From Cherax quadricarinatus (Eukaryota > Arthropoda > Malacostraca > Decapoda > Parastacidae), in assembly GCF_038502225.1 (NCBI RefSeq), contig NC_091369.1:17225224-17289223 (forward strand): DNA of 64,000 nt. Reading direction: 5' to 3'. The first letter of the stretch is position 1. Each line of letters begins with the position of its first letter. The notes under the pieces are model-generated. The model made no database searches and was not told the DNA's origin. It was given only the letters and a program-made list of their open reading frames with translations. Both the position numbers and the translations under genes were made by a program. This document shows positions 1 to 64,000 of this stretch, in pieces.

Positions 1-692
1 CCAGTAACTGGGTTCTTGAATTCAACCCTACCAAATGCAAAGTCATGATGATCGGAGAAGGGCAAAGAAGACCGCAGACAGAGTATAGATTAGGTGGCCA
101 AGGGCTGCAAACCTCGCTCAAGGAGAAAGATCTTGAGGTGACCATAACACCGAGCATGTCTCCGGAGGCACACATCAACCAGATAACTATTGCAGCACAC
201 GGGCGCCTGGCAAACTTGAGAATAGCGTTCCGATACCTTAGTAAGGAATCGTTCAAGACACTACATACTGCATACTGGAGTATGCAGCACCAGTTTGGAA
301 CCCACACCTGGTCAAACATGTCAAAAAATTAGAAAAAGTGCAAAGGTTTGCAATAAGGCTAGTTCCGGAGCTCAGGGGTATGTCCTACGAAGAAAGGTTG
401 AGGGATATCGGACTGACGACATTGGAGGACAGGCGGGTAAGGGGAGACATGATAACGACATACAAAATACTGCATGGAATAGATAAGGTAGACAGAGACA
501 GGTTGTTCCGGAGAGGGGACTCAGAAACAAGAGGTCACAATTGGAAGCTGAAGACTCAGACGAGTCATAGGGATGTTAGGAAGTATTTCTTCAGTCATAG
601 AGTCGTCAGGAAGTGGAATAGCCAAACAAATGATGTAGTGGAGGCAGGAACCATACATAGCTTTAAGACGAGGTATGACAAAGCTCTGGAAG
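1..692 (+). pseudogene. LINE A (CR1-like) ORF2 C-terminal end, frameshifted, cut by window edge
   Basis: This is the C-terminal part of a non-LTR reverse transcriptase. It begins after the catalytic palm at 'LEFNPTKCKVM' and continues through the thumb and tail segments 'GEGQRRPQTEYRLGG', 'VPELRGMSYEERLR' and 'KVDRDRLF'. The same segments, intact, occur on the minus strand at 11979-13340, which makes the family assignment firm. The reading frame changes near 330: the usual 'YVRPILEYAAPVWNPH' block is garbled and the frame resumes at 338. The copy is therefore dead. It runs into a (GA)n tract at 693, and its 3' tail resumes at 1295 after a nested insertion. The upstream catalytic domains lie outside the window or are missing. 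Confidence 0.85.
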
Positions 693-771
693 CAGAGAGA
701 GAGGGAGAGAGAGAGAGAGAGCAGGAGAGAGAGAGAGAGAGAGAGCAGGAGAGAGAGAGAGAGAGGGAGCC
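693..771 (+). repeat. (GA)n microsatellite interrupted by GC
   Basis: Almost pure GA dinucleotides with periodic 'gc' interruptions follow the LINE A coding end. The tract continues as GA dinucleotides at 1281-1294, on the far side of the nested insertion, so it was one tract split by that insertion. Confidence 0.9.
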
Positions 772-1280
772 TGGACCCATCCTGGATAGATCTGTCATTT
801 CAGCAGAGCCTTCAACATAGGAGGGATGTGGGTGGCCTTACTGTTATGTACAAGGCCAATATTGTCAAAATACCACACTTGGATCCACTTCGAGGACAGC
901 GTGAAACAAGCTTTTATGCCACAAGACGGGCAGAAAGCAGCAACTTCACTCTGGCTGTACCCTTCTCCAGAACATCACTCCATCTGAGATCATACATACC
1001 CAGGATGACTCGAGTATGGAACACATTCGTACAGGATAATGATGTCAACGAGATAAAGTCAGTTGATCAAATGAAAATGCTGGCCCACAGATGGCTCCAA
1101 CTTCATCCTGTTTCCTACTTGTATGTCTCATAACAATAAAAATGCTTTCAAATGAGCTGATGTAGGTAACAGCTCTTAGCTTGCCAATAAAGTTAGAAAT
1201 CCTTAACCTGTAAATAGCTGTCAATAAAGCTAGGGATCCTTAACCTTGTCAAACCCTGTGTAAAAAAAAAAAAAAAAAAA
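772..1280 (+). mobile_element. RTE-like LINE 3' end with poly(A), nested in the (GA)n tract of LINE A
   Basis: An open frame from about 774 to 1133 encodes the C-terminal tail of another non-LTR reverse transcriptase. Its diagnostic blocks are 'SLQHRRDVGGLTVMYK', 'RRAESSNFTLAVPFSRTS' and 'SYIPRMTRVWNTFV', typical of the region after the palm in RTE-type and related LINEs. A stop at 1131-1133 is followed by a short 3' UTR and a 19-20 nt poly(A) at 1262-1281. GA repeats and the LINE A tail follow directly, so this 5'-truncated copy landed inside the microsatellite of LINE A. The clade is inferred from motif resemblance only. Confidence 0.75.
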
Positions 1281-1396
1281 AGAGAGAGAGAGAGGACCTA
1301 GTAGCCATCAGCGAAGAGGCGGGGCCAGGAGCTGAGTCTCGACCCCTGCAACTACAATTAGGTGAGTACAATTAGTTGAGTACACACACACACACA
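1281..1396 (+). mobile_element. LINE A 3' tail, resumed after nested insertion
   Basis: The segment carries the LINE A 3' signature: 'gcggggccaggagctgagtc', then 'cgacccctgcaactacaatt' and 'aggtgagtac', followed by a short (AC)n at 1383-1396. The same terminus appears in reverse complement at 9683, 10060, 11347, 11905 and 13423. It completes the copy that starts before position 1. Confidence 0.85.
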
Positions 1397-1840
1397 TTTT
1401 CTCAGAGGCAACTATTACCCCCTCCTTAACAAGTGTTATATGACACCGTTTTAGGACCATTTACCACGACAAAGAAGTGTCAAGTGTTTTTCCCCTGAAA
1501 AAACAAAGAGATAATAACAGCTTATATTTATTCATTGAGATAACTGAATGAAGGAGCTTTAAGCTGGAAGTGCATGTTGCCGTAGCTTGTAAGAAAGCTA
1601 TTGCCTATCTTACCTTCACAAGTTCTGACACACACATTGTTCTGTCATAAGAACAGCACCACTTAACTGATCATCACAGTCCAGCAATGGAAAACCAACG
1701 GCCGCTGCTTGGTGCCCTGTTTTCTCACCTTCACTATGTCCATTATACACAACCGTTTTTTTCCGCGTGTACGAATGTTCTCACGCACGCACACATGTGC
1801 TCATACGCATATACACACACACATTAACTCAAAAAGACAT
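1396..1840 (+). repeat. Dispersed repeat, inverted mate of 16575-17075
   Basis: About 430 bp without a credible gene. It matches the reverse complement of 16575-17075 along its length, in order: 'cagaggcaact', 'tgacaccgttttaggaccat', the block around 'gaaggagctttaagct', 'gctattgcctatctta', and a CA-rich end with 'tgttctcacgcacg'. The match is diverged with small indels, so both are old copies of one family or an old inverted duplication. No coding potential or terminal repeats are evident. Confidence 0.75.
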
Positions 1841-1864
1841 GCACACCACATACCCACACTACAT

Positions 1865-1937
1865 GTTTCCGTAGTGTAGTGGTTATCACGTGCGCTTCAC
1901 ACGCGCAAGGTCCCCGGTTCGATCCCGGGTGGAAACA
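1865..1937 (+). tRNA. tRNA-Val(CAC)
   Basis: A 73-nt cloverleaf is visible. The acceptor stem gtttccg/tggaaac has a G-U at the last pair. The A box is 'tagtgtagtgg'. The anticodon stem tgcgc/gcgca encloses loop ttcacac with anticodon CAC. The T stem cccgg/ccggg encloses loop ttcgatc, and the discriminator is A. It closely resembles animal tRNA-Val(CAC). Its flanks differ from those of the other six Val copies in the window. A LINE A 3' end starts a few bases downstream. Confidence 0.95.
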
Positions 1938-1944
1938 TTATTTA

Positions 1945-2200
1945 TCGGGGCCAGGAGCTATGAATCGAATCATGCAACCACAATTAGGTGAGTACACACA
2001 CACCTAACGACAATGGAGGACAGTAGAGATAGGTTGGGTGGTCATGATAATACCTAAAATATACAGAAGAATTGACAAGGTGGACTGGGACAGAATGTTT
2101 AATAGATGGGCAGCAGTAATGGGTCACAACTGGAAGTTGACAACTGAGATGAGTCCTAGGGAAGTTCGAAATGTTATGTAGTGGAGGTAAGAATTACTAA
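1945..2200 (+). mobile_element. LINE A fragments: 3' tail, then degenerate ORF2 C-terminus
   Basis: Positions 1945-2006 carry the LINE A terminus ('ggggccaggagct', 'aggtgagtac', short AC run). From 2008 to 2200 a second, heavily mutated piece reads like the C-terminal block of LINE A ORF2 ('NIQKN*QGG', 'GSQLEV'), with stops and frameshifts. It resembles 'TTLEDRR...IDKVD...HNWKLKT' in better copies. No function is left. Confidence 0.65.
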
Positions 2201-2214
2201 GGCATCACCAGCAT

Positions 2215-3945
2215 AACACTCACATAGATAAAGTCATTTTGGTGACAACAGATGCAATCTTCCCATCTGGTTGTCAGATACTGAGGAAAAACAGGGGGAA
2301 CAGAGGGGAAGGAGTTGCACTGCTCATCAAAAACCAATGGAATTTTTGAGGAGATGAAGGACTAGTCAGAAGAGAAGCAGGTGACTGCATTGTAGGAAAA
2401 CTTCTAACTGGGGGTCCAAAACTGATGACGGTAGAGATGTACAACCCACTACTGAACAGCAGGAGACCAAAACAAGAATGCTATGAGAATAAAAGAACGA
2501 CGGTGACCATACTAGCCGAGGTGACCAGAAGGGCTCACAAAAGCAAGGCAAAGTTACTCATCTTGGATATTTCAACCACAAAGAGAAAGATTGGTAAAAT
2601 CTGGAGCCACATGGGGGACCGGAGATGTGGACATCGAAGGTGCCGAGGGCTGTGCTGGAAAGCTTCATGTATCAACATGTTAGGGACACGCCCAGAGAAA
2701 GAGGAAATGATGAACCAGCAAGTTGGACCTCATTCACCTTCAGCAGTTCAGACATAGGGGAAATAACACACGAAACGCCACTCGACACTAGTGATCACGT
2801 GGGCTTGAGTTTCAAATACATAGAGTTAACAGCCAAGAGTGAGGTAGCACGAAAAGGACGGGAAAACCAAACTTCAGAAAAGGGAACTACAAATGTATGA
2901 GGCAACTCCTGAATGAGGAACACTGAGTAAGAGACATTGAGGAGGTAAACACAATAATGGAACACGTAACTGTAAATTGCAGGAAAGTGGAGAAGTTCGT
3001 GTCAAGGAGCACCAGAAACAATAAGAAGATCAAAGTGAGCCCATGGTTAACCCGAAGGTGTGGAGAGGCCAAAGTCAAATGTGCTAGAGCATGGAAAAAG
3101 AATAGAAGGCAGTAGACTTGGGAAAACAGGGAGCTTAGCAGAAGAGCCAGAAATAAATATGCATGGATGAAAAGAGAAGTCCATCACAATACGAGAATGA
3201 CATATCATCAAAGGCCAGATCTGACCCGTCGTTGTTATACAGTAACATTAGGAGGGGAAGCAACAGTCAACTACCAGGAGATCAGGCTGAGGAACAAAGG
3301 AAGGGAGCTCACAGGGAGAGACAAGGAATGGACTCATACATGACAACCCGCTTCAGATAAGGAAAGTCCTGCATCATAAGCCTACTGGAGTTCTACGATA
3401 ACCTAACTGAACTAAGATAGGATATAGAGGGAAGGTAGGCTGCATCTTCTTGGATTGTAAGAAAGCTTTCAATATCGTTGTGCACAAGATATTAGTGCAA
3501 AAGCTAGAGTATCTGACACGAATAAAAGAAAAGGCTTTGCAATGGATCAGAGAATACCTAAAAGGAAGGAAACAACGAGTGATGGTTACGTGTCAGAGCG
3601 GGTGCCTGTGACGAGCGGAGTTCCACGAGGATTACTCCTAGAGCTGTTGTTGTTTCTGGTATATGTGAGTGACATGAAGGAAGGGATAGAGTCAGTGGTT
3701 CTCCCTGCGGAGACTTTAAATGGATGTAGATCAAGTGGGAATACAAACTGATCTGGACTAAAACTGTCTCCTGGAATTTAACCCCACCGAAACCAAAGTC
3801 TTGAAGATTAGGGAAGGACAAAGAAGACCGCCGACGAAGTTCGGCCTAGGAGGTCAAAGGATGCAAAGCTCACTCAAGGAAAAGGATCTTGGGGTGAGCA
3901 TTATTCCAAGCAGGTCTCCTGAGGAGCACATCAATCAAAATTTGA
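2215..3945 (+). pseudogene. Degenerate LINE A ORF2 (endonuclease to RT palm)
   Basis: In all three plus frames in turn, this stretch resembles the endonuclease-to-RT part of LINE A as seen in the better copy at 13423-16483. Correspondences include 'VEMYNPLLNSRRPKQE' (compare 'GVMYNPPQNCRRPREE'), 'RGNDEPASWTSFTFSSSD', 'RNKYAWMKREVHHN', 'RIPKRKETTSDGYV' and 'VTSGVPRG...FLVYVSDM'. Stops and frameshifts are frequent, the catalytic A(D)D is lost ('SVVLPAETLN'), and the copy stops near 3945 where a different LINE begins. Confidence 0.7.
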
Positions 3946-4723
3946 TACATCTCATCCCCTAGTTCTCCGTATCCAACTTTGGCTACGCCGTATCTCTACC
4001 AAACATAAAGATATTGTTTTTTGTTGGGTCCCTGGTCATGTCGACGTACAGGGCAATGAACAGGCAGACACTGCTGCGCGGTCAGCAGTGTCTGGACTAT
4101 TTTGCTGCAATAGCTACCCACCTTCGCACCCGTTGGCAACAACGTTGGTCAACTCTGCTCGGTAACAAACTTCATTCTATTAAACCGGGCATAGGTTACT
4201 GGCCGTCTTCTTGTCATCAGTGCCGAGATTGGGAGACCACTCTCTCCCGCCTTCGCATTGGCCACACTCGTCTTACTCATGGGTATCTCATGGAGAGGCA
4301 CCCTGTTCCTCTCTGTGAGCAGTGTCAAGTTCCAGTATCGATTAGCCACATTCTGTTAGACTGCCCTCTCTATCAACGAGCACGCAGAATTTACCTCCAA
4401 CGTCGTCTTCGTTCTACTACTCTCTCTTTACCTTCCCTTCTTGCTGATGGACCCTCCTTTAATCCTGACTCTCTCATTGACTTCTTGACAACGACTGATT
4501 TACTCCACAAACTCTGATTATACTTTTCGCACTCCCCTCAGCCCTTTCTAGTTCAGTCTCTTGCTGCCCTTTACCCTTTCACCATCCACTACCCCGCTGT
4601 TATCCGTAACCTATTACTCATCCATCTCCCTTATGCCACCTGATGCCCTCGCTTCCTTCCTGCCCTGCAGCGTTGTATAGCCCTTGTGGCTTAGCACTTC
4701 TTTTTGATTATAATAATAATAAT
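3946..4723 (+). mobile_element. LINE B (I-group, RNase H-bearing) 3' fragment
   Basis: This 5'-truncated LINE end starts inside an RNase H domain: 'DIVFCWVPGHVDVQGNEQAD' is the C-terminal RNase H block with its His and Asp. After one frameshift near 4090-4110 the frame at about 4110-4517 encodes the zinc-finger-like tail of I-group elements (R1/I/Nimb type): 'LSRLRIGHTRLTHGYLM', 'PLCEQCQ' and 'SHILLDCPLY'. It ends 'gcccttgtggcttagc' followed by (ATA/AAT)n. The same terminus, as a separate insertion, interrupts the tRNA-Val gene at 5704-5959. Confidence 0.8.
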
Positions 4724-4739
4724 GCAACAGACCATCAAT

Positions 4740-5700
4740 CTACGACCTTTGACCTTATTATTAATGCTGTCAGAGTAGTTGAGAAAACGAGTAAAAAATT
4801 CTATTAGGATTACTGATATAGTTTCATCAGATTGATCTCATATTTGACAACGTTTAAGTTCTGGTTAAATTGATCTTAGGAAAAGAAGGGGGATGATCTA
4901 CAGCTCCTGTCCCTCATCAGTATTCGGTTTTTTTTTTAAGGCTGTTGAACTAGTGCTTTTAGTTTTTTTAAGGCATTTATCTCCTGCTCCTGGATCACGA
5001 GGGGTAGAGGGAGGGCTGAGTTATAGCTACCTTTTCTTGGGAGAATTTAACTGGGGTTCCTTTGCTGGTCGAGGGTTACAAGAAGCAGTAAGATGGCAGT
5101 TACAAGTCCTATCATTAGCGTTGAGAACACATCTTGTTTAAAAAAAAATCAACTTTCAATTCATAATCATTCTTAAACAATATGCATAAATCTATAATTT
5201 ATCTTATACTGTTTAACTTTGTCACGGTAAAGACGTTTTTATAGTTTTAATTCTAATTCGGGAATAATTATTTTACCTAAAGTTATTACCTATATTTTTT
5301 TCACAACTTAACTAAAAATCGAAGCAATATTCCAGTACATTCAACAATTACCTCGTTATGTCTAATATGCATCAGTATTATTATGATATTCACAATATAT
5401 GACAAACTTAGCGAATATTGAAACTTAACGAAATAAAAGCAATAAAAGATCCTTCGAATTAAGCCGTAATACCATAATTTTTTTGATATAAAAGTTTTTC
5501 TAAATAGGCAGTGTTAACTAACTCGAAACAATTGAAACATTTATCCAAGGTATATTATATTTTTATCAATTTATAATTCCGTTATAATTCATAATAATGT
5601 GCGTCTTATTATATTATGACCAACTCAGTACAACTGCCACAAAGAAAGGATGGAGTTGTTTTATCACAGAACTCGTAATTCACAAAATCTTGAATATAAA
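4740..5700. repeat. tRNA-Val module flank (paralogous to 42720-43730)
   Basis: No gene is seen. The stretch is AT-rich and matches 42720-43730 in order: the block around 'tcacatttgataa', 'ctgagttatagctac', 'gagggttacaagaagcagta', 'caactttcaattc', and the 'cttattatattatgacc' region before the tRNA. The two are diverged copies of one duplicated module carrying a minus-strand tRNA-Val. Confidence 0.7.
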
Positions 5701-5703
5701 CAA

Positions 5704-5959
5704 TGTTTCCACCCGGGATCGAACCGGGGACCTTGCACGTGTGAGGCGTGCATGATAACCACTACACTATGGATTATTATTATAATAAAAAAGAAGCGCT
5801 AAGCCACAAGGGCTATATAGTGCTGCAGGGCAGGAAGGAAGCGAGGGCATCAGGTGGCAAAAGGGAGATGGATGAGTAATAGGTTACGGAGAACAGCGGG
5901 GCAGTGGATGGTGAAAGGGTCAAGGGCAGCAAGAGACTGAGCTACTACACTATGGAAAC
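5704..5959 (-). pseudogene. tRNA-Val(CAC) gene split by a LINE insertion
   Basis: The 3' part of a tRNA-Val occupies 5704-5772 on the minus strand, with T arm 'ggttcgatcccggg' and CAC loop. The first six acceptor bases (gtttcc) are completed only at 5954-5959, after a 171-bp insertion. The 12-bp sequence actacactatgg stands at both edges (5761-5772 and 5944-5955) as a target-site duplication. The anticodon stem also carries substitutions (cacgc facing gtgca) that break two pairs present in the intact copies. The gene had probably begun to decay or was already free to do so. Confidence 0.9.
5773..5943 (-). mobile_element. LINE B 3' end inserted in tRNA-Val
   Basis: The reverse complement reads from 'cagtctcttgctgccctt' to 'cccttgtggcttagcgcttc' and an (ATT/ATA)n tail. 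It matches the 3' UTR of LINE B at 4550-4723 almost throughout. It is severely 5'-truncated (171 bp) and flanked by the 12-bp duplication actacactatgg, as expected of target-primed reverse transcription. Confidence 0.9.
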
Positions 5960-6480
5960 ATTCATTTTTTAGCGCAAAATGTAAGGTATGTGAAAATTTT
6001 CTAGCTTGAAGGCCTTTATTCTTTTTTTTATTTATTCTTGAGAATATAATAATCTACAGTAAAAACATACTGATAAGTAAAGTTAATATGGTGAATTAAA
6101 TATGAAGTTTGATATCTAAGGCACGGAGCAGCTGAAGCTCCAGGTTGTAACGCCATTCTGGATGATTCGGATCTTAACTTGTTGTGTGCTCGTATACACT
6201 TACGAAGCTGTGCAGCACTAACAGTACGCTGATAATGCCAGCTGAACCTGCGATTCGCCAGCAGCTCTGAAGAGATAATGTGCAAGTTTTGTAAAGTAAA
6301 CACTGTCACCAAAAGCTTAATATGCACAGCAGTACTTTATACAAACCATTGCCCTTTGGTGATACGCTCAACTTGCAGCTGGTAACTAGGAGATGTCAAA
6401 CAACGTAACATACTTCTTTCCTAAAGTCTACTGTGAAATCTCTTGTTCATTGCCTTCCCTATATTTTCAGTCAAAATCTT
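5960..6480. other. Module flank and unassigned sequence
   Basis: Up to about 6100 the sequence follows the tRNA-Val module ('gtatgtgaaaattt', 'aagtaaagttaatat'). On the minus strand, 6028-6327 is an open frame of 99 codons ('ELLANRRFSWHYQRTVSAAQ', 'RKCIRAHNKLRSES'). I do not recognise it, and it has no partner elsewhere in the window. It may be chance or a remnant. Nothing else is supported. Confidence 0.3.
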
Positions 6481-6481
6481 T

Positions 6482-6530
6482 AAAACCTCTCTCCGTTCCT
6501 TAGACATCAAACTTTATTTTCAATGGATTA
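6482..6530 (+). mobile_element. Short PLE-2 fragment
   Basis: The bases around 'ctctctccgttccttagaca' followed by 'tcaaactttattttca' match the segment of the second Penelope-like family at 55343-55375 (protein 'SLRSLDIKLTF'). Only about 45 bp are recognisable. Confidence 0.6.
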
Positions 6531-6547
6531 ATACCTTATTTAGTAGT

Positions 6548-7385
6548 TTAGTTCGTAATCTCCCTCCTGCTACTGATGTTTCCTGACCTAGGGTTAAACT
6601 CCAGGAGCCATTTGTCGGACCATACTTGTAGTTTGTCCAGATCACCTTGTAATCTTAACTGATCCTCTCCCACTTGTATTCTCATCAGTTTCACATCATC
6701 AGCGAACAGTGACACTTCTGAATCTATTCCTTCCACCATGTCATTCATGTATACAAGAAACAGCACCGGGCCTAGGACTGACCCTTGTGGAACCCCACTC
6801 GACACATTCGCCCACTCCGACACTTCAGCACGTACCAACACACGTTGTTTCCTTCCTGTCAGGTATTCCCTTATCAATTGCAGTACTTTCCCCTTCTTCC
6901 ATACTTCAGGTAGTTGCCCAGTTTCAAGGGAAGTGTTGAAGATTTTGGTTAGTGGCACACGTAGCGTCCTTGCTTCCTCTCTAAGGACCCACAGAGAGAT
7001 GTTGTCCTGTCCCACCGCCTTTGAGGTATCAAGGTCATTTAGGGGCTTCTCCACCTCCTCAGTTGTGTGTAATTCATCCAACACTTGTTAGCATATCCTT
7101 TGTTGATGTACCCCTCTGTTTTGTCTTCCTGTTATCCCTTCAGTCTCCACTGTAAATACTTCCTGAAATCGCATGTTGAGCTCCTCACATACCTCCTGGT
7201 TGTTTCTTGTGAGCTCTCCATCTTCTTTTCTCAGCCTGATTACCTGGTCCTTGACTGTTGTCTTCCTCCCAATGTGGATGTAGAGTAGTTTTGGGTCAGA
7301 CTTGACTTTTGATACTATGTCATTTTCATACTGCCGATGCGCCTCCCTCCTTATCTGTTCATACTCGTTTCTGGCTCGTGGGTTA
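6548..7385 (-). pseudogene. LINE A ORF2 fragment with internal deletion of the RT fingers
   Basis: Read from 7385 downward, the copy carries the pre-RT linker ('ARNEYEQIRREAHRQYENDI', with frameshifts) and the block 'LNDLDTSKAVGQDNIS...TGQLPEVWK'. It then jumps directly to 'LQLIREYLTGRKQRVLVR...SGVPQGSVLGPVLF...FADDVKL'. The better copy at 11979-13340 has about 120 residues between these points, so the RT N-terminal motifs were deleted in frame. The result is an open 178-codon frame (6548-7084) that keeps F-A-D-D but cannot be a functional polymerase. Upstream it is fused to an ORF1 tail at 7386. Confidence 0.8.
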
Positions 7386-7835
7386 TGGGGAGCAGGTGCC
7401 CTGGCAAGGGCCTATAGGGGGGTTGGTGTGGGGGTGAGGTCTGTGGTGTGGGGTGTGGGGGCAGACGGCCTATGGGGATTTTCAGTGGGGGTGGTGGTGA
7501 GGGGATGGGGGAGAGGGCCTATGGGGGTTACAGTGGGGGAGGAGGTTGTGGTGAGGGGGATGAGGGAAGAGGGTACAGTGTGTGGGTTGCTATGGGTTAC
7601 TGTGAGGGTGGGGTTTGTGGTGAGGGAGATTGGGGATGGGGGATGGGGGAGAGGGTACATTGTGTAGATCACTGTGGGTTTCTGTGGGGGTGGGGTTAGA
7701 GCTGAGGGGGATGTGCAGGTTACTGAGGGTTACTATGGGGGTGGGGTTTATGCAGAGGGGGATGTGTGGGTTACTGTGGGTTTCTGTGGGGGTGGGGTTT
7801 GCACTAAGGGGGATGGAGTCAGAGGGTAGAGTGGG
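7386..7835. repeat. G-rich minisatellite encoding a Pro/Thr-rich ORF1 tail (minus strand)
   Basis: Imperfect repeats of 'gggttactgtgggggtgggg' type carry dozens of G runs on the plus strand, so G-quadruplex formation is plausible. On the minus strand the region reads as Pro/Thr/Ser-rich sequence ('PHTVPSSLIPLTTT', 'PSAPTPHTTDLTPTPTPL') with a few stops. It lies between ORF1 (7835-8889) and the truncated ORF2. It is best read as the low-complexity C-terminus of LINE A ORF1, expanded by slippage. Confidence 0.6.
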
Positions 7836-8889
7836 TGGGTTTTGGGTTAGGTCGTTTGATTGCTTTGGGATTGCCATGGTTGTGTTCCTTCTGTGGGTGG
7901 TACTGGAGGGGGTTGTGTTTGTTCTTCCATGCGGGCCTGATTTCTCCTGCTCTCCACCTTCCTTGCCTCCCATTCCTCCTTGCGATGTTGCACCCTCTCT
8001 TTCAGTGTCATCCTTTCTTCTTGTGTTCTGTCTCGGTCGAGGTACACACTTCGGAATGCCTGATTGTCCTTAGGTGTGCTTTCTCTTGCAAAATCCGGTT
8101 TCAAGCTGACTCTGCCTTAAAAATCACTTTGACTGGACACTTTTTCCCCCTCTCAAACCACCAAATTCTCCGAAAATTTGTCAACTGGGTCATGTTGTCC
8201 TCTCCTATTGCTTTCATGATGCTTTCAATCATTTGTTTCTCTTCCTGTTTCCTTGCCTCATAAGTTTCACCATCTACTTCTTGGAGCTCATGGACAAAAA
8301 CAGCCCTGTCCCTTCCATCCCCCCACTGTGCTTCCCTGAGCATCCTCTGATTCAAATTAATTCCTGCCATTGATGCATTGCTTCTTACTATCTCTTTCCT
8401 ATCCAGTGTCCCTGTGCTTATCTGTTCCTGGACATGGCAGTTGTCTGTTAGAGTCTTAGCTCCTTCATTGACTTTAGTCCCCTCAATAGTTCTTGATGTT
8501 CTTCCTGCCTTTTCCCAGGCCCCCCTTGGGTCTGATGGAGTCATCGCGTACTGTATATCTCCTTTGTCCACTACTGTCCCCTCATCGGTGACTGATGTAG
8601 TAGCTCTTTGTGCCATGGTTGTACTGTCCTGTGCTTCTTTAAGCTGTTTCAGACTCTTTAGTTCTTCTACTAAGCTCTGTATCTTAGCTTCAGCTGCTGT
8701 GATTTGTAATTCCCATTTCCTGCTCTTCACAGCTATTTTCTCTTCCATTTTCTTGCTGATCTCTTCCGGCCTCTTCCCACACTCCTCCTCTCTTCGCATG
8801 AGCTCTGCCTCCCAGTCCTCTCTCCCAGGTCCATCACTCACTTCATCCACCATTCCTCTGGTTCTCCATCCAGCTTTTTGGTGTCTCAT
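7835..8889 (-). pseudogene. LINE A ORF1-like protein (coiled coil plus RNA-binding-like domain), frameshifted
   Basis: From 8889 downward a 262-codon frame has a charged helical N-terminus ('REEECGKRPEEISKKMEEK', 'EAKIQSLVEELKSLKQLKEA') predicted as a coiled coil over residues 30-90. A Ser/Thr-rich linker follows, then 'VFVHELQEVDGETYEARKQE...FRRIWWFERGKKCPVKVIF'. That last part resembles the nucleic-acid-binding domain of LINE ORF1 proteins. It stops at 8101 and continues in another frame ('SVYLDRDRTQEERMTLKERV', to 7847), so one frameshift separates the halves. Its position upstream of ORF2 on the same strand supports the ORF1 call. Domain identity is by resemblance. Confidence 0.65.
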
Positions 8890-9620
8890 GTTTCTTTTTC
8901 ACAGAAGGAAGAGCTTATGCCAAGAGTGCTGTGGTGGGGGTTGTTTGTTGTGGGGCGGGGGGGGGGGTGTTTGTTGTGGGGAGAAGGGAGGCGGCGACAG
9001 GGAGGGGAAAAGGATAGTGAGCTGGAGGGGGAACAGCAGCAGGGAAGAAGAGAGATGGGCTAAGACTTAGGGGGGGGACAGTGGAAAGAGCAATGGGGGA
9101 TGGAGGGGAGTAGAAGGAGTAGGGAGGATGAGAAAGAAGATGAAGAGGGAGAGAAAGTGGGAGAAAGAGAGATAGGGAGTGTGGTTGAGTGTGAGTTAGA
9201 AAGAGAGGGGGAAGGGAGAGTAAGAGCATGTGGAGCATGTGAGTTGGGGAAGATCAGCCTTTAGTGTGCTTTCAGGCCTCGGAGGAGAGGGGAGAGGGAG
9301 GAGGAGAATGGAGGGTAGGTGGGGGAAGATGGAGGAGGTATAAGAGGAGGACCAGGAGAAGGAAGGGAGGGAAAAAGAGAGGGAGGGAGGAAAAGAGAGA
9401 GGTAGGGGAGGTAGGTAGGGAGGAAGGGGGGAGGTGGAGGGAAGATGCAGGAGGTATAGGAGGAGGAGGAAGGAGGGAAAGAGAGAGGTAGGGGAGGTTG
9501 GTAGGGAGGGGAAGTGGGGGGAAGATGGAGGAGGTATAGGAGGAGGAGCAGCAGGAGGAGGAAGGGAGGGATAGAGAGAGGAAGGGCGGGAAAGAGAGAG
9601 GTGGGGGAGGTACAAGGAGA
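8890..9620. repeat. Polypurine tract, about 700 bp
   Basis: The plus strand is overwhelmingly G and A (motifs such as 'aggaggaggaagg', 'gagagaggtagggg') with repeated blocks around 'gggaagatggaggaggtata' at about 9324, 9436 and 9520. Apparent open frames on both strands (Ser/Pro/Leu-rich on minus, Gly/Arg/Glu-rich on plus) are by-products of composition. It lies upstream of LINE A ORF1 and may be that element's 5' UTR or an independent expansion. Confidence 0.8.
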
Positions 9621-9682
9621 GTGTGAACTGTGGGTATGTGTGGGTATGAGTGGGTATGTGAGACGTGTCCGTTATGGAAGGG

Positions 9683-10050
9683 TACTCACCTATTTGTGGT
9701 TGCAGGGGTCGAGTCTTAGCTCCTGGCCCCGCCTCTTCACCGGTTGCTACTGGGCCCTCTCTCTCCCCGCTCCATGAGCTTTATCAAACCTCGTCTTAAA
9801 ACTGTGTATGGTTCCTGCCTCCACTACGTCATTTTCTAGGCTATTCCACTGCCTTACAACTCTATGACTGAAGAAATACTTCCTAATATCTCTCTGACTC
9901 ATTTGTGTCTTCAACTTCCAATTGTGGCCTCTTGTTTCTGTGTCCCCTCCCTGGAACATCCTGTCTTTGTCCACCTTGTCTATTCCATGCAGTATTTTAT
10001 ATGTCGTTATCATGTCTCCCCTGACCCTCCTGTCCTCCAGTGTCGTGTGT
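9683..10050 (-). mobile_element. LINE A 3' end copy (5'-truncated)
   Basis: The minus strand encodes the last 88 codons of LINE A ORF2 (9747-10013: 'MITTYKILHGIDKVDKDRMF', 'RDIRKYFFSHRVVRQWNSLE', ending 'KAHGAGRERAQ') and then the standard 3' tail ending in ggtgagtac. It starts at about 10048 and is followed at once by another truncated copy on the same strand. Confidence 0.9.
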
Positions 10051-10187
10051 ACTCACCTATTTGTACTCACCTATTTGTGGTTGCAGGGGTCGAGTCTTAG
10101 CTCCTGGCCCCGCCTCTTCACCGGTTGCTACTGGGCCCTCTCTCTCCCCGCTCCATGAGCTTTATCAAACCTCGTCTTAAAACTGTG
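10051..10187 (-). mobile_element. LINE A 3' end copy (very short)
   Basis: This copy retains only the last few codons and the 3' tail ('gctcctggccccgcctcttc' read on plus). It is nearly identical to the matching part of the copy at 9683-10050. Its 3' side carries a doubled 'gtactcacctatttgt', and its 5' edge abuts the (GT)n at 10185. Confidence 0.88.
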
Positions 10188-10216
10188 TATATGTGTGTGT
10201 GTGTATGTGTGTATGT

Positions 10217-10267
<51 letters not shown>

Positions 10268-10280
10268 TGTGCGCGCGCGT
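10185..10280. repeat. (GT)n microsatellite
   Basis: About 95 bp of GT dinucleotides with GTAT interruptions and a GCGCGCGC end. It abuts the truncated edge of a LINE A copy. Confidence 0.95.
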
Positions 10281-10440
10281 TACTATCTTGCCACCCAAGT
10301 CATGCTAGGGGTGAGGGATGAGGAGAGGGAGGGATAATCTCGCTGCCAGGTTTTTTGGGCCTATCCTAGACTCTCCACGTGCATGCTGCCATGTACCGAG
10401 AGAACCTATACCGGGAGTACCTTGCCTTTGCCTTTGCACC

Positions 10441-10680
10441 TACTCTTGCATACCTGGATCTATACTTACTTACTGAGTAAACACCTGTGTACCTACTCGT
10501 GTATACCTGGAGCTATACTTAATGAGTAAACACCTGTGCAACTACACGTGTATACCTGGAGCTATACTTACTGAGTAAACACCTGTGCACCTATTTGTGT
10601 ATACCTGGAGCTATACTTACTTGCTGAATAAATGCCTGTGTACCTACATGTGTATACCTGGAGTTATACTTACTGAATAA
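10441..10680. repeat. 49-53 bp minisatellite, 5 copies
   Basis: The core 'tacctggagctatacttact' recurs at 10451, 10504, 10553, 10602 and 10655, each followed by 'gagtaaacacctgtg' or a variant. Spacing is 53, 49, 49 and 53 bp; the longer units have an extra 'tact' or 'ttgc'. No coding role is seen. Confidence 0.9.
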
Positions 10681-11287
10681 ACAATGTTAGTGCTAGTTGT
10701 GCCACCTTACTGCCTGCGCGTGCACTACAGTGCCCCTTCCCCACTTCTACTCCTCTGTCAGTGATCAGTGCCCTAGGTATGATATTCAGCTCTCCAGAGC
10801 AAGGTTTGTGACCCTCAGCTATCAGTAATATACAGTGCCAATACCCCAGCAACCACAAAAAGGCTATACGTTACGTCTGGCAGGCCTGCACTGTTTCGCT
10901 CATGCGCTGTAAGATGCTTCCCGTTTCGCCTCCTCTTCTATTTCTTCTTCACTGTATACACTATACACTGGAGTCACTAACTCAACTACCCTTACCTCTT
11001 ATCTCCCTGGCTTGGGTCACACTTATTCTGTTTGAATTTTGGTATTGGGACGTGGCAATACCACCTACACCAACACTAGGCCTATGACAATTCCACTCTC
11101 TCTTGGCACTGATTCAAATTGTTTTATTGTGTCTGTATCCTTCACCTCCCTTTTCTGGTTGGGAGAGATCGTGTATCACTTCTCGGATTGTTCACTGACA
11201 TTGTCAACTTCCAACGACCCTGGCAGTGGTTTTGATTGGCCACTAACTACTAAAGATTCAGTAGCGAAAACGAGCTGTTGCTCCCAC
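10681..11287. other. Unassigned, no gene seen
   Basis: About 600 bp with no recognised element. Open frames are short, overlapping and without family resemblance. Confidence 0.6.
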
Positions 11288-11297
11288 GCGGTGTGTG

Positions 11298-11337
<40 letters not shown>

Positions 11338-11347
11338 TGTGTGTGTA
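11288..11347. repeat. (GT)n microsatellite
   Basis: GT dinucleotides directly precede 'gtactcacctaattgt', the reverse complement of the LINE A terminus. On the minus strand this is the (AC)n tail of the LINE A copy at 11347-11897. Confidence 0.95.
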
Positions 11348-11897
11348 CTCACCTAATTGTACTCACCTAATTGTGGTTGCAGGGGTCGAGACTCAGCTCC
11401 TGGCCCCTCCTCTTCACTGATCGCTACTGGGTCCTCTCCCTCTCTGCTTCCTGAGCTTTGTCATACCTCTTCCTAAAACTATGTATGGTTCCTGCCTCCA
11501 CTATTTCACTTGCTAGGCTATTCCACTTCCTGACGACTCTACGACTGAGGAAATACTTCCTAACGTCCCTGTGACTCATCTGAGTCTTCAGCTCCCAGTT
11601 GTGATCCCTTGTTTCTATGTCCTCTCACTGGAACATCCTAACTCTGTCCACCTTGTCTATTCCCCGCAGTATCTTGTATGTCGTTATCATGTCTCCCCTG
11701 ACCCTTCTGTCCTACAGTGTCGTCAGTCCGGTTTTCCTCAACCTTTCCTCGTACGACATTCCCCTGAGCTCTGGGACTAGCCTTGTTGCAAACCTTTGTA
11801 CTTTCTCTAACTTCTTGACGTGCTTGACCAGGTGTGGGTTCCAGACTGGTGCTGCATACTCCAGTATGGGCCTAACATACACAGTGTACAGTGCACA
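11347..11897 (-). pseudogene. LINE A 3' half, degenerate
   Basis: The minus strand reads from the 'TVYVRPILEYAAPVWNPH' block to the LINE A 3' terminus, with frame changes. It is 5'-truncated at about 11897, directly next to the 3' end of the next copy. There is no intact frame. Confidence 0.8.
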
Positions 11898-13372
11898 GTG
11901 TACTCACCTAATTCTCACCTAGTTGAGGTTGCAGAGGTCGAGTCCGAGCTCCTGGCCCCGCCTCTTCACTGATCGCTACTAGGTCACTCTCCCTGAACCG
12001 TGAGCTTTATCATACCTCTGCTTAAAGCTATGTATGGATCCTGCCTCCACTACATCGCTTCTCAAACTGTTCCACTTACTGACTACTCTTTGGCTGAAGA
12101 AATACTTCCTAACATCCCTGTGATTCATCTGTGTCTTCAACTTCCAACTGTGCCCCCTTGTCACTGTGTCCAATCTCTGGAACATCCTGTCTTTGTCCAC
12201 CTTGTCAATTCCTCTCAGTATTTTGTATGTCGTTATCATGACCCCCCTATCTCTCCTGTCCTCCGGTGTCGTCAGGTTGATTTCCCTTAACCTCTCCTCG
12301 TAGGACATACCTCTTAGCTCTGGGACTAGTCTTGTAGCAAACCTTTGCACTTTCTCTAGTTTCTTGACTTGCTTGGCTAGGTGTGGGTTCCAAACTGGTG
12401 CCGCATACTCCAATATGGGCCTAACGTACACGGTGTACAGGGTTCTGAACGATTCCTTATTAAGATGTCGGAATGCTCTTCTGAGGTTTTCTAGGCGCCC
12501 ATATGCTGCAGCCATTATTTGGTTGATGCGCTCTTCAGGAGATGTGCCTGGTGTTATACTCACCTCAAGATCTTTTTCCTTGAGTGAGGTTTGTAGTCTC
12601 TGACCCCCTAGACTGTACTCCGTCTGCGGTCTTCTTTGCCCTTCCCCAATATTCATGACTTTGCACTTGGTGGGATTGAACTCCAGGAGCCAATTGCTGT
12701 ACCAGGTCTGTAACCTGTCCAGATCCCTTTGTAGTTCTGCCTGGTCTTCGATCGAGTGAATTCTTCTTATCAGCTTCACATCATCTGCAAACAGGGACAT
12801 CTCAGAGTCTATTCCTTCCGTCAAGTCGTTCACAAATACCAGAAACAGCACTGGTCCAAGGACTGACCCCTGTGGGATCCCATTGGTCACAGGTGCCCAC
12901 TCTGACACCTCGCCACGTACCATGACTCGCTGCTGTCTTCCTGACAAGTATTCCCTGATCCATTGTAGTGCCTTCCCTGTTATCCCTGCTTGGTCCTCCA
13001 GTTTTTGCATCAATCTCTTGTGTGGAACTGTGTCAAACGCCTTCTTGCAGTTCAAGAATATGCAATCCACCCACCCCTCTCTCTCTTGTCTTACTGCTGT
13101 CACCATGTCATAGAACTCCAGTAGGTTTGTGACACAGGATTTCCCGTCCCTGAAACCTTGTTGGCTGTTGTTGAAGAGATCATTCCTTTCTAGGTGTTCC
13201 ACCACTCTTCTCCTGATAATCTTCTCCATGACTTTGCATACTATGCATGTCAGTGACACTGGTCTGTAGTTTAGTGCTTCATGTCTGTCTCCTTTTTTAA
13301 AGATTGGGACTACATTTGCTGTCTTCCATGCCTCAGGCAATCTCCCTGTTTCGATAGATGTATTGAATATTG
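11898..13372 (-). mobile_element. LINE A copy, RT domain onward (best coding copy)
   Basis: A 5'-truncated LINE A insertion whose frame is uninterrupted from the RT fingers to the stop. It starts within 'LP.AWKTANVVPIFKKGD', next to the (GT)n tract at 13373, and ends with the usual 3' tail ('gctcctggccccgcctcttc' read on plus). The endonuclease and ORF1 are absent. Confidence 0.92.
11979..13340 (-). CDS. Non-LTR reverse transcriptase, C-terminal 453 residues (LINE A, CR1-like)
   Basis: The frame encodes RT domains in order: 'VVPIFKKGDRHEALNYRPVS' (fingers), 'NSQQGFRDGKSCVTNLLEF', 'FLNCKKAFDTVPHKRLMQKL' (first catalytic Asp), 'NGIPQGSVLGPVLFLVFVND', and 'SLFADDVKLI' (the catalytic A-D-D pair). 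The thumb and C-terminal domain follow: 'EKVQRFATRLVPELRGMSYE' and 'VRKYFFSQRVVSKWNSLRSD'. Such enzymes copy their mRNA at nicked chromosomal DNA. Lacking the endonuclease and ORF1, this copy is not autonomous. One change, 'FLNCKKAFDTV' for the usual 'FLDCKKAFDTV', removes the conserved Asp before CKKAFD. The first residue shown is not a native start. Confidence 0.85.
   Translation of the reverse strand: MPEAWKTANVVPIFKKGDRHEALNYRPVSLTCIVCKVMEKIIRRRVVEHLERNDLFNNSQQGFRDGKSCVTNLLEFYDMVTAVRQEREGWVDCIFLNCKKAFDTVPHKRLMQKLEDQAGITGKALQWIREYLSGRQQRVMVRGEVSEWAPVTNGIPQGSVLGPVLFLVFVNDLTEGIDSEMSLFADDVKLIRRIHSIEDQAELQRDLDRLQTWYSNWLLEFNPTKCKVMNIGEGQRRPQTEYSLGGQRLQTSLKEKDLEVSITPGTSPEERINQIMAAAYGRLENLRRAFRHLNKESFRTLYTVYVRPILEYAAPVWNPHLAKQVKKLEKVQRFATRLVPELRGMSYEERLREINLTTPEDRRDRGVMITTYKILRGIDKVDKDRMFQRLDTVTRGHSWKLKTQMNHRDVRKYFFSQRVVSKWNSLRSDVVEAGSIHSFKQRYDKAHGSGRVT

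Positions 13373-13422
<50 letters not shown>
13373..13422. repeat. (GT)n microsatellite between two LINE A copies
   Basis: Pure GT dinucleotides. On the minus strand they form the (AC)n tail of the copy at 13423-16484 and directly precede the 5'-truncated start of the copy at 11898-13372. Confidence 0.95.
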
Positions 13423-13425
<3 letters not shown>

Positions 13426-16400
13426 CACCTATTTGTACTCACCTATTTGTGGTTGCAAGGGTCGGGTCTTAGCTCCTGGCCCCGCCTCCTCACCGGTTGC
13501 TACTGGGCCCTCTCTATCGTAAAGGGTTCTTGAATGGAGATATCGTAGGTTGAAAGTAGACACACTTGTAGGATGGTAAATGTATTGTCAGACTGAGATG
13601 AGGGATGGAGCCCCAGCTGCCTTGCCTGTCTACGCCTGGAACGTCTGCCGCCGAGTGAGGCCGGGACAGGGGCATGAGCCCACACATCTGTATCCCGTGA
13701 CGTCACACAAAGCCACAGGCCTACAAGGGATCTCGTGTCTAAAGCACATGGATGATGCTAATATGCTATGCTATATAATACTGGGAATACAGGGATCAGC
13801 AACTATGCTGACATCTCTCTCCCTGCTCCATGAGCTTTATCAAATCTCGTCTTAAAACTGTGTATGGTTCCTGCCTCCACTACGCCATTTTCCAGGCTGT
13901 TCCACTGCCTGACAACTCTATGACTGAAGAAATACTTCCTAATATCCCTCTGACTCATTTGTGTCTTCAACTTCCAATTGTGACCTCTTGTTTCTGTGTC
14001 CCCTCCCTGGAACATCCTGTCTTTGTCCACCTTGTCTATTCCGCACAGTATTTTATATGTCGTTATCATGTCTCCCCTGACCCTCCTGTCCTCCAGTGTC
14101 CTCAGGCCGATTTCCTTTAACCTTTCTTCATAGGACATTCCCCTTAGCTCTGGAACTAACCTTGTCGCAAACCTTTGTACTTTCTCTAGTTTCTTGACGT
14201 GCTTTATCAAGTGCGGGTTCCAAACAGGTGCTGCATATTCCAGTATGGGCCTGACATACACGGTGTACAGTGTCTTGAACGATTCCTTACTAAGGTATCG
14301 GAACGCTGTTCTCAGGTTTGCCAGGCGCCCATGTGCTGCAGCAGTTATCTGGTTGATGTGTGCTTCCGGAGACATGCTCGGTGTTATACTCACCCCAAGA
14401 GCTTTCTCCCAATGAGTGAGGTTTGGAGTCTTTGGACACCTAGCCTATACTCTGTCTGCGGTCTTCTGTGCCCTTCCCCTATCTTCATGACTTTGCATTT
14501 GGCAGGATTAAATTCGAGAAGCCATTTGCTGGACCAGGTGTCCAGTCAGTCCAGGTCTCTTTGAAGTCCTGCCTGGTCCTCCTCTGATTTAATTCTCCTC
14601 ATTAACTTCATATCATCTGCAAACAGCGACACTTCTGAGTCTAACCCTTCCATCATGTCGTTCACATATACCAAAAATAGCACTGTAGCACTGGTCCTAG
14701 GACCGACCTCTGTGGGACCCCGCTCGTCATAGGTGCCCACTGTGATACATCATTACGTACCATGACTCGTTGTTGCCTCCCTGTCAGGTATTCTCTGATC
14801 CATTGCAGTGCCCTTCCAGTTATGTGCACCTGATCCTCTAGCTACTGCACTAATCTCTTGTAAGGAACTGTGTCAAAGGCCTTCTTGCAGTCCAAGAAGA
14901 TGTAATCAACCCACCCCTCTCTCTCATGTCTTACTTCTGTTACTTTATCATATAACTCCAGAAGGTTTGTGACACAGGATTTGCCTTCCATGAATCCGTG
15001 CTGGTTGGCATTTATACTATTGTTCCGTTCCAGGTGCTCCTCCACTCTCCTCCTGATAATCTTCTCCATAACTTTGCATACTATACATGTCAGTGACACA
15101 GGTCTATAGTTTAGTGCCTCTTTTCTGTCTCCTTTTTTAAAAATGGGAACTACATTTGCTGTCTTCCATACCAAAGGTAGTTGCCCAGTTTCCAGGGACG
15201 TGTTGAAGATTGTGGTAAGTGGCACGCACAGCATATCTGCTCCCTCTCTAGGGACCCACGGGGAGATGTTGTCAGGTCCCATTGCCTTTGAGGTATCGAT
15301 GTCCCTTAGCAGTTTCTTCACCTCCTCCTCATCTGAATGTATGTTGTCCAACACTTGTTGGTGTATTCCTAGCTGGTGTCCCCATCTGGTCTGTCCCCCC
15401 AGAGGCCTTCCTGTCTCCTCTGTAAATACTTCTTTAAATCTCATGTTGAGCTCCTCTCATACCTCTTGATCGTTTCTTGTGAGTTCTCCACCTTCTTTCC
15501 TCAGCCTTATCACCTGGTCCTTGACTGTTGTCTTCCTCCTAATGTGGCTATACAGCAGTTTCAGGTCAGATTTGACTTTCGATGCTATGTCTTTTCATAC
15601 TGTCGCTGGGCCTCCCTCCTTATCTGTGCATACTCGTTTCTGGCTCTTCTACTAATCTCCTTGTTTTCCTGGGTCCTATGCCTCCTGTACCTTTTCCATT
15701 CTCTGTTGCACTTTGTTTTTTCCTCCCTACACCTTCAGGAAAACCAAGGACTCGTTTTGGTCTTCCTATTATTTCTGTTTCCCTTGGGAACAAACCTTTC
15801 CTCTGCCTCCTTGCACTTTGTTGCCACTTATTTCATCATCTCGTTTACTGATTTTCCTACCATTTCTCTGTCCCACTGAACCTCCTGCAGGAAGTTTCTC
15901 ATACCTGTGTAGTCCCCCCCTTTTATAGTTTGGCCTTTCCCCTTCAATTCCTGTTACCTTCTCCACTTGTAACTCTACTATATAATCAAAACTCAGAACC
16001 ACGTGATCGCTAGCTCCAAGGGGCCTCTCGTAGGTGATGTCCTCATTGTCAGAACTGCTCAGGGTGAACACAAGATCCAGTCTTGCTGGCTCATCCTCCC
16101 CTCTCTCTCTGGTAGTGTCCCTGACATGTTGATGCATGAGATTTTCAAGTACCACATCCATCATCTTGGCTCTCCATGTTTCGGGACCCCCATGTGGCTC
16201 CAGGTTTTCCCAGTCGATCTCCCTGTGGTTGAAATCGCCCATTACCAGTAACTTTCCTCTGCTCGAGTGAGCTCTTCTTGCCACCTCAGCCAGTGTGTCC
16301 ACCATCACCCTGTTGTTTTCTTCGTACTCCTCTCTTGGCCTCCTGCAGTTTTGTGGTGGGTTATACATCACTCCAATGACTACTTTATGTTCTCCGGACT

Positions 16401-16481
16401 GAATTGCACCTACAATGTAGTCTCTTTCTCCAATCATGTCCATGCCTTCCATTTCCTCAAATCCCCATCGGTGTTTTATGA

Positions 16482-16484
<3 letters not shown>
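13423..16484 (-). pseudogene. LINE A ORF2, near complete (endonuclease, RT, C-terminus), broken
   Basis: Read from 16452 downward. The endonuclease part has 'GVMYNPPQNCRRPREEYEEN', 'GKLLVMGDFNHREIDW' and 'LGASDHVVLSF' (catalytic G-D-F-N and S-D-H present). The linker (frameshifts near 15600-15770) is followed by the RT from 15444: 'DTSKAMGPDNISPWV', 'VPIFKKGDRKEALNYRPVS', 'FLDCKKAFDTVPYK'. A break near 14842 precedes 'FLVYVNDMMEG...SLFADDMKLM' (14546-14740), and another the C-terminal frame (13803-14393). Several frameshifts kill it. The 3' tail is split by the LTR-like insertion at 13516-13814. The 5' end is cut inside the endonuclease at the (GT)n at 16485. Confidence 0.85.
13516..13814 (-). 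mobile_element. LTR-like repeat (about 299 bp) inserted in the LINE A 3' tail
   Basis: Removing this block restores the LINE A sequence 'gggccctctct' plus 'ccctgctccatgag'. The block is flanked on both sides by ctctct, a possible 6-bp duplication, though the site is itself simple. On its own strand it begins TGTCAGCATAGTTGCTG and ends near TTTACGA. It contains a TATA-like 'attatatag' and the palindrome 'gtgacgtcac'. A second copy lies at 28032-28314 inside another LINE. Length, TG start and short duplication suggest a solo LTR, but the 3' end is not the usual CA. Confidence 0.6.

Positions 16485-16560
<76 letters not shown>
16485..16560. repeat. (GT)n microsatellite
   Basis: About 76 bp of pure GT at the 5'-truncated edge of the LINE A copy below it. 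Confidence 0.95.
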
Positions 16561-16562
<2 letters not shown>

Positions 16563-16574
16563 TGTGCGTGTCTT

Positions 16575-17075
16575 TTTATGCGAATGTGCGTGTGTGTGTG
16601 TGCGTATGACCATGTGTGCACGTGCGTGAGAACATGCGTGTACGCGGACACGGACACGGACACGGACATAGTGAAAGTGAGAAAGCGGGGCACTACGCAG
16701 GGGCAACTGGTTTTCCAATGCTGGACTGAGACGAGTGAATTGTTATTTTATTAGTAAGACAAATCTTTATGTTTTTTTCCTCCAGTTCAGTGGTGTTGTT
16801 CTTATGGCAGAACAATATGTGCGTCAGGACTTGTGAATGTAAGATAGGCAATAGCTTTCTTACAAGCTACGGCAACATGCACTTCTAGCTTAAAGCTCCT
16901 TCATTCAGTTATCTCAATGAATAAATGTAAGTTGTTGTTAGCTTCTTGTTTTGTCAGGGAAAAAACACTTGACACCTCTTTGTCGTGGTAAATGGTTCTA
17001 AAACGGTGTCATATAACACTTTGTTAAGGCGGGGTAACAGTTGCCTCTGAGCAAATGTGTGTGTGTGAGGATGTG
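16575..17075 (-). repeat. Dispersed repeat, inverted mate of 1396-1840
   Basis: The reverse complement matches 1396-1840 in order (see that entry). The copy includes a small (ggacac)n run at 16648-16667 not shared by the other copy. There is no coding potential. Confidence 0.75.
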
Positions 17076-17470
17076 AATGTTTATAATCAGAAAATTGCGT
17101 ACTAACACGGATCTTACACAGATTATCAACTAAGAAGCTTCTTCAAGGAGTATCATTGACACATAAGTTAAGGCTCCATTAACGACACTATGGTTGAGAC
17201 CCGAAGATTGCGTTCCCTGGATGGGTAGCCGATGTTTGATTTCCTAATCTTTGCATAAATGCTACAATATTGAGGTTTCAAACTGTACGAACATTTTTTA
17301 AAATAATTCCATGTTTTATACTTTCTGTAAGTTAGAGTTTCGTAAGTATTAATAACTTCTGTATAATGTTACACTGGGTTAGAGTAGAAATTAAATAACT
17401 GGAACAAGTTTGAAACTGAAAAGGATGTTCAAAGGAGCGTTAAAATACTATTAATTAAACTAAAACAGTG
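17076..17470. other. No gene seen
   Basis: AT-rich sequence without a recognised element. The last bases (17462-17470) give TTTT on the minus strand, a plausible RNA polymerase III terminator for the tRNA upstream of it on that strand. Confidence 0.5.
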
Positions 17471-17542
17471 TAGCAGAGCGTGGTTTCGATCCACGGACCT
17501 CTGGGTTATGGGCCCAGCACGCTTCCACTGCGCCACTCTGCT
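17471..17542 (-). tRNA. Initiator tRNA-iMet(CAT)
   Basis: A 72-nt cloverleaf starts 'agcagagtggcgcagtgg' (A box) and carries loop 'cccataaccc' with anticodon CAT. Initiator hallmarks are the three consecutive G-C pairs of the anticodon stem (ggg/ccc), an A-U first acceptor pair, and the T loop 'gatcgaaacc' in place of TTC. It is a single copy with no repeat module around it, followed by TTTT on its strand. It looks functional. Confidence 0.95.
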
Positions 17543-18015
17543 TGATAGGAAGGTTAATAAGAATACTTCCACCATAAGTTAATTACGTAAAAAAATAGAG
17601 GTTATAACAACTTGTGTGTTGTGTGTATTCGTTGGGTGGGTCCCGGACTCTGCCTTTTCCATGTGGTGACCCAACTAAATTATTATTAGATTAGTTTTTA
17701 ATTTAATATGTATAATTACTAATAGAGAATTTATATTATAAGAACAGTGACAGTAATCTATGGAAAGCTCTCTTGCATCTCTTGGACTGGCTAATAAAAT
17801 CGAGAAAATGGAATCGGCATGTGCAACCTTAGTGGTTACCATTGCTCGTCATCGGGTTTCTGTGTGTCATCTTTGACAGTCATTAGGTATCAGCCACTAA
17901 GGACTATGTACAGAAACGTTGTCGTGTTCAGTAGTCATCGTTCCTAATACGGTTGTTGAAACTAGGACCGGAAGAAAACCGACTTTCTGTGAAAAAGGTG
18001 TAGCAAGAAAGCCTA
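17543..18015. other. No gene seen
   Basis: No family resemblance and no long frame. It ends where a LINE fragment begins. Confidence 0.5.
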
Positions 18016-18780
18016 GGCTTTGAACTTTCCAGAGGTTCACGACGGCGTTTACGTTAAAGCTAATGACACAGACACCCTCATTGCTTTATCGTGCCACAAG
18101 TACAAACAAGCCAAGTACAAACAAGCCAAGTACAAACAAGCCAAGTACAAACAAGCCAAGCCAATGATGATCCTTTTCAAATCACTTGTTCTCTCTAGGC
18201 TGGAATACTGCTGTACATAACATCTCCATTCAAAGAAGGAGAAATCGCAGAGCTAGAGAGTGTACAGAGATCCTTTACTGCACGTATAAGTTCTGTCAAG
18301 CACCTTAACTACTGGGAATGCTTGGAAGCACTTGTACTCGTTGGAACGCAGGAGGGAGAGATACATCATAATCTACACTTGGAAAACCCTTAAAGGAATG
18401 GTCCCAAATCTGCACACAGAAATCACTCCCTACGAAAGTAAAAGACTGGGCAGGCGATGCAAAATGCCCCCAATAAAAAGTAGGGGCGCCACTGGTACAC
18501 TAAGGGAAAACACCATAAGTGTCCGGGGCGCAAGACTGTTCAACAGCCTCCCATGAAGCATTAGGGGAATTACCAATAAACCCCTGGCTGCGTTCAAGAG
18601 AGAGCTGGACAGATACCTAAAGTCAGTGCCGGATCAGCCGGGCTGTGGCTCGTACGTTGGACTGCGTGCGGCCAGCAGTAACAGCCTAGTTGATCAGGCC
18701 CTGATCCATCGGGAGGCCTGGTCATGGACCGGGCCGCGAGGGCGTTGATCCCCGGAATAACCTCCAGGTAACCAAAAGAG
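18016..18780 (+). pseudogene. LINE D (CR1/L2-type) C-terminal end
   Basis: The C-terminal portion of another non-LTR ORF2. Broken frames give 'LFKSLVLSRLEYCC', 'YSLERRRERYIIIYTWKTL', 'PNLHTEITPYESKRLGRRC', 'VRGARLFNSLP' and, after a stop, 'AAFKRELDRYLKSVPDQPG...AASSNSLVDQALIHREAW'. It ends with 'ccccggaataacctccaggt'. The same 3' end occurs on the minus strand at 34990-35125. Four exact 15-bp repeats (aagtacaaacaagcc) at 18098-18157 insert the peptide KYKQA in tandem. Stops and frameshifts make it dead. Confidence 0.8.
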
Positions 18781-18818
18781 GCTCTTTGGAGTAGCATGAG
18801 TATGTGAGTATTGTTTGT

Positions 18819-19322
18819 AGATGCAATGTCTGGATGTGATACCACAGGACATGTTTAGAATAGGGAAAGTAATACATAAAAATTCTCAAGTTATCACATT
18901 AGTTGTGATCACATTAGTTTATATTCGAGGACAGAGATGCCTCTAGATGCAATGTCTGGGTGCGATACCACAGGACATGTTTAGAATAGGGAAAGTAATA
19001 CATAAAAATTCTCAAGTTATCACATTAGTTGTGATCACATTAGTTTATATTCGAGGACAGAGATGCCTCTAGATGCAATGTCTGGGTGCGATACCACAGG
19101 ACATGTTTAGAATAGGGAAAGTAATACATAAAAATTCTCAAGTTATCACATTAGTTGTGATCACATTAGTTTATATTCGAGGACAGAGATGCCTCTAGAT
19201 GCAATGTCTGGATGTGATACCACAGGACATGTTTAGAAGAGGGAAAGTAATACATAAAAATTCTCAAGTTATCACATTAGTTGTGATCACATTAGTTTAT
19301 ATTCGAGGACAGAGATGCCTCA
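18819..19322. repeat. Tandem array, 4 x 126 bp
   Basis: Units start 'agatgcaatgtctgg' at 18819, 18945, 19071 and 19197. Period is exactly 126 bp and units differ by only a few substitutions. Each holds the near-palindrome 'attagttgtgatcacattag'. No open frame runs through the units. The high identity indicates recent amplification or homogenisation. Confidence 0.97.
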
Positions 19323-19406
19323 TACCAGGAACTGCTTCGTTTCGGGAAACTATATGACAACACTTGAATAGTAGAACTACAGAACCCTAAGCCTTGAATG
19401 AACTAC

Positions 19407-19694
19407 TTACCCACAAATGATCTCTCCAAAATATGCAGCAATATTCTGCGTGCCTCCTACGAGCAGGGCTGCTGCTTCCACTGCCTGCGAGTTCACTACC
19501 AAGTAAGCTATTGAGGTAATTGAAATACTGTGTTTAACGTGAGAGATTATAAATTTAAGTTGGAGGCTGGCTGTGTTGTCCCCATCATTCCCGATACGTG
19601 AAATTGATTGTTCTCGAGATAACAGCAAGAACTTGTATGCTTCCAGCAGCTGCGCTAAAATTTTCTGTCTTGCAACATTCACTGTAAATGTCAA
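19407..19694 (-). CDS. Candidate host exon (unrecognised protein)
   Basis: A 95-codon minus-strand frame includes 'IISHVKHSISITSIAYLVVN' and 'QAVEAAALLVGGTQNIAAYF'. It runs into 'atttgtgggtaagtagttc', where gtaagt fits a strong 5' splice donor at about 19408. An upstream 'gacatttacag' near 19680, or 'gaactcgcag' near 19489, could be the acceptor. The sequence is not repeated in this window and does not resemble the elements around it. I do not recognise the family. It is the only stretch here that looks like a host coding exon, and it may be chance. Confidence 0.25.
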   Translation of the reverse strand: MTFTVNVARQKILAQLLEAYKFLLLSREQSISRIGNDGDNTASLQLKFIISHVKHSISITSIAYLVVNSQAVEAAALLVGGTQNIAAYFGEIICG

Positions 19695-19699
19695 GGGCA

Positions 19700-20015
19700 G
19701 TATGAACCTAACTCACCAAAGCACGAACATTAATGATGACGTAAATGTATTTATAAATGTCACAGTAAATATTATTTAGCACCTTTTCTCTAAACTTAAA
19801 ATTATTCATAACCTGACTGAATTTTGTCTTTAAATAAATATATGTACACACCAAGATTGCCCCTATCCGATATGCAGAAAACAAGATGTTTTGCTAATTT
19901 CTTGAAATTCGTTTGCTTGCCAGTTAGATTTTTTTTCACAAAATAACATATTTCCAAAAGGTTAATTCGTTAGATTTTTTTTTATTTATCTGACATTTCC
20001 AAAAAGGCGTTTCTT
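19700..20015. other. No gene seen
   Basis: AT-rich sequence with poly(T) runs and no recognised element. Confidence 0.5.
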
Positions 20016-20865
20016 CTAAAATTAAAGCAAAATAAGTGCCCAGGTCCAGACGAAGTCCATGCAAGAGCACAAGTTCGTTGAGGGTCCGGAGACTAATTTA
20101 GTTTTAGTTTCTCTAGTTGTTTGATAACTACGTCCCTCGTGACTGTAATATTAACTGCTTTTTCTCATAACGTGAATAATTATTAATTGCTGGGATATCA
20201 TTTATGTCTTCCTGTGTGAAGACTGAGCGAAAATAACTAATGATACAGACCAAATGTCCTGCTCATTATCAGTAGCTGTCCAGACCTAGTTCTCAGTGGT
20301 TCTATTTTTTTCCAGTTCTTTGTCCAATACACTTGAAAGAACACTTGTGGGTTTGTCTTTGACTAACTAGCTACTCTAATTTCAGAGTTAATTAATTTCA
20401 CACCACTGTTTTAATATTAACATATTCCTCAAAAAGGCTATCCTCTCACCAGCTGATGTGCCTATAAATTCCTTTCTTCTGTCTTAATATATGCTTTAGT
20501 CTCCTATTCCTTCACTTGGGATCTTTATTATTTAACTTTATTCTCTGGGGAGTATATATAATTTAGACACACTGTACATTATTAAGAAAAAAGTCACATT
20601 CGCAGATTGTATCGGTTATTGTTAGTATGATCTTGGTAAATAGAATCATTACTCAGATATCCCCAGTCAAGATTTGGCAGGTGTTTACTTTAAGTTCATT
20701 ATAACAGACAGAACGAAAATCTGGGACTTTTATTGTAATATTCTTATTATCGTACTCCAAAGTATTATCAATGATCTCTAGAATCTTTTACTAGCATTTC
20801 TTTATTTGACTAAACCAGGTTGAGCAAGACATTACCGCTGGTAGGCGCTAGGAAACAGAATAGTC
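20016..20865 (-). pseudogene. CR1/L2-like LINE remnant (with a short inverted piece at its edge)
   Basis: From about 20860 down to 20095 the minus strand gives scattered blocks of the CR1/L2-like LINE seen intact at 51073-53638: 'SGNVLLNLV' (compare 'RGNNLLDFVLANKDSL'), 'KVPDFRSV', and the pre-RT linker, ending 'VIKQLEKLKLN'. At 20020-20060 the same block appears on the plus strand ('KLKQNKCPGPDEVHARA'). Two pieces of the region thus meet tail to tail. It is heavily decayed. Confidence 0.65.
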
Positions 20866-22337
20866 CTGTAGGGTGAGATTTTACCACTTCCTACTTAATG
20901 ACCCAGGAAAGTTATGGTAAACTGGCTAATAGATGACTTACTAAGACTGGCTCTAACATGTATGTCACGACCCTCTCAAAGACATCTTGGAACCAATATG
21001 GGACACATTGGTTTCAAGTATCAGAAAACGCAGCTAAATATTCCAGGTAAGCTGTCATGCCTGCAAACCATTTAATGGCAAGATAGATCAGCGAGCTCTT
21101 CATGTTAAACGGGGTCACAGTACACTGATAATGACCTCCTGGTATTACGAAGGCACAAATGTCCATGATTTCACCAGTTAAGAGAACTTGATAGAGCCCT
21201 TTAAAATGTCCAGTTTAGAAACATACATGACCATACCCACAAAATCCAACTTGTCGTCATTTCGAGTAAGATGGTAAGCATCTGGTTCTAAGATCTCATT
21301 CACCGTGCAATAATACGTACACATTCGTAGTTCCCAATCAGATTTTTTCACAAGGATGCAAGGTGAGACGCATGTTCTAATATACCTACTACCTCATGCT
21401 GAAGTAGTCTCTGCTCTTCTGGACTAATTCTGTAGGTATAGAGTTTAATAAGTTAGCAGAGTTAACGTCCGTGATGTGATAACCAACGCTGAAAATACTC
21501 GGAACATCCGAAATTATAATGGGATAGTTTTGCAGAAGAGTGGCGAGATTTGTCATTTGGACTTCTGCAAGTTCTGAGACAAAATGGAGAGGATCCTGGA
21601 GGAGAGCCGAGTTAGGAAGCCTTATTTGAACCTCCTGAACTGAGTGCAAGGAATCATGGTCACCATCAGGGTCTGAAGCACAATAGGAAAAGGTCATTAT
21701 TTGTTGCCTGAGGTGGTTCTAAGAATTTTTGATTTGGTTAATGTGGTACACTTTACCAAAATTTGGTTTGTCTAGAAGTGCTACCAGTTCGTTAAGGTCT
21801 TTGTGAATTTCTCCTTTAGTGTGTGACCTGGTACAAGTTCCTGAAATAACAACTTTTCACCTTTGTCACACTAACGAAATTTAACTGCCTTGTTATACCT
21901 CTTTTCCATGTTGGTTTGGGCAGTTATTAGTTCTCCTTATCCAGAAGTCGTGCCACGTGTAGAATTGTATGGAGTCTTCTTGGTTTTTTCTACCAACCAT
22001 CCTTACAGTATGCCCAAAAAATGAACTGGAATGGACTGTACCATGTAGATTCCTGCAAAATTTCTCATGTGGCAAAAAAGCAGCAGACATAACGATTCAT
22101 CCCAGTCTGTAAGAATAATATTTGCAGTACGAACGCATCATGATTTTCAAAGGTGTGGTGTAACCTAACCAATGCTTCTTGGGATTGAGTGTGATATATT
22201 GAGGATAGTCTTTATTTAATTCCTATTCAGCTGAAGACTTCTCTAAATGTTTTTGCAGTAAAATTAGTGTCCATATCACTCTGAATAGATCGTGGAATTA
22301 CATCCTGGGATATATATCTAATAAAGGCTATCAATGT
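20866..22337 (-). pseudogene. Ty3/gypsy pol with integrase before reverse transcriptase (Gmr1-like order)
   Basis: In the minus-strand direction the first part (22337-21890) is an integrase. It has the core block around 'IPRSIQSDMDTNFTAKTFRE' (second catalytic Asp region), then 'RSYCKYYSYRLG' and the C-terminal 'NKAVKF...LVPGHTLKEKFT'. Downstream comes an RT: 'IRLPNSALLQDPLHF', 'LLQNYPIIISDVPSIFS', 'LTGEIMDICAFVIPGGHYQC', 'TPFNMKSS', 'AYLEYLAAFSDT' and 'FTITFLGH'. The expected polymerase Y-x-D-D is changed to Y-L-E-Y. INT-then-RT is the order of the Gmr1-like clade and the reverse of ordinary gypsy. Stops and frameshifts are many. Confidence 0.7.
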
Positions 22338-23575
22338 GGTCTTAGTACTACACAGTTTAAAAGAAAAGTAAAAAGGGGGATCAGAAAGGCTAAACGTGAC
22401 TATGAAATTAGAGTTGCTAATGAATCAAAGACTAATCCAAAAGGGTTCTTTTAAGTGTATACGACGAAGGTGAGTGAAAAAGTAGGACCTCTGAAAATTG
22501 GGAATGGACAGTTGAAAGATAACGAACTGGAAACGTGTTCTCTATTTAATGATTATTTTTTGTCAGTCTTTACACAAGAAGACGTAAATGAGATTCCAGA
22601 AATTAAAAATTATTTAGTTTCTGAAGAATTCAAATTAACTAGTATTACTGTCACGAAGGACATGGCTATCAAACAGATAGATAAACTGAAGCAAAATAAG
22701 TCCCTGGGGCCCAACGAGTTGTTTTCCAGAATACTTAGAGAATGCAAGATGGAACTTAGTCAGCCATTAACGAGTGTGTTTAATGCGCCCATCTTAACTA
22801 GTATTGTGCCAAAGATGTGGAAAATAGCTAATGTAGTTCCTATATTAAAATGAAGGGATAAGTCCACTCCTTCAAATTACCGTCCAATAAGCCTGACGTC
22901 TATAGTAGGCAAATTATTAGAATCAATTATAGCTGATATTATTAGAGGTCACCTTGAAGAGCATAATTTGATTAATGAATCTCAGCATGGGTTCACGAGA
23001 GGTTCCTGCCTGACAAATTTACTGACGTTCTTCAACAAAACATTTGAGGCAGTAGACAGAGTGATAAAGAATATGATATTGTTTTTGGATTTTTTTAAAG
23101 CCTTCGATAGAGTACCTCACAAGAGACTCTTAAGAAAAGTGGCAGCTCATGTTATAGGAGGTAAAGTTCTAGCATGGATAGAGGCATGGCTTACCAATAG
23201 AAAGCAGAAAGTTTCCATTAATAGGGTCAAATCTGAATGGGGATTAGTCACTAGTGGCGTTTCACAAAGATCAGTTTTAGGCCTCTCTTGTTCATAATTT
23301 ATATTAGAGACCTTGATGAAGGAATTACAAGTGACATGAGCAAATTTGCTTATTATACATTAATAGGCCGTACGATTCATTCTGAGTAGGATACCAATAA
23401 ATTCCAGGAGGATTCGGACAAATTAATGTCTCGGTCTGAAAAATGGCAGATGAAGTTTATTGTGGACAAGTGTAAAGCACTTGTCCTTGGTAATGAAAAT
23501 AACCCTTGAAGTTATAAACTATGTGAAGTAGAGCTTGATCATACAGAATGTAATAAAGTTGGTAGAATTACCGAC
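22338..23575 (+). pseudogene. CR1/L2-like LINE, RT region
   Basis: Plus-strand frames carry 'KVSEKVGPLKIGNGQLKDNE', 'FNDYFLSVFTQEDVNEIPEI', 'IDKLKQNKSLGPNELFSRIL', then a stop, then 'NYRPISLTSIVGKLLESIIA', 'QHGFTRGSCLTNLLTF', 'ILFLDFFKAFDRVPHKRLLR' and 'VTSGVSQRSVLGLS'. Beyond 23297 the palm is broken: the A-D-D block is not recognisable. The family is that of 39047-41640 and 51073-53638. It is truncated at its 3' side by the PLE that starts at about 23580. Confidence 0.8.
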
Positions 23576-23623
23576 AATATGTAAAGTAAAAGGACACAAG
23601 TGCAACTAATGTGACATTTATTG

Positions 23624-23660
23624 TGGCAACGTTTCGCTCTCCAGGAGCTTTATCAAGCCA
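23624..23660 (-). ncRNA. Hammerhead-like motif of PLE-1, copy 1
   Basis: On the minus strand: stem I 5' arm UGGC (23660-23657), core UUGAUAA (23656-23650), linker A, stem II GCUC-CUGGA-GAGC (23648-23636), GAAA (23635-23632), palindromic CGU (23631-23629), U at the cleavage position, stem I 3' arm GCCA (23627-23624). The layout matches hammerheads with a minimal stem III. Core positions equivalent to C3 and G8 are U and A, which could still pair. Confidence 0.7.
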
Positions 23661-23936
23661 TTACAAAAAATACATGGACACAGAGGGTATATAAAGGCTC
23701 TGAGTGAGGTGCAATACTAGTGAGGTACCATTTCGATGTTCACTAGTGGTAGTAGTAGTAGTAGTAACAAAAATAATGCAATATGGAAGAGCAAATAATT
23801 CGTACATGAGTAAAAGGATATAAAAGCTATTACTTGGGTAACATAAAAATAGGTTGGACAAATATAGACTGGAAAGATGCAGCTTCTTTCAGTGTTCACT
23901 CTCTGTAATGTGCTTTGCGTAATATAACAGGAGAGA

Positions 23937-25403
23937 CTATGTGATGGCAGGGTTTACTGTTTTCAGGAGGATTCTTGCTAAGACTTCGGAGATGGTGAAG
24001 CAGCCATTGTTTTGTTTAATTGTATTCGAAACAGCGATCAGTGCTGATTCAAGGCACTTGCGTGTGCGGAAATTAGTTTCTTTGATCACTAATTGGGCGT
24101 CTCTGAATTTCATGAGATGATTGGTGGAATTTCGGTGTTGTACACAGGCGTTGTTTAAGTTGTCGTTCCTACATGCGTAAATGTGTTCATTGAGGCGGGT
24201 GTCGAGGTTTCTTGCTGTTTCACCTACGTAGATCTTGTCACAGCCTCCACAGGGTATAGTGTAAACTCCTGCATTGACTGGTTCGTGGTGCTTGGGTTTT
24301 GTCCTGGTTAGATCCTTTATTGAAGTTGTAGAAGCGATGGCGACTCTGGTGTTAGCTTGTGAAAGTACTTTTGAGACGTTTAGTGCAACCTGGCTGTTGG
24401 GAAGAATTATAACTTTGTTGGGAGCGGTGTTGATGCGTGGAGAATTGATGATCTGAAGAGCTCTTTTCTTGCAGTCTTTGATGAAAAAAGAAGGAAATTG
24501 TAACTCAGTGAATGTTTGGTGAATGTAAGTACATTCCTCGTCAAGAAACTCAGGACTACAAATTCGGTATGCTCTTAGGAAAAACCCGATGATGATGCCT
24601 CTTTTGGTCTTGGTATCTTGACTGGAATAGAAGTGTGTGAGATCATTTTTATTGGTGGGTTTCCGATAAACTTGAAATCTTAGGTTGTTGTCTACTTTGT
24701 GAATGAGGACATCGAGGAAAGGTAGCTTGTCATTGGACTCTTCTTCTAGTGTAAACTGAATCGCTGGTTCAACTGCGTTGAGCCTTGCCTGAAGATCCCG
24801 TACATCAAAACGTTTTGGAGTTATTACGAGGACATCGTCCACGTAACGTAACCAAGTGACGCTTGAAGGGATGATGTTGGCGAAGTGTTCGGACTCTAGG
24901 TGTTCCATGTATAAGTTGGCTAGGACGGCACTTATTGGGGACCCCATTCCCATGCCGTAGGTTTGTTTGTAGAGCTTGTTATTGAAAGAAAAACAGTTGA
25001 AGTTAACACAGAGTTCAATCAAGTCAACAAAATCTCCGGGAGGTAAAGGAAGATTAAGGTCCTGGTTGACTTTACGTCGTAGAACCTCGATGGCTTTTTT
25101 GGTAGGTACTTTTGTGAAGAGGGAAGTCACATCCAAACTGCTTAGTTTCTTGTTACGGATGGAGAGGTTACGGATGCGGTTGAGAAGGTCGCATGAGTGT
25201 TTAAGATGAGCGGGGCTGATGGTCCCCAGAAGGCAGGAAAGATGTTTGGCAAGAACTCCGGCTAGTTTGTGTGGAGCACTGCCTATTCCTGACGTGATTG
25301 GTCTGAGAGGAATATTGTGTTTATGGGTCTTGGGTAAACCATACATGTGTGCTGGTTTAGGGTTGCTTGGTAACAAGTACAGAAGTTTCTTTCCTTCTCT
25401 AGT
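23937..25403 (-). CDS. PLE-1 reverse transcriptase with GIY-YIG endonuclease (N-terminus missing)
   Basis: The uninterrupted frame encodes the Penelope-type RT: 'MYGLPKTHKHNIPLRPITSG', 'LSSLDVTSLFTKVP' (catalytic Asp), 'KQTYGMGMGSPISAVLANLY' and 'WLRYVDDVLVI' (catalytic Y-V-D-D). After a linker comes a GIY-YIG endonuclease: 'GVYTIPCGGCDKIYVGETAR', with G-V-Y and I-Y-V-G, then 'LDTRLNEH' with Arg, 'HLMKFRDAQLV' and 'KCLESALI' with Glu. PLEs use this nuclease to cut target DNA and prime copying. About 480 residues are present; the N-terminal 'ADKGGG' region kept in copy 2 is lost here. No stop or frameshift is visible in the remaining part. Confidence 0.92.
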   Translation of the reverse strand, partial: TREGKKLLYLLPSNPKPAHMYGLPKTHKHNIPLRPITSGIGSAPHKLAGVLAKHLSCLLGTISPAHLKHSCDLLNRIRNLSIRNKKLSSLDVTSLFTKVPTKKAIEVLRRKVNQDLNLPLPPGDFVDLIELCVNFNCFSFNNKLYKQTYGMGMGSPISAVLANLYMEHLESEHFANIIPSSVTWLRYVDDVLVITPKRFDVRDLQARLNAVEPAIQFTLEEESNDKLPFLDVLIHKVDNNLRFQVYRKPTNKNDLTHFYSSQDTKTKRGIIIGFFLRAYRICSPEFLDEECTYIHQTFTELQFPSFFIKDCKKRALQIINSPRINTAPNKVIILPNSQVALNVSKVLSQANTRVAIASTTSIKDLTRTKPKHHEPVNAGVYTIPCGGCDKIYVGETARNLDTRLNEHIYACRNDNLNNACVQHRNSTNHLMKFRDAQLVIKETNFRTRKCLESALIAVSNTIKQNNGCFTISEVLARILLKTVNPAIT

Positions 25404-28400
25404 GCCTAACTCCTTTGATAAATCCTACCTCCGCACGTCTTTGACCATGTTTCCGGCTTCTCCCTATAAGTTGCGACGATTTTCAGATCACCCGCACATC
25501 TCTGGTCGGACCACCTCTGTTTCCCCACCTAGACGACCCCGACAGTTAACAGATGACACTGCTTCAACTACCTCTCGCTCTTCCCAGAAATGACTAGCAC
25601 GACACTCACTCTCACACACTACGTTCCAAAGTACTCAATATACCAAGTTTTTAACTCTGCAACCGACATCTCTCACTGATTATATTTCTGATCATAGTAT
25701 CAGCTAGGCACTCCTGCGCCATGTTGGTCAAAATATTTTAATTCTTCATTTAAAAGTGGTCCACGCATATTTACGGTATGAAACGCTGGCCAGGCCTGTA
25801 GTCTGTCCATTCTTACCTAAATGATACTCCTGTCACTATTCAGAATCACTTTTCTCTCAATTCTTGCAGTGGTACTGTAGCCCTTCCTCATGTCGTTGTT
25901 CAACGTGATTTCCGCACATGTGACACCGACATTCTGGAGCATCTTGAGCTCAAAGACCTCCCAGTTCTCAAAGTGGACACTTATGTATTTCCTGCCCGCA
26001 GGTGGAGACGCTTCCCCTGCAATGTAGCTTGCTCAGGGTTTTGATTGCCGAGAACTTCCGGCCTCAGTCTATATTCAGGACACCGTTTATAAGTCCAAAA
26101 GTCGATCTCTACACCACAATAGTGTAGAAATCGTTGGCGCTTCAGCTACTCTGTGAAATATTGTCCATGGCAGAATACCCAGTCTGTGATGCTCCTGACC
26201 ATACCAATACATCCTGCAACCTACCTACCTCCTGTTTTAATTATAATAAGGCTCACCCAGCTTATTTATGTCATTGCCAAGTTTACTTTAAAGAACAAGA
26301 AATCCTCTGTCTCAAAGAAAAAAAGGGTTTCACTTACGCAATGGCAATCTCTCATCTCCTCTTCAAAGGAAAATTTCCAGGAGGTACCTTGGTGGTACCT
26401 ACTTCAACAATCTCCCCTGTCTACAAGACCTTTCACAATCTCCTTTGTCTACAAGACCTTTCACAACTACACCAGCCCATGGCCTCTCTACTTCTAAGCC
26501 ATCCCCAAAGTTCGAATCTCCTTTAACTCTTCCTTTATTTATCTTTACAAACATCTTTCTTTTCCAGTCTCATTGCTTTACCTCTTACTGTCTCTGTTAC
26601 GGGTGTGGAGGTTCATCCTCTCCTGTCCGCTCCCAAGTTTCTTCCCAAGCTAAGTCTAGCTTTTTAGCCTCCCTTCTTTGATGACTTCCATCGTCTCTTC
26701 GACTTTTTCTCACCCTCCTCCTTCTGTCTCTGACATACTATCTGCAACGTTTTTGTCTTCTGAAACGCCTGAAGCTGTGTCCGAATATGATAAGGAAACA
26801 AAACCAATGGTGGACACCGATCCACCTCCCATTACTCCTTTTCCTCGCTTTTCTAAACCATCTTCATGACTCCTTCCTTTGCAGTTGCTGCAATTCTTCG
26901 CTACCCATTTATCTTCCTCTTCCTCCTCATCTAGACTTTACTAACCCTCTTCCTCCAGACACACCTACTACTTCATGATACCTATATACCTTTCTTTGTA
27001 AATCATGAATTATTTTCAGTGGAATATTCGAGGCCTCAGGGATAATCGGCGTGAGCTTCAGGTGTAGCTCTTCCAGTTTTTCCTTGTGTCTGTTTACAAA
27101 AACCTATATTGCGCTCCGCTGTTATTCATCCTGTCTCGGGCTGCATTTTACTGCATTCATTGGAGCCTTTTCTGAGGAAACTTTTAATGTAAGTGCACTT
27201 CTTATTCGAACCGGTATATATCATACCATCAGATCTTTGTTCATACTTCGCTGCATTACACTGCAGCACGTATCTACTTGAACAAGTGGTATACAGTCTG
27301 CTCTTTATATCTTTCTGCTCTCGAGCATTATCTATTCCAGCTATTGCATTTCTGGTTTCTTCCCTACCGCCACATCTCTTATTAGGTAATTTTAATGGTC
27401 ATCATTTCCTCCGGGGGACTCACTGCGACTCTCGTGGCGATCAGTTAGAGGCTCTTCTCACTTCTCTTCCCCTCCATGTTTTAAATATGGGTACTCCCAC
27501 CAATTTTGATCCTTTTGATCCTCATACTCAATCTCTCTCTCTTGCATTGATCTCTCGGTTTTCTTGTTCTCAACTGCGCTTGACTTGACATTACCTGGTC
27601 TGTGCTCCCAGATTTATATGACAGCAATCATTTTCCTATCCTCCTTACCTCCCATTCATATTATCGTCCTCCTCGAAGCCCACGTTGGCAATTTAAATGG
27701 ACGAATTGAGACCTTTACTGGTGTCAAACCATCTTTAGTGAGAAGCCTTCGACCTGCACTGATAACCTATTACAACTATTTTTGACTTCGATTTTAACCG
27801 AGTCTGTACATTCAGTTTTTTTTTTTTTTTCAAAATTTGTGTAGGCACTCTCAGAAATGTGGTTTCCTGCTTGTGCTCATGCAATAGGTTTGAATTATGC
27901 TGTATGAGGCTGATATCATTACAATAGGACCACAGAACGACTCCTTAATTTTAAGAGAGTGAGAGGTTGCTTGTTGTGTCATCGGTGAAGCCAAACGCAT
28001 TTATTGGGGATTTATGTTTCTACCATTACTTTGTCAGCATAGTTGCTGTTCATCCTTATGTGTGTTGTATAGCTTAGCTGAGTATCATAGTACCATCCAT
28101 GTGTTTTATATAGACGATCCCTACTAGGCCTAGTGACTGTATGACGTCACGGGATGCGGCATGAGTGAGTGGGATGCGCTACCTCACTCTCAGTCCATGC
28201 TTAGACCTACCAGGCAGCAACACGGCAGACTGGGCCTCCCTTACCACAGTCTGACAATATATAGTGTTACCATCCACAAGTGTGTTTATCTTCAACCATC
28301 ATATCTCCTTACGAACCCCCATGACAACTTCGGATTCCTCTATGAGTGAAATTAGGAGAAAGGTACAGAAACTGAGTGGCAAGTATTCTCTAGACCCGTC

Positions 28401-29195
28401 TCCCGTTCTTCTTGTTGCTGGTGTCATCATTAAAAGACCTCTTGAAGATGCCACAGACATTGGAGATCATCTTCTCCATATCTCTCAGTGGCTATCTATG
28501 CCCCTCCTTTCTTTCCTTCATTTCTGCCAGAGAGTTACTGCCTTTAGACTTTTCATATTCATATGGTTCTGCATTTATATCCGTCAGCCCTTACAGTTCT
28601 CTCACGTTTTTTTAAATCTTATTTGGCAGCAAGGGGTTCTTTACCACCTCTGGAAAACTGCCTTTGTTCTGCCTTTTCTTAAACCAGGTACTTCGGGCCA
28701 TGATGCATCACACTATCGTCCCACTTTGCTCTTATCAGTCCAATTTGCTGGTTGATGGAACGTCTAGTAGACAGACGTTTGGTGTGGTATTTAGAGAGAC
28801 ACAATTGTCTCTCCACTAGTCAATTAAACTTTCATAAGGGCAGCTCTCCTATTGACCCCTAACTCCACTTAGATGCCTATGTTCGTAATGCCTTTGCTTG
28901 TAACCACTCAGTTATCGTGGTCTTTCCTGATCTCGAAGAAGCATAAGACACCACTTGGAGATAAAACGTCTTGGCCGATGCTCATTCCCGAGGCCTCCAA
29001 GGCAAGCTGCTATTTTTTCCTTAGAAACTTACATCAGATGTATTTCCGTGTTCGAGTTAATAACTCGTTTTTCCCGGATTGTGTCCTTGATGAAGGTGTC
29101 CCTCAGGGATGTGTACTTAGCACCGCTCTTTTTCTAATAGTTATAAATTATCTGGACACTGTTCTTCCATCTAATATTTGATCATCACTTTATGT
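25404..29195 (+). pseudogene. LINE C (I/Jockey-type), ORF1 and ORF2 to mid RT, degenerate
   Basis: Positions 25404-26990 resemble the ORF1 (gag-like) region also seen on the minus strand at 29200-30950. From 27006 the endonuclease begins ('MNYFQWNIRGLRDNRREL', with stop), then 'NMGTPTNFDPFDPHTQSLSL' and 'PRWQFKWTN'-like sequence with frameshifts. An LTR-like repeat interrupts at 28032-28314. The pre-RT linker resumes as 'EIRRKVQKLSGKYSLDPSPV', followed by 'GVLYHLWKTAFVLPFLKPG' and 'VFELITRF...EGVPQGCVLSTALFLI' (RT). It ends abruptly at about 29195. It is long dead. Confidence 0.75.
28032..28314 (+). mobile_element. LTR-like repeat inside LINE C (second copy)
   Basis: It starts TGTCAGCATAGTTGCTG and ends near 'tctccttacga', as does the copy at 13516-13814 (reversed). 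Shared blocks include 'atccatgtg', 'gtgacgtcac' type ('tgacgtcacggga'), 'cagtctgacaata' and 'caagtgtgt'. It separates 'TIT' from 'SMSEIRRKVQKLSGKY' of the LINE C frame. A clear target duplication could not be settled by eye. Confidence 0.6.
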
Positions 29196-31427
29196 CAAAT
29201 GATGGTAACGGGTTTGCAGCAATGCGAAGGAAGGAGTCATGTAGATGGTTTAGAAAAGGAAGGAAGAGGAGTGACAGGAGGTGAATCGGTGTCCATCATT
29301 GGCTTTGTTTCGTCAGTATATTCGGAGACAGCTTCAGGGGTTTCAGAAGACAAGGACGTTGCAGAGATTTTGACGTCAGAGACAGGAGGAGGAGGATGAG
29401 TAAAGATCGAAGAGACAATGGAAGTTACCAAAGAATGGGGATGAAAAGCTAGACTTAGCTTGGGAAGAAACTTGGGAGTAGACAGGAGAGGATGAACCTC
29501 CACGAATGTGGAGGTTCATCCTCTAAGGGGTAAAGTACAAGGCAATGAGACTGGAAATGAAAGATGTTTGGAAGGATAAATGAAGGAGGGGTTAAAGGAG
29601 ATTTGATCTTTTGGGATGGTTTAGACTTTGGAGAAGTACAGAGGCGAAGCGAAGGTGTAGTTGTGAAAGGTTTTGTAGACAAAGATACATGCGAGCGAGA
29701 TGAAGATTCAAGAACAGTGTGAGGCGACGAGGTAGGGACCTCTGAGTTTAGGGCGGTGGAAGTTGTGATCACAAAGGAGATTGTAGAAGTAGGTTCCACC
29801 AAGGTTGGAAGCCGATTAGTAACGCTCAAAAAAGAAATTCGTTGAAATCTTACTTAAAAGCGGAGATGAGAGACTTCCACAGCGTATGTGAAGGCATTTT
29901 TACTCTTTGAGATAGCGGATTTCTCGTTCTTTTAAGTAAACTTGGCAATGTCATGAATAAGCCTTGTGAGCCTTAGTACAATTAAGCTAGGAGGGAGGTA
30001 GGCTGCAGGATGTATTGGTATGGTCAGGAGCACCACAGACTGGACATTCTGCCATGGACATGGAATATTTCACTGAGTAGCTAAAGCGCCAGCAATTTCT
30101 ACACTATTGTGGTGAAGAGACCGACTTTTGGACTTGTAAACGGTGTCCTGAAATAGAGACCGAGGACGGAAGTTCTCGGCAGTCAAAACCTAAGCGAACT
30201 ACATTGCAGGGCAAGCATCTTCACCAGCGGGCAGGAAGTACATAAGTGTCCACTTTGAGAACTGGGAGGTCTTGGAGCTCATAATGCTCGAGAATGTCGG
30301 TGTCACTGCAAGAATTGAGAGAAATGTGATTTTTGAATAATGACAGGAGTATCATGTAGGTAAGAATGGACAAATTGTGAACCTGGCCAGCGTTTCATAC
30401 CGTGAATATGCATGCACCACTTTTAAAAGCAAGAATTTAAATATCTTGACCAACATGATGCAGGAGTGCCTAGCTGATACTATGATCAGAAAGATAGGCA
30501 GTGAGAGATGGTGGTTGCAGAGATAAAAACTTAGCCCATTAAGTATTCTGAAACGTAGTGTGTGAGGAGAGCGAGTGTCGTGCTAGTCATTTCTGGGAAG
30601 AGCGAGAGATAGTTGAAGCAGTGTTATCTGTTAACTGTAGTGTTCGTCTAGGTAGGGTACCAGAGGTGGTCCGAGCAGAGATGTGCGGATGATCTGAAAA
30701 TCGTCGCAACGTATAGGGAGAAGCCGGAAGCATGGTCGAAGACGTGCGAGGTAGGATTTATCAAAAGAATTAGGCATAACCCAGGTACCAGAGATGGGCA
30801 ATAAAGTGTTACCCGCAGAAGGTACCGAGGTGTTAGAAAGAACCGAAGAATGGTCCGATAACGAGGCAGGGTCAGAAGAGTGCGCTGCAACAGAAAAGAG
30901 TCAGGGAGGAGTATCATGGGCTTGGGACTCCATCGTTACGTCACTGTCACTTGTTTTTCCGAAATAAGGAAAAAGTATAAAGCAAAAATTGCTGAAAAAG
31001 GAAAGGAGGGGGGTAACGCGGAGGGGTAGCTCCTAGGAGGAATGAAAGGGCACCCAAGAGGACATCAGAGCAGCCAGTAGTGAAGATGCGGCCTGGAACC
31101 CATGCCATACCTTACCTTTCATGCCAGTAAACCGGCAGTCCAGCTCACATCCACCGAGCCACCTTGGTGAACTGAAGAGCGGGAGGTCCGAATCCTGCCA
31201 CAAGGCATACCCCCTTCGGATACCACCTCCCAGAATCCGACAGGCAGCTTCCAGAAATACACTAGTCACCTGAAAGACATCACTGCACTACACAAAAGCG
31301 ACACTAAAACCAAGGACCTCAATGGAATGGGATTCACAATGATATCCGCCCCCAACCTAGTAGCTAGAATTCCTGAGGGGAAAACCCCATAGGCAAAAAG
31401 TGGGAAAGGGAAGAGAGGGCAGGGATG
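29196..31427 (-). pseudogene. LINE C 5' half (5' UTR and ORF1), inverted next to the plus copy
   Basis: On the minus strand ORF1 begins near 30931 ('MESQAHDTPPDSFLLQRTL') and runs, with frame changes, through 'CPSLVPGLCLILL', 'TNRLPTLVEPTSTISFVITT', 'PSKPKPSQKIKSPLTPPSFI'-like blocks and 'VSEYTDETKPMMDTDSPPVT' to about 29210. The same order is present on the plus strand at 25404-26870 ('VSEYDKETKPMVDTDPPPIT'). The region above 30950 is the presumed 5' UTR. Both copies contain ORF1, so this is two insertions tail to tail and not one twin-primed copy. Confidence 0.7.
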
Positions 31428-31516
31428 GGGAGTAATGAAAGGGTCTTCCGTTTCATTTCCCCTTTACTCCAACTGGAGTAATGAAAGGGTCTTCCCTTTC
31501 ATTACTCCAGTTGGAG
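31428..31516. repeat. Foldback with a perfect 23-bp inverted repeat
   Basis: Arms 31467-31489 and 31494-31516 are exact reverse complements (ctccaactggagtaatgaaa + ggg) around a 4-nt loop, tctt. A second, imperfect hairpin of the same motif ('ggagtaatgaaaggg') lies just before it at 31428-31470. It sits at the 5' edge of the LINE C copy on the minus strand and may be its 5' UTR or a separate foldback element. Confidence 0.9.
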
Positions 31517-31839
31517 GAAGAGACCGAAAATTCCATTTCCTCAGACCAAAAGCCTCTTCACCGCACCAAGGAGCCCACCTGTTCAAGAGGACCCCTTATA
31601 AAGCTCTCCTATTCTTCTATAGGAATAGCAAGATTGTCAGTTATTCCCGTATAAATGTCCGACGGACTTACCTACTGGGAACAGGAACTGAGGAACCTTT
31701 CTATTCCTTCCGTTGTTTAGTCGGCTACCACTAAAGTCGACTCTGTACATCCTGCTAAATTTATACTCAACAACAATATATTATATAGCCAGTCTACTGG
31801 TAATTATTTAAGGTGGGATTTCCAAACTTGATAGGCTCT
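31517..31839. other. Unassigned
   Basis: A plus-strand frame at 31435-31734 ('FLRPKASSPHQGAHLFKRTP', 'YKALLFFYRNSKIVSYSRIN') has no recognised family and starts inside the foldback. Nothing else is seen. Confidence 0.3.
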
Positions 31840-32435
31840 TGATAGACAAAAAGTTCACAAATCAAGTGACATTTGTTTGCCACTAAAATCCTTTATAGAA
31901 CATCCCAACATTTTGCTTCCCCAGGATTAAGACGATATGTCGGCTGCAGTCACATCAGATCCTGCCGAAAGTGTCAGTAAGTGAGAAAACCTAAAAACTA
32001 CTTCAAACCTGCATCACTTCATCCCATACCCGCTGATGGAGAACTATTTGCAGACCTGATCATAGTCTCAGTAAGACATTTACAAAGGCCAAGTCAGGTA
32101 ATCAATATCTCTTAAGCGTTGTTGAGAAAGCCACTAGGTATCATGAGGCAGTGATTATGTGCAGTACTAAGGCCACATTGATAGCCTTTATTAGATATAT
32201 ATCCCAATATGTAATTCCACGATCTATTCAGAGTGACCAGGGCACTAATTTTACTGTAAAAGTTCTTAGAGAAGCCTTCAGCTGAACAGGAATTAAATAA
32301 AGACTATCCTCAATATATCTTAATCCCAGGAAGCTTTGGTTAGGTTACACCACACTTATGAAAATCATGCGTTCATATTGCATATATTATTCCTACAGAT
32401 TGGGATGAATCGTTATGTGTGTTACCTTTTTGCCT
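31840..32435 (+). pseudogene. Ty3/gypsy (Gmr1-like) integrase fragment, second copy
   Basis: Frames in turn give a zinc-binding remnant ('SCRKCQ'), 'NYFKPASLHPIPADGELFAD', 'GNQYL', 'KATRYHEAVIMCSTKATLIA', 'FIRYISQYVIPRSIQSDQGT' (second catalytic Asp) and 'NFTVKVLREAF'. It matches the minus-strand integrase at 22070-22337 closely at DNA level ('agatatatatcccaatatgt', 'cacgatctattcagagtga'). It ends where the tRNA-Val module begins. Stops are frequent. Confidence 0.75.
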
Positions 32436-32752
32436 CGGTGTTATTATGATATTCACAAAAATGACAAACTTAACAAATTCAAAACAATGAAAGATACTTC
32501 GAATTAAGCTGTATTTGTTTTAATTGTATTTGTTACATAATTTTTTTTTTGACCAGTGTCAACTAAATCAGAACTGATGAAACATTTATCTGAGGTATTT
32601 TGTATTTCATTAATTTATAATATAATTCGGTTATAGTTCCTCATGATGTGTATATTATCGCGTTTTGACTTACTCAGTATAACTGCCGCAAAGCGACGAT
32701 AGAACTGTTTTATCACAGATTTCACAATTCACAAAATCATTAATATAAACAA

Positions 32753-32825
32753 TGTTTCCGCCCGGGATCGAACCGGGGACCTTGCGCGTGTGAAGCGCAC
32801 GTGATAACCACTACACTACGGAAAC
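32753..32825 (-). tRNA. tRNA-Val(CAC)
   Basis: A 73-nt cloverleaf with acceptor gtttccg/cggaaac, anticodon stem tgcgc/gcgca, loop ttcacac (anticodon CAC), T arm cccgg-ttcgatc-ccggg and discriminator A. All stems are intact. Confidence 0.95.
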
Positions 32826-33344
32826 TTATGCTTTCGTTATAGCAAAAAAATAAAGTAAGTGAAAATTTCCCGGCTTTAAAGACTATTCTTTTTCATTTGT
32901 GAAAAATATAATAATATTATACAATGCTAACAAGTAGATAAGTAAAGTTATTATTGTGAAGTAAATATTACGACACTGTTGTTTCTTATATATCATTTTA
33001 CTGTTAAGGAAATGTATAACCAAAGTGCTTCAGTGGCTGTCCAAAAGCGGCCATGACAGCTGGTGTATATTTCAGGAATGAAGACTTATTTTTTTTTGCG
33101 AGTTATTAAACCGGAGAGTTAGTAACCAAGGAAAACATAATGAAGCCACTGTCCGGTATATATCCACTGGCTCTTCACTCCTGTCCCAGGATGGACCCTC
33201 ACATTTCGTCTAACAGTCAGGTACCTGACTATTAGACGAAATGTCAGGTACCTAACTTTACCAAGGTCAGGTACCAGACGTTTGACATTAGACAAGAGAT
33301 ATCGACAAACTGGTATATAACATACCTAAACAAGCACCTAGAGG

Positions 33345-33440
33345 TATTTATTAGAAACCGCTTCTGTCCCTGTACCTTGAGCACTTCTATACAGTTAGAA
33401 ATGATCAAGGTTCCGGGACTGAAGGTTTTCAATAATTATA
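33345..33440. repeat. Palindromic pair of decayed hammerhead-like motifs
   Basis: 'tttattagaaaccgcttctg' on the left is mirrored by 'gttagaaatgatcaagg...gactgaaggttttcaataat' on the right. Each half resembles the motif 'gtgatcaaggtcccgggacc' + gaaacg + 'ttttctaataaat' in one orientation. Here both halves carry changes (gaagg for gaaac), so activity is unlikely. Confidence 0.55.
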
Positions 33441-33538
33441 TCGTAGTGTTTGCTTAAGTTTCTATTTAAATTAGCCTTGTTAATTGCATAAAGATAATAA
33501 GTTTCAGGAAACATTTCCGAGCAACAATCATACAGTTC

Positions 33539-34772
33539 TTAGGCCGCTACAGTGCTGAGGCCGCTACAGTGCTGAGGCCGCTACAGTGCTGAGGCTGCTA
33601 CAGTGCTGAGGCTGCTACAGTGCTGAGGCTGCTACAGTGCTGAGGCTGCTACAGTGCTGAGGCCGCTACAGTGCTGAGGCTGCTACAGTGCTGAGGCTGC
33701 TACAGTGCTGAGGCTGCTACAGTGCTGAGGCCGCTACAGTGCTGAGGCTGCTACAGTGCTGAGGCTGCTACAGTGCTGAGTCCGCTACAGTGCTGAGGCT
33801 GCTACAGTGCTGAGGCTGCTACAGTGCTGAGTCCGCTACAGTGCTGAGGCTGCTACAGTGCTGAGGCTGCTACAGTGCTGAGGCCGCTACAGTGCTGAGG
33901 CCGCTACAGTGCTGAGGCTGCTACAGTGCTGAGGATGCTACAGTGCTGAGGCCGCTACAGTGCTGAGGCTGCTACAGTGCTGAGGCTGCTACAGTGCTGA
34001 GGCTGCTACAGTGCTGAGGCTGCTACAGTGCTGAGGCTGCTACAGTGCTGAGGCCGCTACAGTGCTGAGGCTGCTACAGTGCTGAGGCTGCTACAGTGCT
34101 GAGGCCCCCTACAGTGCTGAGGCTGCTACAGTGCTGAGGCTGCTACAGTGCTGAGGATGCTACAGTGCTGAGGCCGCTACAGTGCTGAGGATGCTACAGT
34201 GCTGAGTCAGTGCTGCTACAGTGCTGAGGCTGCTACAGTGCTGAGGCTGCTATAGTGCTGAGACCGCTAGAGTGCTGAGGCTGCTACAGTGCTGAGGCCG
34301 CTACAGTGCTGAGGCTGCTACAGTGCTGCTACAGTGCTGAGGCCGCTACAGTGCTGAGGCTGCTACAGTGCTGAGTCACAGTGCTGAGGCTGCTACAGTG
34401 CTGAGGCTGCTACAGTGCTGAGGCTGCTACAGTGCTGAGTCCGCTACAGTGCTGAGGCTGCTACAGTGCTGAGTCAGCTACAGTGCTGAGGCGGCTACAG
34501 TGCTGAGGCTGCTACAGTGCTGAGGCTGTGCTGACAGTGCTGAGTCCGCTACAGTGCTGAGGCTGCTACAGTGCTGAGTCCGCTACAGTGCTGAGGCTGC
34601 TACAGTGCTGAGGCTGCTACAGTGCTGAGGCTGCTACAGTGCTGAGTCCGCTACAGTGCTGAGGCTGCTACAGTGCTGAGTCCGCTACAGTGCTGAGGCT
34701 GCTGCAGTGCTGAGTCCGCTACAGTGCTGAGGCTGCTACAGTGCTGAGGCCGCTACAGTGCTGAGGCCGCTA
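33539..34772. repeat. 17-bp minisatellite, about 70 copies
   Basis: The unit gctacagtgctgaggcc/t repeats almost without break. Variants concentrate at the last bases (ggct, ggcc, gtcc, ggat). A few units are shortened or fused (34205, 34325, 34377, 34525). It begins exactly where other modules have the tRNA-like segment 'cttacagtgccgagggagc' (46157-46175), which suggests the seed of the repeat. No spacer/repeat alternation is present. Confidence 0.97.
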
Positions 34773-34989
34773 ACAATTGATTCTTGAACACGCATACTGT
34801 GATAAACTGTACACTTATTCACTAAATATAATTAAGCAAAAGAAGACAAAATGTAGTATAACGTGATTTTATATTGCCAACGCATCGCCCACATAGTGGG
34901 CATTATCAAGTCGTAAATACAGTTATAGTACATTGAAGGAAGAGGATGTATGTACATATATAGGGAGCGTAGTGAAGTGAAGTGTCAGG
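34773..34989 (-). mobile_element. Decayed PLE-type 3' end with hammerhead-like motif
   Basis: On the minus strand 34873-34912 reads UUGAUAA, U, stem II GCCCA-CUAUG-UGGGC, then GAUG where GAAA is expected, then CGUU. Stem II is perfect but the GAAA box is mutated, so this is a relic. Surrounding sequence ('gcaatataaaatcacgttat') resembles the 3' ends of the PLE copies. No coding part remains. Confidence 0.6.
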
Positions 34990-35125
34990 TGATTGATGTT
35001 GCTAACCTGGAGGTTGTTCCGGGATCAACGTCCCCATGGCCCTGTCGATGACCAGGTCTTCTGCCAGCAGTAACAGTCTGGTTACTGTTACTGCTGGCTG
35101 CACACTGAATAACGTATGAACCACA
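34990..35125 (-). mobile_element. LINE D 3' end
   Basis: Reverse complement of 'ctaacctggaggttgttccg' and 'ggtcttctgccagcagtaac'. It matches 18650-18775 ('gccagcagtaacagcctagt', 'ggaataacctccaggtaac'). It is 5'-truncated to about 130 bp. Confidence 0.75.
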
Positions 35126-35895
35126 GCATGACTGGTCAGGTACTGTGGAAAATTGCATTTATCTGAATGTATCATTATGTACATAACAGTAAATAAATAA
35201 AGATAATTATTATTTATCAGTTAGACAAGTAGGAATTTGGGACACCTAGGTCGCACAAAATGTCCCCCTTCGATAACTACCACTGTCGTATCCACAAGTT
35301 GCTCTGGATCTATTAATTATAAATGAAATGTACATCACCAGGAATGCTGGTAAATATATAAATTTGTGGACTGTATATTAAAAATAATAAATGATTATAT
35401 ATATACACATATACATAACAGAAAGAGAATATCTTAATATCACCCACCAATTTGACTGGAGATTAATGTGTCATGTACAGGACCCCCCCTTTTGCCTACA
35501 TTTATGAAAAAAATTGCTGGCCAGAATTTAAACATAAATTAGACAGCTTATCTGAGGTTCCTGGAGTCGTCCTGTCCTGTCGCCTGATACTCAAATTATG
35601 CAGGAATGCACATTCAACAATTTTGCCTCCTATTTGAGAGGTATCAACCCAATTTTACCTCTAGAGCACGAAAATTCTTCCCATTACTAATTAACGTCTG
35701 TTCATTTCAAACAACAATGGCAACTGTCCTTCTGTGCAGGTGCAGAAAATTTCCCATTTTTTATGACATAAATCTTATTAAATACAGTATGGCTATCTAT
35801 TTACATATGACTTCTGTATTTCTGGAAAATATATATGGTATTTTCCACACTGCAGCCGGCAGAAGTTTGTTGCTAAACGACTCAAATTACTCATT
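35126..35895. other. AT-rich region, possibly the BEL/Pao 3' LTR
   Basis: No gene is recognised. It lies just downstream (minus strand) of the BEL/Pao pol C-terminus, so an LTR is expected here. No second copy in the window allows its ends to be set. Confidence 0.35.
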
Positions 35896-36055
35896 CCTTT
35901 AGGAGATGATTCCAGCCGGTTCTGGCTTGAGTGGCTGTTCTCCTAGTAGGTCTTACTACAATTTCATCTTCTGGCATCACTTGGTCTGCATTATCTTCCA
36001 TATCACTCGTGTCACTTTCCCTCAGATTTTCATTTACGTTTGATTGAACACCTAA

Positions 36056-36628
36056 TTACAAGGGAATCAATTTATTAATTGTGCATAAACTTTCCTGGCC
36101 ATGACACAAGACTTTGACATTCCTGACAACACCTTGTGCATCTGGGTACAATGTCAATACTTTGCCCAGAGGCCACAATGTTCGATGTTGTTCAGTGTCA
36201 ATTAACACAATGTAACCTGGTTGAATGGTTTGTCGATTTACTGCCTCTGTCACACCATAAAAGTGTTCACATAGTGTAAGAAGATATTCCTTACACCACA
36301 CATTACACCAATGATCAATTACTTTATTTAACATTTTAAATTTATTACACAACACTGCCGCATCATTGTAATCTTCATCACTTTCTTCCAGATTATCTCT
36401 ATAGACAGGGGCAGCTTCCAATTTCCCTCCATATCTTAGGTGAGAAGGTGTTAATACATCTGCATCAGGTGTATCACTCATGTACGAGAGAGGCCTATTA
36501 TTTATACGATTTTCCGCCTCCACTAACACTGCACAAAATTCCTCCAAATTAATTCTCTTCCGGTGTAGTACTTTACGGAGACACCTCTTCACTGTACCTA
36601 TCAGTGTTTTGTACAGCTTCCCTGCCAA
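36056..36628 (-). CDS. BEL/Pao integrase C-terminus plus DUF5641-like domain (fragment)
   Basis: A 190-codon frame: 'LYKTLIGTVKRCLRKVLHRK' is the end of the integrase core, 'ENRINNRPLSYMSD' and 'LTPSHLRYGGKL' follow, and 'IQPGYIVLIDTEQHRTLWPL...GKVLTLYPDAQGVVRNVKV' is the domain typical of BEL/Pao ends. Lys stands where the catalytic Glu of D,D-35-E is expected. It is part of the broken pol described above. Confidence 0.85.
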   Translation of the reverse strand: MAGKLYKTLIGTVKRCLRKVLHRKRINLEEFCAVLVEAENRINNRPLSYMSDTPDADVLTPSHLRYGGKLEAAPVYRDNLEESDEDYNDAAVLCNKFKMLNKVIDHWCNVWCKEYLLTLCEHFYGVTEAVNRQTIQPGYIVLIDTEQHRTLWPLGKVLTLYPDAQGVVRNVKVLCHGQESLCTINKLIPL

Positions 36629-36717
36629 GGGTCTCTAGGAGTAATAAATTTCCAGGTGCACCCTCGCTGGGTTAACAGAGATTGAACATTGTTACTATTA
36701 TTTAACTCAATCAAATG

Positions 36718-37377
36718 TTAAGCACCTGCTACAAAATTTGTGGCATTATCCGAAATCATCAATCTCGGACAGGATCTCCTAGCTGCAAATTTTCGAAACA
36801 GCTGTATAAACTGTTCTGCAGACAAGTCCTGTGCCACTTCTAAATGAATTGCCCTAGTAGCAGTACAGGTGAACAAACAAACATGCACTTTCAGTGGAAC
36901 ACCATCTGAAGTACCTGTTAAAATTATTGGAGCACTATAGTCTATACCTGTTACAACAAATGGTTTCAATAATTGTACACGCTCCTTTGGCAATGGTGGA
37001 GGACCTGGGTACATATAGGATCTGGCATCCACACGGCGACATATTACACAAGATTTAATCACCCTTTTTTCACTTTGCCGTCCTTGTGGAATCCAGAAAG
37101 TTTCCCTAATACAATTTAAGGTATCTTGTACTCCACCATGCATTACATTTTTATGGGCATTTAGAACAATCAAATTTGTTAGATGATGAGTTTTGGGCAG
37201 TAAGATAGGGTGTTTAGCATAATCACCCAATTCAGGATTTTGTAACCTACCTCTGCACCTAATTACATTGTTCTCTAAATACAGCTCCAATTTCTCTATT
37301 ATGGAACCTTTCACAATTTTTCTTTCCATCATCAATTTAATCTCATTTCCATAGATTTCCTCCTGTACCCTCTTCAT
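36718..37377 (-). CDS. BEL/Pao integrase zinc-binding and core (fragment)
   Basis: The 219-codon frame has 'HPILLPKTHHLTNLIVLNAH' and 'KNVMHGGVQDTLNCIRETFW', then 'CVICRRVDARSY' (H-H-C-C zinc-binding). The core carries 'VVTGIDYSAPI' (first Asp) and 'CPRLMISDNATNFVAGA' (second Asp). It stops directly after this block, so the core is split from its end at 36628. Confidence 0.85.
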   Translation of the reverse strand: MKRVQEEIYGNEIKLMMERKIVKGSIIEKLELYLENNVIRCRGRLQNPELGDYAKHPILLPKTHHLTNLIVLNAHKNVMHGGVQDTLNCIRETFWIPQGRQSEKRVIKSCVICRRVDARSYMYPGPPPLPKERVQLLKPFVVTGIDYSAPIILTGTSDGVPLKVHVCLFTCTATRAIHLEVAQDLSAEQFIQLFRKFAARRSCPRLMISDNATNFVAGA

Positions 37378-37384
37378 CCAATAT

Positions 37385-38323
37385 TCAAGAGGAAAACTTA
37401 TATGAAATATTCATCTTGTTTAGAAATTTAAACACCAACTTAGTTACACTGATTAGTTTGGGTAAAGAAGAATACCTATTTATATCAAATGCTAAGGGAA
37501 GACAAACTATTGGAGCGGTGGTCACAGTAATTTCAACAGGAGCAATATACGCCTTTTGTACAGGCCAATTAGCTTTATTTACCAACCAGCTCGGTCCTTT
37601 AAACCATGATACAGCATTTACAAATTTAGCATAAGGTAAACCTTGAGACAAGAAATCAGCTGGATTCTCCTCACCAGGTATATGATTAAATGTTAACATA
37701 TGCTGACCCAAACTAGTATACTTCTCTTGCATCTGATTAATTTCAGTGGCTCTGTTTTGTACGTACACAATTTTACTGTTTCCATTACGAATCCATTGTA
37801 AGGATACCTCATTATCAGACCAAATTACAGTGTCACTAATATTTATCTCCTGCAACTTATTTCTTACATAATTAGCTAATTTGGCACCTACATAAATGAC
37901 TGTTAATTCCAACTGAGGTAAGGTACGTGATTTTATTGGAGACACTTTATTCTTAGACATAACAAGAGAAATAACACTATTACATTGAAGGTAAGCAACT
38001 GCTCCATATGCCAATTTTGAAGCATCACAAAAAATGTGGAGTACATTTTTCCCATTTGGATTGGCTACCTGGCGTGGGAACTCCAGCATTGGAATTTTCT
38101 CATAATCACCAATTAATTCATCCCACCTGTTAATGAATTCCTCAGGTAGAATTTCATCCCAAGCACATTTAAGTTTCCATGCTTCCTGAATTAATAATTT
38201 CCCTCTTATAGTAAGGGATGACACTAAACCTAGTGGATCAAAACATTTGGAAACTTCAGCAAGCAAGACTCTCTTAGGTAATTTATTGGGCATACTGTAA
38301 TTATTAGGTTTTAACATTAACAA
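37385..38323 (-). CDS. BEL/Pao RT thumb and RNase H (fragment)
   Basis: The 312-codon frame contains 'KRVLLAEVSKCFDPLGLVSS' (BEL/Pao signature), 'VLHIFCDASKLAYGAVAYLQ' (RNase H first Asp), 'LPQLELTVIYVGAKLANYVR' (Glu), 'DTVIWSDNEVSLQWIRNG' (Asp) and 'YTSLGQHMLTFNHIPGEENPADFL' split by position (final Asp). All four RNase H acidic positions look present. An in-frame TGA upstream (about 38363) parts it from the polymerase. Confidence 0.85.
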   Translation of the reverse strand: MLMLKPNNYSMPNKLPKRVLLAEVSKCFDPLGLVSSLTIRGKLLIQEAWKLKCAWDEILPEEFINRWDELIGDYEKIPMLEFPRQVANPNGKNVLHIFCDASKLAYGAVAYLQCNSVISLVMSKNKVSPIKSRTLPQLELTVIYVGAKLANYVRNKLQEINISDTVIWSDNEVSLQWIRNGNSKIVYVQNRATEINQMQEKYTSLGQHMLTFNHIPGEENPADFLSQGLPYAKFVNAVSWFKGPSWLVNKANWPVQKAYIAPVEITVTTAPIVCLPLAFDINRYSSLPKLISVTKLVFKFLNKMNISYKFSS

Positions 38324-38362
38324 ATCTCTCTCAGTATCCCAAGTTAATCCCAGTTCATTACT

Positions 38363-39469
38363 TCATTTTGGCACTTCATCTCCAGGGTAATCTTTACTTA
38401 TTTTGTCCTTTAATTTGGACGAATTACTATTCCATTCCCTCAGAGGCATATTTGCACTTTGTATTATTTTATTAGCCTCTCCATAAGTCATTAACAGTTC
38501 CTCTTCAGTTGACATCACACCCAGGAAATTGTCCATATAAAATTGTTTGCTCATTACTTTACTCAATGGACTTCCCATACATTTAAGGTGTGCATTTATC
38601 GTCGCTTGAAGTAGGAACGGACTCGATGTAGAACCAAATAATACGCTCCTAAAGCGAAAGGTTTTCAGAGGGCTAAGTGGGTCAATAGGATTCTCAGGCC
38701 ATAAAAAGCAGGTACAATCCCGGTCAGCCTCTTGTAAACCCACTCTTAGGAAAGCTTTACTTATGTCAGCCGCAAAGGCATAATGCTTCACTCTGAAATT
38801 TAATAAGATATCTCCTAATTTTTCCGTCAACGACGGACCTGTCATCAAACAGTCATTTAAACTAGGTATATTTTTCTTACTCCTGGCACTACAATTAAAC
38901 ACAATTCTCAGAGGAGTGGTCTTAGAATCCTTTTTCACTCCTTGATGTGGCAAATTGTGACCATAAATTTTGGCTTGCTCAGGAGGTACCTCTTCTATAA
39001 ATTTATTAATTAATTGTTCAGCAATTATATCATTATAGGCAGTATCGAGATGGCTTCTTATAATCTCAGCTATAATTGACTCTAGTAATTTGCCTACAAT
39101 TGAGGTCAGGCTTATTGGGCGGTAATTTGACGGTAACGACTTGTCCCCTGTTTTAAAAATAGGAATTACTTTAGCCATCTTCCACATATCAGACACTACA
39201 CCTGTTTGAAGAGATAAATTAAAAATATTAGTTAATGGTTCACAGAGTTCCATTTTGCATTCCTTAAGAACCCTTGAAAAAATCTCATCAGGACCCGGCG
39301 ACTTATTTTGCTTCAGTCGGTCTATCTGCTTCACAACCATTTCACTAGTGACTGTGATGTTACATAATTTATCTTCTTCTAGCTCACTATAAAAATTAAT
39401 TACTGGAAAACTGTTAGTGTCTTCCTGTGTAAAAACCGAGAGAAAATAATTATTTAAAATCGAGCACAT
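38363..39469 (-). CDS. Chimeric open frame: CR1-like LINE RT fused to BEL/Pao RT
   Basis: One 369-codon frame. Residues 1-141 are CR1/L2-like LINE RT ('FSVFTQED'-type start, 'VVKQIDRLKQNKSPGPDEIF', 'KTGDKSLPSNYRPISLTSIV', 'LLESIIAEIIRSHL'). From residue 142 on it is BEL/Pao RT ('LINKFIEEVPPEQAKIYGHN', 'YAFAADISKAFLRVGLQEAD', 'YMDNFLGV'). The switch lies at about 39047 and keeps the frame. The LINE part loses its catalytic palm, whereas the BEL part retains AADIS and Y-M-D-N. It ends at a TGA that is a nonsense codon within the BEL reading. Whether it is transcribed is unknown. Confidence 0.85.
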   Translation of the reverse strand: MCSILNNYFLSVFTQEDTNSFPVINFYSELEEDKLCNITVTSEMVVKQIDRLKQNKSPGPDEIFSRVLKECKMELCEPLTNIFNLSLQTGVVSDMWKMAKVIPIFKTGDKSLPSNYRPISLTSIVGKLLESIIAEIIRSHLDTAYNDIIAEQLINKFIEEVPPEQAKIYGHNLPHQGVKKDSKTTPLRIVFNCSARSKKNIPSLNDCLMTGPSLTEKLGDILLNFRVKHYAFAADISKAFLRVGLQEADRDCTCFLWPENPIDPLSPLKTFRFRSVLFGSTSSPFLLQATINAHLKCMGSPLSKVMSKQFYMDNFLGVMSTEEELLMTYGEANKIIQSANMPLREWNSNSSKLKDKISKDYPGDEVPK

Positions 39470-39618
39470 TTCATTCTCTTTGTCAGTAAGATGCCCACAG
39501 TTATTTTTAAGGGGACCTATCTTATCTCTAACTTTTGTTCTATAGACGTGGAAAAAACTCTTTGGGTTAGTTTTAGAATCCCTAGCAACTTTAATTTCAT
39601 AGTCCCTTTTAGCTTTTC

Positions 39619-40278
39619 TTATCCACTTTTTAATGTCCCTCTTAATGTCAATATACTGATTATAAGATGACCCTCACCTCTTTTGATACGCCTATAAATT
39701 CCTTTCTTATGCCCTAGTAGATATTTGAGCCTATTATTCATCCATTTTGGGTCATTTCTATTTGATCTAATTTCTTTATATGGGATAAACGTTCTTTGAG
39801 CAGCATGTATAGTGTTCAGAAAACTGTCATATTGATAGCTCTCTTCGTTACCCCAGTCAACAGATGATAAGTGTTCTCTAAGCCCATCGTAATCTGCTAA
39901 GCGAAAATCTGGGACTGTTACTGAGTTATCGCTACTTTCGTACTTCCATTCAATGCTAAATATAATTGATTTGTGGCCGCTAGCACCCAGTTCCTCTGAA
40001 ATTTCTAAATTATTAACAAGGGATTCATTATTTGCCAGAACTAAGTCAAGCAGGTTATTTCCCCTTGTAGGTTCTGTCACAAACTGCTTCAAAAAACAGT
40101 CCTGAAGTACTTCTAAGAAGTCGTATGATTCTAAATTCCCAGTCAAGAAATTCCAATCAATATGACTAAAGTTAAAGTCTCCTAGAATTACTACATTATC
40201 GTGCCTTGTGGCCTTAACAGTTTCCTCCCATAGTAATCTCCCTTGGTCCCTATCTAAGTTTGGGGGACGGTATATCAC
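39619..40278 (-). pseudogene. LINE endonuclease C-terminal half and linker (catalytic SDH lost)
   Basis: The frame has 'MIYRPPNLDRDQGRLLWEET', 'NVVILGDFNFSHIDWNFLTG' (G-D-F-N present), 'PTRGNNLLDLVLANNESLVN' and 'LGASGHKSIIFSIEW'. The last block is S-D-H in active enzymes and S-G-H here, so the catalytic Asp is missing. It continues to the linker 'DPKWMNNRLKYLLGHKKGIY'. The N-terminal half sits in another frame at 40429-40782 ('NSRSARNKMDELRLVASAGN', 'VFALTETWFN'). Confidence 0.8.
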
Positions 40279-40796
40279 TCCTAAAATCAGTTTTTCATGC
40301 CCCTTTTAAAAATTCTATCCAAACAGACTCTGTATGTGTTACTTCAGACTTAATACCCGTTTTTATGCAACAGTTCAAGCGATCTCGGACATACAATGCC
40401 ACCCCATCGCCCTTCCCGATACTTCTATCTACTTGGAACAATTTAAAACCCTGAATGTGACATCCGCAGGCATGTCCCGACTTTTTGAATTAAACCACGT
40501 CTCAGTTAAGGCAAATACATCAATGTTACCTGCACTAGCGACTAATCTCAACTCGTCCATCTTATTCCTAGCACTACGGCTATTAGCATAATAAACATTG
40601 AAAGACTCTCCTTTCTCTTTACCCTTCCTGCTCATTTCTGTTTTTCTACTAAACCTATTACTGTCCTTATCACCCAATGTCACTGGCTTTTCAATATCTA
40701 CCTCGTTCTGCTTATTACTAGTTCCTTTAGAACTCATAATATTACTACACTGGGACTTCACTGTTTTCCTGCCAAAACCCATACCACTAACTATTC

Positions 40797-41634
40797 CTAG
40801 TTTAAAGTCCTAACAGCTCCCTCCACTGCAGTTGCCAGTGCTCCCACCCCAGACCTAGATAAGTGAACCCCATCCCTGGCATACATGTCATTTCTGCCAT
40901 AGAAGAGGTCCCAGTTGTCAATGAATGGTACCGCATTTTCCTTACAGTATTTGTCCAGGCAGCAATTGACACCAATTGCCCTGGACAACCATTCATTTCC
41001 AACTCCTCTCCTTGGCAAAATACCGCATATGACAGGGTTCCCACCCTTCCTCCTAATTATTTCTATTGCTGACCTATACCTGCTAATCAGGTCTTCACTC
41101 CTACATCTGCCAACATCATTGCCTCCAGCACTGAGACAGATAATAGGAATACTCCCATTACCTCTCATGATGTCATCCAGACAGCTAACAATATCCTCCA
41201 TCCCAGCCCCAGGAAAGCAAACTCTCTGTCTCCTACTCCTGTCCTTCAAGCAGAACGCCCTATCCATATACCTAACTTGGCTATCCCCAACAACAACAAT
41301 ATTCTTACCTTCCTTGGTGTCGTTCGTCGTGACGTTCCCAGTAGTCGACTCACATTCGTCGGGTAGCACTGAGAATGCATTAGATGTTTCCACAACAGTT
41401 TCCACGGCAGTCTCTTTCTTCTTCATCGTTTCTGCCTTTCCATTCGTCTTCTTGATCGTCAACTTCGTTCCCTGTTGTCCAGCCACTGAGCGGTTTCATT
41501 TCTTGACCTGAGTACTCAAAACATGAGGACTGCTACGAATCTTCTTGTTTTCCTCGGTCAGTCGCCGAATCTCCATCTTCGCCATCCTCAGTTCTTCCTT
41601 AAGCTGTTGGTAAAGTTGCTCGATGGAGGGCATC
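40797..41634 (-). pseudogene. LINE ORF1: coiled coil plus SGNH/GDSL-type esterase domain
   Basis: Starting at 41634 ('MPSIEQLYQQLKEELRMAKM') a leucine-rich helical segment precedes one in-frame TGA at about 41500. The long frame 41486-40797 then carries an SGNH hydrolase-like fold: 'NIVVVGDSQVRYMDR' (block I Ser), 'IICLSAGGNDV' (block III G-x-N-D) and 'MYARDGVHLSRSGV' (block V D-x-x-H). Esterase-bearing ORF1 proteins are known from CR1-clade LINEs. The catalytic residues look intact; the nonsense codon parts the coiled coil from the esterase. Confidence 0.82.
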
Positions 41635-41640
41635 TTGCTT

Positions 41641-42720
41641 CAATTCGTAGAGAGCGCGCAAACAGGTCTTCACAGAGCTAAGTACACGTCACCACTCTGA
41701 ATAACAGATGTATCAGGGTGTTTCCCCTTAAAGGATTTTTAAAAACTCCTTGATAATGGTATCCTTTGTTCCAGTTTGCGTCCTGATCCTTTTGTAACTA
41801 CGAAAAGCACAACTCTTCCACCTCTGGGCCTAACTCATGCAATGTCCGAGAGAAAATCTGACGAGAATGCTGACTTTAACTTGGGACTCGGATCTTGGGT
41901 TGAGTAAGTTTCAATATGGCAGATGGACAGGGGGCCTTGTAAGTTAAGTGAAACACCTGTAATCAATCCCTCCTATTAGTGGGTAGCAGGATTGCCAAAA
42001 ACTTTCCGTCTTCATACCCGACTGAAAGCAAACAATAAGTTTTTTTGTGTGTGTGAGGGAACACATTGCCTTCGTTCGCAAGTGTTTTGAACCTTCTTGT
42101 GCCCCACTGTCTACTGACTCACTTTAGGGCAAGTACTTGGTATTAGTCACATCAATTTTTATATTTGGGTGACGTTGCCTGCTGTGTTTGATGGTATTAG
42201 AAGAACTTCGGTCCCATTATTTAGCTGTGTTATGTTCCATGGTGACACGCTACCTTATTGAGGGATGCTTTAACTATTACAGCGAACTTTATAGCGGGGA
42301 TGTGGCGTGCACTGAGTATGTTATATTATATTCGATGTTCGTCACACAATTTACTTGTTAATGCTCTCTTGACCAGTGAACTAGAAATTCATAGTGTAGC
42401 AATTATGGGGCTCCATTTCAGTGTTTATTCTTAGTTAAACCTGCCAATCACGTGGAAGTCCTGTACTTCAGCCAGAATGACGTCTTCAGCACATTTAGCA
42501 GTTCTCATTTTTAACATTTCCAATCTATTTTACTCTTATTAATTTTGTACATAGTGTATATATTGATGAAGTAATATACAGGTAAATATATCTACCCCTT
42601 CTTGTTTACATTGCCCTTGCTTTGCCATGTTAAGTTGTTTTTGCTTGCTGACTTAGTTACGACCGGCTGCCACAGGCCAACAGACTACCAAATGTGATAG
42701 CATTATTAAATGTCAACGTA
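41641..42720. other. No gene seen
   Basis: About 1.1 kb of ordinary-composition sequence. No frame above 60 codons, no repeat shared with the window and no recognised motif. It may be unique genomic DNA between insertions. Confidence 0.6.
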
Positions 42721-43456
42721 GGTTTGAAAATTGAAAATAAGCCTGAAGCGCTATCTAGGATTGCTGAAAAAGTTTCGTGAGATAAATCTCACATTTGATA
42801 ATGTTCAAGTGATTGTCGGTGAGAGACGGGCTGCATCTACAGCTACTTTCCCTCAGCATCGTTTGGGATTTTGAGGCTGTTGAGCCTTAAAAAAGTTTCT
42901 TGAGAGCATATATCTCCAGCTCGTTGACCACGAAGGATAAAGAGAGAGCTGAGTTATAGCTACTGGTCTATTGAGGGAATTTAACTGGAGTTCCTATGCT
43001 GCTCGAGGGTTACAAGAAGCAGTAACAAGGCAGTTGAGGACACATTTTAAAAAGGTCAACTTTCAATTCGTCATCATTTATAAATAATATGCATAAATCT
43101 TTGATTTATGTACTGTCTAACTTTGTCAAAGTAAAAGTTTTTATTGCTTTCAGTCTTATTCATGAACAATTATTTGACCTGAACTTATTATTTATTTTTT
43201 CATAACCAAACTCCAAATATAAGCAATGTTCCATTACATTCAGAAATTAAATTATGTCTAATATGCCTCAGTGTTGTTATGATATTCACAATAATATCAA
43301 CCTTAACAAAATCAAAGTAATTTAAGATACTTCGAATTAAGATGTAACAGTTTTGATTGTATCTGTTATTTAAGGTTTTCTCACTAGGCAATGTGAACTA
43401 ACTCGAAGCAGGTGAAACATATATCTGAAGTATTTTGTATTTCATTAATTTATAAT

Positions 43457-43625
43457 TCCATGGGGAAGTGGAACAGAATTCTTCCTCCGTAGAGGCGACT
43501 AAAATGCCGGGAGCAAGGGGCTAGTAACCCCTTCTGTATATATTACTATATTTAAAAGGAGAAACTTTTTTCTTTTGGGCCACCTTGCCAAGGTGGGATA
43601 AGGCTGATTTCTTGAAAGAAGAACT
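43457..43625 (+). mobile_element. SINE-like insertion in the module
   Basis: Other module copies read 'tataattccgttatagttcc'. Here about 170 bp stand between 'tataattcc' and 'gttattgttcc'. The insert has 'ggggaagtggaacagaattc', 'aatgccgggagcaagg', 'gggccaccttgccaaggtgg' and a 3' end with 'cttgaaagaagaa'. A near-duplicate aattcc/aactcc flanks it. The length and purine-rich tail suggest a short non-autonomous retroposon. I cannot name the family. Confidence 0.6.
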
Positions 43626-43733
43626 CCGTTATTGTTCCTCATAATGTGCGTCTTATTATATTATGACCTACTCGGTACAACTGCCACAAAGAGAGGATGG
43701 AGTTGTTTTATCATAATTCATAAAAGTCTTCAA

Positions 43734-43806
43734 TGTTTCCGCCCGGGATCGAACCGGGGACCTTGCGCGTGTGAGGCGCACGTGATAACCACTACACTAC
43801 GGAAAC
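43734..43806 (-). tRNA. tRNA-Val(CAC)
   Basis: A 73-nt cloverleaf with all stems intact; loop ctcacac, anticodon CAC; T arm cccgg-ttcgatc-ccggg. It differs from the copy at 32753 by T-loop-preserving changes and one change in the anticodon loop (c for t at position 32). Confidence 0.95.
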
Positions 43807-44015
43807 ATGCCTTCCTATGTGCAATATAATATTATACAATACGGACAAGTAGATAAGTGAAGTTAATATTGTGAGGTAAATATTATGACACTTGTGTTTC
43901 TCATATATTATTCAACTCTTAAGGAAATATATAACCAAAGTGTTTTAGTGGCTGTATAGAAGCTGTCTGGACACCGGAGAGTTGGTAACCAAGGAAAACT
44001 TTGTCAGTCCGTAAA

Positions 44016-44100
44016 AACTTGAAAAAGTTCCTGGAAACTAAAATATTTCGACAATGAAAAGTCACATTAGTTGCACTATAACTGCTTTACCTTGTACAGA
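44016..44100 (+). mobile_element. Decayed PLE-1 3' tail
   Basis: 'acttgaaaaagttcctggaa' and 'aaaagtcacattagttgcac' align with the PLE-1 hammerhead and tail at 51014-51074 ('gcttgataaagctcctggag', 'aatgtcacattagttgcac'). Stem II and GAAA are destroyed. Confidence 0.6.
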
Positions 44101-44179
44101 ATACGCAAACGACTCATGCAACTGACGCCATAATGGACTGTGGAATCAGTATGCTATTGGTTACGTCAGGGTGTGACCT

Positions 44180-45345
44180 ATCACACTAAATTATATTGCG
44201 TTGGTCTAGGCACACTGAGGAATGCATACCGCAGGAAACAATACGGTGTCGTGTTTACAACATTGCTTGCGCTAATAAAATGATGCTTTTTCTGTGCATA
44301 GATGAACACTAAGGCATTTAAGGATATGTGGGTATGGAACACCTGAGAAGAATAAAAAGGCACAAACGATACCGTGACTGGAACAATGCACAGGAGAAGG
44401 AAACTTATGACGACGTTCCGGTCCTATTTAGTCCATTGATTAGTGACAGAGAAGCGTGAAGGGAAGGACTTCAGTACATGAGAGGGGAGCGGGACCGGGA
44501 GAACGAGAATAGAAGAATGGATGTAGTGATAGAGGTATTAATGGCAGTAGTGGTAGTAGTGACAGTAGCAGTAATAGTAGTTCAATAGTGAAAGTAGTAG
44601 TAGTTAATTCAATAGTGTCATAAGAAATGAGTAATGATAATGACACAAGAGAGACAGAGTGAAGTCTAGGCAGTTAATAGTACTAATTGTAGTAATAGAG
44701 GTAGTCTAAGGTCGAAAGAAAAAAAAGAAGCACTTTAGGAGACCTAATGGCCCAAGATAATGGGACAAAAAATTCTGTGGAAAAAATCTCTAAGGACAGA
44801 ACTCACTTAGGCAGACACGAAAGGCAAAGAAAATATAATAAAGAGGAGGTTAGGAGAAGAGGAAATGAAGATAAGATCAAGTGACGAATGTTGTGAATTT
44901 TGATGCATTTTTAGATACAATAAAAAAGAAAGACATCTACAGAGACAAGCCAGGACCAATATTCACATCGGAAAAGTTGTGTATAGAGGATACTTAAATA
45001 GGTCGGCGTCTGTGAAGAGGAGGATAGACAGTTTGGGCCTAGGTCCAGTTAATATAATGACTGACATATTAACTTTACAGAAAAAGAGCACTAATTGTGT
45101 CGTTAAGTCTAAAACATTTTTTTTTTGTGTTCTTTAATTCTGTCAGAAAGAGAGAGGTTAGTTTCTCCAAAACACTGGAGAGGAAAAGAGGAACAGAAAA
45201 CTGAGTAGACTCCGGAAACCTCAGTAGCAGGAGGAGAGGTACGCAACAGATTACTGCGAAGGGTGTTAGTTTGTCGATAAGTAAGTTTGATGCCTAAGGA
45301 ACAGAATGAGATTGAAAATATCGGTCCGACTTGGACCATTTACAA
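44180..45345 (-). pseudogene. PLE-2 C-terminus and 3' UTR
   Basis: On the minus strand from 45339: 'SLGIKLTYRQTNTLRSNLLR', 'GVYSVFCSSFPLQCFGET' (GIY-YIG, with C-F-G in place of Y-x-G), 'LSDRIKEHK', then stop. Downstream pieces resemble the end of PLE-2 ('LVLACLCRCLSFLLYL'). The 3' UTR has (GTA)n-like repeats and, at 44405-44436, 'ggactaaataggaccggaac', the degenerate counterpart of the PLE-2 motif at 56073-56110. The RT domain is absent. Confidence 0.75.
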
Positions 45346-45454
45346 AGTCACATAATGTGCATCTTATTACATTACGACCAACTTAATACAACTACCACAA
45401 AGAGAGGATGGAACTGTTTTATCACAAAACTCACAGAACCTTGAATATAAACAA

Positions 45455-45527
45455 TGTTTCCGCCCGGGATCGAACCGGGAACCTTGCGCGTGTGAAGCGC
45501 ACGTGATAACCACTACACTACGGAAAC
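45455..45527 (-). tRNA. tRNA-Val(CAC)
   Basis: A 73-nt cloverleaf, stems intact, loop ttcacac (CAC). One T-stem-side base differs from the copy at 32753 (gttcccgg for gtccccgg). Confidence 0.95.
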
Positions 45528-45967
45528 ATGTGAATTCATTGGACAAAAAATGTAAGGAATGTTAAAAGTTCCTATTTATTTGTGGGAATATAATAATGTT
45601 ATAATACCAAGAAGTAGATAAGTGAAGTACATGTATTAGTATTACTCCTACAGCATTCCAGTGTTATGGAAATATATAACCAAAGTTCTTTAGTGGCTGC
45701 ACACCAGCTGCACATGACAGCTGTCATGACAGCTGGGGTTTGTTTCGTAAACGAAGACATTTTTTGGATTATTAACCCGTAGAGTTAGTACCTTAGGTAA
45801 ACTTAGGTAAATTTGATAAAGCCACTGTCTGGTATATTTCCAATGGTTCTTCAGTACTGTCTCCCAGGATACGACTCACACATGTCGTCTAACAGTCAGG
45901 TACCTGGAATAACTTTGATAATTGATATCGACAAACTGGTTTAAAACAGACCTAAGCGATTACTGGG

Positions 45968-46070
45968 ACGTATTTATTAGAAAGCGTTTCGGTCCCGGGA
46001 CCTTGATCACTTATAACCAGTTAAAGCAGATCAAGGTCCCAGAACCGAAATTTTTTCTAAAAATATATGC
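45968..46070. repeat. Palindromic pair of hammerhead-like motifs
   Basis: The left half read on minus is GUGAUCAA, GGUCC-CG-GGACC, GAAA, CGC, then UUUCUAAUAAA. The right half on plus is 'cagatcaaggtcccagaacc' + gaaat + 'tttttctaaaaat'. The halves face each other head to head across 'ataaccagtta'. Only the left half keeps GAAA and a perfect stem II. Confidence 0.6.
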
Positions 46071-46227
46071 TAGTGTTTGCTTAAGTGCCTTTTTGAATTA
46101 GCTAATTTAACTGGAGCAAGATAATAGGTTTCAGGAAACATGTCCGAGCTACGGTCTTACAGTGCCGAGGGAGCAACCAGTTGATTGTTAGGTAAGACAC
46201 ATATGCAACAGTTAGGTATCTTTATTA

Positions 46228-46264
46228 TGAAACGTTTCGCCTACACAGTAGGCTTCTTCAGTCA
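46228..46264 (-). ncRNA. Hammerhead ribozyme motif, array unit 1
   Basis: Minus strand: stem I UGA (46264-46262), core CUGAAGA (46261-46255), A, stem II GCCUA-CUGUG-UAGGC (46253-46239), GAAA (46238-46235), palindromic CGU (46234-46232), U (cleavage position), stem I UCA (46230-46228). CUGANGA...GAAA is the canonical catalytic core. Stem III is only the 2-bp palindrome ACGU, so a dimeric fold is expected. Confidence 0.8.
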
Positions 46265-46656
46265 AGTACAGAAAAGTTGATAGAAGCAGAAGATACTTGA
46301 AGACGATGTAATCAGTCCATCACCCTTAAAGTTTTGAGGTGGACAGTCCCTCAGTCTGGAGAAGAGCATTGTTCCATAGTATGAAACAATATGGAGATGA
46401 AGTGACAGGTTGGAGCTTTTTATAGCGCCAAGAGGTGAGACGTAGGCCACTAGGAGAGGTAAGAACTCAGATGCTGAGAGGTCAGGTCCCTCTCAAATCC
46501 AGCCGCTCTCACTAGTGGAAGTTGTCGAAGTTGATTGCAGGTCTGTACCAAGATACCCTTGTGTTGCAGTGTCTGACAGATTGAACATTAAAATGGTATA
46601 AAATACCGACAGGTTGTTAGGTAAGACACATATGCAACAGTTAGGTATCTTTATTA

Positions 46657-46693
46657 TGAAACGTTTCGCCTACACAGTAGGCTTCTTCAGTCA
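46657..46693 (-). ncRNA. Hammerhead ribozyme motif, array unit 2
   Basis: Same core, stem II and stem I as unit 1, shifted by 429 bp. Confidence 0.8.
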
Positions 46694-47088
46694 AGTACAG
46701 AAAAGTTGATAGAAGCAGAAGATACTTGAAGACGATGTAATCAGTCCATCACCCTTAAAGTTTTGAGGTGGTCAGTCCCTCAGTCTGGAGAAGAGCATTG
46801 TTCCATAGTATGAAACAATATGGAGATGAAGTGACAGGATGGAGCTTTTTATAGCGCCAAGAGGTGAGACGTAGGCCACTAGGAGAGGTAAGAACTCAGA
46901 TGTTGAGAGGTCAGGTCCCTCTCAAATCCAGCCGCTCTCACTAGTGGAAGTTGTCGAAGTTGATTGCAGGTCTGTACCAAGATACCCTTGTGTTGCAGTG
47001 TCTGACAGATTGAACATTAAAATGGTATAAAATACCGACAGGTTGTTAGGTAAGACACATATGCAACAACAGTTAGGTATCTTTATTA

Positions 47089-47125
47089 TGAAACGTTTCG
47101 CCTACACAGTAGGCTTCTTCAGTCA
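47089..47125 (-). ncRNA. Hammerhead ribozyme motif, array unit 3
   Basis: Same motif. The 3-nt insertion of this unit lies outside it. Confidence 0.8.
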
Positions 47126-47517
47126 AGTACAGAAAAGTTGATAGAAGCAGAAGATACTTGAAGACGATGTAATCAGTCCATCACCCTTAAAGTTTTGAGG
47201 TGGACAGTCCCTCAGTCTGGAGAAGAGCATTGTTCCATAGTATGAAACAATATGGAGATGAAGTGACAGGTTGGAGCTTTTTATAGCGCCAAGAGGTGAG
47301 ACGTAGGCCACTAGGAGAGGTAAGAACTCAGATGTTGAGAGGTCAGGTCCCTCTCAAATCCAGCCGCTCTCACTAGTGGAAGTTGTCGAAGTTGATTGCA
47401 GGTCTGTACCAAGATACCCTTGTGTTGCAGTGTCTGACAGATTGAACATTAAAATGGTATAAAATACCGACAGGTTGTTAGGTAAGACACATATGCAACA
47501 GTTAGGTATCTTTATTA

Positions 47518-47554
47518 TGAAACGTTTCGCCTACACAGTAGGCTTCTTCAGTCA
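47518..47554 (-). ncRNA. Hammerhead ribozyme motif, array unit 4 (partial unit)
   Basis: Same motif in the truncated fourth unit. The ribozyme itself is complete. Confidence 0.8.
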
Positions 47555-47693
47555 AGTACAGAAAAGTTGATAGAAGCAGAAGATACTTGAAGACGATGTA
47601 ATCAGTCCATCACCCTTAAAGTTTTGAGGTGGACAGTCCCTCAGTCTGGAGAAGAGCATTGTTCCATAGTATGAAACAATATGGAGATGAAGT

Positions 47694-48830
47694 AGGAACG
47701 AACGAACGAAAGTTCAGGTAAGATCCCAAATGGGATGAGCGGGGAAGACGGGACAGACGAAGAATAGTGCTGGAGAGGAGTGTTCTTAGTCGTAGAAATA
47801 GAGCCAGGGCTTAACCCAGCAGCAAAGGCGATCGTGGGACAGATATTGAAAAGAGAAATTCCGGTTCTTCTGTTGGGACTCCGGTGGGGTGAGTTGGGAG
47901 TAAGGGACTTGCGACGTTTAGAGCTAGAAAGGAGTGCAGAACTGAGTCATGTCTTAACCCAAAAAAGCTAAGGCGAACGTGGGTCAGAGAATGGTACCTG
48001 TCTTAGAAGGTACCTGTCAGCGGATCCAAGGTTATTTGTAAGTAGGGTTAGGAGCAGGATCATGCAAGGAGTAGAAAAGGTTGTGTTGGTTTGTGGGTCT
48101 GCGAATGTCTTCGCCAAGGAGAGAGGTCCAGTAGTCATGTCGTGTCTCAAGTTTGTCTATCTGTCTGTCACTGAGCCTCTTCCAGTACAGATTCAGCGCA
48201 GGGACGTCTAACTGGGCATGGAGAGACTCGCTTGTGGCGAAGTCCTCCCATCTGACATCAAGCACCCAGCGCAGCGCCTTGTTCTGGACACGCTGCAGTT
48301 TAAGTAAGTTTGTTTTTGCTGCAAGGGAGAGGACTAGAGGAGAGTAAGTTATCAGAGGACGTATTAGGGATTTGTAGAGGTGTAGTTTGGTGCGTTGAGA
48401 GGCATGTTTCAGCTTGTAGAGGCCCGCAAGGGCCTTACTAGCTATTGCATGCCTTGAGTGAATGTGTCCGTGTAAACGAAGAAGGTAGTCAAGATTAACG
48501 CCAAGGACAGTGACAGATTGTGTGATAGGGAAGTAAGTGCGGGTGTCAGCTGTTCTGAGTTCGACAGGTAATGGAGGATCACGTTTCCTGTAGTTAAAAT
48601 ACGTAATGCTGGATTTTGCTGCATTGGTTTTGATCCTCCATTTTTGTTCCCAGATGGCTATCCTGTCAACCTCATTTTGTGTTTTGTGTGTGAGTGTATC
48701 TATATTGGGATTCACGTCCCATTTCCTTCCATCGACTGTTAGAGTAGAGGTACTGAAGTTTGCGATTGAGTTTGATCTTCTGTTGGAGGTTAGCTGTGGT
48801 GACTGTGCTGAGAATATGCTCATGAATCCC
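47694..48830 (-). mobile_element. Jockey-type LINE 3' end
   Basis: It ends on its own strand with (ttcg)n next to the interrupted array unit, which shows insertion into the array. It carries the C-terminal ORF2 frame described below and about 340 bp of 3' UTR. The 5' side abuts PLE-1 copy 2 at 48831. Confidence 0.8.
48032..48823 (-). CDS. Jockey-clade LINE ORF2, C-terminal 263 residues
   Basis: An uninterrupted frame after the RT palm: 'VDRIAIWEQKWRIKTNAAKS', 'TYFPITQSVTVLGVNLDYLL', 'SKALAGLYKLKHASQRTKLH', 'LYKSLIRPLITYSPLVLSLA' and 'NLLKLQRVQNKALRWVLDVR' are hallmarks of the Jockey clade thumb and tail. The catalytic domains are absent (5' truncation or loss at the PLE junction). The residual frame has no visible break. 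Confidence 0.82.
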   Translation of the reverse strand: MSIFSAQSPQLTSNRRSNSIANFSTSTLTVDGRKWDVNPNIDTLTHKTQNEVDRIAIWEQKWRIKTNAAKSSITYFNYRKRDPPLPVELRTADTRTYFPITQSVTVLGVNLDYLLRLHGHIHSRHAIASKALAGLYKLKHASQRTKLHLYKSLIRPLITYSPLVLSLAAKTNLLKLQRVQNKALRWVLDVRWEDFATSESLHAQLDVPALNLYWKRLSDRQIDKLETRHDYWTSLLGEDIRRPTNQHNLFYSLHDPAPNPTYK

Positions 48831-48837
48831 TGATAAA

Positions 48838-50314
48838 CAACTTATCGTCACGCACCTTAACCGACTACGAAAAACAAGCACTGAGTCTGGGACTCAAATT
48901 TACCACCAACATACGCAAACCTAACTATCAACTTAATCTAGTTACCAGGAACCATAGACACAGTGACAGCAACTTCCAGAAGGGTTATATACAGGGCCTT
49001 CTCACTGCAGCTTTATGTGAACCTTCTACTTCTAATCTTCCTAGACGATACATCACTGCCCTTAAGAACCTCGCCGACGACCCCAACATTATCGTCACCA
49101 CCGCCGACAAAGGAGGTGGAGTCGTCATCCTCAACACCAGTGACTACAACACTAAAATGATGGACCTTTTGAATGATCAATCTACATACGAACCCATCAG
49201 CACTCAACAGTGGGAGACGCTCACCAAAGATTTTCTATACAAAACCAGACAAATACTCAAACGCACTAGAGAAGGGAAGAAACTTCTGTACTTGTTACCA
49301 AGCAACCCTAAACCAGCACACATGTATGGTTTACCCAAGACCCATAAACACAATATTCCTCTCAGACCAATCACGTCAGGAATAGGCAGTGCTCCACACA
49401 AACTAGCCGGAGTTCTTGCCAAACATCTTTCCTGCCTTCTGGGGACCATCAGCCCCGCTCATCTTAAACACTCAGGTGACCTTCTCAACCACATCCGTAA
49501 CCTCTCCATCCGTAACAAGAAACTAAGCAGTTTGGATGTGACTTCCCTCTTCACAAAAGTACCTACCAAAAAAGCCATCGAGGTTCTACGACGTAAAGTC
49601 AATCATGACCTTAATCTTCCTCTACCTCCCGGAGATTTTGTTGACTTAATTGAACTCTGTATTAATTTCAACTGTTTTTCTTTCAATAACAAGCTCTACA
49701 AACAAACCTACGGCATGGGAATGGGGTCCCCCATCAGTGCCGTCCTAGCCAACTTATACATGGAACACCTAGAGTCCGAACACTTCGCCAACATCATCCC
49801 TTCAAGCGTCACTTGGTTACGTTACGTGGACGATGTCCTCGTAATAAATTCGAAACGTTTTGATGTACGGGATCATCAGGCAAGGCTTAACGCAGTTGAA
49901 CCGGCGATCCAGTTTACACTAGAAGAAGAGTCCAATGACAAGCTACCTTTCCTCGACGTCCTCATTCACAAAGTAGACAACAACCTAAGATTTCAAGTTT
50001 ATCGGAAACCCACCAATAAAAATGATCTCACACACTTCTATTCCAGTCAAGATACCAAGACCAAAAGAGGCATCATCATCGGGTTTTTCCTAAGAGCATA
50101 CCGAATTTGTAGTCCTGAGTTTCTTGACGAGGAGTGTACATACATTCACCAAACATTCAGAGTTACATTTTCCTCCTTTTTTCATCAAAGACTGCAAGAA
50201 AAGAGCTCTTCAGATCATAAATTCTCCACGCATCAACACCACTCCCAGCAAAGTTATAATTCTTCCCAACAGTCAGGTTGCACTGAACGTCTCAAAAGCA
50301 CTTTCACAAGCTAA
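48838..50314 (+). pseudogene. PLE-1 reverse transcriptase (frameshifted before the endonuclease)
   Basis: The open frame reads 'NNLSSRTLTDYEKQALSLGL' and 'NIIVTTADKGGGVVILNTSD' (N-terminal PLE signature), then RT 'MYGLPKTHKHNIPLRPITSG', 'SLDVTSLFTKVPTKK', 'YGMGMGSPISAVLANLYMEH' and 'WLRYVDDVLVINS'. Compared with copy 1, two bases are missing near 50158 ('attcagagtt' for 'attcactgagtt'). The frame therefore leaves after 'TYIHQTF', and the endonuclease continues in the next frame at 50124-50729. No start is evident because the element abuts a LINE. Confidence 0.9.
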
Positions 50315-50729
50315 CACCAGAGTCGCCATCGCTTCTAGCATTTCAATAAAGGATATAACCAGGACAAAATCCAAGCACCACGAACCAGTCAATGCAGGAG
50401 TTTACACTATACCCTGTGGAGGCTGCGACAAGATTTACGTAGGTGAAACAGCCAGAAACCTCGACACCCGCCTCAATGAACACATTTACGCATGTAGGAA
50501 CGATAACCTGAACAACGCCTGTGTACAACACCGAAATTCCTCCAGTCATCTCATGAAATTCAGAGACGCCCAATTAGTGATCAAAGAAACTAATTTCCGC
50601 AGACGCAAGTGCCTCGAATCAGCACTGATCGCTGTTTCGAATACAATTAAACAAAACAACGGCAGCTTCACCATCTCCGAAGTCTTAGCAAGAATCCTCC
50701 TGAAAACAGTAAACCCTGCCATCACATAG
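50124..50729 (+). CDS. PLE-1 C-terminal part with GIY-YIG endonuclease (separated by frameshift)
   Basis: The frame carries 'FPPFFIKDCKKRALQIINSP', then 'GVYTIPCGGCDKIYVGETAR', 'NLDTRLNEHIYACRND', 'SSHLMKFRDAQLVIKETNFR' and 'CLESALIAVSNTIKQNNGSF', ending '...LLKTVNPAIT' as in copy 1. GIY-YIG residues (G-V-Y, Y-V-G, Arg, Glu) are present. It cannot be made as one protein with the RT unless the shift is bypassed. Confidence 0.9.
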   Translation: MTRSVHTFTKHSELHFPPFFIKDCKKRALQIINSPRINTTPSKVIILPNSQVALNVSKALSQANTRVAIASSISIKDITRTKSKHHEPVNAGVYTIPCGGCDKIYVGETARNLDTRLNEHIYACRNDNLNNACVQHRNSSSHLMKFRDAQLVIKETNFRRRKCLESALIAVSNTIKQNNGSFTISEVLARILLKTVNPAIT

Positions 50730-51011
50730 TCTCTCCTGTTATACTACACAAAGCACAGAAAGTGAACACTGAAACAAGCTGCCTCATTCCAGTTTATATT
50801 TGTCCAACCTATTTTTATGTTACCCAAGTAATAGCTTTTATATCCTTTTACTCATGTACGAATTAATTGCTTTACCATATTGTATTACTTTTGTCACTAC
50901 CACTACTACTACTACTACTACTACCACTAGTGAACATCAAAATGGTACCTCACTAGTATTCACCTCACTCTGAGCCTTTATATACCCTCTGTGTCCATGT
51001 ATTGTTTGTAA

Positions 51012-51048
51012 TGGCTTGATAAAGCTCCTGGAGAGCGAAACGTTGCCA
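51012..51048 (+). ncRNA. Hammerhead-like motif of PLE-1, copy 2
   Basis: Stem I UGGC (51012-51015), core UUGAUAA (51016-51022), A, stem II GCUC-CUGGA-GAGC (51024-51036), GAAA (51037-51040), CGU, U at the cleavage position (51044), stem I GCCA (51045-51048). Identical to the motif of copy 1. It lies in the 3' region, as do known PLE hammerheads. Confidence 0.7.
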
Positions 51049-51553
51049 CAATAAATGTCACATTAGTTGCACTTGTGTCCTTTTACTTTACATATGGTCT
51101 ATAGTTCGAAGCCAAGGAACTGTCACCTGCCTTGTAAATAGGTATTACATTTGCCATTTTCCACTTATCAGGCACTATGCCAGTTTGTAGTGATATGTTA
51201 AAAAGATTAGCCAAAGGTATGCTAAGTTCCCCTTTACATTCCTTTAACACCCTTGCAAACAGTTCATTAGGACCTGGGGATTTGTTAGGTTTTAGTTTCT
51301 CTATTTGTCAGAGGACCATGTCACTAGTTACCGCAATCGTACATAGTTTATTATCATCCTGTTCTACGTAATCTATTATTTCAGGAATATCGCTAGTATT
51401 TTCCTGAGTGAAAACTGAGAGGAAGAAGGTATTTAGAATTTCACACATATCCTTATCAATGTCAGTGATGTGACCAGAGTTACTCTTAAGCAGGCCAATC
51501 TTGTCCCTAATCTTACTTCTGTATACCTGAAAGAACCCTTTTGGTTTAGTCAT

Positions 51554-52786
51554 TTAATCCCTTGCCCTTGCGACCGTAGCCTCATAATCTCTTTTTGCTT
51601 TTCTTATTCCTTTCTTTATTTCTCTCTTTAATTGAATATATTGATTTCTTAACTGCCCATCCCCTCTTTTGAAACGCCTATATATGCCTCTCTTTTGACC
51701 AATGAGATGTTTTAATCTATTGTTCATCCATTTGGGATCATTTTTGTTAGATCTAATTTCCCTACTCGGAACAAAAGTTGTCTTGGCAGCTAGAACTATG
51801 CTCTGAAAAACGTCATATTGGCAACCAAGATCACCTACCTGACCCATAGTTAGGACATCCCAATTTAGCCCACCCAAGTAATTTTTCAGTCCCATGAAGT
51901 TGACCAAGCGAAAATCTGGGACAGAGATTTGATTGTAGTTATCTGGGTAATTCCATGATATATTGAAACTAAGTGATTTGTGATCACTTTCTCCAAGCTC
52001 ATCATTAACCTCAAGATTATTAATTAGTGAATCTTTGTTGGCAAGAACGAAGTCAAGCAGATTGTTTCCTCTCGTTGGTTCTGTCACAACCTGTTCTAAA
52101 AAGCAATCCTGAACCGTATCAAGAAAGTCACTAGACTCAAGATTTCCTGTCATATTGTTCCAATCAATTTGTCTAAAGTTAAAATCTCCCATTATCACAA
52201 CATTTTCATATCTAGATGCCTTATGAATTTCGTCCCATAACAGCTTACTACACTTCCTATCAAGGTTTGGGGGCCTATAAATCACACCCAAAATTAATTT
52301 GTCACGTCCCTCGAGAAACTGAAGCCAAACCGATTCTGTGTTCGATGTTTCTAATTTCATATCATGTCTAAGACAACAATTTAAATTTTCTCTGACATAC
52401 ATCGCCACACCACCACCCTTACTGTTGACCCTATTAGTGTGGAATAGTTTATAACCCTGTATGTTGCATTCAGAAGGCATTTCTCTATCTTTCAGGTTGA
52501 ACCAGGTCTCAGGTATACCAATAATATCTATATTACCTACACTTGCAAGTAATCTTAGCTCATCTATCTTATTTCTTAGACTCCTACTATTTGTATAGTA
52601 AACCTTAAGGGAGCTAGTCACTCGTTGTCGTCTACTATCACTCTTTGTTTGTTGATCAATTGATTTGCCATTACTAGCAACTTTATTTTGAATATTGTCT
52701 TTTAAACATATTCCTGAGGTATCCCGGTAATAACTGCTGTTTTTAACCCTAATGCTGCAGCCTGATTGTTTCCCACAAACACCCAT
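51554..52786 (-). CDS. LINE ORF2 N-terminal part: apurinic-type endonuclease and linker
   Basis: The 410-codon frame starts 'MGVCGKQSGCSIRVKNSSYY'. Its endonuclease motifs are complete: 'VYYTNSRSLRNKIDEL' (Asn), 'IIGIPETWFN' (Glu), 'GVIYRPPN', 'NVVIMGDFNFRQIDW' (Asp, Asn), 'PTRGNNLLDFVLANKDS' and 'LGESDHKSLSFNISW' (Asp, His). The linker 'DPKWMNNRLKHLIGQKRGIY' follows. It ends at a stop (51554) after 'DYEATVARARD', where the next block ('KPKGFFQVYRSKI') continues in frame after the stop, so one nonsense codon separates it from the RT. Confidence 0.85.
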   Translation of the reverse strand: MGVCGKQSGCSIRVKNSSYYRDTSGICLKDNIQNKVASNGKSIDQQTKSDSRRQRVTSSLKVYYTNSRSLRNKIDELRLLASVGNIDIIGIPETWFNLKDREMPSECNIQGYKLFHTNRVNSKGGGVAMYVRENLNCCLRHDMKLETSNTESVWLQFLEGRDKLILGVIYRPPNLDRKCSKLLWDEIHKASRYENVVIMGDFNFRQIDWNNMTGNLESSDFLDTVQDCFLEQVVTEPTRGNNLLDFVLANKDSLINNLEVNDELGESDHKSLSFNISWNYPDNYNQISVPDFRLVNFMGLKNYLGGLNWDVLTMGQVGDLGCQYDVFQSIVLAAKTTFVPSREIRSNKNDPKWMNNRLKHLIGQKRGIYRRFKRGDGQLRNQYIQLKREIKKGIRKAKRDYEATVARARD

Positions 52787-52819
52787 ACCTCTATAATCTA
52801 TCAGTTTAAATTCCTAGAC

Positions 52820-53620
52820 AAGTCATCAATTACACTCTCAACTGAATTGGCTAATGCAACCACTCCATCCCCAGAGAGATGAACCCCATCCCTTGCATAC
52901 ATATCACGTTTGCCAAAGAAAAGGTCCCAGTTATCAATGAATTGGGGTTGCAATTTCCTTGCAGTGCCTGTCTAGCCAACGATTTATACCAATTGCCCTA
53001 GACATCCATTCATTGCCCACTCCCTTACTAGGCAAGATGCTACATATGACTGGGATCCCTCCCTTAGACCTAACTACTTCTATGGCTGACCTGTACTTAT
53101 CCAACAGCTCCTCTCTCCTGCCCTTCCCAATGTCATTACCCCCAGCACTTAGACAGATAATGGGCTTGTTCCCATTACCTGCCATAATATTATCCAACCT
53201 GCTGACTATGTCGCCAACACCAGCTCCAGGAAGAAACACACTCTGTCTGATCTTTCTGTCTCTGTTACAGAATGCACGGTCCAAATATCTTACCTGATAA
53301 TCGCCTACTATTAAAATATTCTTACCTTGATTAGCAGGGGAATCAGTGGTACCTTCAACCTCACTAACCACTGAAGTACACTTGTCTTGGAGAACAGAGA
53401 ATCGATTTCCTACCTTCACATCTTCTCTAGTAACTCTCCTCATCTTCCTTCTTCCTGAACTGTGAACCACTTGCCACTCAAAGCGGCTGCCACTATCACT
53501 GCTGGTGACCATTCCTACCTTACCAGCTAAATCCTTCTCACACTCGCTCCCAAACTCATCTATGCGAAGCTTCAGCTTCCTATTTTCCTCCTGAAGAAGT
53601 AGAATCTCCTTCTTCAACAC
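52820..53620 (-). pseudogene. LINE ORF1 with SGNH/GDSL-type esterase, frameshifted near the end
   Basis: The frame starts 'MLKKEILLLQEENRKLKLRI' (coiled coil). The esterase blocks are 'ILIVGDYQVRYLDRAF' (block I, with G-D-Y where active members have G-D-S), 'IICLSAGGNDIGKG' (block III) and, after a frameshift near 52950, 'MYARDGVHLSGDGV' (block V). The probable nucleophile Ser is thus Tyr in this copy. Compare G-D-S in the copy at 40797-41634. Confidence 0.82.
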
Positions 53621-53638
53621 ATTAACCTGGGATTCTAA

Positions 53639-53942
53639 AGCCCGGTGGCCTGGTGGCTAAAGCTCCCGCTTCACACTCGGAGGGCCCGGGTTCGATTCCC
53701 GGCGGGTGGAAACATTTCGACACGTTTCCTTACACCTGTTGTCCTGTTCACCTAGCAGCAAATAGGTACCTGGGTGTTAGTCGACTGGTGTGGGTCGCAT
53801 CCTGGGGGACAAGATTAAGGACCCCAATGGAAATAAGTTAGACAGTCCTCGATGACGCACTGACTTTCTTGGGTTATCCTGGGTGGCTAACCCTCCGGGG
53901 TTAAAAATCCGAACGAAATCTTATCTTATCTTATCTTATCTT
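53639..53942 (+). mobile_element. tRNA-derived SINE with (TTATC)n tail
   Basis: The head carries RNA polymerase III promoter boxes: A box tggcctggtgg (53646-53656) and B box ggttcgattcc (53689-53699). The body has the blocks 'caaataggtacctgggtgtt' and 'gtgggtcgcatcctggggga', and the end is (ttatc)n at 53919-53942. Shortened relatives of the body block ('aggtacctgg', 'cgcatcctgg') occur in each tRNA-Val module. The SINE lies directly upstream of LINE ORF1 on the opposite strand. Confidence 0.9.
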
Positions 53943-54460
53943 ACAACAAGCAGAAGGATGGAGTAAATAGGCCAGAAGGTGGTAGTGGTAGTAGTGGAGG
54001 TAGAAAGTAGTAGTGAGGGAAGCAGTATGGTGGAGGTGAAGCCAGTCAAATACTAAGAAAGAGGAGCACAGCGAGGGAGCTAGGGGCCCACAGAGGGTAG
54101 AAGCAAGAACACAGAAGGGGGGGGAATAATGAAGGAACAAATACCCAAGGCAGAAGAAAGACAACCCAAAGGAGAAAGAGGAAAGAGGAAGAGGGAGAAG
54201 AAAAAGATATCAAGTTAAGTCACGGGTGTTCTGAAGTTTGGAGCATTTTACAATGTAGTGGGAGAGGAAGGCATCTACAGAGACGAAGCCAGGACTAAGA
54301 TTCATACAAGGATAGTTGTGTATTAGGGAGCATTCAATCAGATGGCGACTGTTAAAGTTGGAAGTAGGGAAGACAGTTTTAGCAGAAGACCAGTCAATAG
54401 GTTGGCTGTGATCTCTGACGTGACAGAAAAGAGCATTGTTAGTGTCGGCAAGCCTAACAC
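53943..54460 (-). pseudogene. PLE-2 C-terminus and 3' UTR, head-to-head with the plus copy
   Basis: The minus strand reads 'SVRLADTNNALFCHVRDHSQ', 'PIDWSSAKTVFPTSNFNSRH' and 'SVDAFLSHYIVKCSKLQNTR', then a 3' UTR rich in (CTA)n/(CCA)n. It matches 55530-56070 of the plus copy. At about 54460 the strand changes and the plus copy begins inside its RT. Confidence 0.85.
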
Positions 54461-54911
54461 TACTTTTGTCTTTCTTGATCTTATCCGCCTTTGTGTGGAC
54501 TCTAATTACTTTTCCTTCCAAGGGAAGTATTATTCTCAAACCTTCGGTATCGCTATGGTCTCTCCTCTCTCTCCTGTCTCTGCTAATCTTTACCTGGAAT
54601 ACTTCGAGACTCTTCTTCTCCGCTATGTAGATGACATCTTTGCTCTTTGGCCTCATGACTAGTCTCTTCCAATCATTTCTTGATGCTCTTAATAATCTTG
54701 CCCCTGATTGGGAATCAAATTCTTTGCTTCCTTTCCTTGATGTTTATGTCCACCGCTCAGATGCAGGTTTTGCCTTTTCCGTTTACGGCAAACCTATGCA
54801 CAGTGGCATGTATATTTACTACTTTTCTTATCATGCTTCCTCTGTCAAAAAAAAAGTGTTTTTATCTCCCTCTTTCTCCGTGCTCTCCGCATTTGCGATC
54901 CTCAGTTTCTA

Positions 54912-55150
54912 GTTGTTAGTTAGTTTAATATCTTTATTATGCACCCCATACCCATCCTGTGGGCGGTAGTCAAAAGATTACGAAGGTACGTAATGGGTCC
55001 AGGGACTGGACCCCAAAGTTATGACAGCTGAACTAGTTACAAAGGTAATGAACTCCAGGTAGATCTGGTCACAATCATGGCAAGTTACAAAGGTAATGAA
55101 TCAGCCTCATTCCTATACATGGTTACAGTCATGAACAAATTACAAAGTAA
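54912..55150 (-). mobile_element. Short non-autonomous retroposon inside PLE-2
   Basis: The block splits the PLE-2 reading between 'RICDPQF' and 'LNQKFHSSQ'. On the minus strand it ends 'gggtgcataataaagatatt' followed by (aact)n. It contains three spaced copies of 'gttacaaaggtaatgaa' and the palindromic 'gggtccagggactggacccc'. The likely target duplication is only ttct. No coding sequence is present. Confidence 0.65.
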
Positions 55151-56072
55151 TGAACCACTTCTTGAATCAGAAATTTCACTCTTCACAATTCACTTTCCGT
55201 CTTGGCTACCCTTCCCATTTCATAGACTCTGCCTTCTTACGTGCTAAACGTAATTTCTTCTCTCCCAAACTCTCTACTCATGGGAACTCTTCTGTCCTCT
55301 GCCTTCCCTACATTTCCGGTCTTTCTAATCTCAACAACTCTCTCCGTTCCTTAGACATCAAACTTACTTTTCACCAGACTAACACTCTTCACACTAATCT
55401 CGTCCATACCTCTCCTCCCTCTACAGATGCTCCTGGTGTCCACTCTATTTCTTGTTCCTCCTGTCCTCTTCAGTACTTCGGGGAAACTGGCCGATCTCTT
55501 TCTGACAGACTTAGGGAGCACAAAAATAGTGTTAGGCTTGCCGACAATAACAATGCTCTTTTCTGTCACGTCAGAGTTCACAGTCATTCTATTGACTGGT
55601 CTTCTGCTAAAACTGTCTTCCCTACTTCCAACTTTAACAGTCGCCGTCTGGTTGAATCCTCCCTTAAACACAACTTTCCTTGTATGAATCTTAGTCGTGG
55701 CTTCGTCTCTGTAGATGCCTTCCTCTCCCACTACATTGTAAAATGCTCCAAACTTCAGAACACCCGTGTCTTAATTTGATTCCTTTTTTTCTTCTTCTCA
55801 CCTCTTCCCTTTTCCTCTTTCTTTTTTTCTCCTTTGGGCTGTCTTTCTTCTGCCTTGGGTATTTGTTCCTTCATTATTTATTTTTCCTCCCTCTATGCTC
55901 TTGTACTTACCCTCTGTGGGCACCTAGCTCCCTTGCATTGCTCCTCTTTCCTAGTATTTGACTGGCTCTACCTCCACCATAGTACCTCCCCCACTACTAC
56001 CTTCTACCTCCACTACTACCACTACCACCACCTGGCCTATTTACTCCCTCCTCCTCTCCTTTTCGTTAGTGT

Positions 56073-56110
56073 GACTTTGTAAATGGTCCAAATCGGACCG
56101 AAACGTCGTC
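56073..56110 (+). ncRNA. Hammerhead-like motif of PLE-2
   Basis: Stem I GAC (56073-56075) pairs with GUC (56108-56110). Stem II is GGUCC-AAAUC-GGACC (56085-56099). GAAA (56100-56103), CGU, and C at the cleavage position (56107) follow. The core between stem I and stem II is UUUGUAAAU, which departs from CUGANGA, so catalysis is doubtful although the helices are perfect. Confidence 0.5.
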
Positions 56111-56160
56111 GTAAGCTCCTTTCTTCTATGTGCGGGTTATATGTGTATCCAGTACATATA

Positions 56161-56425
56161 AGAGGGGGCGGGGCCGTGAGAAAGAGAGTAGAAGAGTGGT
56201 AGTAGTGGTAGAGATAGTAGTAGAAGGAATCGTAATACTACTACTAGTAGCAGTAGTTGTATTACTAGTTAAATAGTGATGGAGGTAGAAATAATAAAGG
56301 AGTAGTGGTAATGTTACAAGAAACAGAGAGTGAAGTGTATGCAGGTATTAATTGTAGTAGTAGAGGCAGTCTAAGGTCAAGAGAAAAAGTAGCGCTTTAG
56401 GAGAGCTAATGGGCGACGATGGTGA
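56161..56425 (-). mobile_element. PLE-2 3' UTR remnant
   Basis: Blocks such as 'gtagtagaggcagtctaagg' and 'gcgctttaggaga' match 44690-44740 ('gtaatagaggtagtctaagg', 'gcactttaggaga'), part of the PLE-2 3' UTR on the minus strand. It adjoins the plus copy end to end. Confidence 0.65.
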
Positions 56426-56429
56426 TAGG

Positions 56430-56720
56430 AAAAACTCTGATAGGATGTTAGACACAGCAACATCTAGTGATCTTTCACTAGTGATCTCCGCTGGTGACCC
56501 CTACCACTGCTCCATTTCATCAGTCATCAGTATACAAGCTCCATCTCCTCGAAAACACTGTACTTTTATCAACATGATGGAGTGAACACAACTACTCTAG
56601 GCTGAGGGATTGATTACCCTAAATTTCTCCTCATCTTCCAACTTACTCCACATTGGTCTGAAGAAGTCACTGCGTGACGAAACGTTTCGCGAGTAAAAAT
56701 TCTAAATGTTGCACAAGTAT
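56430..56720 (+). mobile_element. Single hammerhead-bearing unit (retrozyme-like), partial
   Basis: It shares its layout with the 429-bp units: 'gttagacacagcaacatc' (compare 'tgtcagacactgcaaca'), 'ggctgagggattgattac' (compare 'gactgagggactg...gactgattac'), a hammerhead at 56655-56689, and 'aatgttgcacaagtatct' after it. It is diverged from the array family and present once. Confidence 0.65.
56655..56689 (+). ncRNA. Hammerhead motif, single unit
   Basis: Core CUGAAGA (56658-56664), A, stem II GUCA-CUGCG-UGAC (56666-56678), GAAA (56679-56682), CGU, U (56686). The core is canonical and stem II is perfect. Stem I is poorly paired (only G56656-C56688), so it may be inactive or stem I may use other bases. 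Confidence 0.6.
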
Positions 56721-57091
56721 CTCATTCACAATACTGTATAAAAGGAAAACAGGATAAAGCTCGTAAAAACATTCACACATTGGTAAACATTACAAACAAA
56801 TAATCTTAATCATTTATAAACAACTTCAAACGATTTATATACATTTCCTCTTTTACTGTGTTATTCACGTTGCCAATGAAAAATCACGTTTCTCGGCATT
56901 CATGTTTCTCTTTTTTTTTCCAAGATTATATATGAGTATGTGTACGGTTTAACACAGTATGGGAGCTCATAGATCAGTTGGTAGCGCCTTCATCACTATA
57001 AGACCGTAGCTCGGACATGTTTCCTGAAACCTATTTACTACCTTGATCCAGTTAAAAAGACTAATTTAAAAGGACACTTATGCATACATTA
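56721..57091. other. Unassigned, with a tRNA-like segment at 56962-57010
   Basis: No gene is seen. 'gctcatagatcagttggtag' resembles an A box. Read on minus it continues as 'ccgagctacggtcttatagt', the segment that ends the other tRNA-Val modules and seeds the 17-bp minisatellite. A B box is not evident. Confidence 0.4.
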
Positions 57092-58503
57092 CGATATATT
57101 TATTAGAAAACTTTACGGTCCCGGTATCTCGATCACTTATAACTGGTTAAAAGTGATCAAGGTCCCGGAACCGTAGCGTTTTCTAATTAATACATTCCAG
57201 TATTTGCTTAGGTATGTTTCAAACCTGTTTGTCGATATCATTTATCAAAGTTATTCCAGGCACGTGGCTGTTAGACATGTACGAGTCGCATCCTGGAAGA
57301 GATGAGTGAAGAACCAGTGGAAATGTACCAAGTTCAGTTTTCCTACCTTACTAACTCTGGGTTAACAATTCGAAAAAAATGTCATCGCTCACGAAACCAA
57401 CACCAGCTGTCATGACAGCTTCTGTACAGCCATTAAAGAGCTTTGGTTATATATTTCCTTAACGGTGGAATGACGCGAGAAACACCAGTGTCGTAATATT
57501 TAATTCACAATATCATCTTGTCGGTATTGTGTAACATTAATATATTCTGACAAATAAAAATGAGTAAAATCCTTTAAGCTGGAAATTTTCACATACCTTA
57601 GCGTGTTTTGAGGTACGGAGTCTATATGTTTCCGTAGTGTAATGGTTATCACGTGCGCCTCACACGCGCAAGGTTCCCGGTTCGATCCCGGGCGGAAACA
57701 TTGTTTATACCGAAGGTTTTCTGAACTGCGAGTTCTGTGATAAAACAATCTATCGTCGCTTTGTGGCAGTTGTACTGAGTAGATCATAATATAATAAGCT
57801 GCACATTATGGGGGACTATAACAGAATTTTATTATAAATTAATGAAGGACAAAATACCTCTGATAAATGATTCACCTGTGTCGAGTCAGTTCACTTTACC
57901 TGGTCAGAAAAACTTCCAAATAACAGAAAAAAATGAAAACAATTTTAGCTTAATTCGAAGTATCTTTTGTTTTATTTTAATGAGTTTCTCATTTATGTGA
58001 ATAACATTATAATACTGACATGTTAGTGGTTGCATTTAACCGAATATTATTTATTTTTTTGTATTTTATTTACAGCTATATTACAAGATGCAAATAAATT
58101 ACCATTCAATGGTACATGTTATGAGAGAACAATCAACACCGGTACTACTACGGTCCACTGAGTGAACATACAATACAATATTGCCTTAAGACAAACCTGA
58201 CATAACCTACAACTTACCTAGAAACACACAGTGTTACATAATCACAAAGATCTTCATAATACACTGATGCTAACACTTACATCCTACACTTATACAACCC
58301 CCACCCGCCCCTCCACAAGTTTAAACCCTGGACACTCACGTGGTTAAACACAATATTAAACATTAAACAAGTTAATACCATTGCCACTCTCACGTTCTTA
58401 AACACAATATCAACATTAAGCATTAAACAAGTTAATACCACGGCCACTATCACGTTGTTAAACACATTATCAATATTAAACATTAAACAAGTTAACACCA
58501 CGT
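57092..58503 (+). repeat. Left arm of a 1,412-bp inverted duplication
   Basis: Base 57092 pairs with 63476 and 58503 with 62065; the sum is constant, so there is no net indel over 1,412 bp. I saw only isolated differences (e.g. 'cacttataactgg' against 'cacttttaactgg'). It contains the hammerhead-like palindrome, the SINE remnant, tRNA-Val, AT-rich sequence and three units of the 60-bp repeat. Confidence 0.92.
57628..57700 (+). tRNA. tRNA-Val(CAC)
   Basis: A 73-nt cloverleaf; D-arm variant 'tagtgtaatgg' (a for g); anticodon loop ctcacac. It is the exact inverted counterpart of 62868-62940. Confidence 0.95.
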
Positions 58504-58871
58504 CAGGTGTAGCAGACGAGGGGATATTCACTGGTAGGCGGGATTCCCCAGTGGAAGTAGGTCCTTCCCAAAGAGATGGGTTAGTTGTAGTAGTAGTTGT
58601 CGTAGTCGTGAAGGTTATGTACATGTCCTCAGAATTAAGATTCCATGATGTTGCACATGTGTCTTACTCTCATCTTGTCGGTATTATATACCATTCGTAC
58701 ACAACTTGTCAGACACTGCAACATCATGGAATCTTAATTCTGAGGACATGTACATAACCTTCACGACTACGACAACTACTAGTACAACTAACCCATCTCT
58801 TTGGGAAGGACCTACTTCCACTGGGGAATCCCGCCTACCAGTGAATATGCCCTCGTCTGCTACACCTGACG
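58501..58871. repeat. Palindrome with 155-bp arms and 61-bp spacer
   Basis: Arms 58501-58655 and 58717-58871 are reverse complements with constant coordinate sum and few mismatches (e.g. 'gtagtagtag' against 'ctactagtac'). The spacer starts 'catgtgtcttactctcatct'. It begins at the inner edge of the 1,412-bp arm, so two inverted structures share a boundary. Confidence 0.92.
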
Positions 58872-59125
58872 TTACTATATAAGCGCCAGGATTCTTTCTT
58901 CTGCTTCAGAATCTCCACGACTATGGTGCTGTTCGCACCTACTCCTAGGTTGAGGGACTGATTACCTCATCTTCTGTACATAGTTCTACTGTCTTCAAGT
59001 TATGTCCTAGAATTTGTATTGATAAAGCCACTGGATGGCGAAACGTCTACAATAAAGATACCCAGATGTTGCACATGTGTCTTACTCTCATCTTGTCGGT
59101 ATTATATACCATTCGTACACAACTA
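58648..59125 (+). mobile_element. Hammerhead-bearing unit, about 418 bp, with direct terminal repeat
   Basis: The stretch from 'gttgcacatgtgtcttactc' through 'ccattcgtacacaact' occurs at about 58650 and again at about 59068, 418 bp apart, with one hammerhead between (59014-59052). The order 'gtcagacactgcaacatc', TATA-like 'tatataagcgcc', 'gagggactgattacctcatc', hammerhead is that of the 429-bp array units. It is a single unit plus the start of a second, as expected from a tandem or circular template. Confidence 0.75.
59014..59052 (+). ncRNA. Hammerhead-like motif
   Basis: Stem I UUGUA (59014-59018) pairs with UACAA (59048-59052). Core UUGAUAA (59019-59025), A, stem II GCCA-CUGGA-UGGC (59027-59039), GAAA (59040-59043), CGU, C at the cleavage position (59047). 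It has the same U/A core variant as PLE-1 but different helices that still pair. Confidence 0.7.
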
Positions 59126-59156
59126 TATATGTATAATGTCTTTCTACCTCTGTATG

Positions 59157-59196
59157 TTAGAAGTGATCAATGTCCCAGGACCGAAACGTTTTCTAA
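59157..59196 (+). ncRNA. Hammerhead-like motif, third family
   Basis: Stem I UUAGAA (59157-59162) pairs with UUCUAA (59191-59196). Core GUGAUCAA, stem II GUCC-CA-GGAC, then C and GAAA (59183-59186), CGU, U. It is the plus-strand relative of the palindromic pairs in the tRNA-Val modules. The core has one extra base compared with UUGAUAA. Confidence 0.55.
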
Positions 59197-59439
59197 TAAA
59201 TATGTCATAGTGTTTGCTCACGTGTCTTTCTAAACCAACTTGTCGGTATTTATTACCAAGGTTTATATCAATCTGGGGCTTGCACCGAGGGTACACACGT
59301 CGGTGGAGGAGGAATTATGGGAAGACCTAACCTGTGTGTGTGTTACGATCACAGCAGCAGCGGAGGCAGACGACTACTATTCCATGTCTAGAGGTGCATC
59401 GTTATGAGGGGTATTCAGGGATGGGCAAGTCCTGCAAAC

Positions 59440-60383
59440 CACTGATGCAATGGGTATTTTCGTGGACAGTTAGTATGAGAAGCACTGGGAAAACAAGGTA
59501 GTGGAGGGAGGAGGTGCGTAAGGAAATTTCGTGTAATCTTAAGGAGAGGGACACGACAGCATTAGGGGCAACCACTGAAGAGGAGGAAAATTTAGGGCAA
59601 TGTCAGCAATGGCAACGGGTAAATCCCGGTAATTTATGGTATTCCAGTTGAATTTTGTCATGCATTGTGAGTTGTTGCGGGGGGTTTCCGTACGTCTCAT
59701 GAATGCAATGAAAGATGTGGATAAATTGGGACATGCTCAGTCGACGGCGGTCGTCATGTTGATCCCAATGGGTAAGACGCAAGTAGGAATTTGTGATTAT
59801 CGTGCTATTTCACTCTTGAGTGCGTATTGTAAACTTTTTGCTAAGGTGTTGGATAATTGACTAAAGTGTGTCGTGGGTTTTGTTGTTACACCTGGTCAGA
59901 ATGGTATTTCTTAAAGATCCATGTTAGCAGGTCCTTCCATTACTGATGATTATGTGAGTACATTGCAGTTGAAAGGGAGGAAGGGTGCATTATTTGTCCT
60001 TGACCGAAGACGAGTGCACGATTCGGTGGATCGGGACACTATGCACAGTAGTCTACTTAAGCAGGTGTTTGGGATGGAAATAGTGAGGTGGTTGGATACG
60101 CTGTGTTGTGGAGCGATGGCTAGGGTCCAAGTGAACAGTAGATTAGGCAGGGTTGTACCCATGAGTATAGGTTTGAGGCAGGGTTGTACCCATGAGTATT
60201 GGTTTGAGGCAGGGTTGTCCATTGTCTTAGACACTCTTCGCATGTTTTTTGCATGCGTGCAGGACCTGTTCAGTAGGCTGGTTTTTGGTAGGGTGATGAT
60301 TTTGGGAAGCAGCATTTTTCCATGATGATACGACGCTATTGGTGAAGGAGCATACAAACCTTCCAGCGCTAGAAGGGGTAGTT
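59440..60383 (+). pseudogene. LINE E (L1/Tx1-type) RT fragment
   Basis: Frames give 'GIPVEF' near 59640, 'STAVVMLIPMGKTQVGICDY' and 'RAISLLSAYCKLFAKVLDN' (59700-59860), 'RKGALFVLDRRRVHDSVDRD' (catalytic Asp region) and 'IGLRQGC'. A 31-bp tandem duplication at 60146-60207 shifts the frame. 'GSSIFP' then replaces the palm, although in another frame 'AFFHDDTTLLV' keeps D-D. The clade is by resemblance. It resumes after the insertion at 60384-60643. Confidence 0.65.
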
Positions 60384-60643
60384 AGGTAAGACACATATGC
60401 AACAGTTAGGTATCTTTATTTCGAAACGTTTCGCCTACACAGTAGGCGTCTTCAGTCGAGTACAGAAAGGTTGATAGAAGCAGAAGATACTTGAAGACGA
60501 TGTAATCAGTCCATCACCCTTAAAGTTTTGAGGTGGACAGTCCCTCAGTCTGGAGAAGAGCATTGTGAGAACGGCTGTGTTTGAGAAGGACCTGCCCTCC
60601 CAAAGCAACCTACGTCTCACCTCCTGGCACTATATAAAGGCCC
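60384..60643 (-). mobile_element. Retrozyme-like unit inserted with 15-bp TSD and 5' inversion
   Basis: The sequence ctagaaggggtagtt stands at 60369-60383 and 60644-60658. Between them, 60384-60567 is the 3' part of a unit of the 429-bp family on minus, with its hammerhead. Positions 60568-60643 carry the upstream part ('aacctacgtctcacctcctg', TATA-like 'ctatataaagg') on plus. Inversion of the 5' part is the signature of twin priming, seen in endonuclease-dependent retrotransposition. Confidence 0.85.
60421..60459 (-). ncRNA. Hammerhead ribozyme motif (compensatory variant)
   Basis: Minus strand: stem I UCGA (60459-60456), core CUGAAGA (60455-60449), C, stem II GCCUA-CUGUG-UAGGC, GAAA, CGU, U, stem I UCGA (60424-60421). 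Compared with the array units, both members of the third stem I pair changed (U-A to C-G), and the fourth gained a U-A pair. Confidence 0.8.
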
Positions 60644-60790
60644 CTAGAAGGGGTAGTTGGGACGTTTGGAAAGGCTTTGTGGACGTCGATAAATCTAAAC
60701 TCTCGGATGTTGATGAGTGGGTTCACCGTAGGAGTTGGGGAAGATTGATCATAACGAATGTGGAGAGGTCTTTATGTATGTCTATCTGTG
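60644..60790 (+). pseudogene. LINE E, continuation
   Basis: After the TSD the LINE E sequence goes on ('gggacgtttggaaaggcttt', 'gttgatgagtgggttcaccg') to about 60790, where AT-rich sequence begins. Confidence 0.55.
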
Positions 60791-61330
60791 TAGGTGTGTG
60801 TTAGTACATATATGTGCAGGTGTGAAAATATATATAGGTATACATATGTACGTATATGTACATGGAATGTGTGTATGTTAATATATTCATATGTGTCTGG
60901 TGATAAATTAAAAGCATTGTCCTTTATTATAGGTATATGATTATATGTGTATATATGTGTATTTGTTAGTGTATGTGTATTGGATATTCATGTATATGTA
61001 TGTACATCTAGGTATCACCATTGTATTCAGGGATTGTAAATGCGTAGCACGGTGTGTATTTAATGCCAGGGTGTATTAGAACAATTATGTATACTAGTGT
61101 ATGTTCTCAACGTTGACTAGTGCCACTTCTAAGTTCTTTATCACAAAATATGTTGTTGTAACATACTCAGTGTAGTACATCGAAACTAATTTCAGGTAAC
61201 CATATATTTAAGTGTCTTGTGAATATGTGTAAATATAACGCCAGTAGTGAAACTTATTTATAATTTGTATTACAAACGTATTAAAAATATGTTACATATT
61301 AATGTTTAATTAAATATGTAGTTGATATTG
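60791..61330. other. AT-rich sequence with (TATG)-like runs
   Basis: Alternating purine-pyrimidine runs ('acatatgtacgtatatgtac') and no gene. Confidence 0.7.
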
Positions 61331-62235
61331 TATTTAACCACGTGAGAGTGGCGGTAGTGTTAGCTTGTTTAATGTTTAATATTGATAATGTGTTTAACAA
61401 CGTGATAGTGGCCGTGGTGTTATCTTGTTTAATGTTTAATATTGATAATGTGTTTAACCACGTGATAATGGCCGTGGTATTAACTTCTTTAATGTTTAAT
61501 ATTGATAATGTGTTTAACCACGTGTTAGTGGCCGTGGTGTTAACTTGTTTAATGTTTAATCTTGATAATGTGTTTAACCACGTGATAATGGCCGTGGTAT
61601 TAACTTCTTTAATGTTTAATATTGATAATGTGTTTAACCACGTGTTAGTGGCCGTGGTGTTAACTTGTTTAATGTTTAATATTGATAATGTGTTTAACCA
61701 CGTGATAATGGCCGTGGTATTAACTTCTTTAATGTTTAATATTGATAATGTGTTTAACCACGTGTTAGTGGCCGTGGTGTTAACTTGTTTAATGTTGATA
61801 ATGTGTTTAACAACGTGATAGTGGCCGTGGTATTAACTTCTTTAATGTTTAATATTGATAATGTGTTTAACCACGTGTTAGTGGCCGTGGTGTTAGCTTG
61901 TTTAATGTTTAATATTGATAATGTGTTTAACAACGTGATAGTAGCCGTGGTGTTAACTTGTTTAATGTTTAAAATTGATAATGTGTTTAACCACGTGATA
62001 ATGGCCGTGGTATTAACTTCTTTAATGTTTAATATTGATAATGTGTTTAACAACGTGATAGTAGCCGTGGTGTTAACTTGTTTAATGTTTAATATTGATA
62101 ATGTGTTTAACAACGTGATAGTGGCCGTGGTATTAACTTGTTTAATGCTTAATGTTGATATTGTGTTTAAGAACGTGAGAGTGGCAATGGTGTTAACTTG
62201 TTTAATGTTTAATATTGTGTTTAACCACGTGAGTG
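61331..62235. repeat. 60-bp tandem repeat array, about 15 units
   Basis: The unit 'aatattgataatgtgtttaa' + ccacgtg + 'ataatggccgtggtattaac' + 'ttctttaatgttt' repeats every 60 bp. Two variants alternate in the middle (…gataatgg…tattaacttc and …gttagtgg…tgttaacttg), giving a 120-bp higher order from about 61440 to 61800. One unit near 61796 is 9 bp shorter. Each unit has the palindrome ccacgtg or variant caacgtg. Long frames on both strands arise because 60 is a multiple of 3. Confidence 0.95.
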
Positions 62236-63476
62236 TCCAGGGTTTAAACTTGTGGAGGGGCGGGTGGGGGTTGTATAAGTGTAGGATGTAAGTGTTAGCA
62301 TCAGTGTATTATGAAGATCTTTGTGATTATGTAACACTGTGTGTTTCTAGGTAAGTTGTAGGTTATGTCAGGTTTGTCTTAAGGCAATATTGTATTGTAT
62401 GTTCACTCAGTGGACCGTAGTAGTACCGGTGTTGATTGTTCTCTCATAACATGTACCATTGAATGGTAATTTATTTGCATCTTGTAATATAGCTGTAAAT
62501 GAAATACAAAAAAATAAATAATATTCGGTTAAATGCAACCACTAACATGTCAGTATTATAATGTTATTCACATAAATGAGAAACTCATTAAAATAAAACA
62601 AAAGATACTTCGAATTAAGCTAAAATTGTTTTCATTTTTTTCTGTTATTTGGAAGTTTTTCTGACCAGGTAAAGTGAACTGACTCGACACAGGTGAATCA
62701 TTTATCAGAGGTATTTTGTCCTTCATTAATTTATAATAAAATTCTGTTATAGTTCCCCATAATGTGCAGCTTATTATATTATGATCTACTCAGTACAACT
62801 GCCACAAAGTGACGATAGATTGTTTTATCACAGAACTCGCAGTTCAGAAAACCTTCGGTATAAACAATGTTTCCGCCCGGGATCGAACCGGGAACCTTGC
62901 GCGTGTGAGGCGCACGTGATAACCATTACACTACGGAAACATATAGACTCCGTACCTCAAAACACGCTAAGGTATGTGAAAATTTCCAGCTTAAAGGATT
63001 TTACTCATTTTTATTTGTCAGAATATATTAATGTTACACAATACCGACAAGATGATATTGTGAATTAAATATTACGACACTGGTGTTTCTCGCGTCATTC
63101 CACCGTTAAGGAAATATATAACCAAAGCTCTTTAATGGCTGTACAGAAGCTGTCATGACAGCTGGTGTTGGTTTCGTGAGCGATGACATTTTTTTCGAAT
63201 TGTTAACCCAGAGTTAGTAAGGTAGGAAAACTGAACTTGGTACATTTCCACTGGTTCTTCACTCATCTCTTCCAGGATGCGACTCGTACATGTCTAACAG
63301 CCACGTGCCTGGAATAACTTTGATAAATGATATCGACAAACAGGTTTGAAACAGACCTAAGCAAATACTGGAATGTATTAATTAGAAAACGCTACGGTTC
63401 CGGGACCTTGATCACTTTTAACCAGTTAAAAGTGATCGAGATACCGGGACCGTAAAGTTTTCTAATAAATATATCG
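62065..63476 (-). repeat. Right arm of the 1,412-bp inverted duplication
   Basis: Counterpart of 57092-58503. Its outer end (63476) coincides within a base or two with the start of PLE-3. Its inner end falls inside the 60-bp array. Confidence 0.92.
62868..62940 (-). tRNA. tRNA-Val(CAC)
   Basis: Identical in inverted orientation to 57628-57700; all stems intact; anticodon CAC. Confidence 0.95.
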
Positions 63477-64000
63477 CACGCCTGTATGGCCTTCCTAAGA
63501 CACACAAACCTGTCATCCCACTACGGCCTATCACTTCGGGCATAGGGAGTGCACCACACAGACTAGCCGGCCACCTTGCCAAATACCTTTCAGCGCTTCT
63601 GGGCACCATCAGTCAAGCCCACCTCAAACACTCAGGTGACCTTCTCTCTCGAATTTCCAACCTGAATGTCAAAAACAAGAGCATGGCTTCCTTCGATGTC
63701 ACAGCCCTCTTTACCAACGTTCCTACTGACGCTGCAATCAACATTCTGAGACAGAGGCTCACTGAAAACCACGACCTCCCTTTACCTCTTCTAGATTTCA
63801 TCAATCTAGTGGAACTTTGTGTTAATTTCAACTTCTTCAAGTATCAGGACAACTGTTACAAACAATGCTTTGGGATGGCAATGGGTAGCCCACTCAGTGC
63901 TGTGCTTGCCAACCTCTTCATGGAAAACCTGGAGACAGAGAAATTCAGCACCCTCATTCCCAACACCGTTACCTGGCTAAGATACGTTGATGATATATTG
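63476..64000 (+). CDS. PLE-3 reverse transcriptase, partial (runs off the window)
   Basis: An open frame of 175 codons without start or stop: 'ARLYGLPKTHKPVIPLRPIT', 'HRLAGHLAKYLSALLGTISQ', 'MASFDVTALFTNVPTDAAIN' (catalytic Asp), 'KQCFGMAMGSPLSAVLANLF' and 'WLRYVDDI' (Y-V-D-D) at the edge. It is related to PLE-1 but clearly diverged (e.g. GMAMGSPLSA against GMGMGSPISA). The N-terminus is missing; the element begins directly at the outer edge of the inverted duplication. Confidence 0.9.

What the first reader, a model, noticed from the sequence alone, without database searches (positions are those of the whole stretch)
46186..47693. Tandem 429-432 bp units, each with a canonical-core hammerhead motif: a retrozyme candidate
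Each full unit carries CUGAAGA, a 5-bp stem II, GAAA and a stem III reduced to the palindrome ACGU, with a TATA-like element about 180 bp upstream on the same strand. Tandem head-to-tail arrangement and near identity fit retrozymes, whose RNA self-cleaves to monomers and circularises. The units are larger than many described animal ones, and an independent single insertion with a 15-bp TSD (60384-60643) shows that the family has moved.
Basis: partly seen in the sequence, partly recalled or inferred. Interest (0 to 1): 0.9.

Follow-up and report, generated by a model that had tools for sequence, protein, structure and literature searches.

The report
Ribozyme RNA-circle transposon in crayfish
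A crayfish chromosome carries tandem copies of a small non-coding unit with a predicted self-cutting ribozyme, and the shape of its insertions elsewhere in the genome indicates that it likely spreads when a Penelope-type reverse transcriptase copies a small RNA circle, several times round, from both cut strands of the target DNA.

Summary
I read 46 places of this family in the genome. Complete insertions are not plain tandem arrays: two inverted arms meet at a variable joint between 11-15 bp target duplications (27 insertions resolved, 22 arrays not; 0 of 698 mismatched flank pairs match as well). In 24 of the 27, one end lies near unit position 46 and the other near 78; three differ. This is the 'tail' signature of Penelope-like elements (PLEs), and a PLE in the window shares the tail. 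Insertion-specific variants present in every unit of both arms, and an insertion carrying one 221-nt deletion junction nine times across both arms, point to a small RNA circle as template; the 221-nt unit runs from the predicted ribozyme cut to a second look-alike cut site. Hammerhead stems covary across ten family representatives. So it likely works like a retrozyme, but the ribozyme is the minimal PLE kind, not canonical, and PLE ends and inverted arms were missed. The finding's own array has mixed units and may come from a longer, linear template. There is no RNA evidence.

The parts
46185..47693 (-). tandem array of 429/432-bp units (RNA sense on minus strand); position 46185 = unit position 46, the 'short' end
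46234..46261 (-). hammerhead core, unit 1 (CTGAAGA to GAAAC)
46663..46690 (-). hammerhead core, unit 2
47095..47122 (-). hammerhead core, unit 3
47524..47551 (-). hammerhead core, partial unit 4
46228..46235 (-). ACGTTTCA, predicted natural cut site (cut between 46231 and 46230, unit 429|1)
   Evidence: cut inferred from the hammerhead fold
46436..46443 (-). ACGTCTCA, the only other ACGTHTCA in the unit (positions 217-224)
   Evidence: cut predicted only
46582..46613 (-). 'tail', unit positions 47-78, with the motif TGTCGGTATTTTATACC, between the two preferred cDNA start sites
46418..46424 (-). TATAAAA, unit position 236
   Evidence: function inferred
46401..46405 (-). TCACT, initiator-like, unit position 255
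   Evidence: function inferred
47694..48706 (.). foreign stretch beginning at unit position 257; its first ~150 bp have an 89% relative at the same unit position in L015; I read it as a non-LTR element fragment, but Pfam finds nothing in its frame
48707..48822 (-). inverted piece of PLE-1 coding sequence (99% to L017)
48823..51107 (+). PLE-1 copy: reverse transcriptase and GIY-YIG frames, hammerhead relative TTGATAA at 51016
23565..25405 (-). second PLE-1 copy, 95% identical, with the long tail at its 3' end
60384..60643 (-). separate single insertion of a related unit; left end short type, right end near unit position 248 (an exception to the end rule)
60369..60383 (.). left copy of its 15-bp target duplication
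60644..60658 (.). right copy of its 15-bp target duplication

Best explanation
The array belongs to a family of 429-nt non-coding mobile units that is likely spread by the reverse transcriptase-endonuclease of Penelope-like elements, which would copy a small ribozyme-made RNA circle several times round from both nicked strands of the target. Shown: insertions are two inverted arms between 11-15 bp duplications; their ends favour two sites on either side of a tail motif shared with PLE-1; arms run to 6.9 turns; variants peculiar to an insertion sit in one unit or in (nearly) all units of both arms; one insertion carries a 221-nt deletion junction nine times, in both arms. Inferred: transcription from the internal TATA/initiator, hammerhead cleavage, closure of the RNA by a host ligase, staggered cutting by the PLE endonuclease, priming of both strands on one circle, joining of the two cDNA ends in the middle. 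Some copies, perhaps including the finding's own array, may come from longer or linear templates.
For: Duplications: 27 insertions with 11-15 bp (chosen for having one), 0 of 698 mismatched pairs reach 9. End rule 24 of 27. Seven diverged-family insertions picked by hand from 19 rows and two PLE-1 insertions (2 of 5 PLE-1 places tested gave a duplication) follow it, as do all 7 close inverted PLE-1 pairs (ends 386-396 against 408; duplications not checked). Tail and downstream positions 36-119 align to the PLE-1 5' region with score 66, shuffles at most 34 of 1000. Published PLE enzyme starts at two adjacent internal sites and extends both strands (PMC11167929). Arms: 22 of 36 exceed one turn. 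Private variants in 45 stretches: 143 in one copy, 11 in all, 2 in all but one; all 5 'all' cases with three or more copies span both arms. 221-nt units: 9 identical junctions in L044, also in L057 and L058. Covariation: 96.8% of cells paired against 80.1% shuffled, 0 of 500.
Against: No RNA or cleavage data. Three of 27 insertions break the end rule (J47 two long ends, L045 long plus 411, window 60384-60643 short plus ~248). Positions 186 and 250 are mixed within several insertions (186: L011, L012, L020, L025, L029 and the window array), which one monomer circle does not explain; the finding's own array is one of them and has a 3-nt insertion in one unit. That array and L015 break at position 257, the A of the initiator-like TCACT, which could be run-off at the start of a linear transcript (though L015 resumes at 253, as after a later insertion). 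These two are not in the inner-end counts. In vitro the anole PLE did not need hammerhead cleavage, and unprocessed RNA was the main substrate (PMC11167929). Folding energy gives no support. Rfam finds no hammerhead. PLE-1/unit chimeras (L012, L013, L014) have no resolved duplication.
Confidence: 0.72

Rival explanations
1. PLE enzymes copy long linear multi-unit transcripts of existing arrays; the hammerhead plays no part.
For: The anole enzyme uses unprocessed RNA in vitro (PMC11167929). Mixed units at 186 and 250. The window array and L015 break at the initiator-like A257. The end rule alone needs only one bound tail, not a circle.
Against: 221-nt units without promoter or hammerhead, with one junction repeated in both arms. 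Private variants in all copies of both arms. Arms copied from linear arrays could only shorten with each round, yet 22 of 36 exceed one unit. None of 46 inner ends lies within 3 nt of the cut site or of 257 (0.8 expected, so weak; the window array and L015 left out).
Confidence: 0.17
2. RNA circles are the template, but they are closed by other means (back-splicing, random ligation); the hammerhead is a relic.
For: L045 has a variant in all six copies at 397 that breaks a stem I pair and was still copied. The 221|1 junction has 3 nt of microhomology, and its two flanks are near-repeats (ACGTYTCA), so template switching could make it.
Against: Stem I, stem II and the C3-G8 pair covary over families. 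The 221-nt unit starts, within the 3-nt ambiguity, at the predicted cut and ends at the only other ACGTHTCA in the unit, in three insertions of at least two sequence types.
Confidence: 0.08
3. An ordinary satellite made by unequal crossing-over.
For: Head-to-tail near-identical units.
Against: Dispersed insertions with target duplications and inverted arms; preferred ends at two unit positions.
Confidence: 0.01
4. A DNA transposon with terminal inverted repeats.
For: Inverted ends and target duplications.
Against: The two ends differ (46 and 78), arms vary from 13 to 2967 nt, joints vary, duplications vary from 11 to 15 bp.
Confidence: 0.02

Closest known systems
Metazoan non-LTR retrozymes (PMC7229834, passages seen)
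   Same: Non-coding tandem units of a few hundred bp, GC below 50%, hammerhead in each unit, target duplications above 4 bp, circular RNA proposed as template and PLEs proposed as movers.
   Different: Hammerhead here is the minimal kind; complete insertions are inverted pairs of arms with PLE tail ends, which the main text of that paper does not mention ('inverted' and 'tail' absent).
Penelope-like elements with minimal hammerheads and 'tail' (PMC11167929 parts 1-2 of 4; PMC3846280 passages)
   Same: Two start sites bounding a ~31-bp tail, both strands extended, inverted ends, tail at one of them, TATA and TCACT, minimal hammerhead.
   Different: The unit has no gene; it forms multi-turn tandem arms and a 221-nt version without hammerhead.
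Plant LTR retrozymes (PMC4918200 in search listing; PMC7761336 passages)
   Same: Hammerhead elements thought to move through RNA circles.
   Different: Type III hammerhead in LTRs, tRNA primer site, 4-bp duplications, Gypsy enzymes proposed.

Membership tests
Metazoan non-LTR retrozyme | non-coding tandem repeats of 150-450 bp with GC below 50% | tested here: met
   429 bp, GC 42.9%; longest frame from ATG 35 aa
Metazoan non-LTR retrozyme | canonical type I hammerhead with helix III | tested here: not met
   helix III only ACGU, no loop; loop-loop contacts not tested
Metazoan non-LTR retrozyme | target duplications longer than 4 bp | tested here: met
   11-15 bp in 27 resolved insertions
Metazoan non-LTR retrozyme | expressed as circular RNA | not testable with these tools
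   indirect genome evidence only
Penelope-like element | reverse transcriptase and GIY-YIG gene | tested here: not met
   unit has no gene; PLE-1 in the window has both
Penelope-like element (as mover of the unit) | tail bounded by two start sites; inverted ends, one with tail | tested here: met
   24 of 27 unit insertions; shared tail motif
Plant LTR retrozyme | 4-bp target duplication | tested here: not met
   11-15 bp
Plant LTR retrozyme | LTRs, tRNA primer site, polypurine tract | not tested
   no search was made for the primer site or tract
Rfam hammerhead families | score above the family threshold | tested here: not met
   no match

The most novel reading that the evidence does not exclude
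One ribozyme-born RNA circle is the shared template for both cut strands of the target: a pair of Penelope reverse transcriptases starts on either side of one hairpin and runs round the same circle, so that an insertion is a two-headed rolling-circle transcript; the ribozyme also cuts a second site in its own RNA and throws off 221-nt minicircles that transpose with neither ribozyme nor promoter.
Probability: 0.42. Interest if true: 0.87.

Novelty: new variant of a known kind. Interest (0 to 1): 0.78.

Why it matters
Who moves animal retrozymes, and whether their RNA circles are the template, stands in print as a suggestion (PMC7229834). Here the insertions carry readable evidence on both: Penelope ends on a non-coding ribozyme unit, both strands primed, and units whose multiplication is hard to explain without a circle. 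The family gives natural insertion data for the two internal start sites so far measured in vitro for a lizard element, and a directly testable system. My searches of the held library showed no report of two-armed insertions of a non-coding hammerhead element; I read few of the listed papers, and most subscription papers are not held.

Tried and rejected
Rfam: no hammerhead. Folding the hammerhead region and the tail alone: z -1.10 and 0.35, no support. A first motif script took the extra A for part of stem II and counted no strict motif; mended. Enrichment of inner ends in positions 1-82 (14 of 36, P 0.005) faded for arms over 100 nt (9 of 31, P 0.12) and is not used. Divergence within arm, between arms and between loci (0.0038, 0.0090, 0.0084) mixed in nested foreign copies and is replaced. 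PLE-1/unit chimeras in L012, L013 and L014 count only as hints (no duplication). In one search, 12 of 19 rows were dropped by hand: overlapping alternatives, matches inside unit or hammerhead sequence, or the minisatellite of L039. A search for other copies of the stretch beginning at 257 did not complete.

Full report
Where it is. The window is C78:17225224-17289223 of a 3.95 Gb, 7334-contig genome. Two proteins named Cherax quadricarinatus sit on contigs of 35,288,191 and 28,828,059 bases, the exact lengths of C36 and C55, so I take the host to be this crayfish.

The observation. The array, the minus-strand hammerhead cores and the single copy with a 15-bp duplication are there. I number the unit on the minus strand from the first base after the predicted cut, GAAACGTT|TCATAAT. 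The core starts at 399, TATAAAA at 236, TCACT at 255. The longest frame from ATG is 35 aa.

Sampling. One search scored 40 of 559 candidate places, 40 of 460. From these I read 46 places: the window, L009-L043 and ten more (J46, J47, J48 are joined overlapping stretches). Smaller unit pieces in L010, L012, L013, L014, L023, L024, L035 and L038 were not counted as insertions. Principal arrays without a resolved duplication: 22, among them the array of the finding.

Anatomy. 27 insertions have a resolved duplication of 11-15 bp; mismatched flank pairs never exceed 8 (0 of 698 reach 9). Each has a minus arm on the left and a plus arm on the right, so both outer ends are the 3' side of the RNA; some arms are only 7-40 nt long. 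In 24 of 27 one end lies at 39-49 and the other at 75-85, as read from alignments that can run a few bases into the duplication. Exceptions: J47 (two long ends), L045 (long and 411), window 60384-60643 (short and about 248). If ends were drawn independently, at least 24 mixed pairs of 25 would have probability 8e-7. Eighteen insertions were measured in detail (16 with duplication, plus L027 and L040): 9 have the short end left, 9 right; 22 of 36 arms exceed one unit, the longest 6.92; joints overlap by up to 5 bases or hold up to 18 extra.

Empty site. In L021 the unit sits in a PLE-1 copy; the window copy of PLE-1 is unbroken there and covers both flanks with a 12-base overlap, positions 50693-50704.

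Link to Penelope-like elements. PLE-1 in the window has reverse transcriptase and GIY-YIG domains. Its 3' end has a hammerhead relative, about 46 nt, then the tail TGTCGGTA..TACC. L017 shows the PLE-1 5' region: the tail runs into the open frame; unit positions 36-119 align to it with score 66, shuffles at most 34 of 1000. The hammerhead-side alignment is weaker (59; shuffled maximum 51 of 500). So the unit looks like a PLE end region without the gene. In print, the anole PLE starts at two adjacent internal sites bounding the tail and extends both strands (PMC11167929, parts 1-2 of 4); a rotifer Penelope has a 31-bp tail at one of its inverted pLTRs (PMC3846280, passages). Seven diverged-family insertions, two PLE-1 insertions and seven inverted PLE-1 pairs fit the rule.

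Template. (a) Multi-turn arms, as above. (b) Of 46 inner ends, none within 3 nt of the cut site or of 257, against 0.8 expected: weak, and the window array and L015, which break at 257, are not in it. (c) Private variants: 143 in one copy, 11 in all, 2 in all but one; with three or more copies, all five 'all' cases span both arms (L031 3/3, L043b 5/5, L045 6/6, J46 5/5, J47 3/3). (d) L044: 221-nt units equal to positions 1-221, without hammerhead or promoter, 8.1 in the right arm, the same junction once in the left arm, long and short ends, 12-bp duplication. The junction recurs in L057 (once) and L058 (twice), which carry A at 186 where L044 has G, so it probably formed at least twice. Against a strict monomer circle: mixed 186 and 250, the window array included. 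Joints in L021, L032, L051 and L058 suggest jumps to the start sites of another RNA.

The break at 257. In the window and in L015 a foreign stretch with about 150 related bases starts at position 257. L015 resumes at 253, which favours a later insertion at a preferred site; run-off at the transcript start followed by a template jump is the other reading. In the window the stretch is followed by an inverted piece of PLE-1 and PLE-1 itself; whether all of it is one insertion I cannot say.

The ribozyme. Rows are related by descent. Exactly two ACGTHTCA sites exist in the unit; the 221-nt unit spans from one to the other, with 3 nt of ambiguity, and template switching between these near-repeats could also make it. 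The extra A before stem II has a viroid precedent as I recall; no call shows it.

Verdict. A non-autonomous, Penelope-derived ribozyme element, very likely copied in good part from RNA circles. It works like a retrozyme; by the canonical-helix criterion it is not a member of the published metazoan set, and without the gene it is not a PLE. PMC7229834, PMC7761336, PMC8490949 and PMC10454600 were seen in passages only.

Noticed in passing
window 51016 (+), 23656 (-), 59019 (+); also L021, L039: Hammerhead relatives of PLE families with the core TTGANAA: C3 and G8 changed together to U3 and A8, a natural exchange of the core base pair.
   Followed up: partly
window 47694 and L015:3628: Related foreign stretches begin at the same unit position 257, the A of the initiator-like motif: a site-preferring element or run-off of a linear transcript.
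   Followed up: partly
L021:3341-3623, L032:4625-4857, L051, L058: Joints that land on unit position 78 or 46 after a random inner end, as if the enzyme jumped to the start site of another RNA.
   Followed up: partly
L012:5738-6086, L013:5228-5940, L014:3973-4240: PLE-1 3' end or tail joined directly to unit sequence, as if one enzyme copied both RNAs; no duplication resolved.
   Followed up: partly
L045: All six copies carry a change at unit position 397 that breaks a stem I pair of the hammerhead; this insertion also has an odd end at 411.
   Followed up: no
L013:5939-6730 (period 418), L023:2411-3166 (period 378): Other tandem families with units of similar size near the arrays; the L013 one carries TTGATAA hammerhead relatives.
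   Followed up: no
window 1864, 32753, 43733, 45454, 53638, 57627, 62867: Seven tRNA-Val(CAC) genes predicted in 64 kb.
   Followed up: no
window 33531-34772, 61322-62217, 18818-19321: Minisatellites of 17, 60 and 126 bp.
   Followed up: no
window 55135-55779 (+) and 56658 (+): Diverged GIY-YIG-like frame (no Pfam match, relative of PLE-1 at 27-28%) with a hammerhead-like core about 0.9 kb downstream.
   Followed up: no
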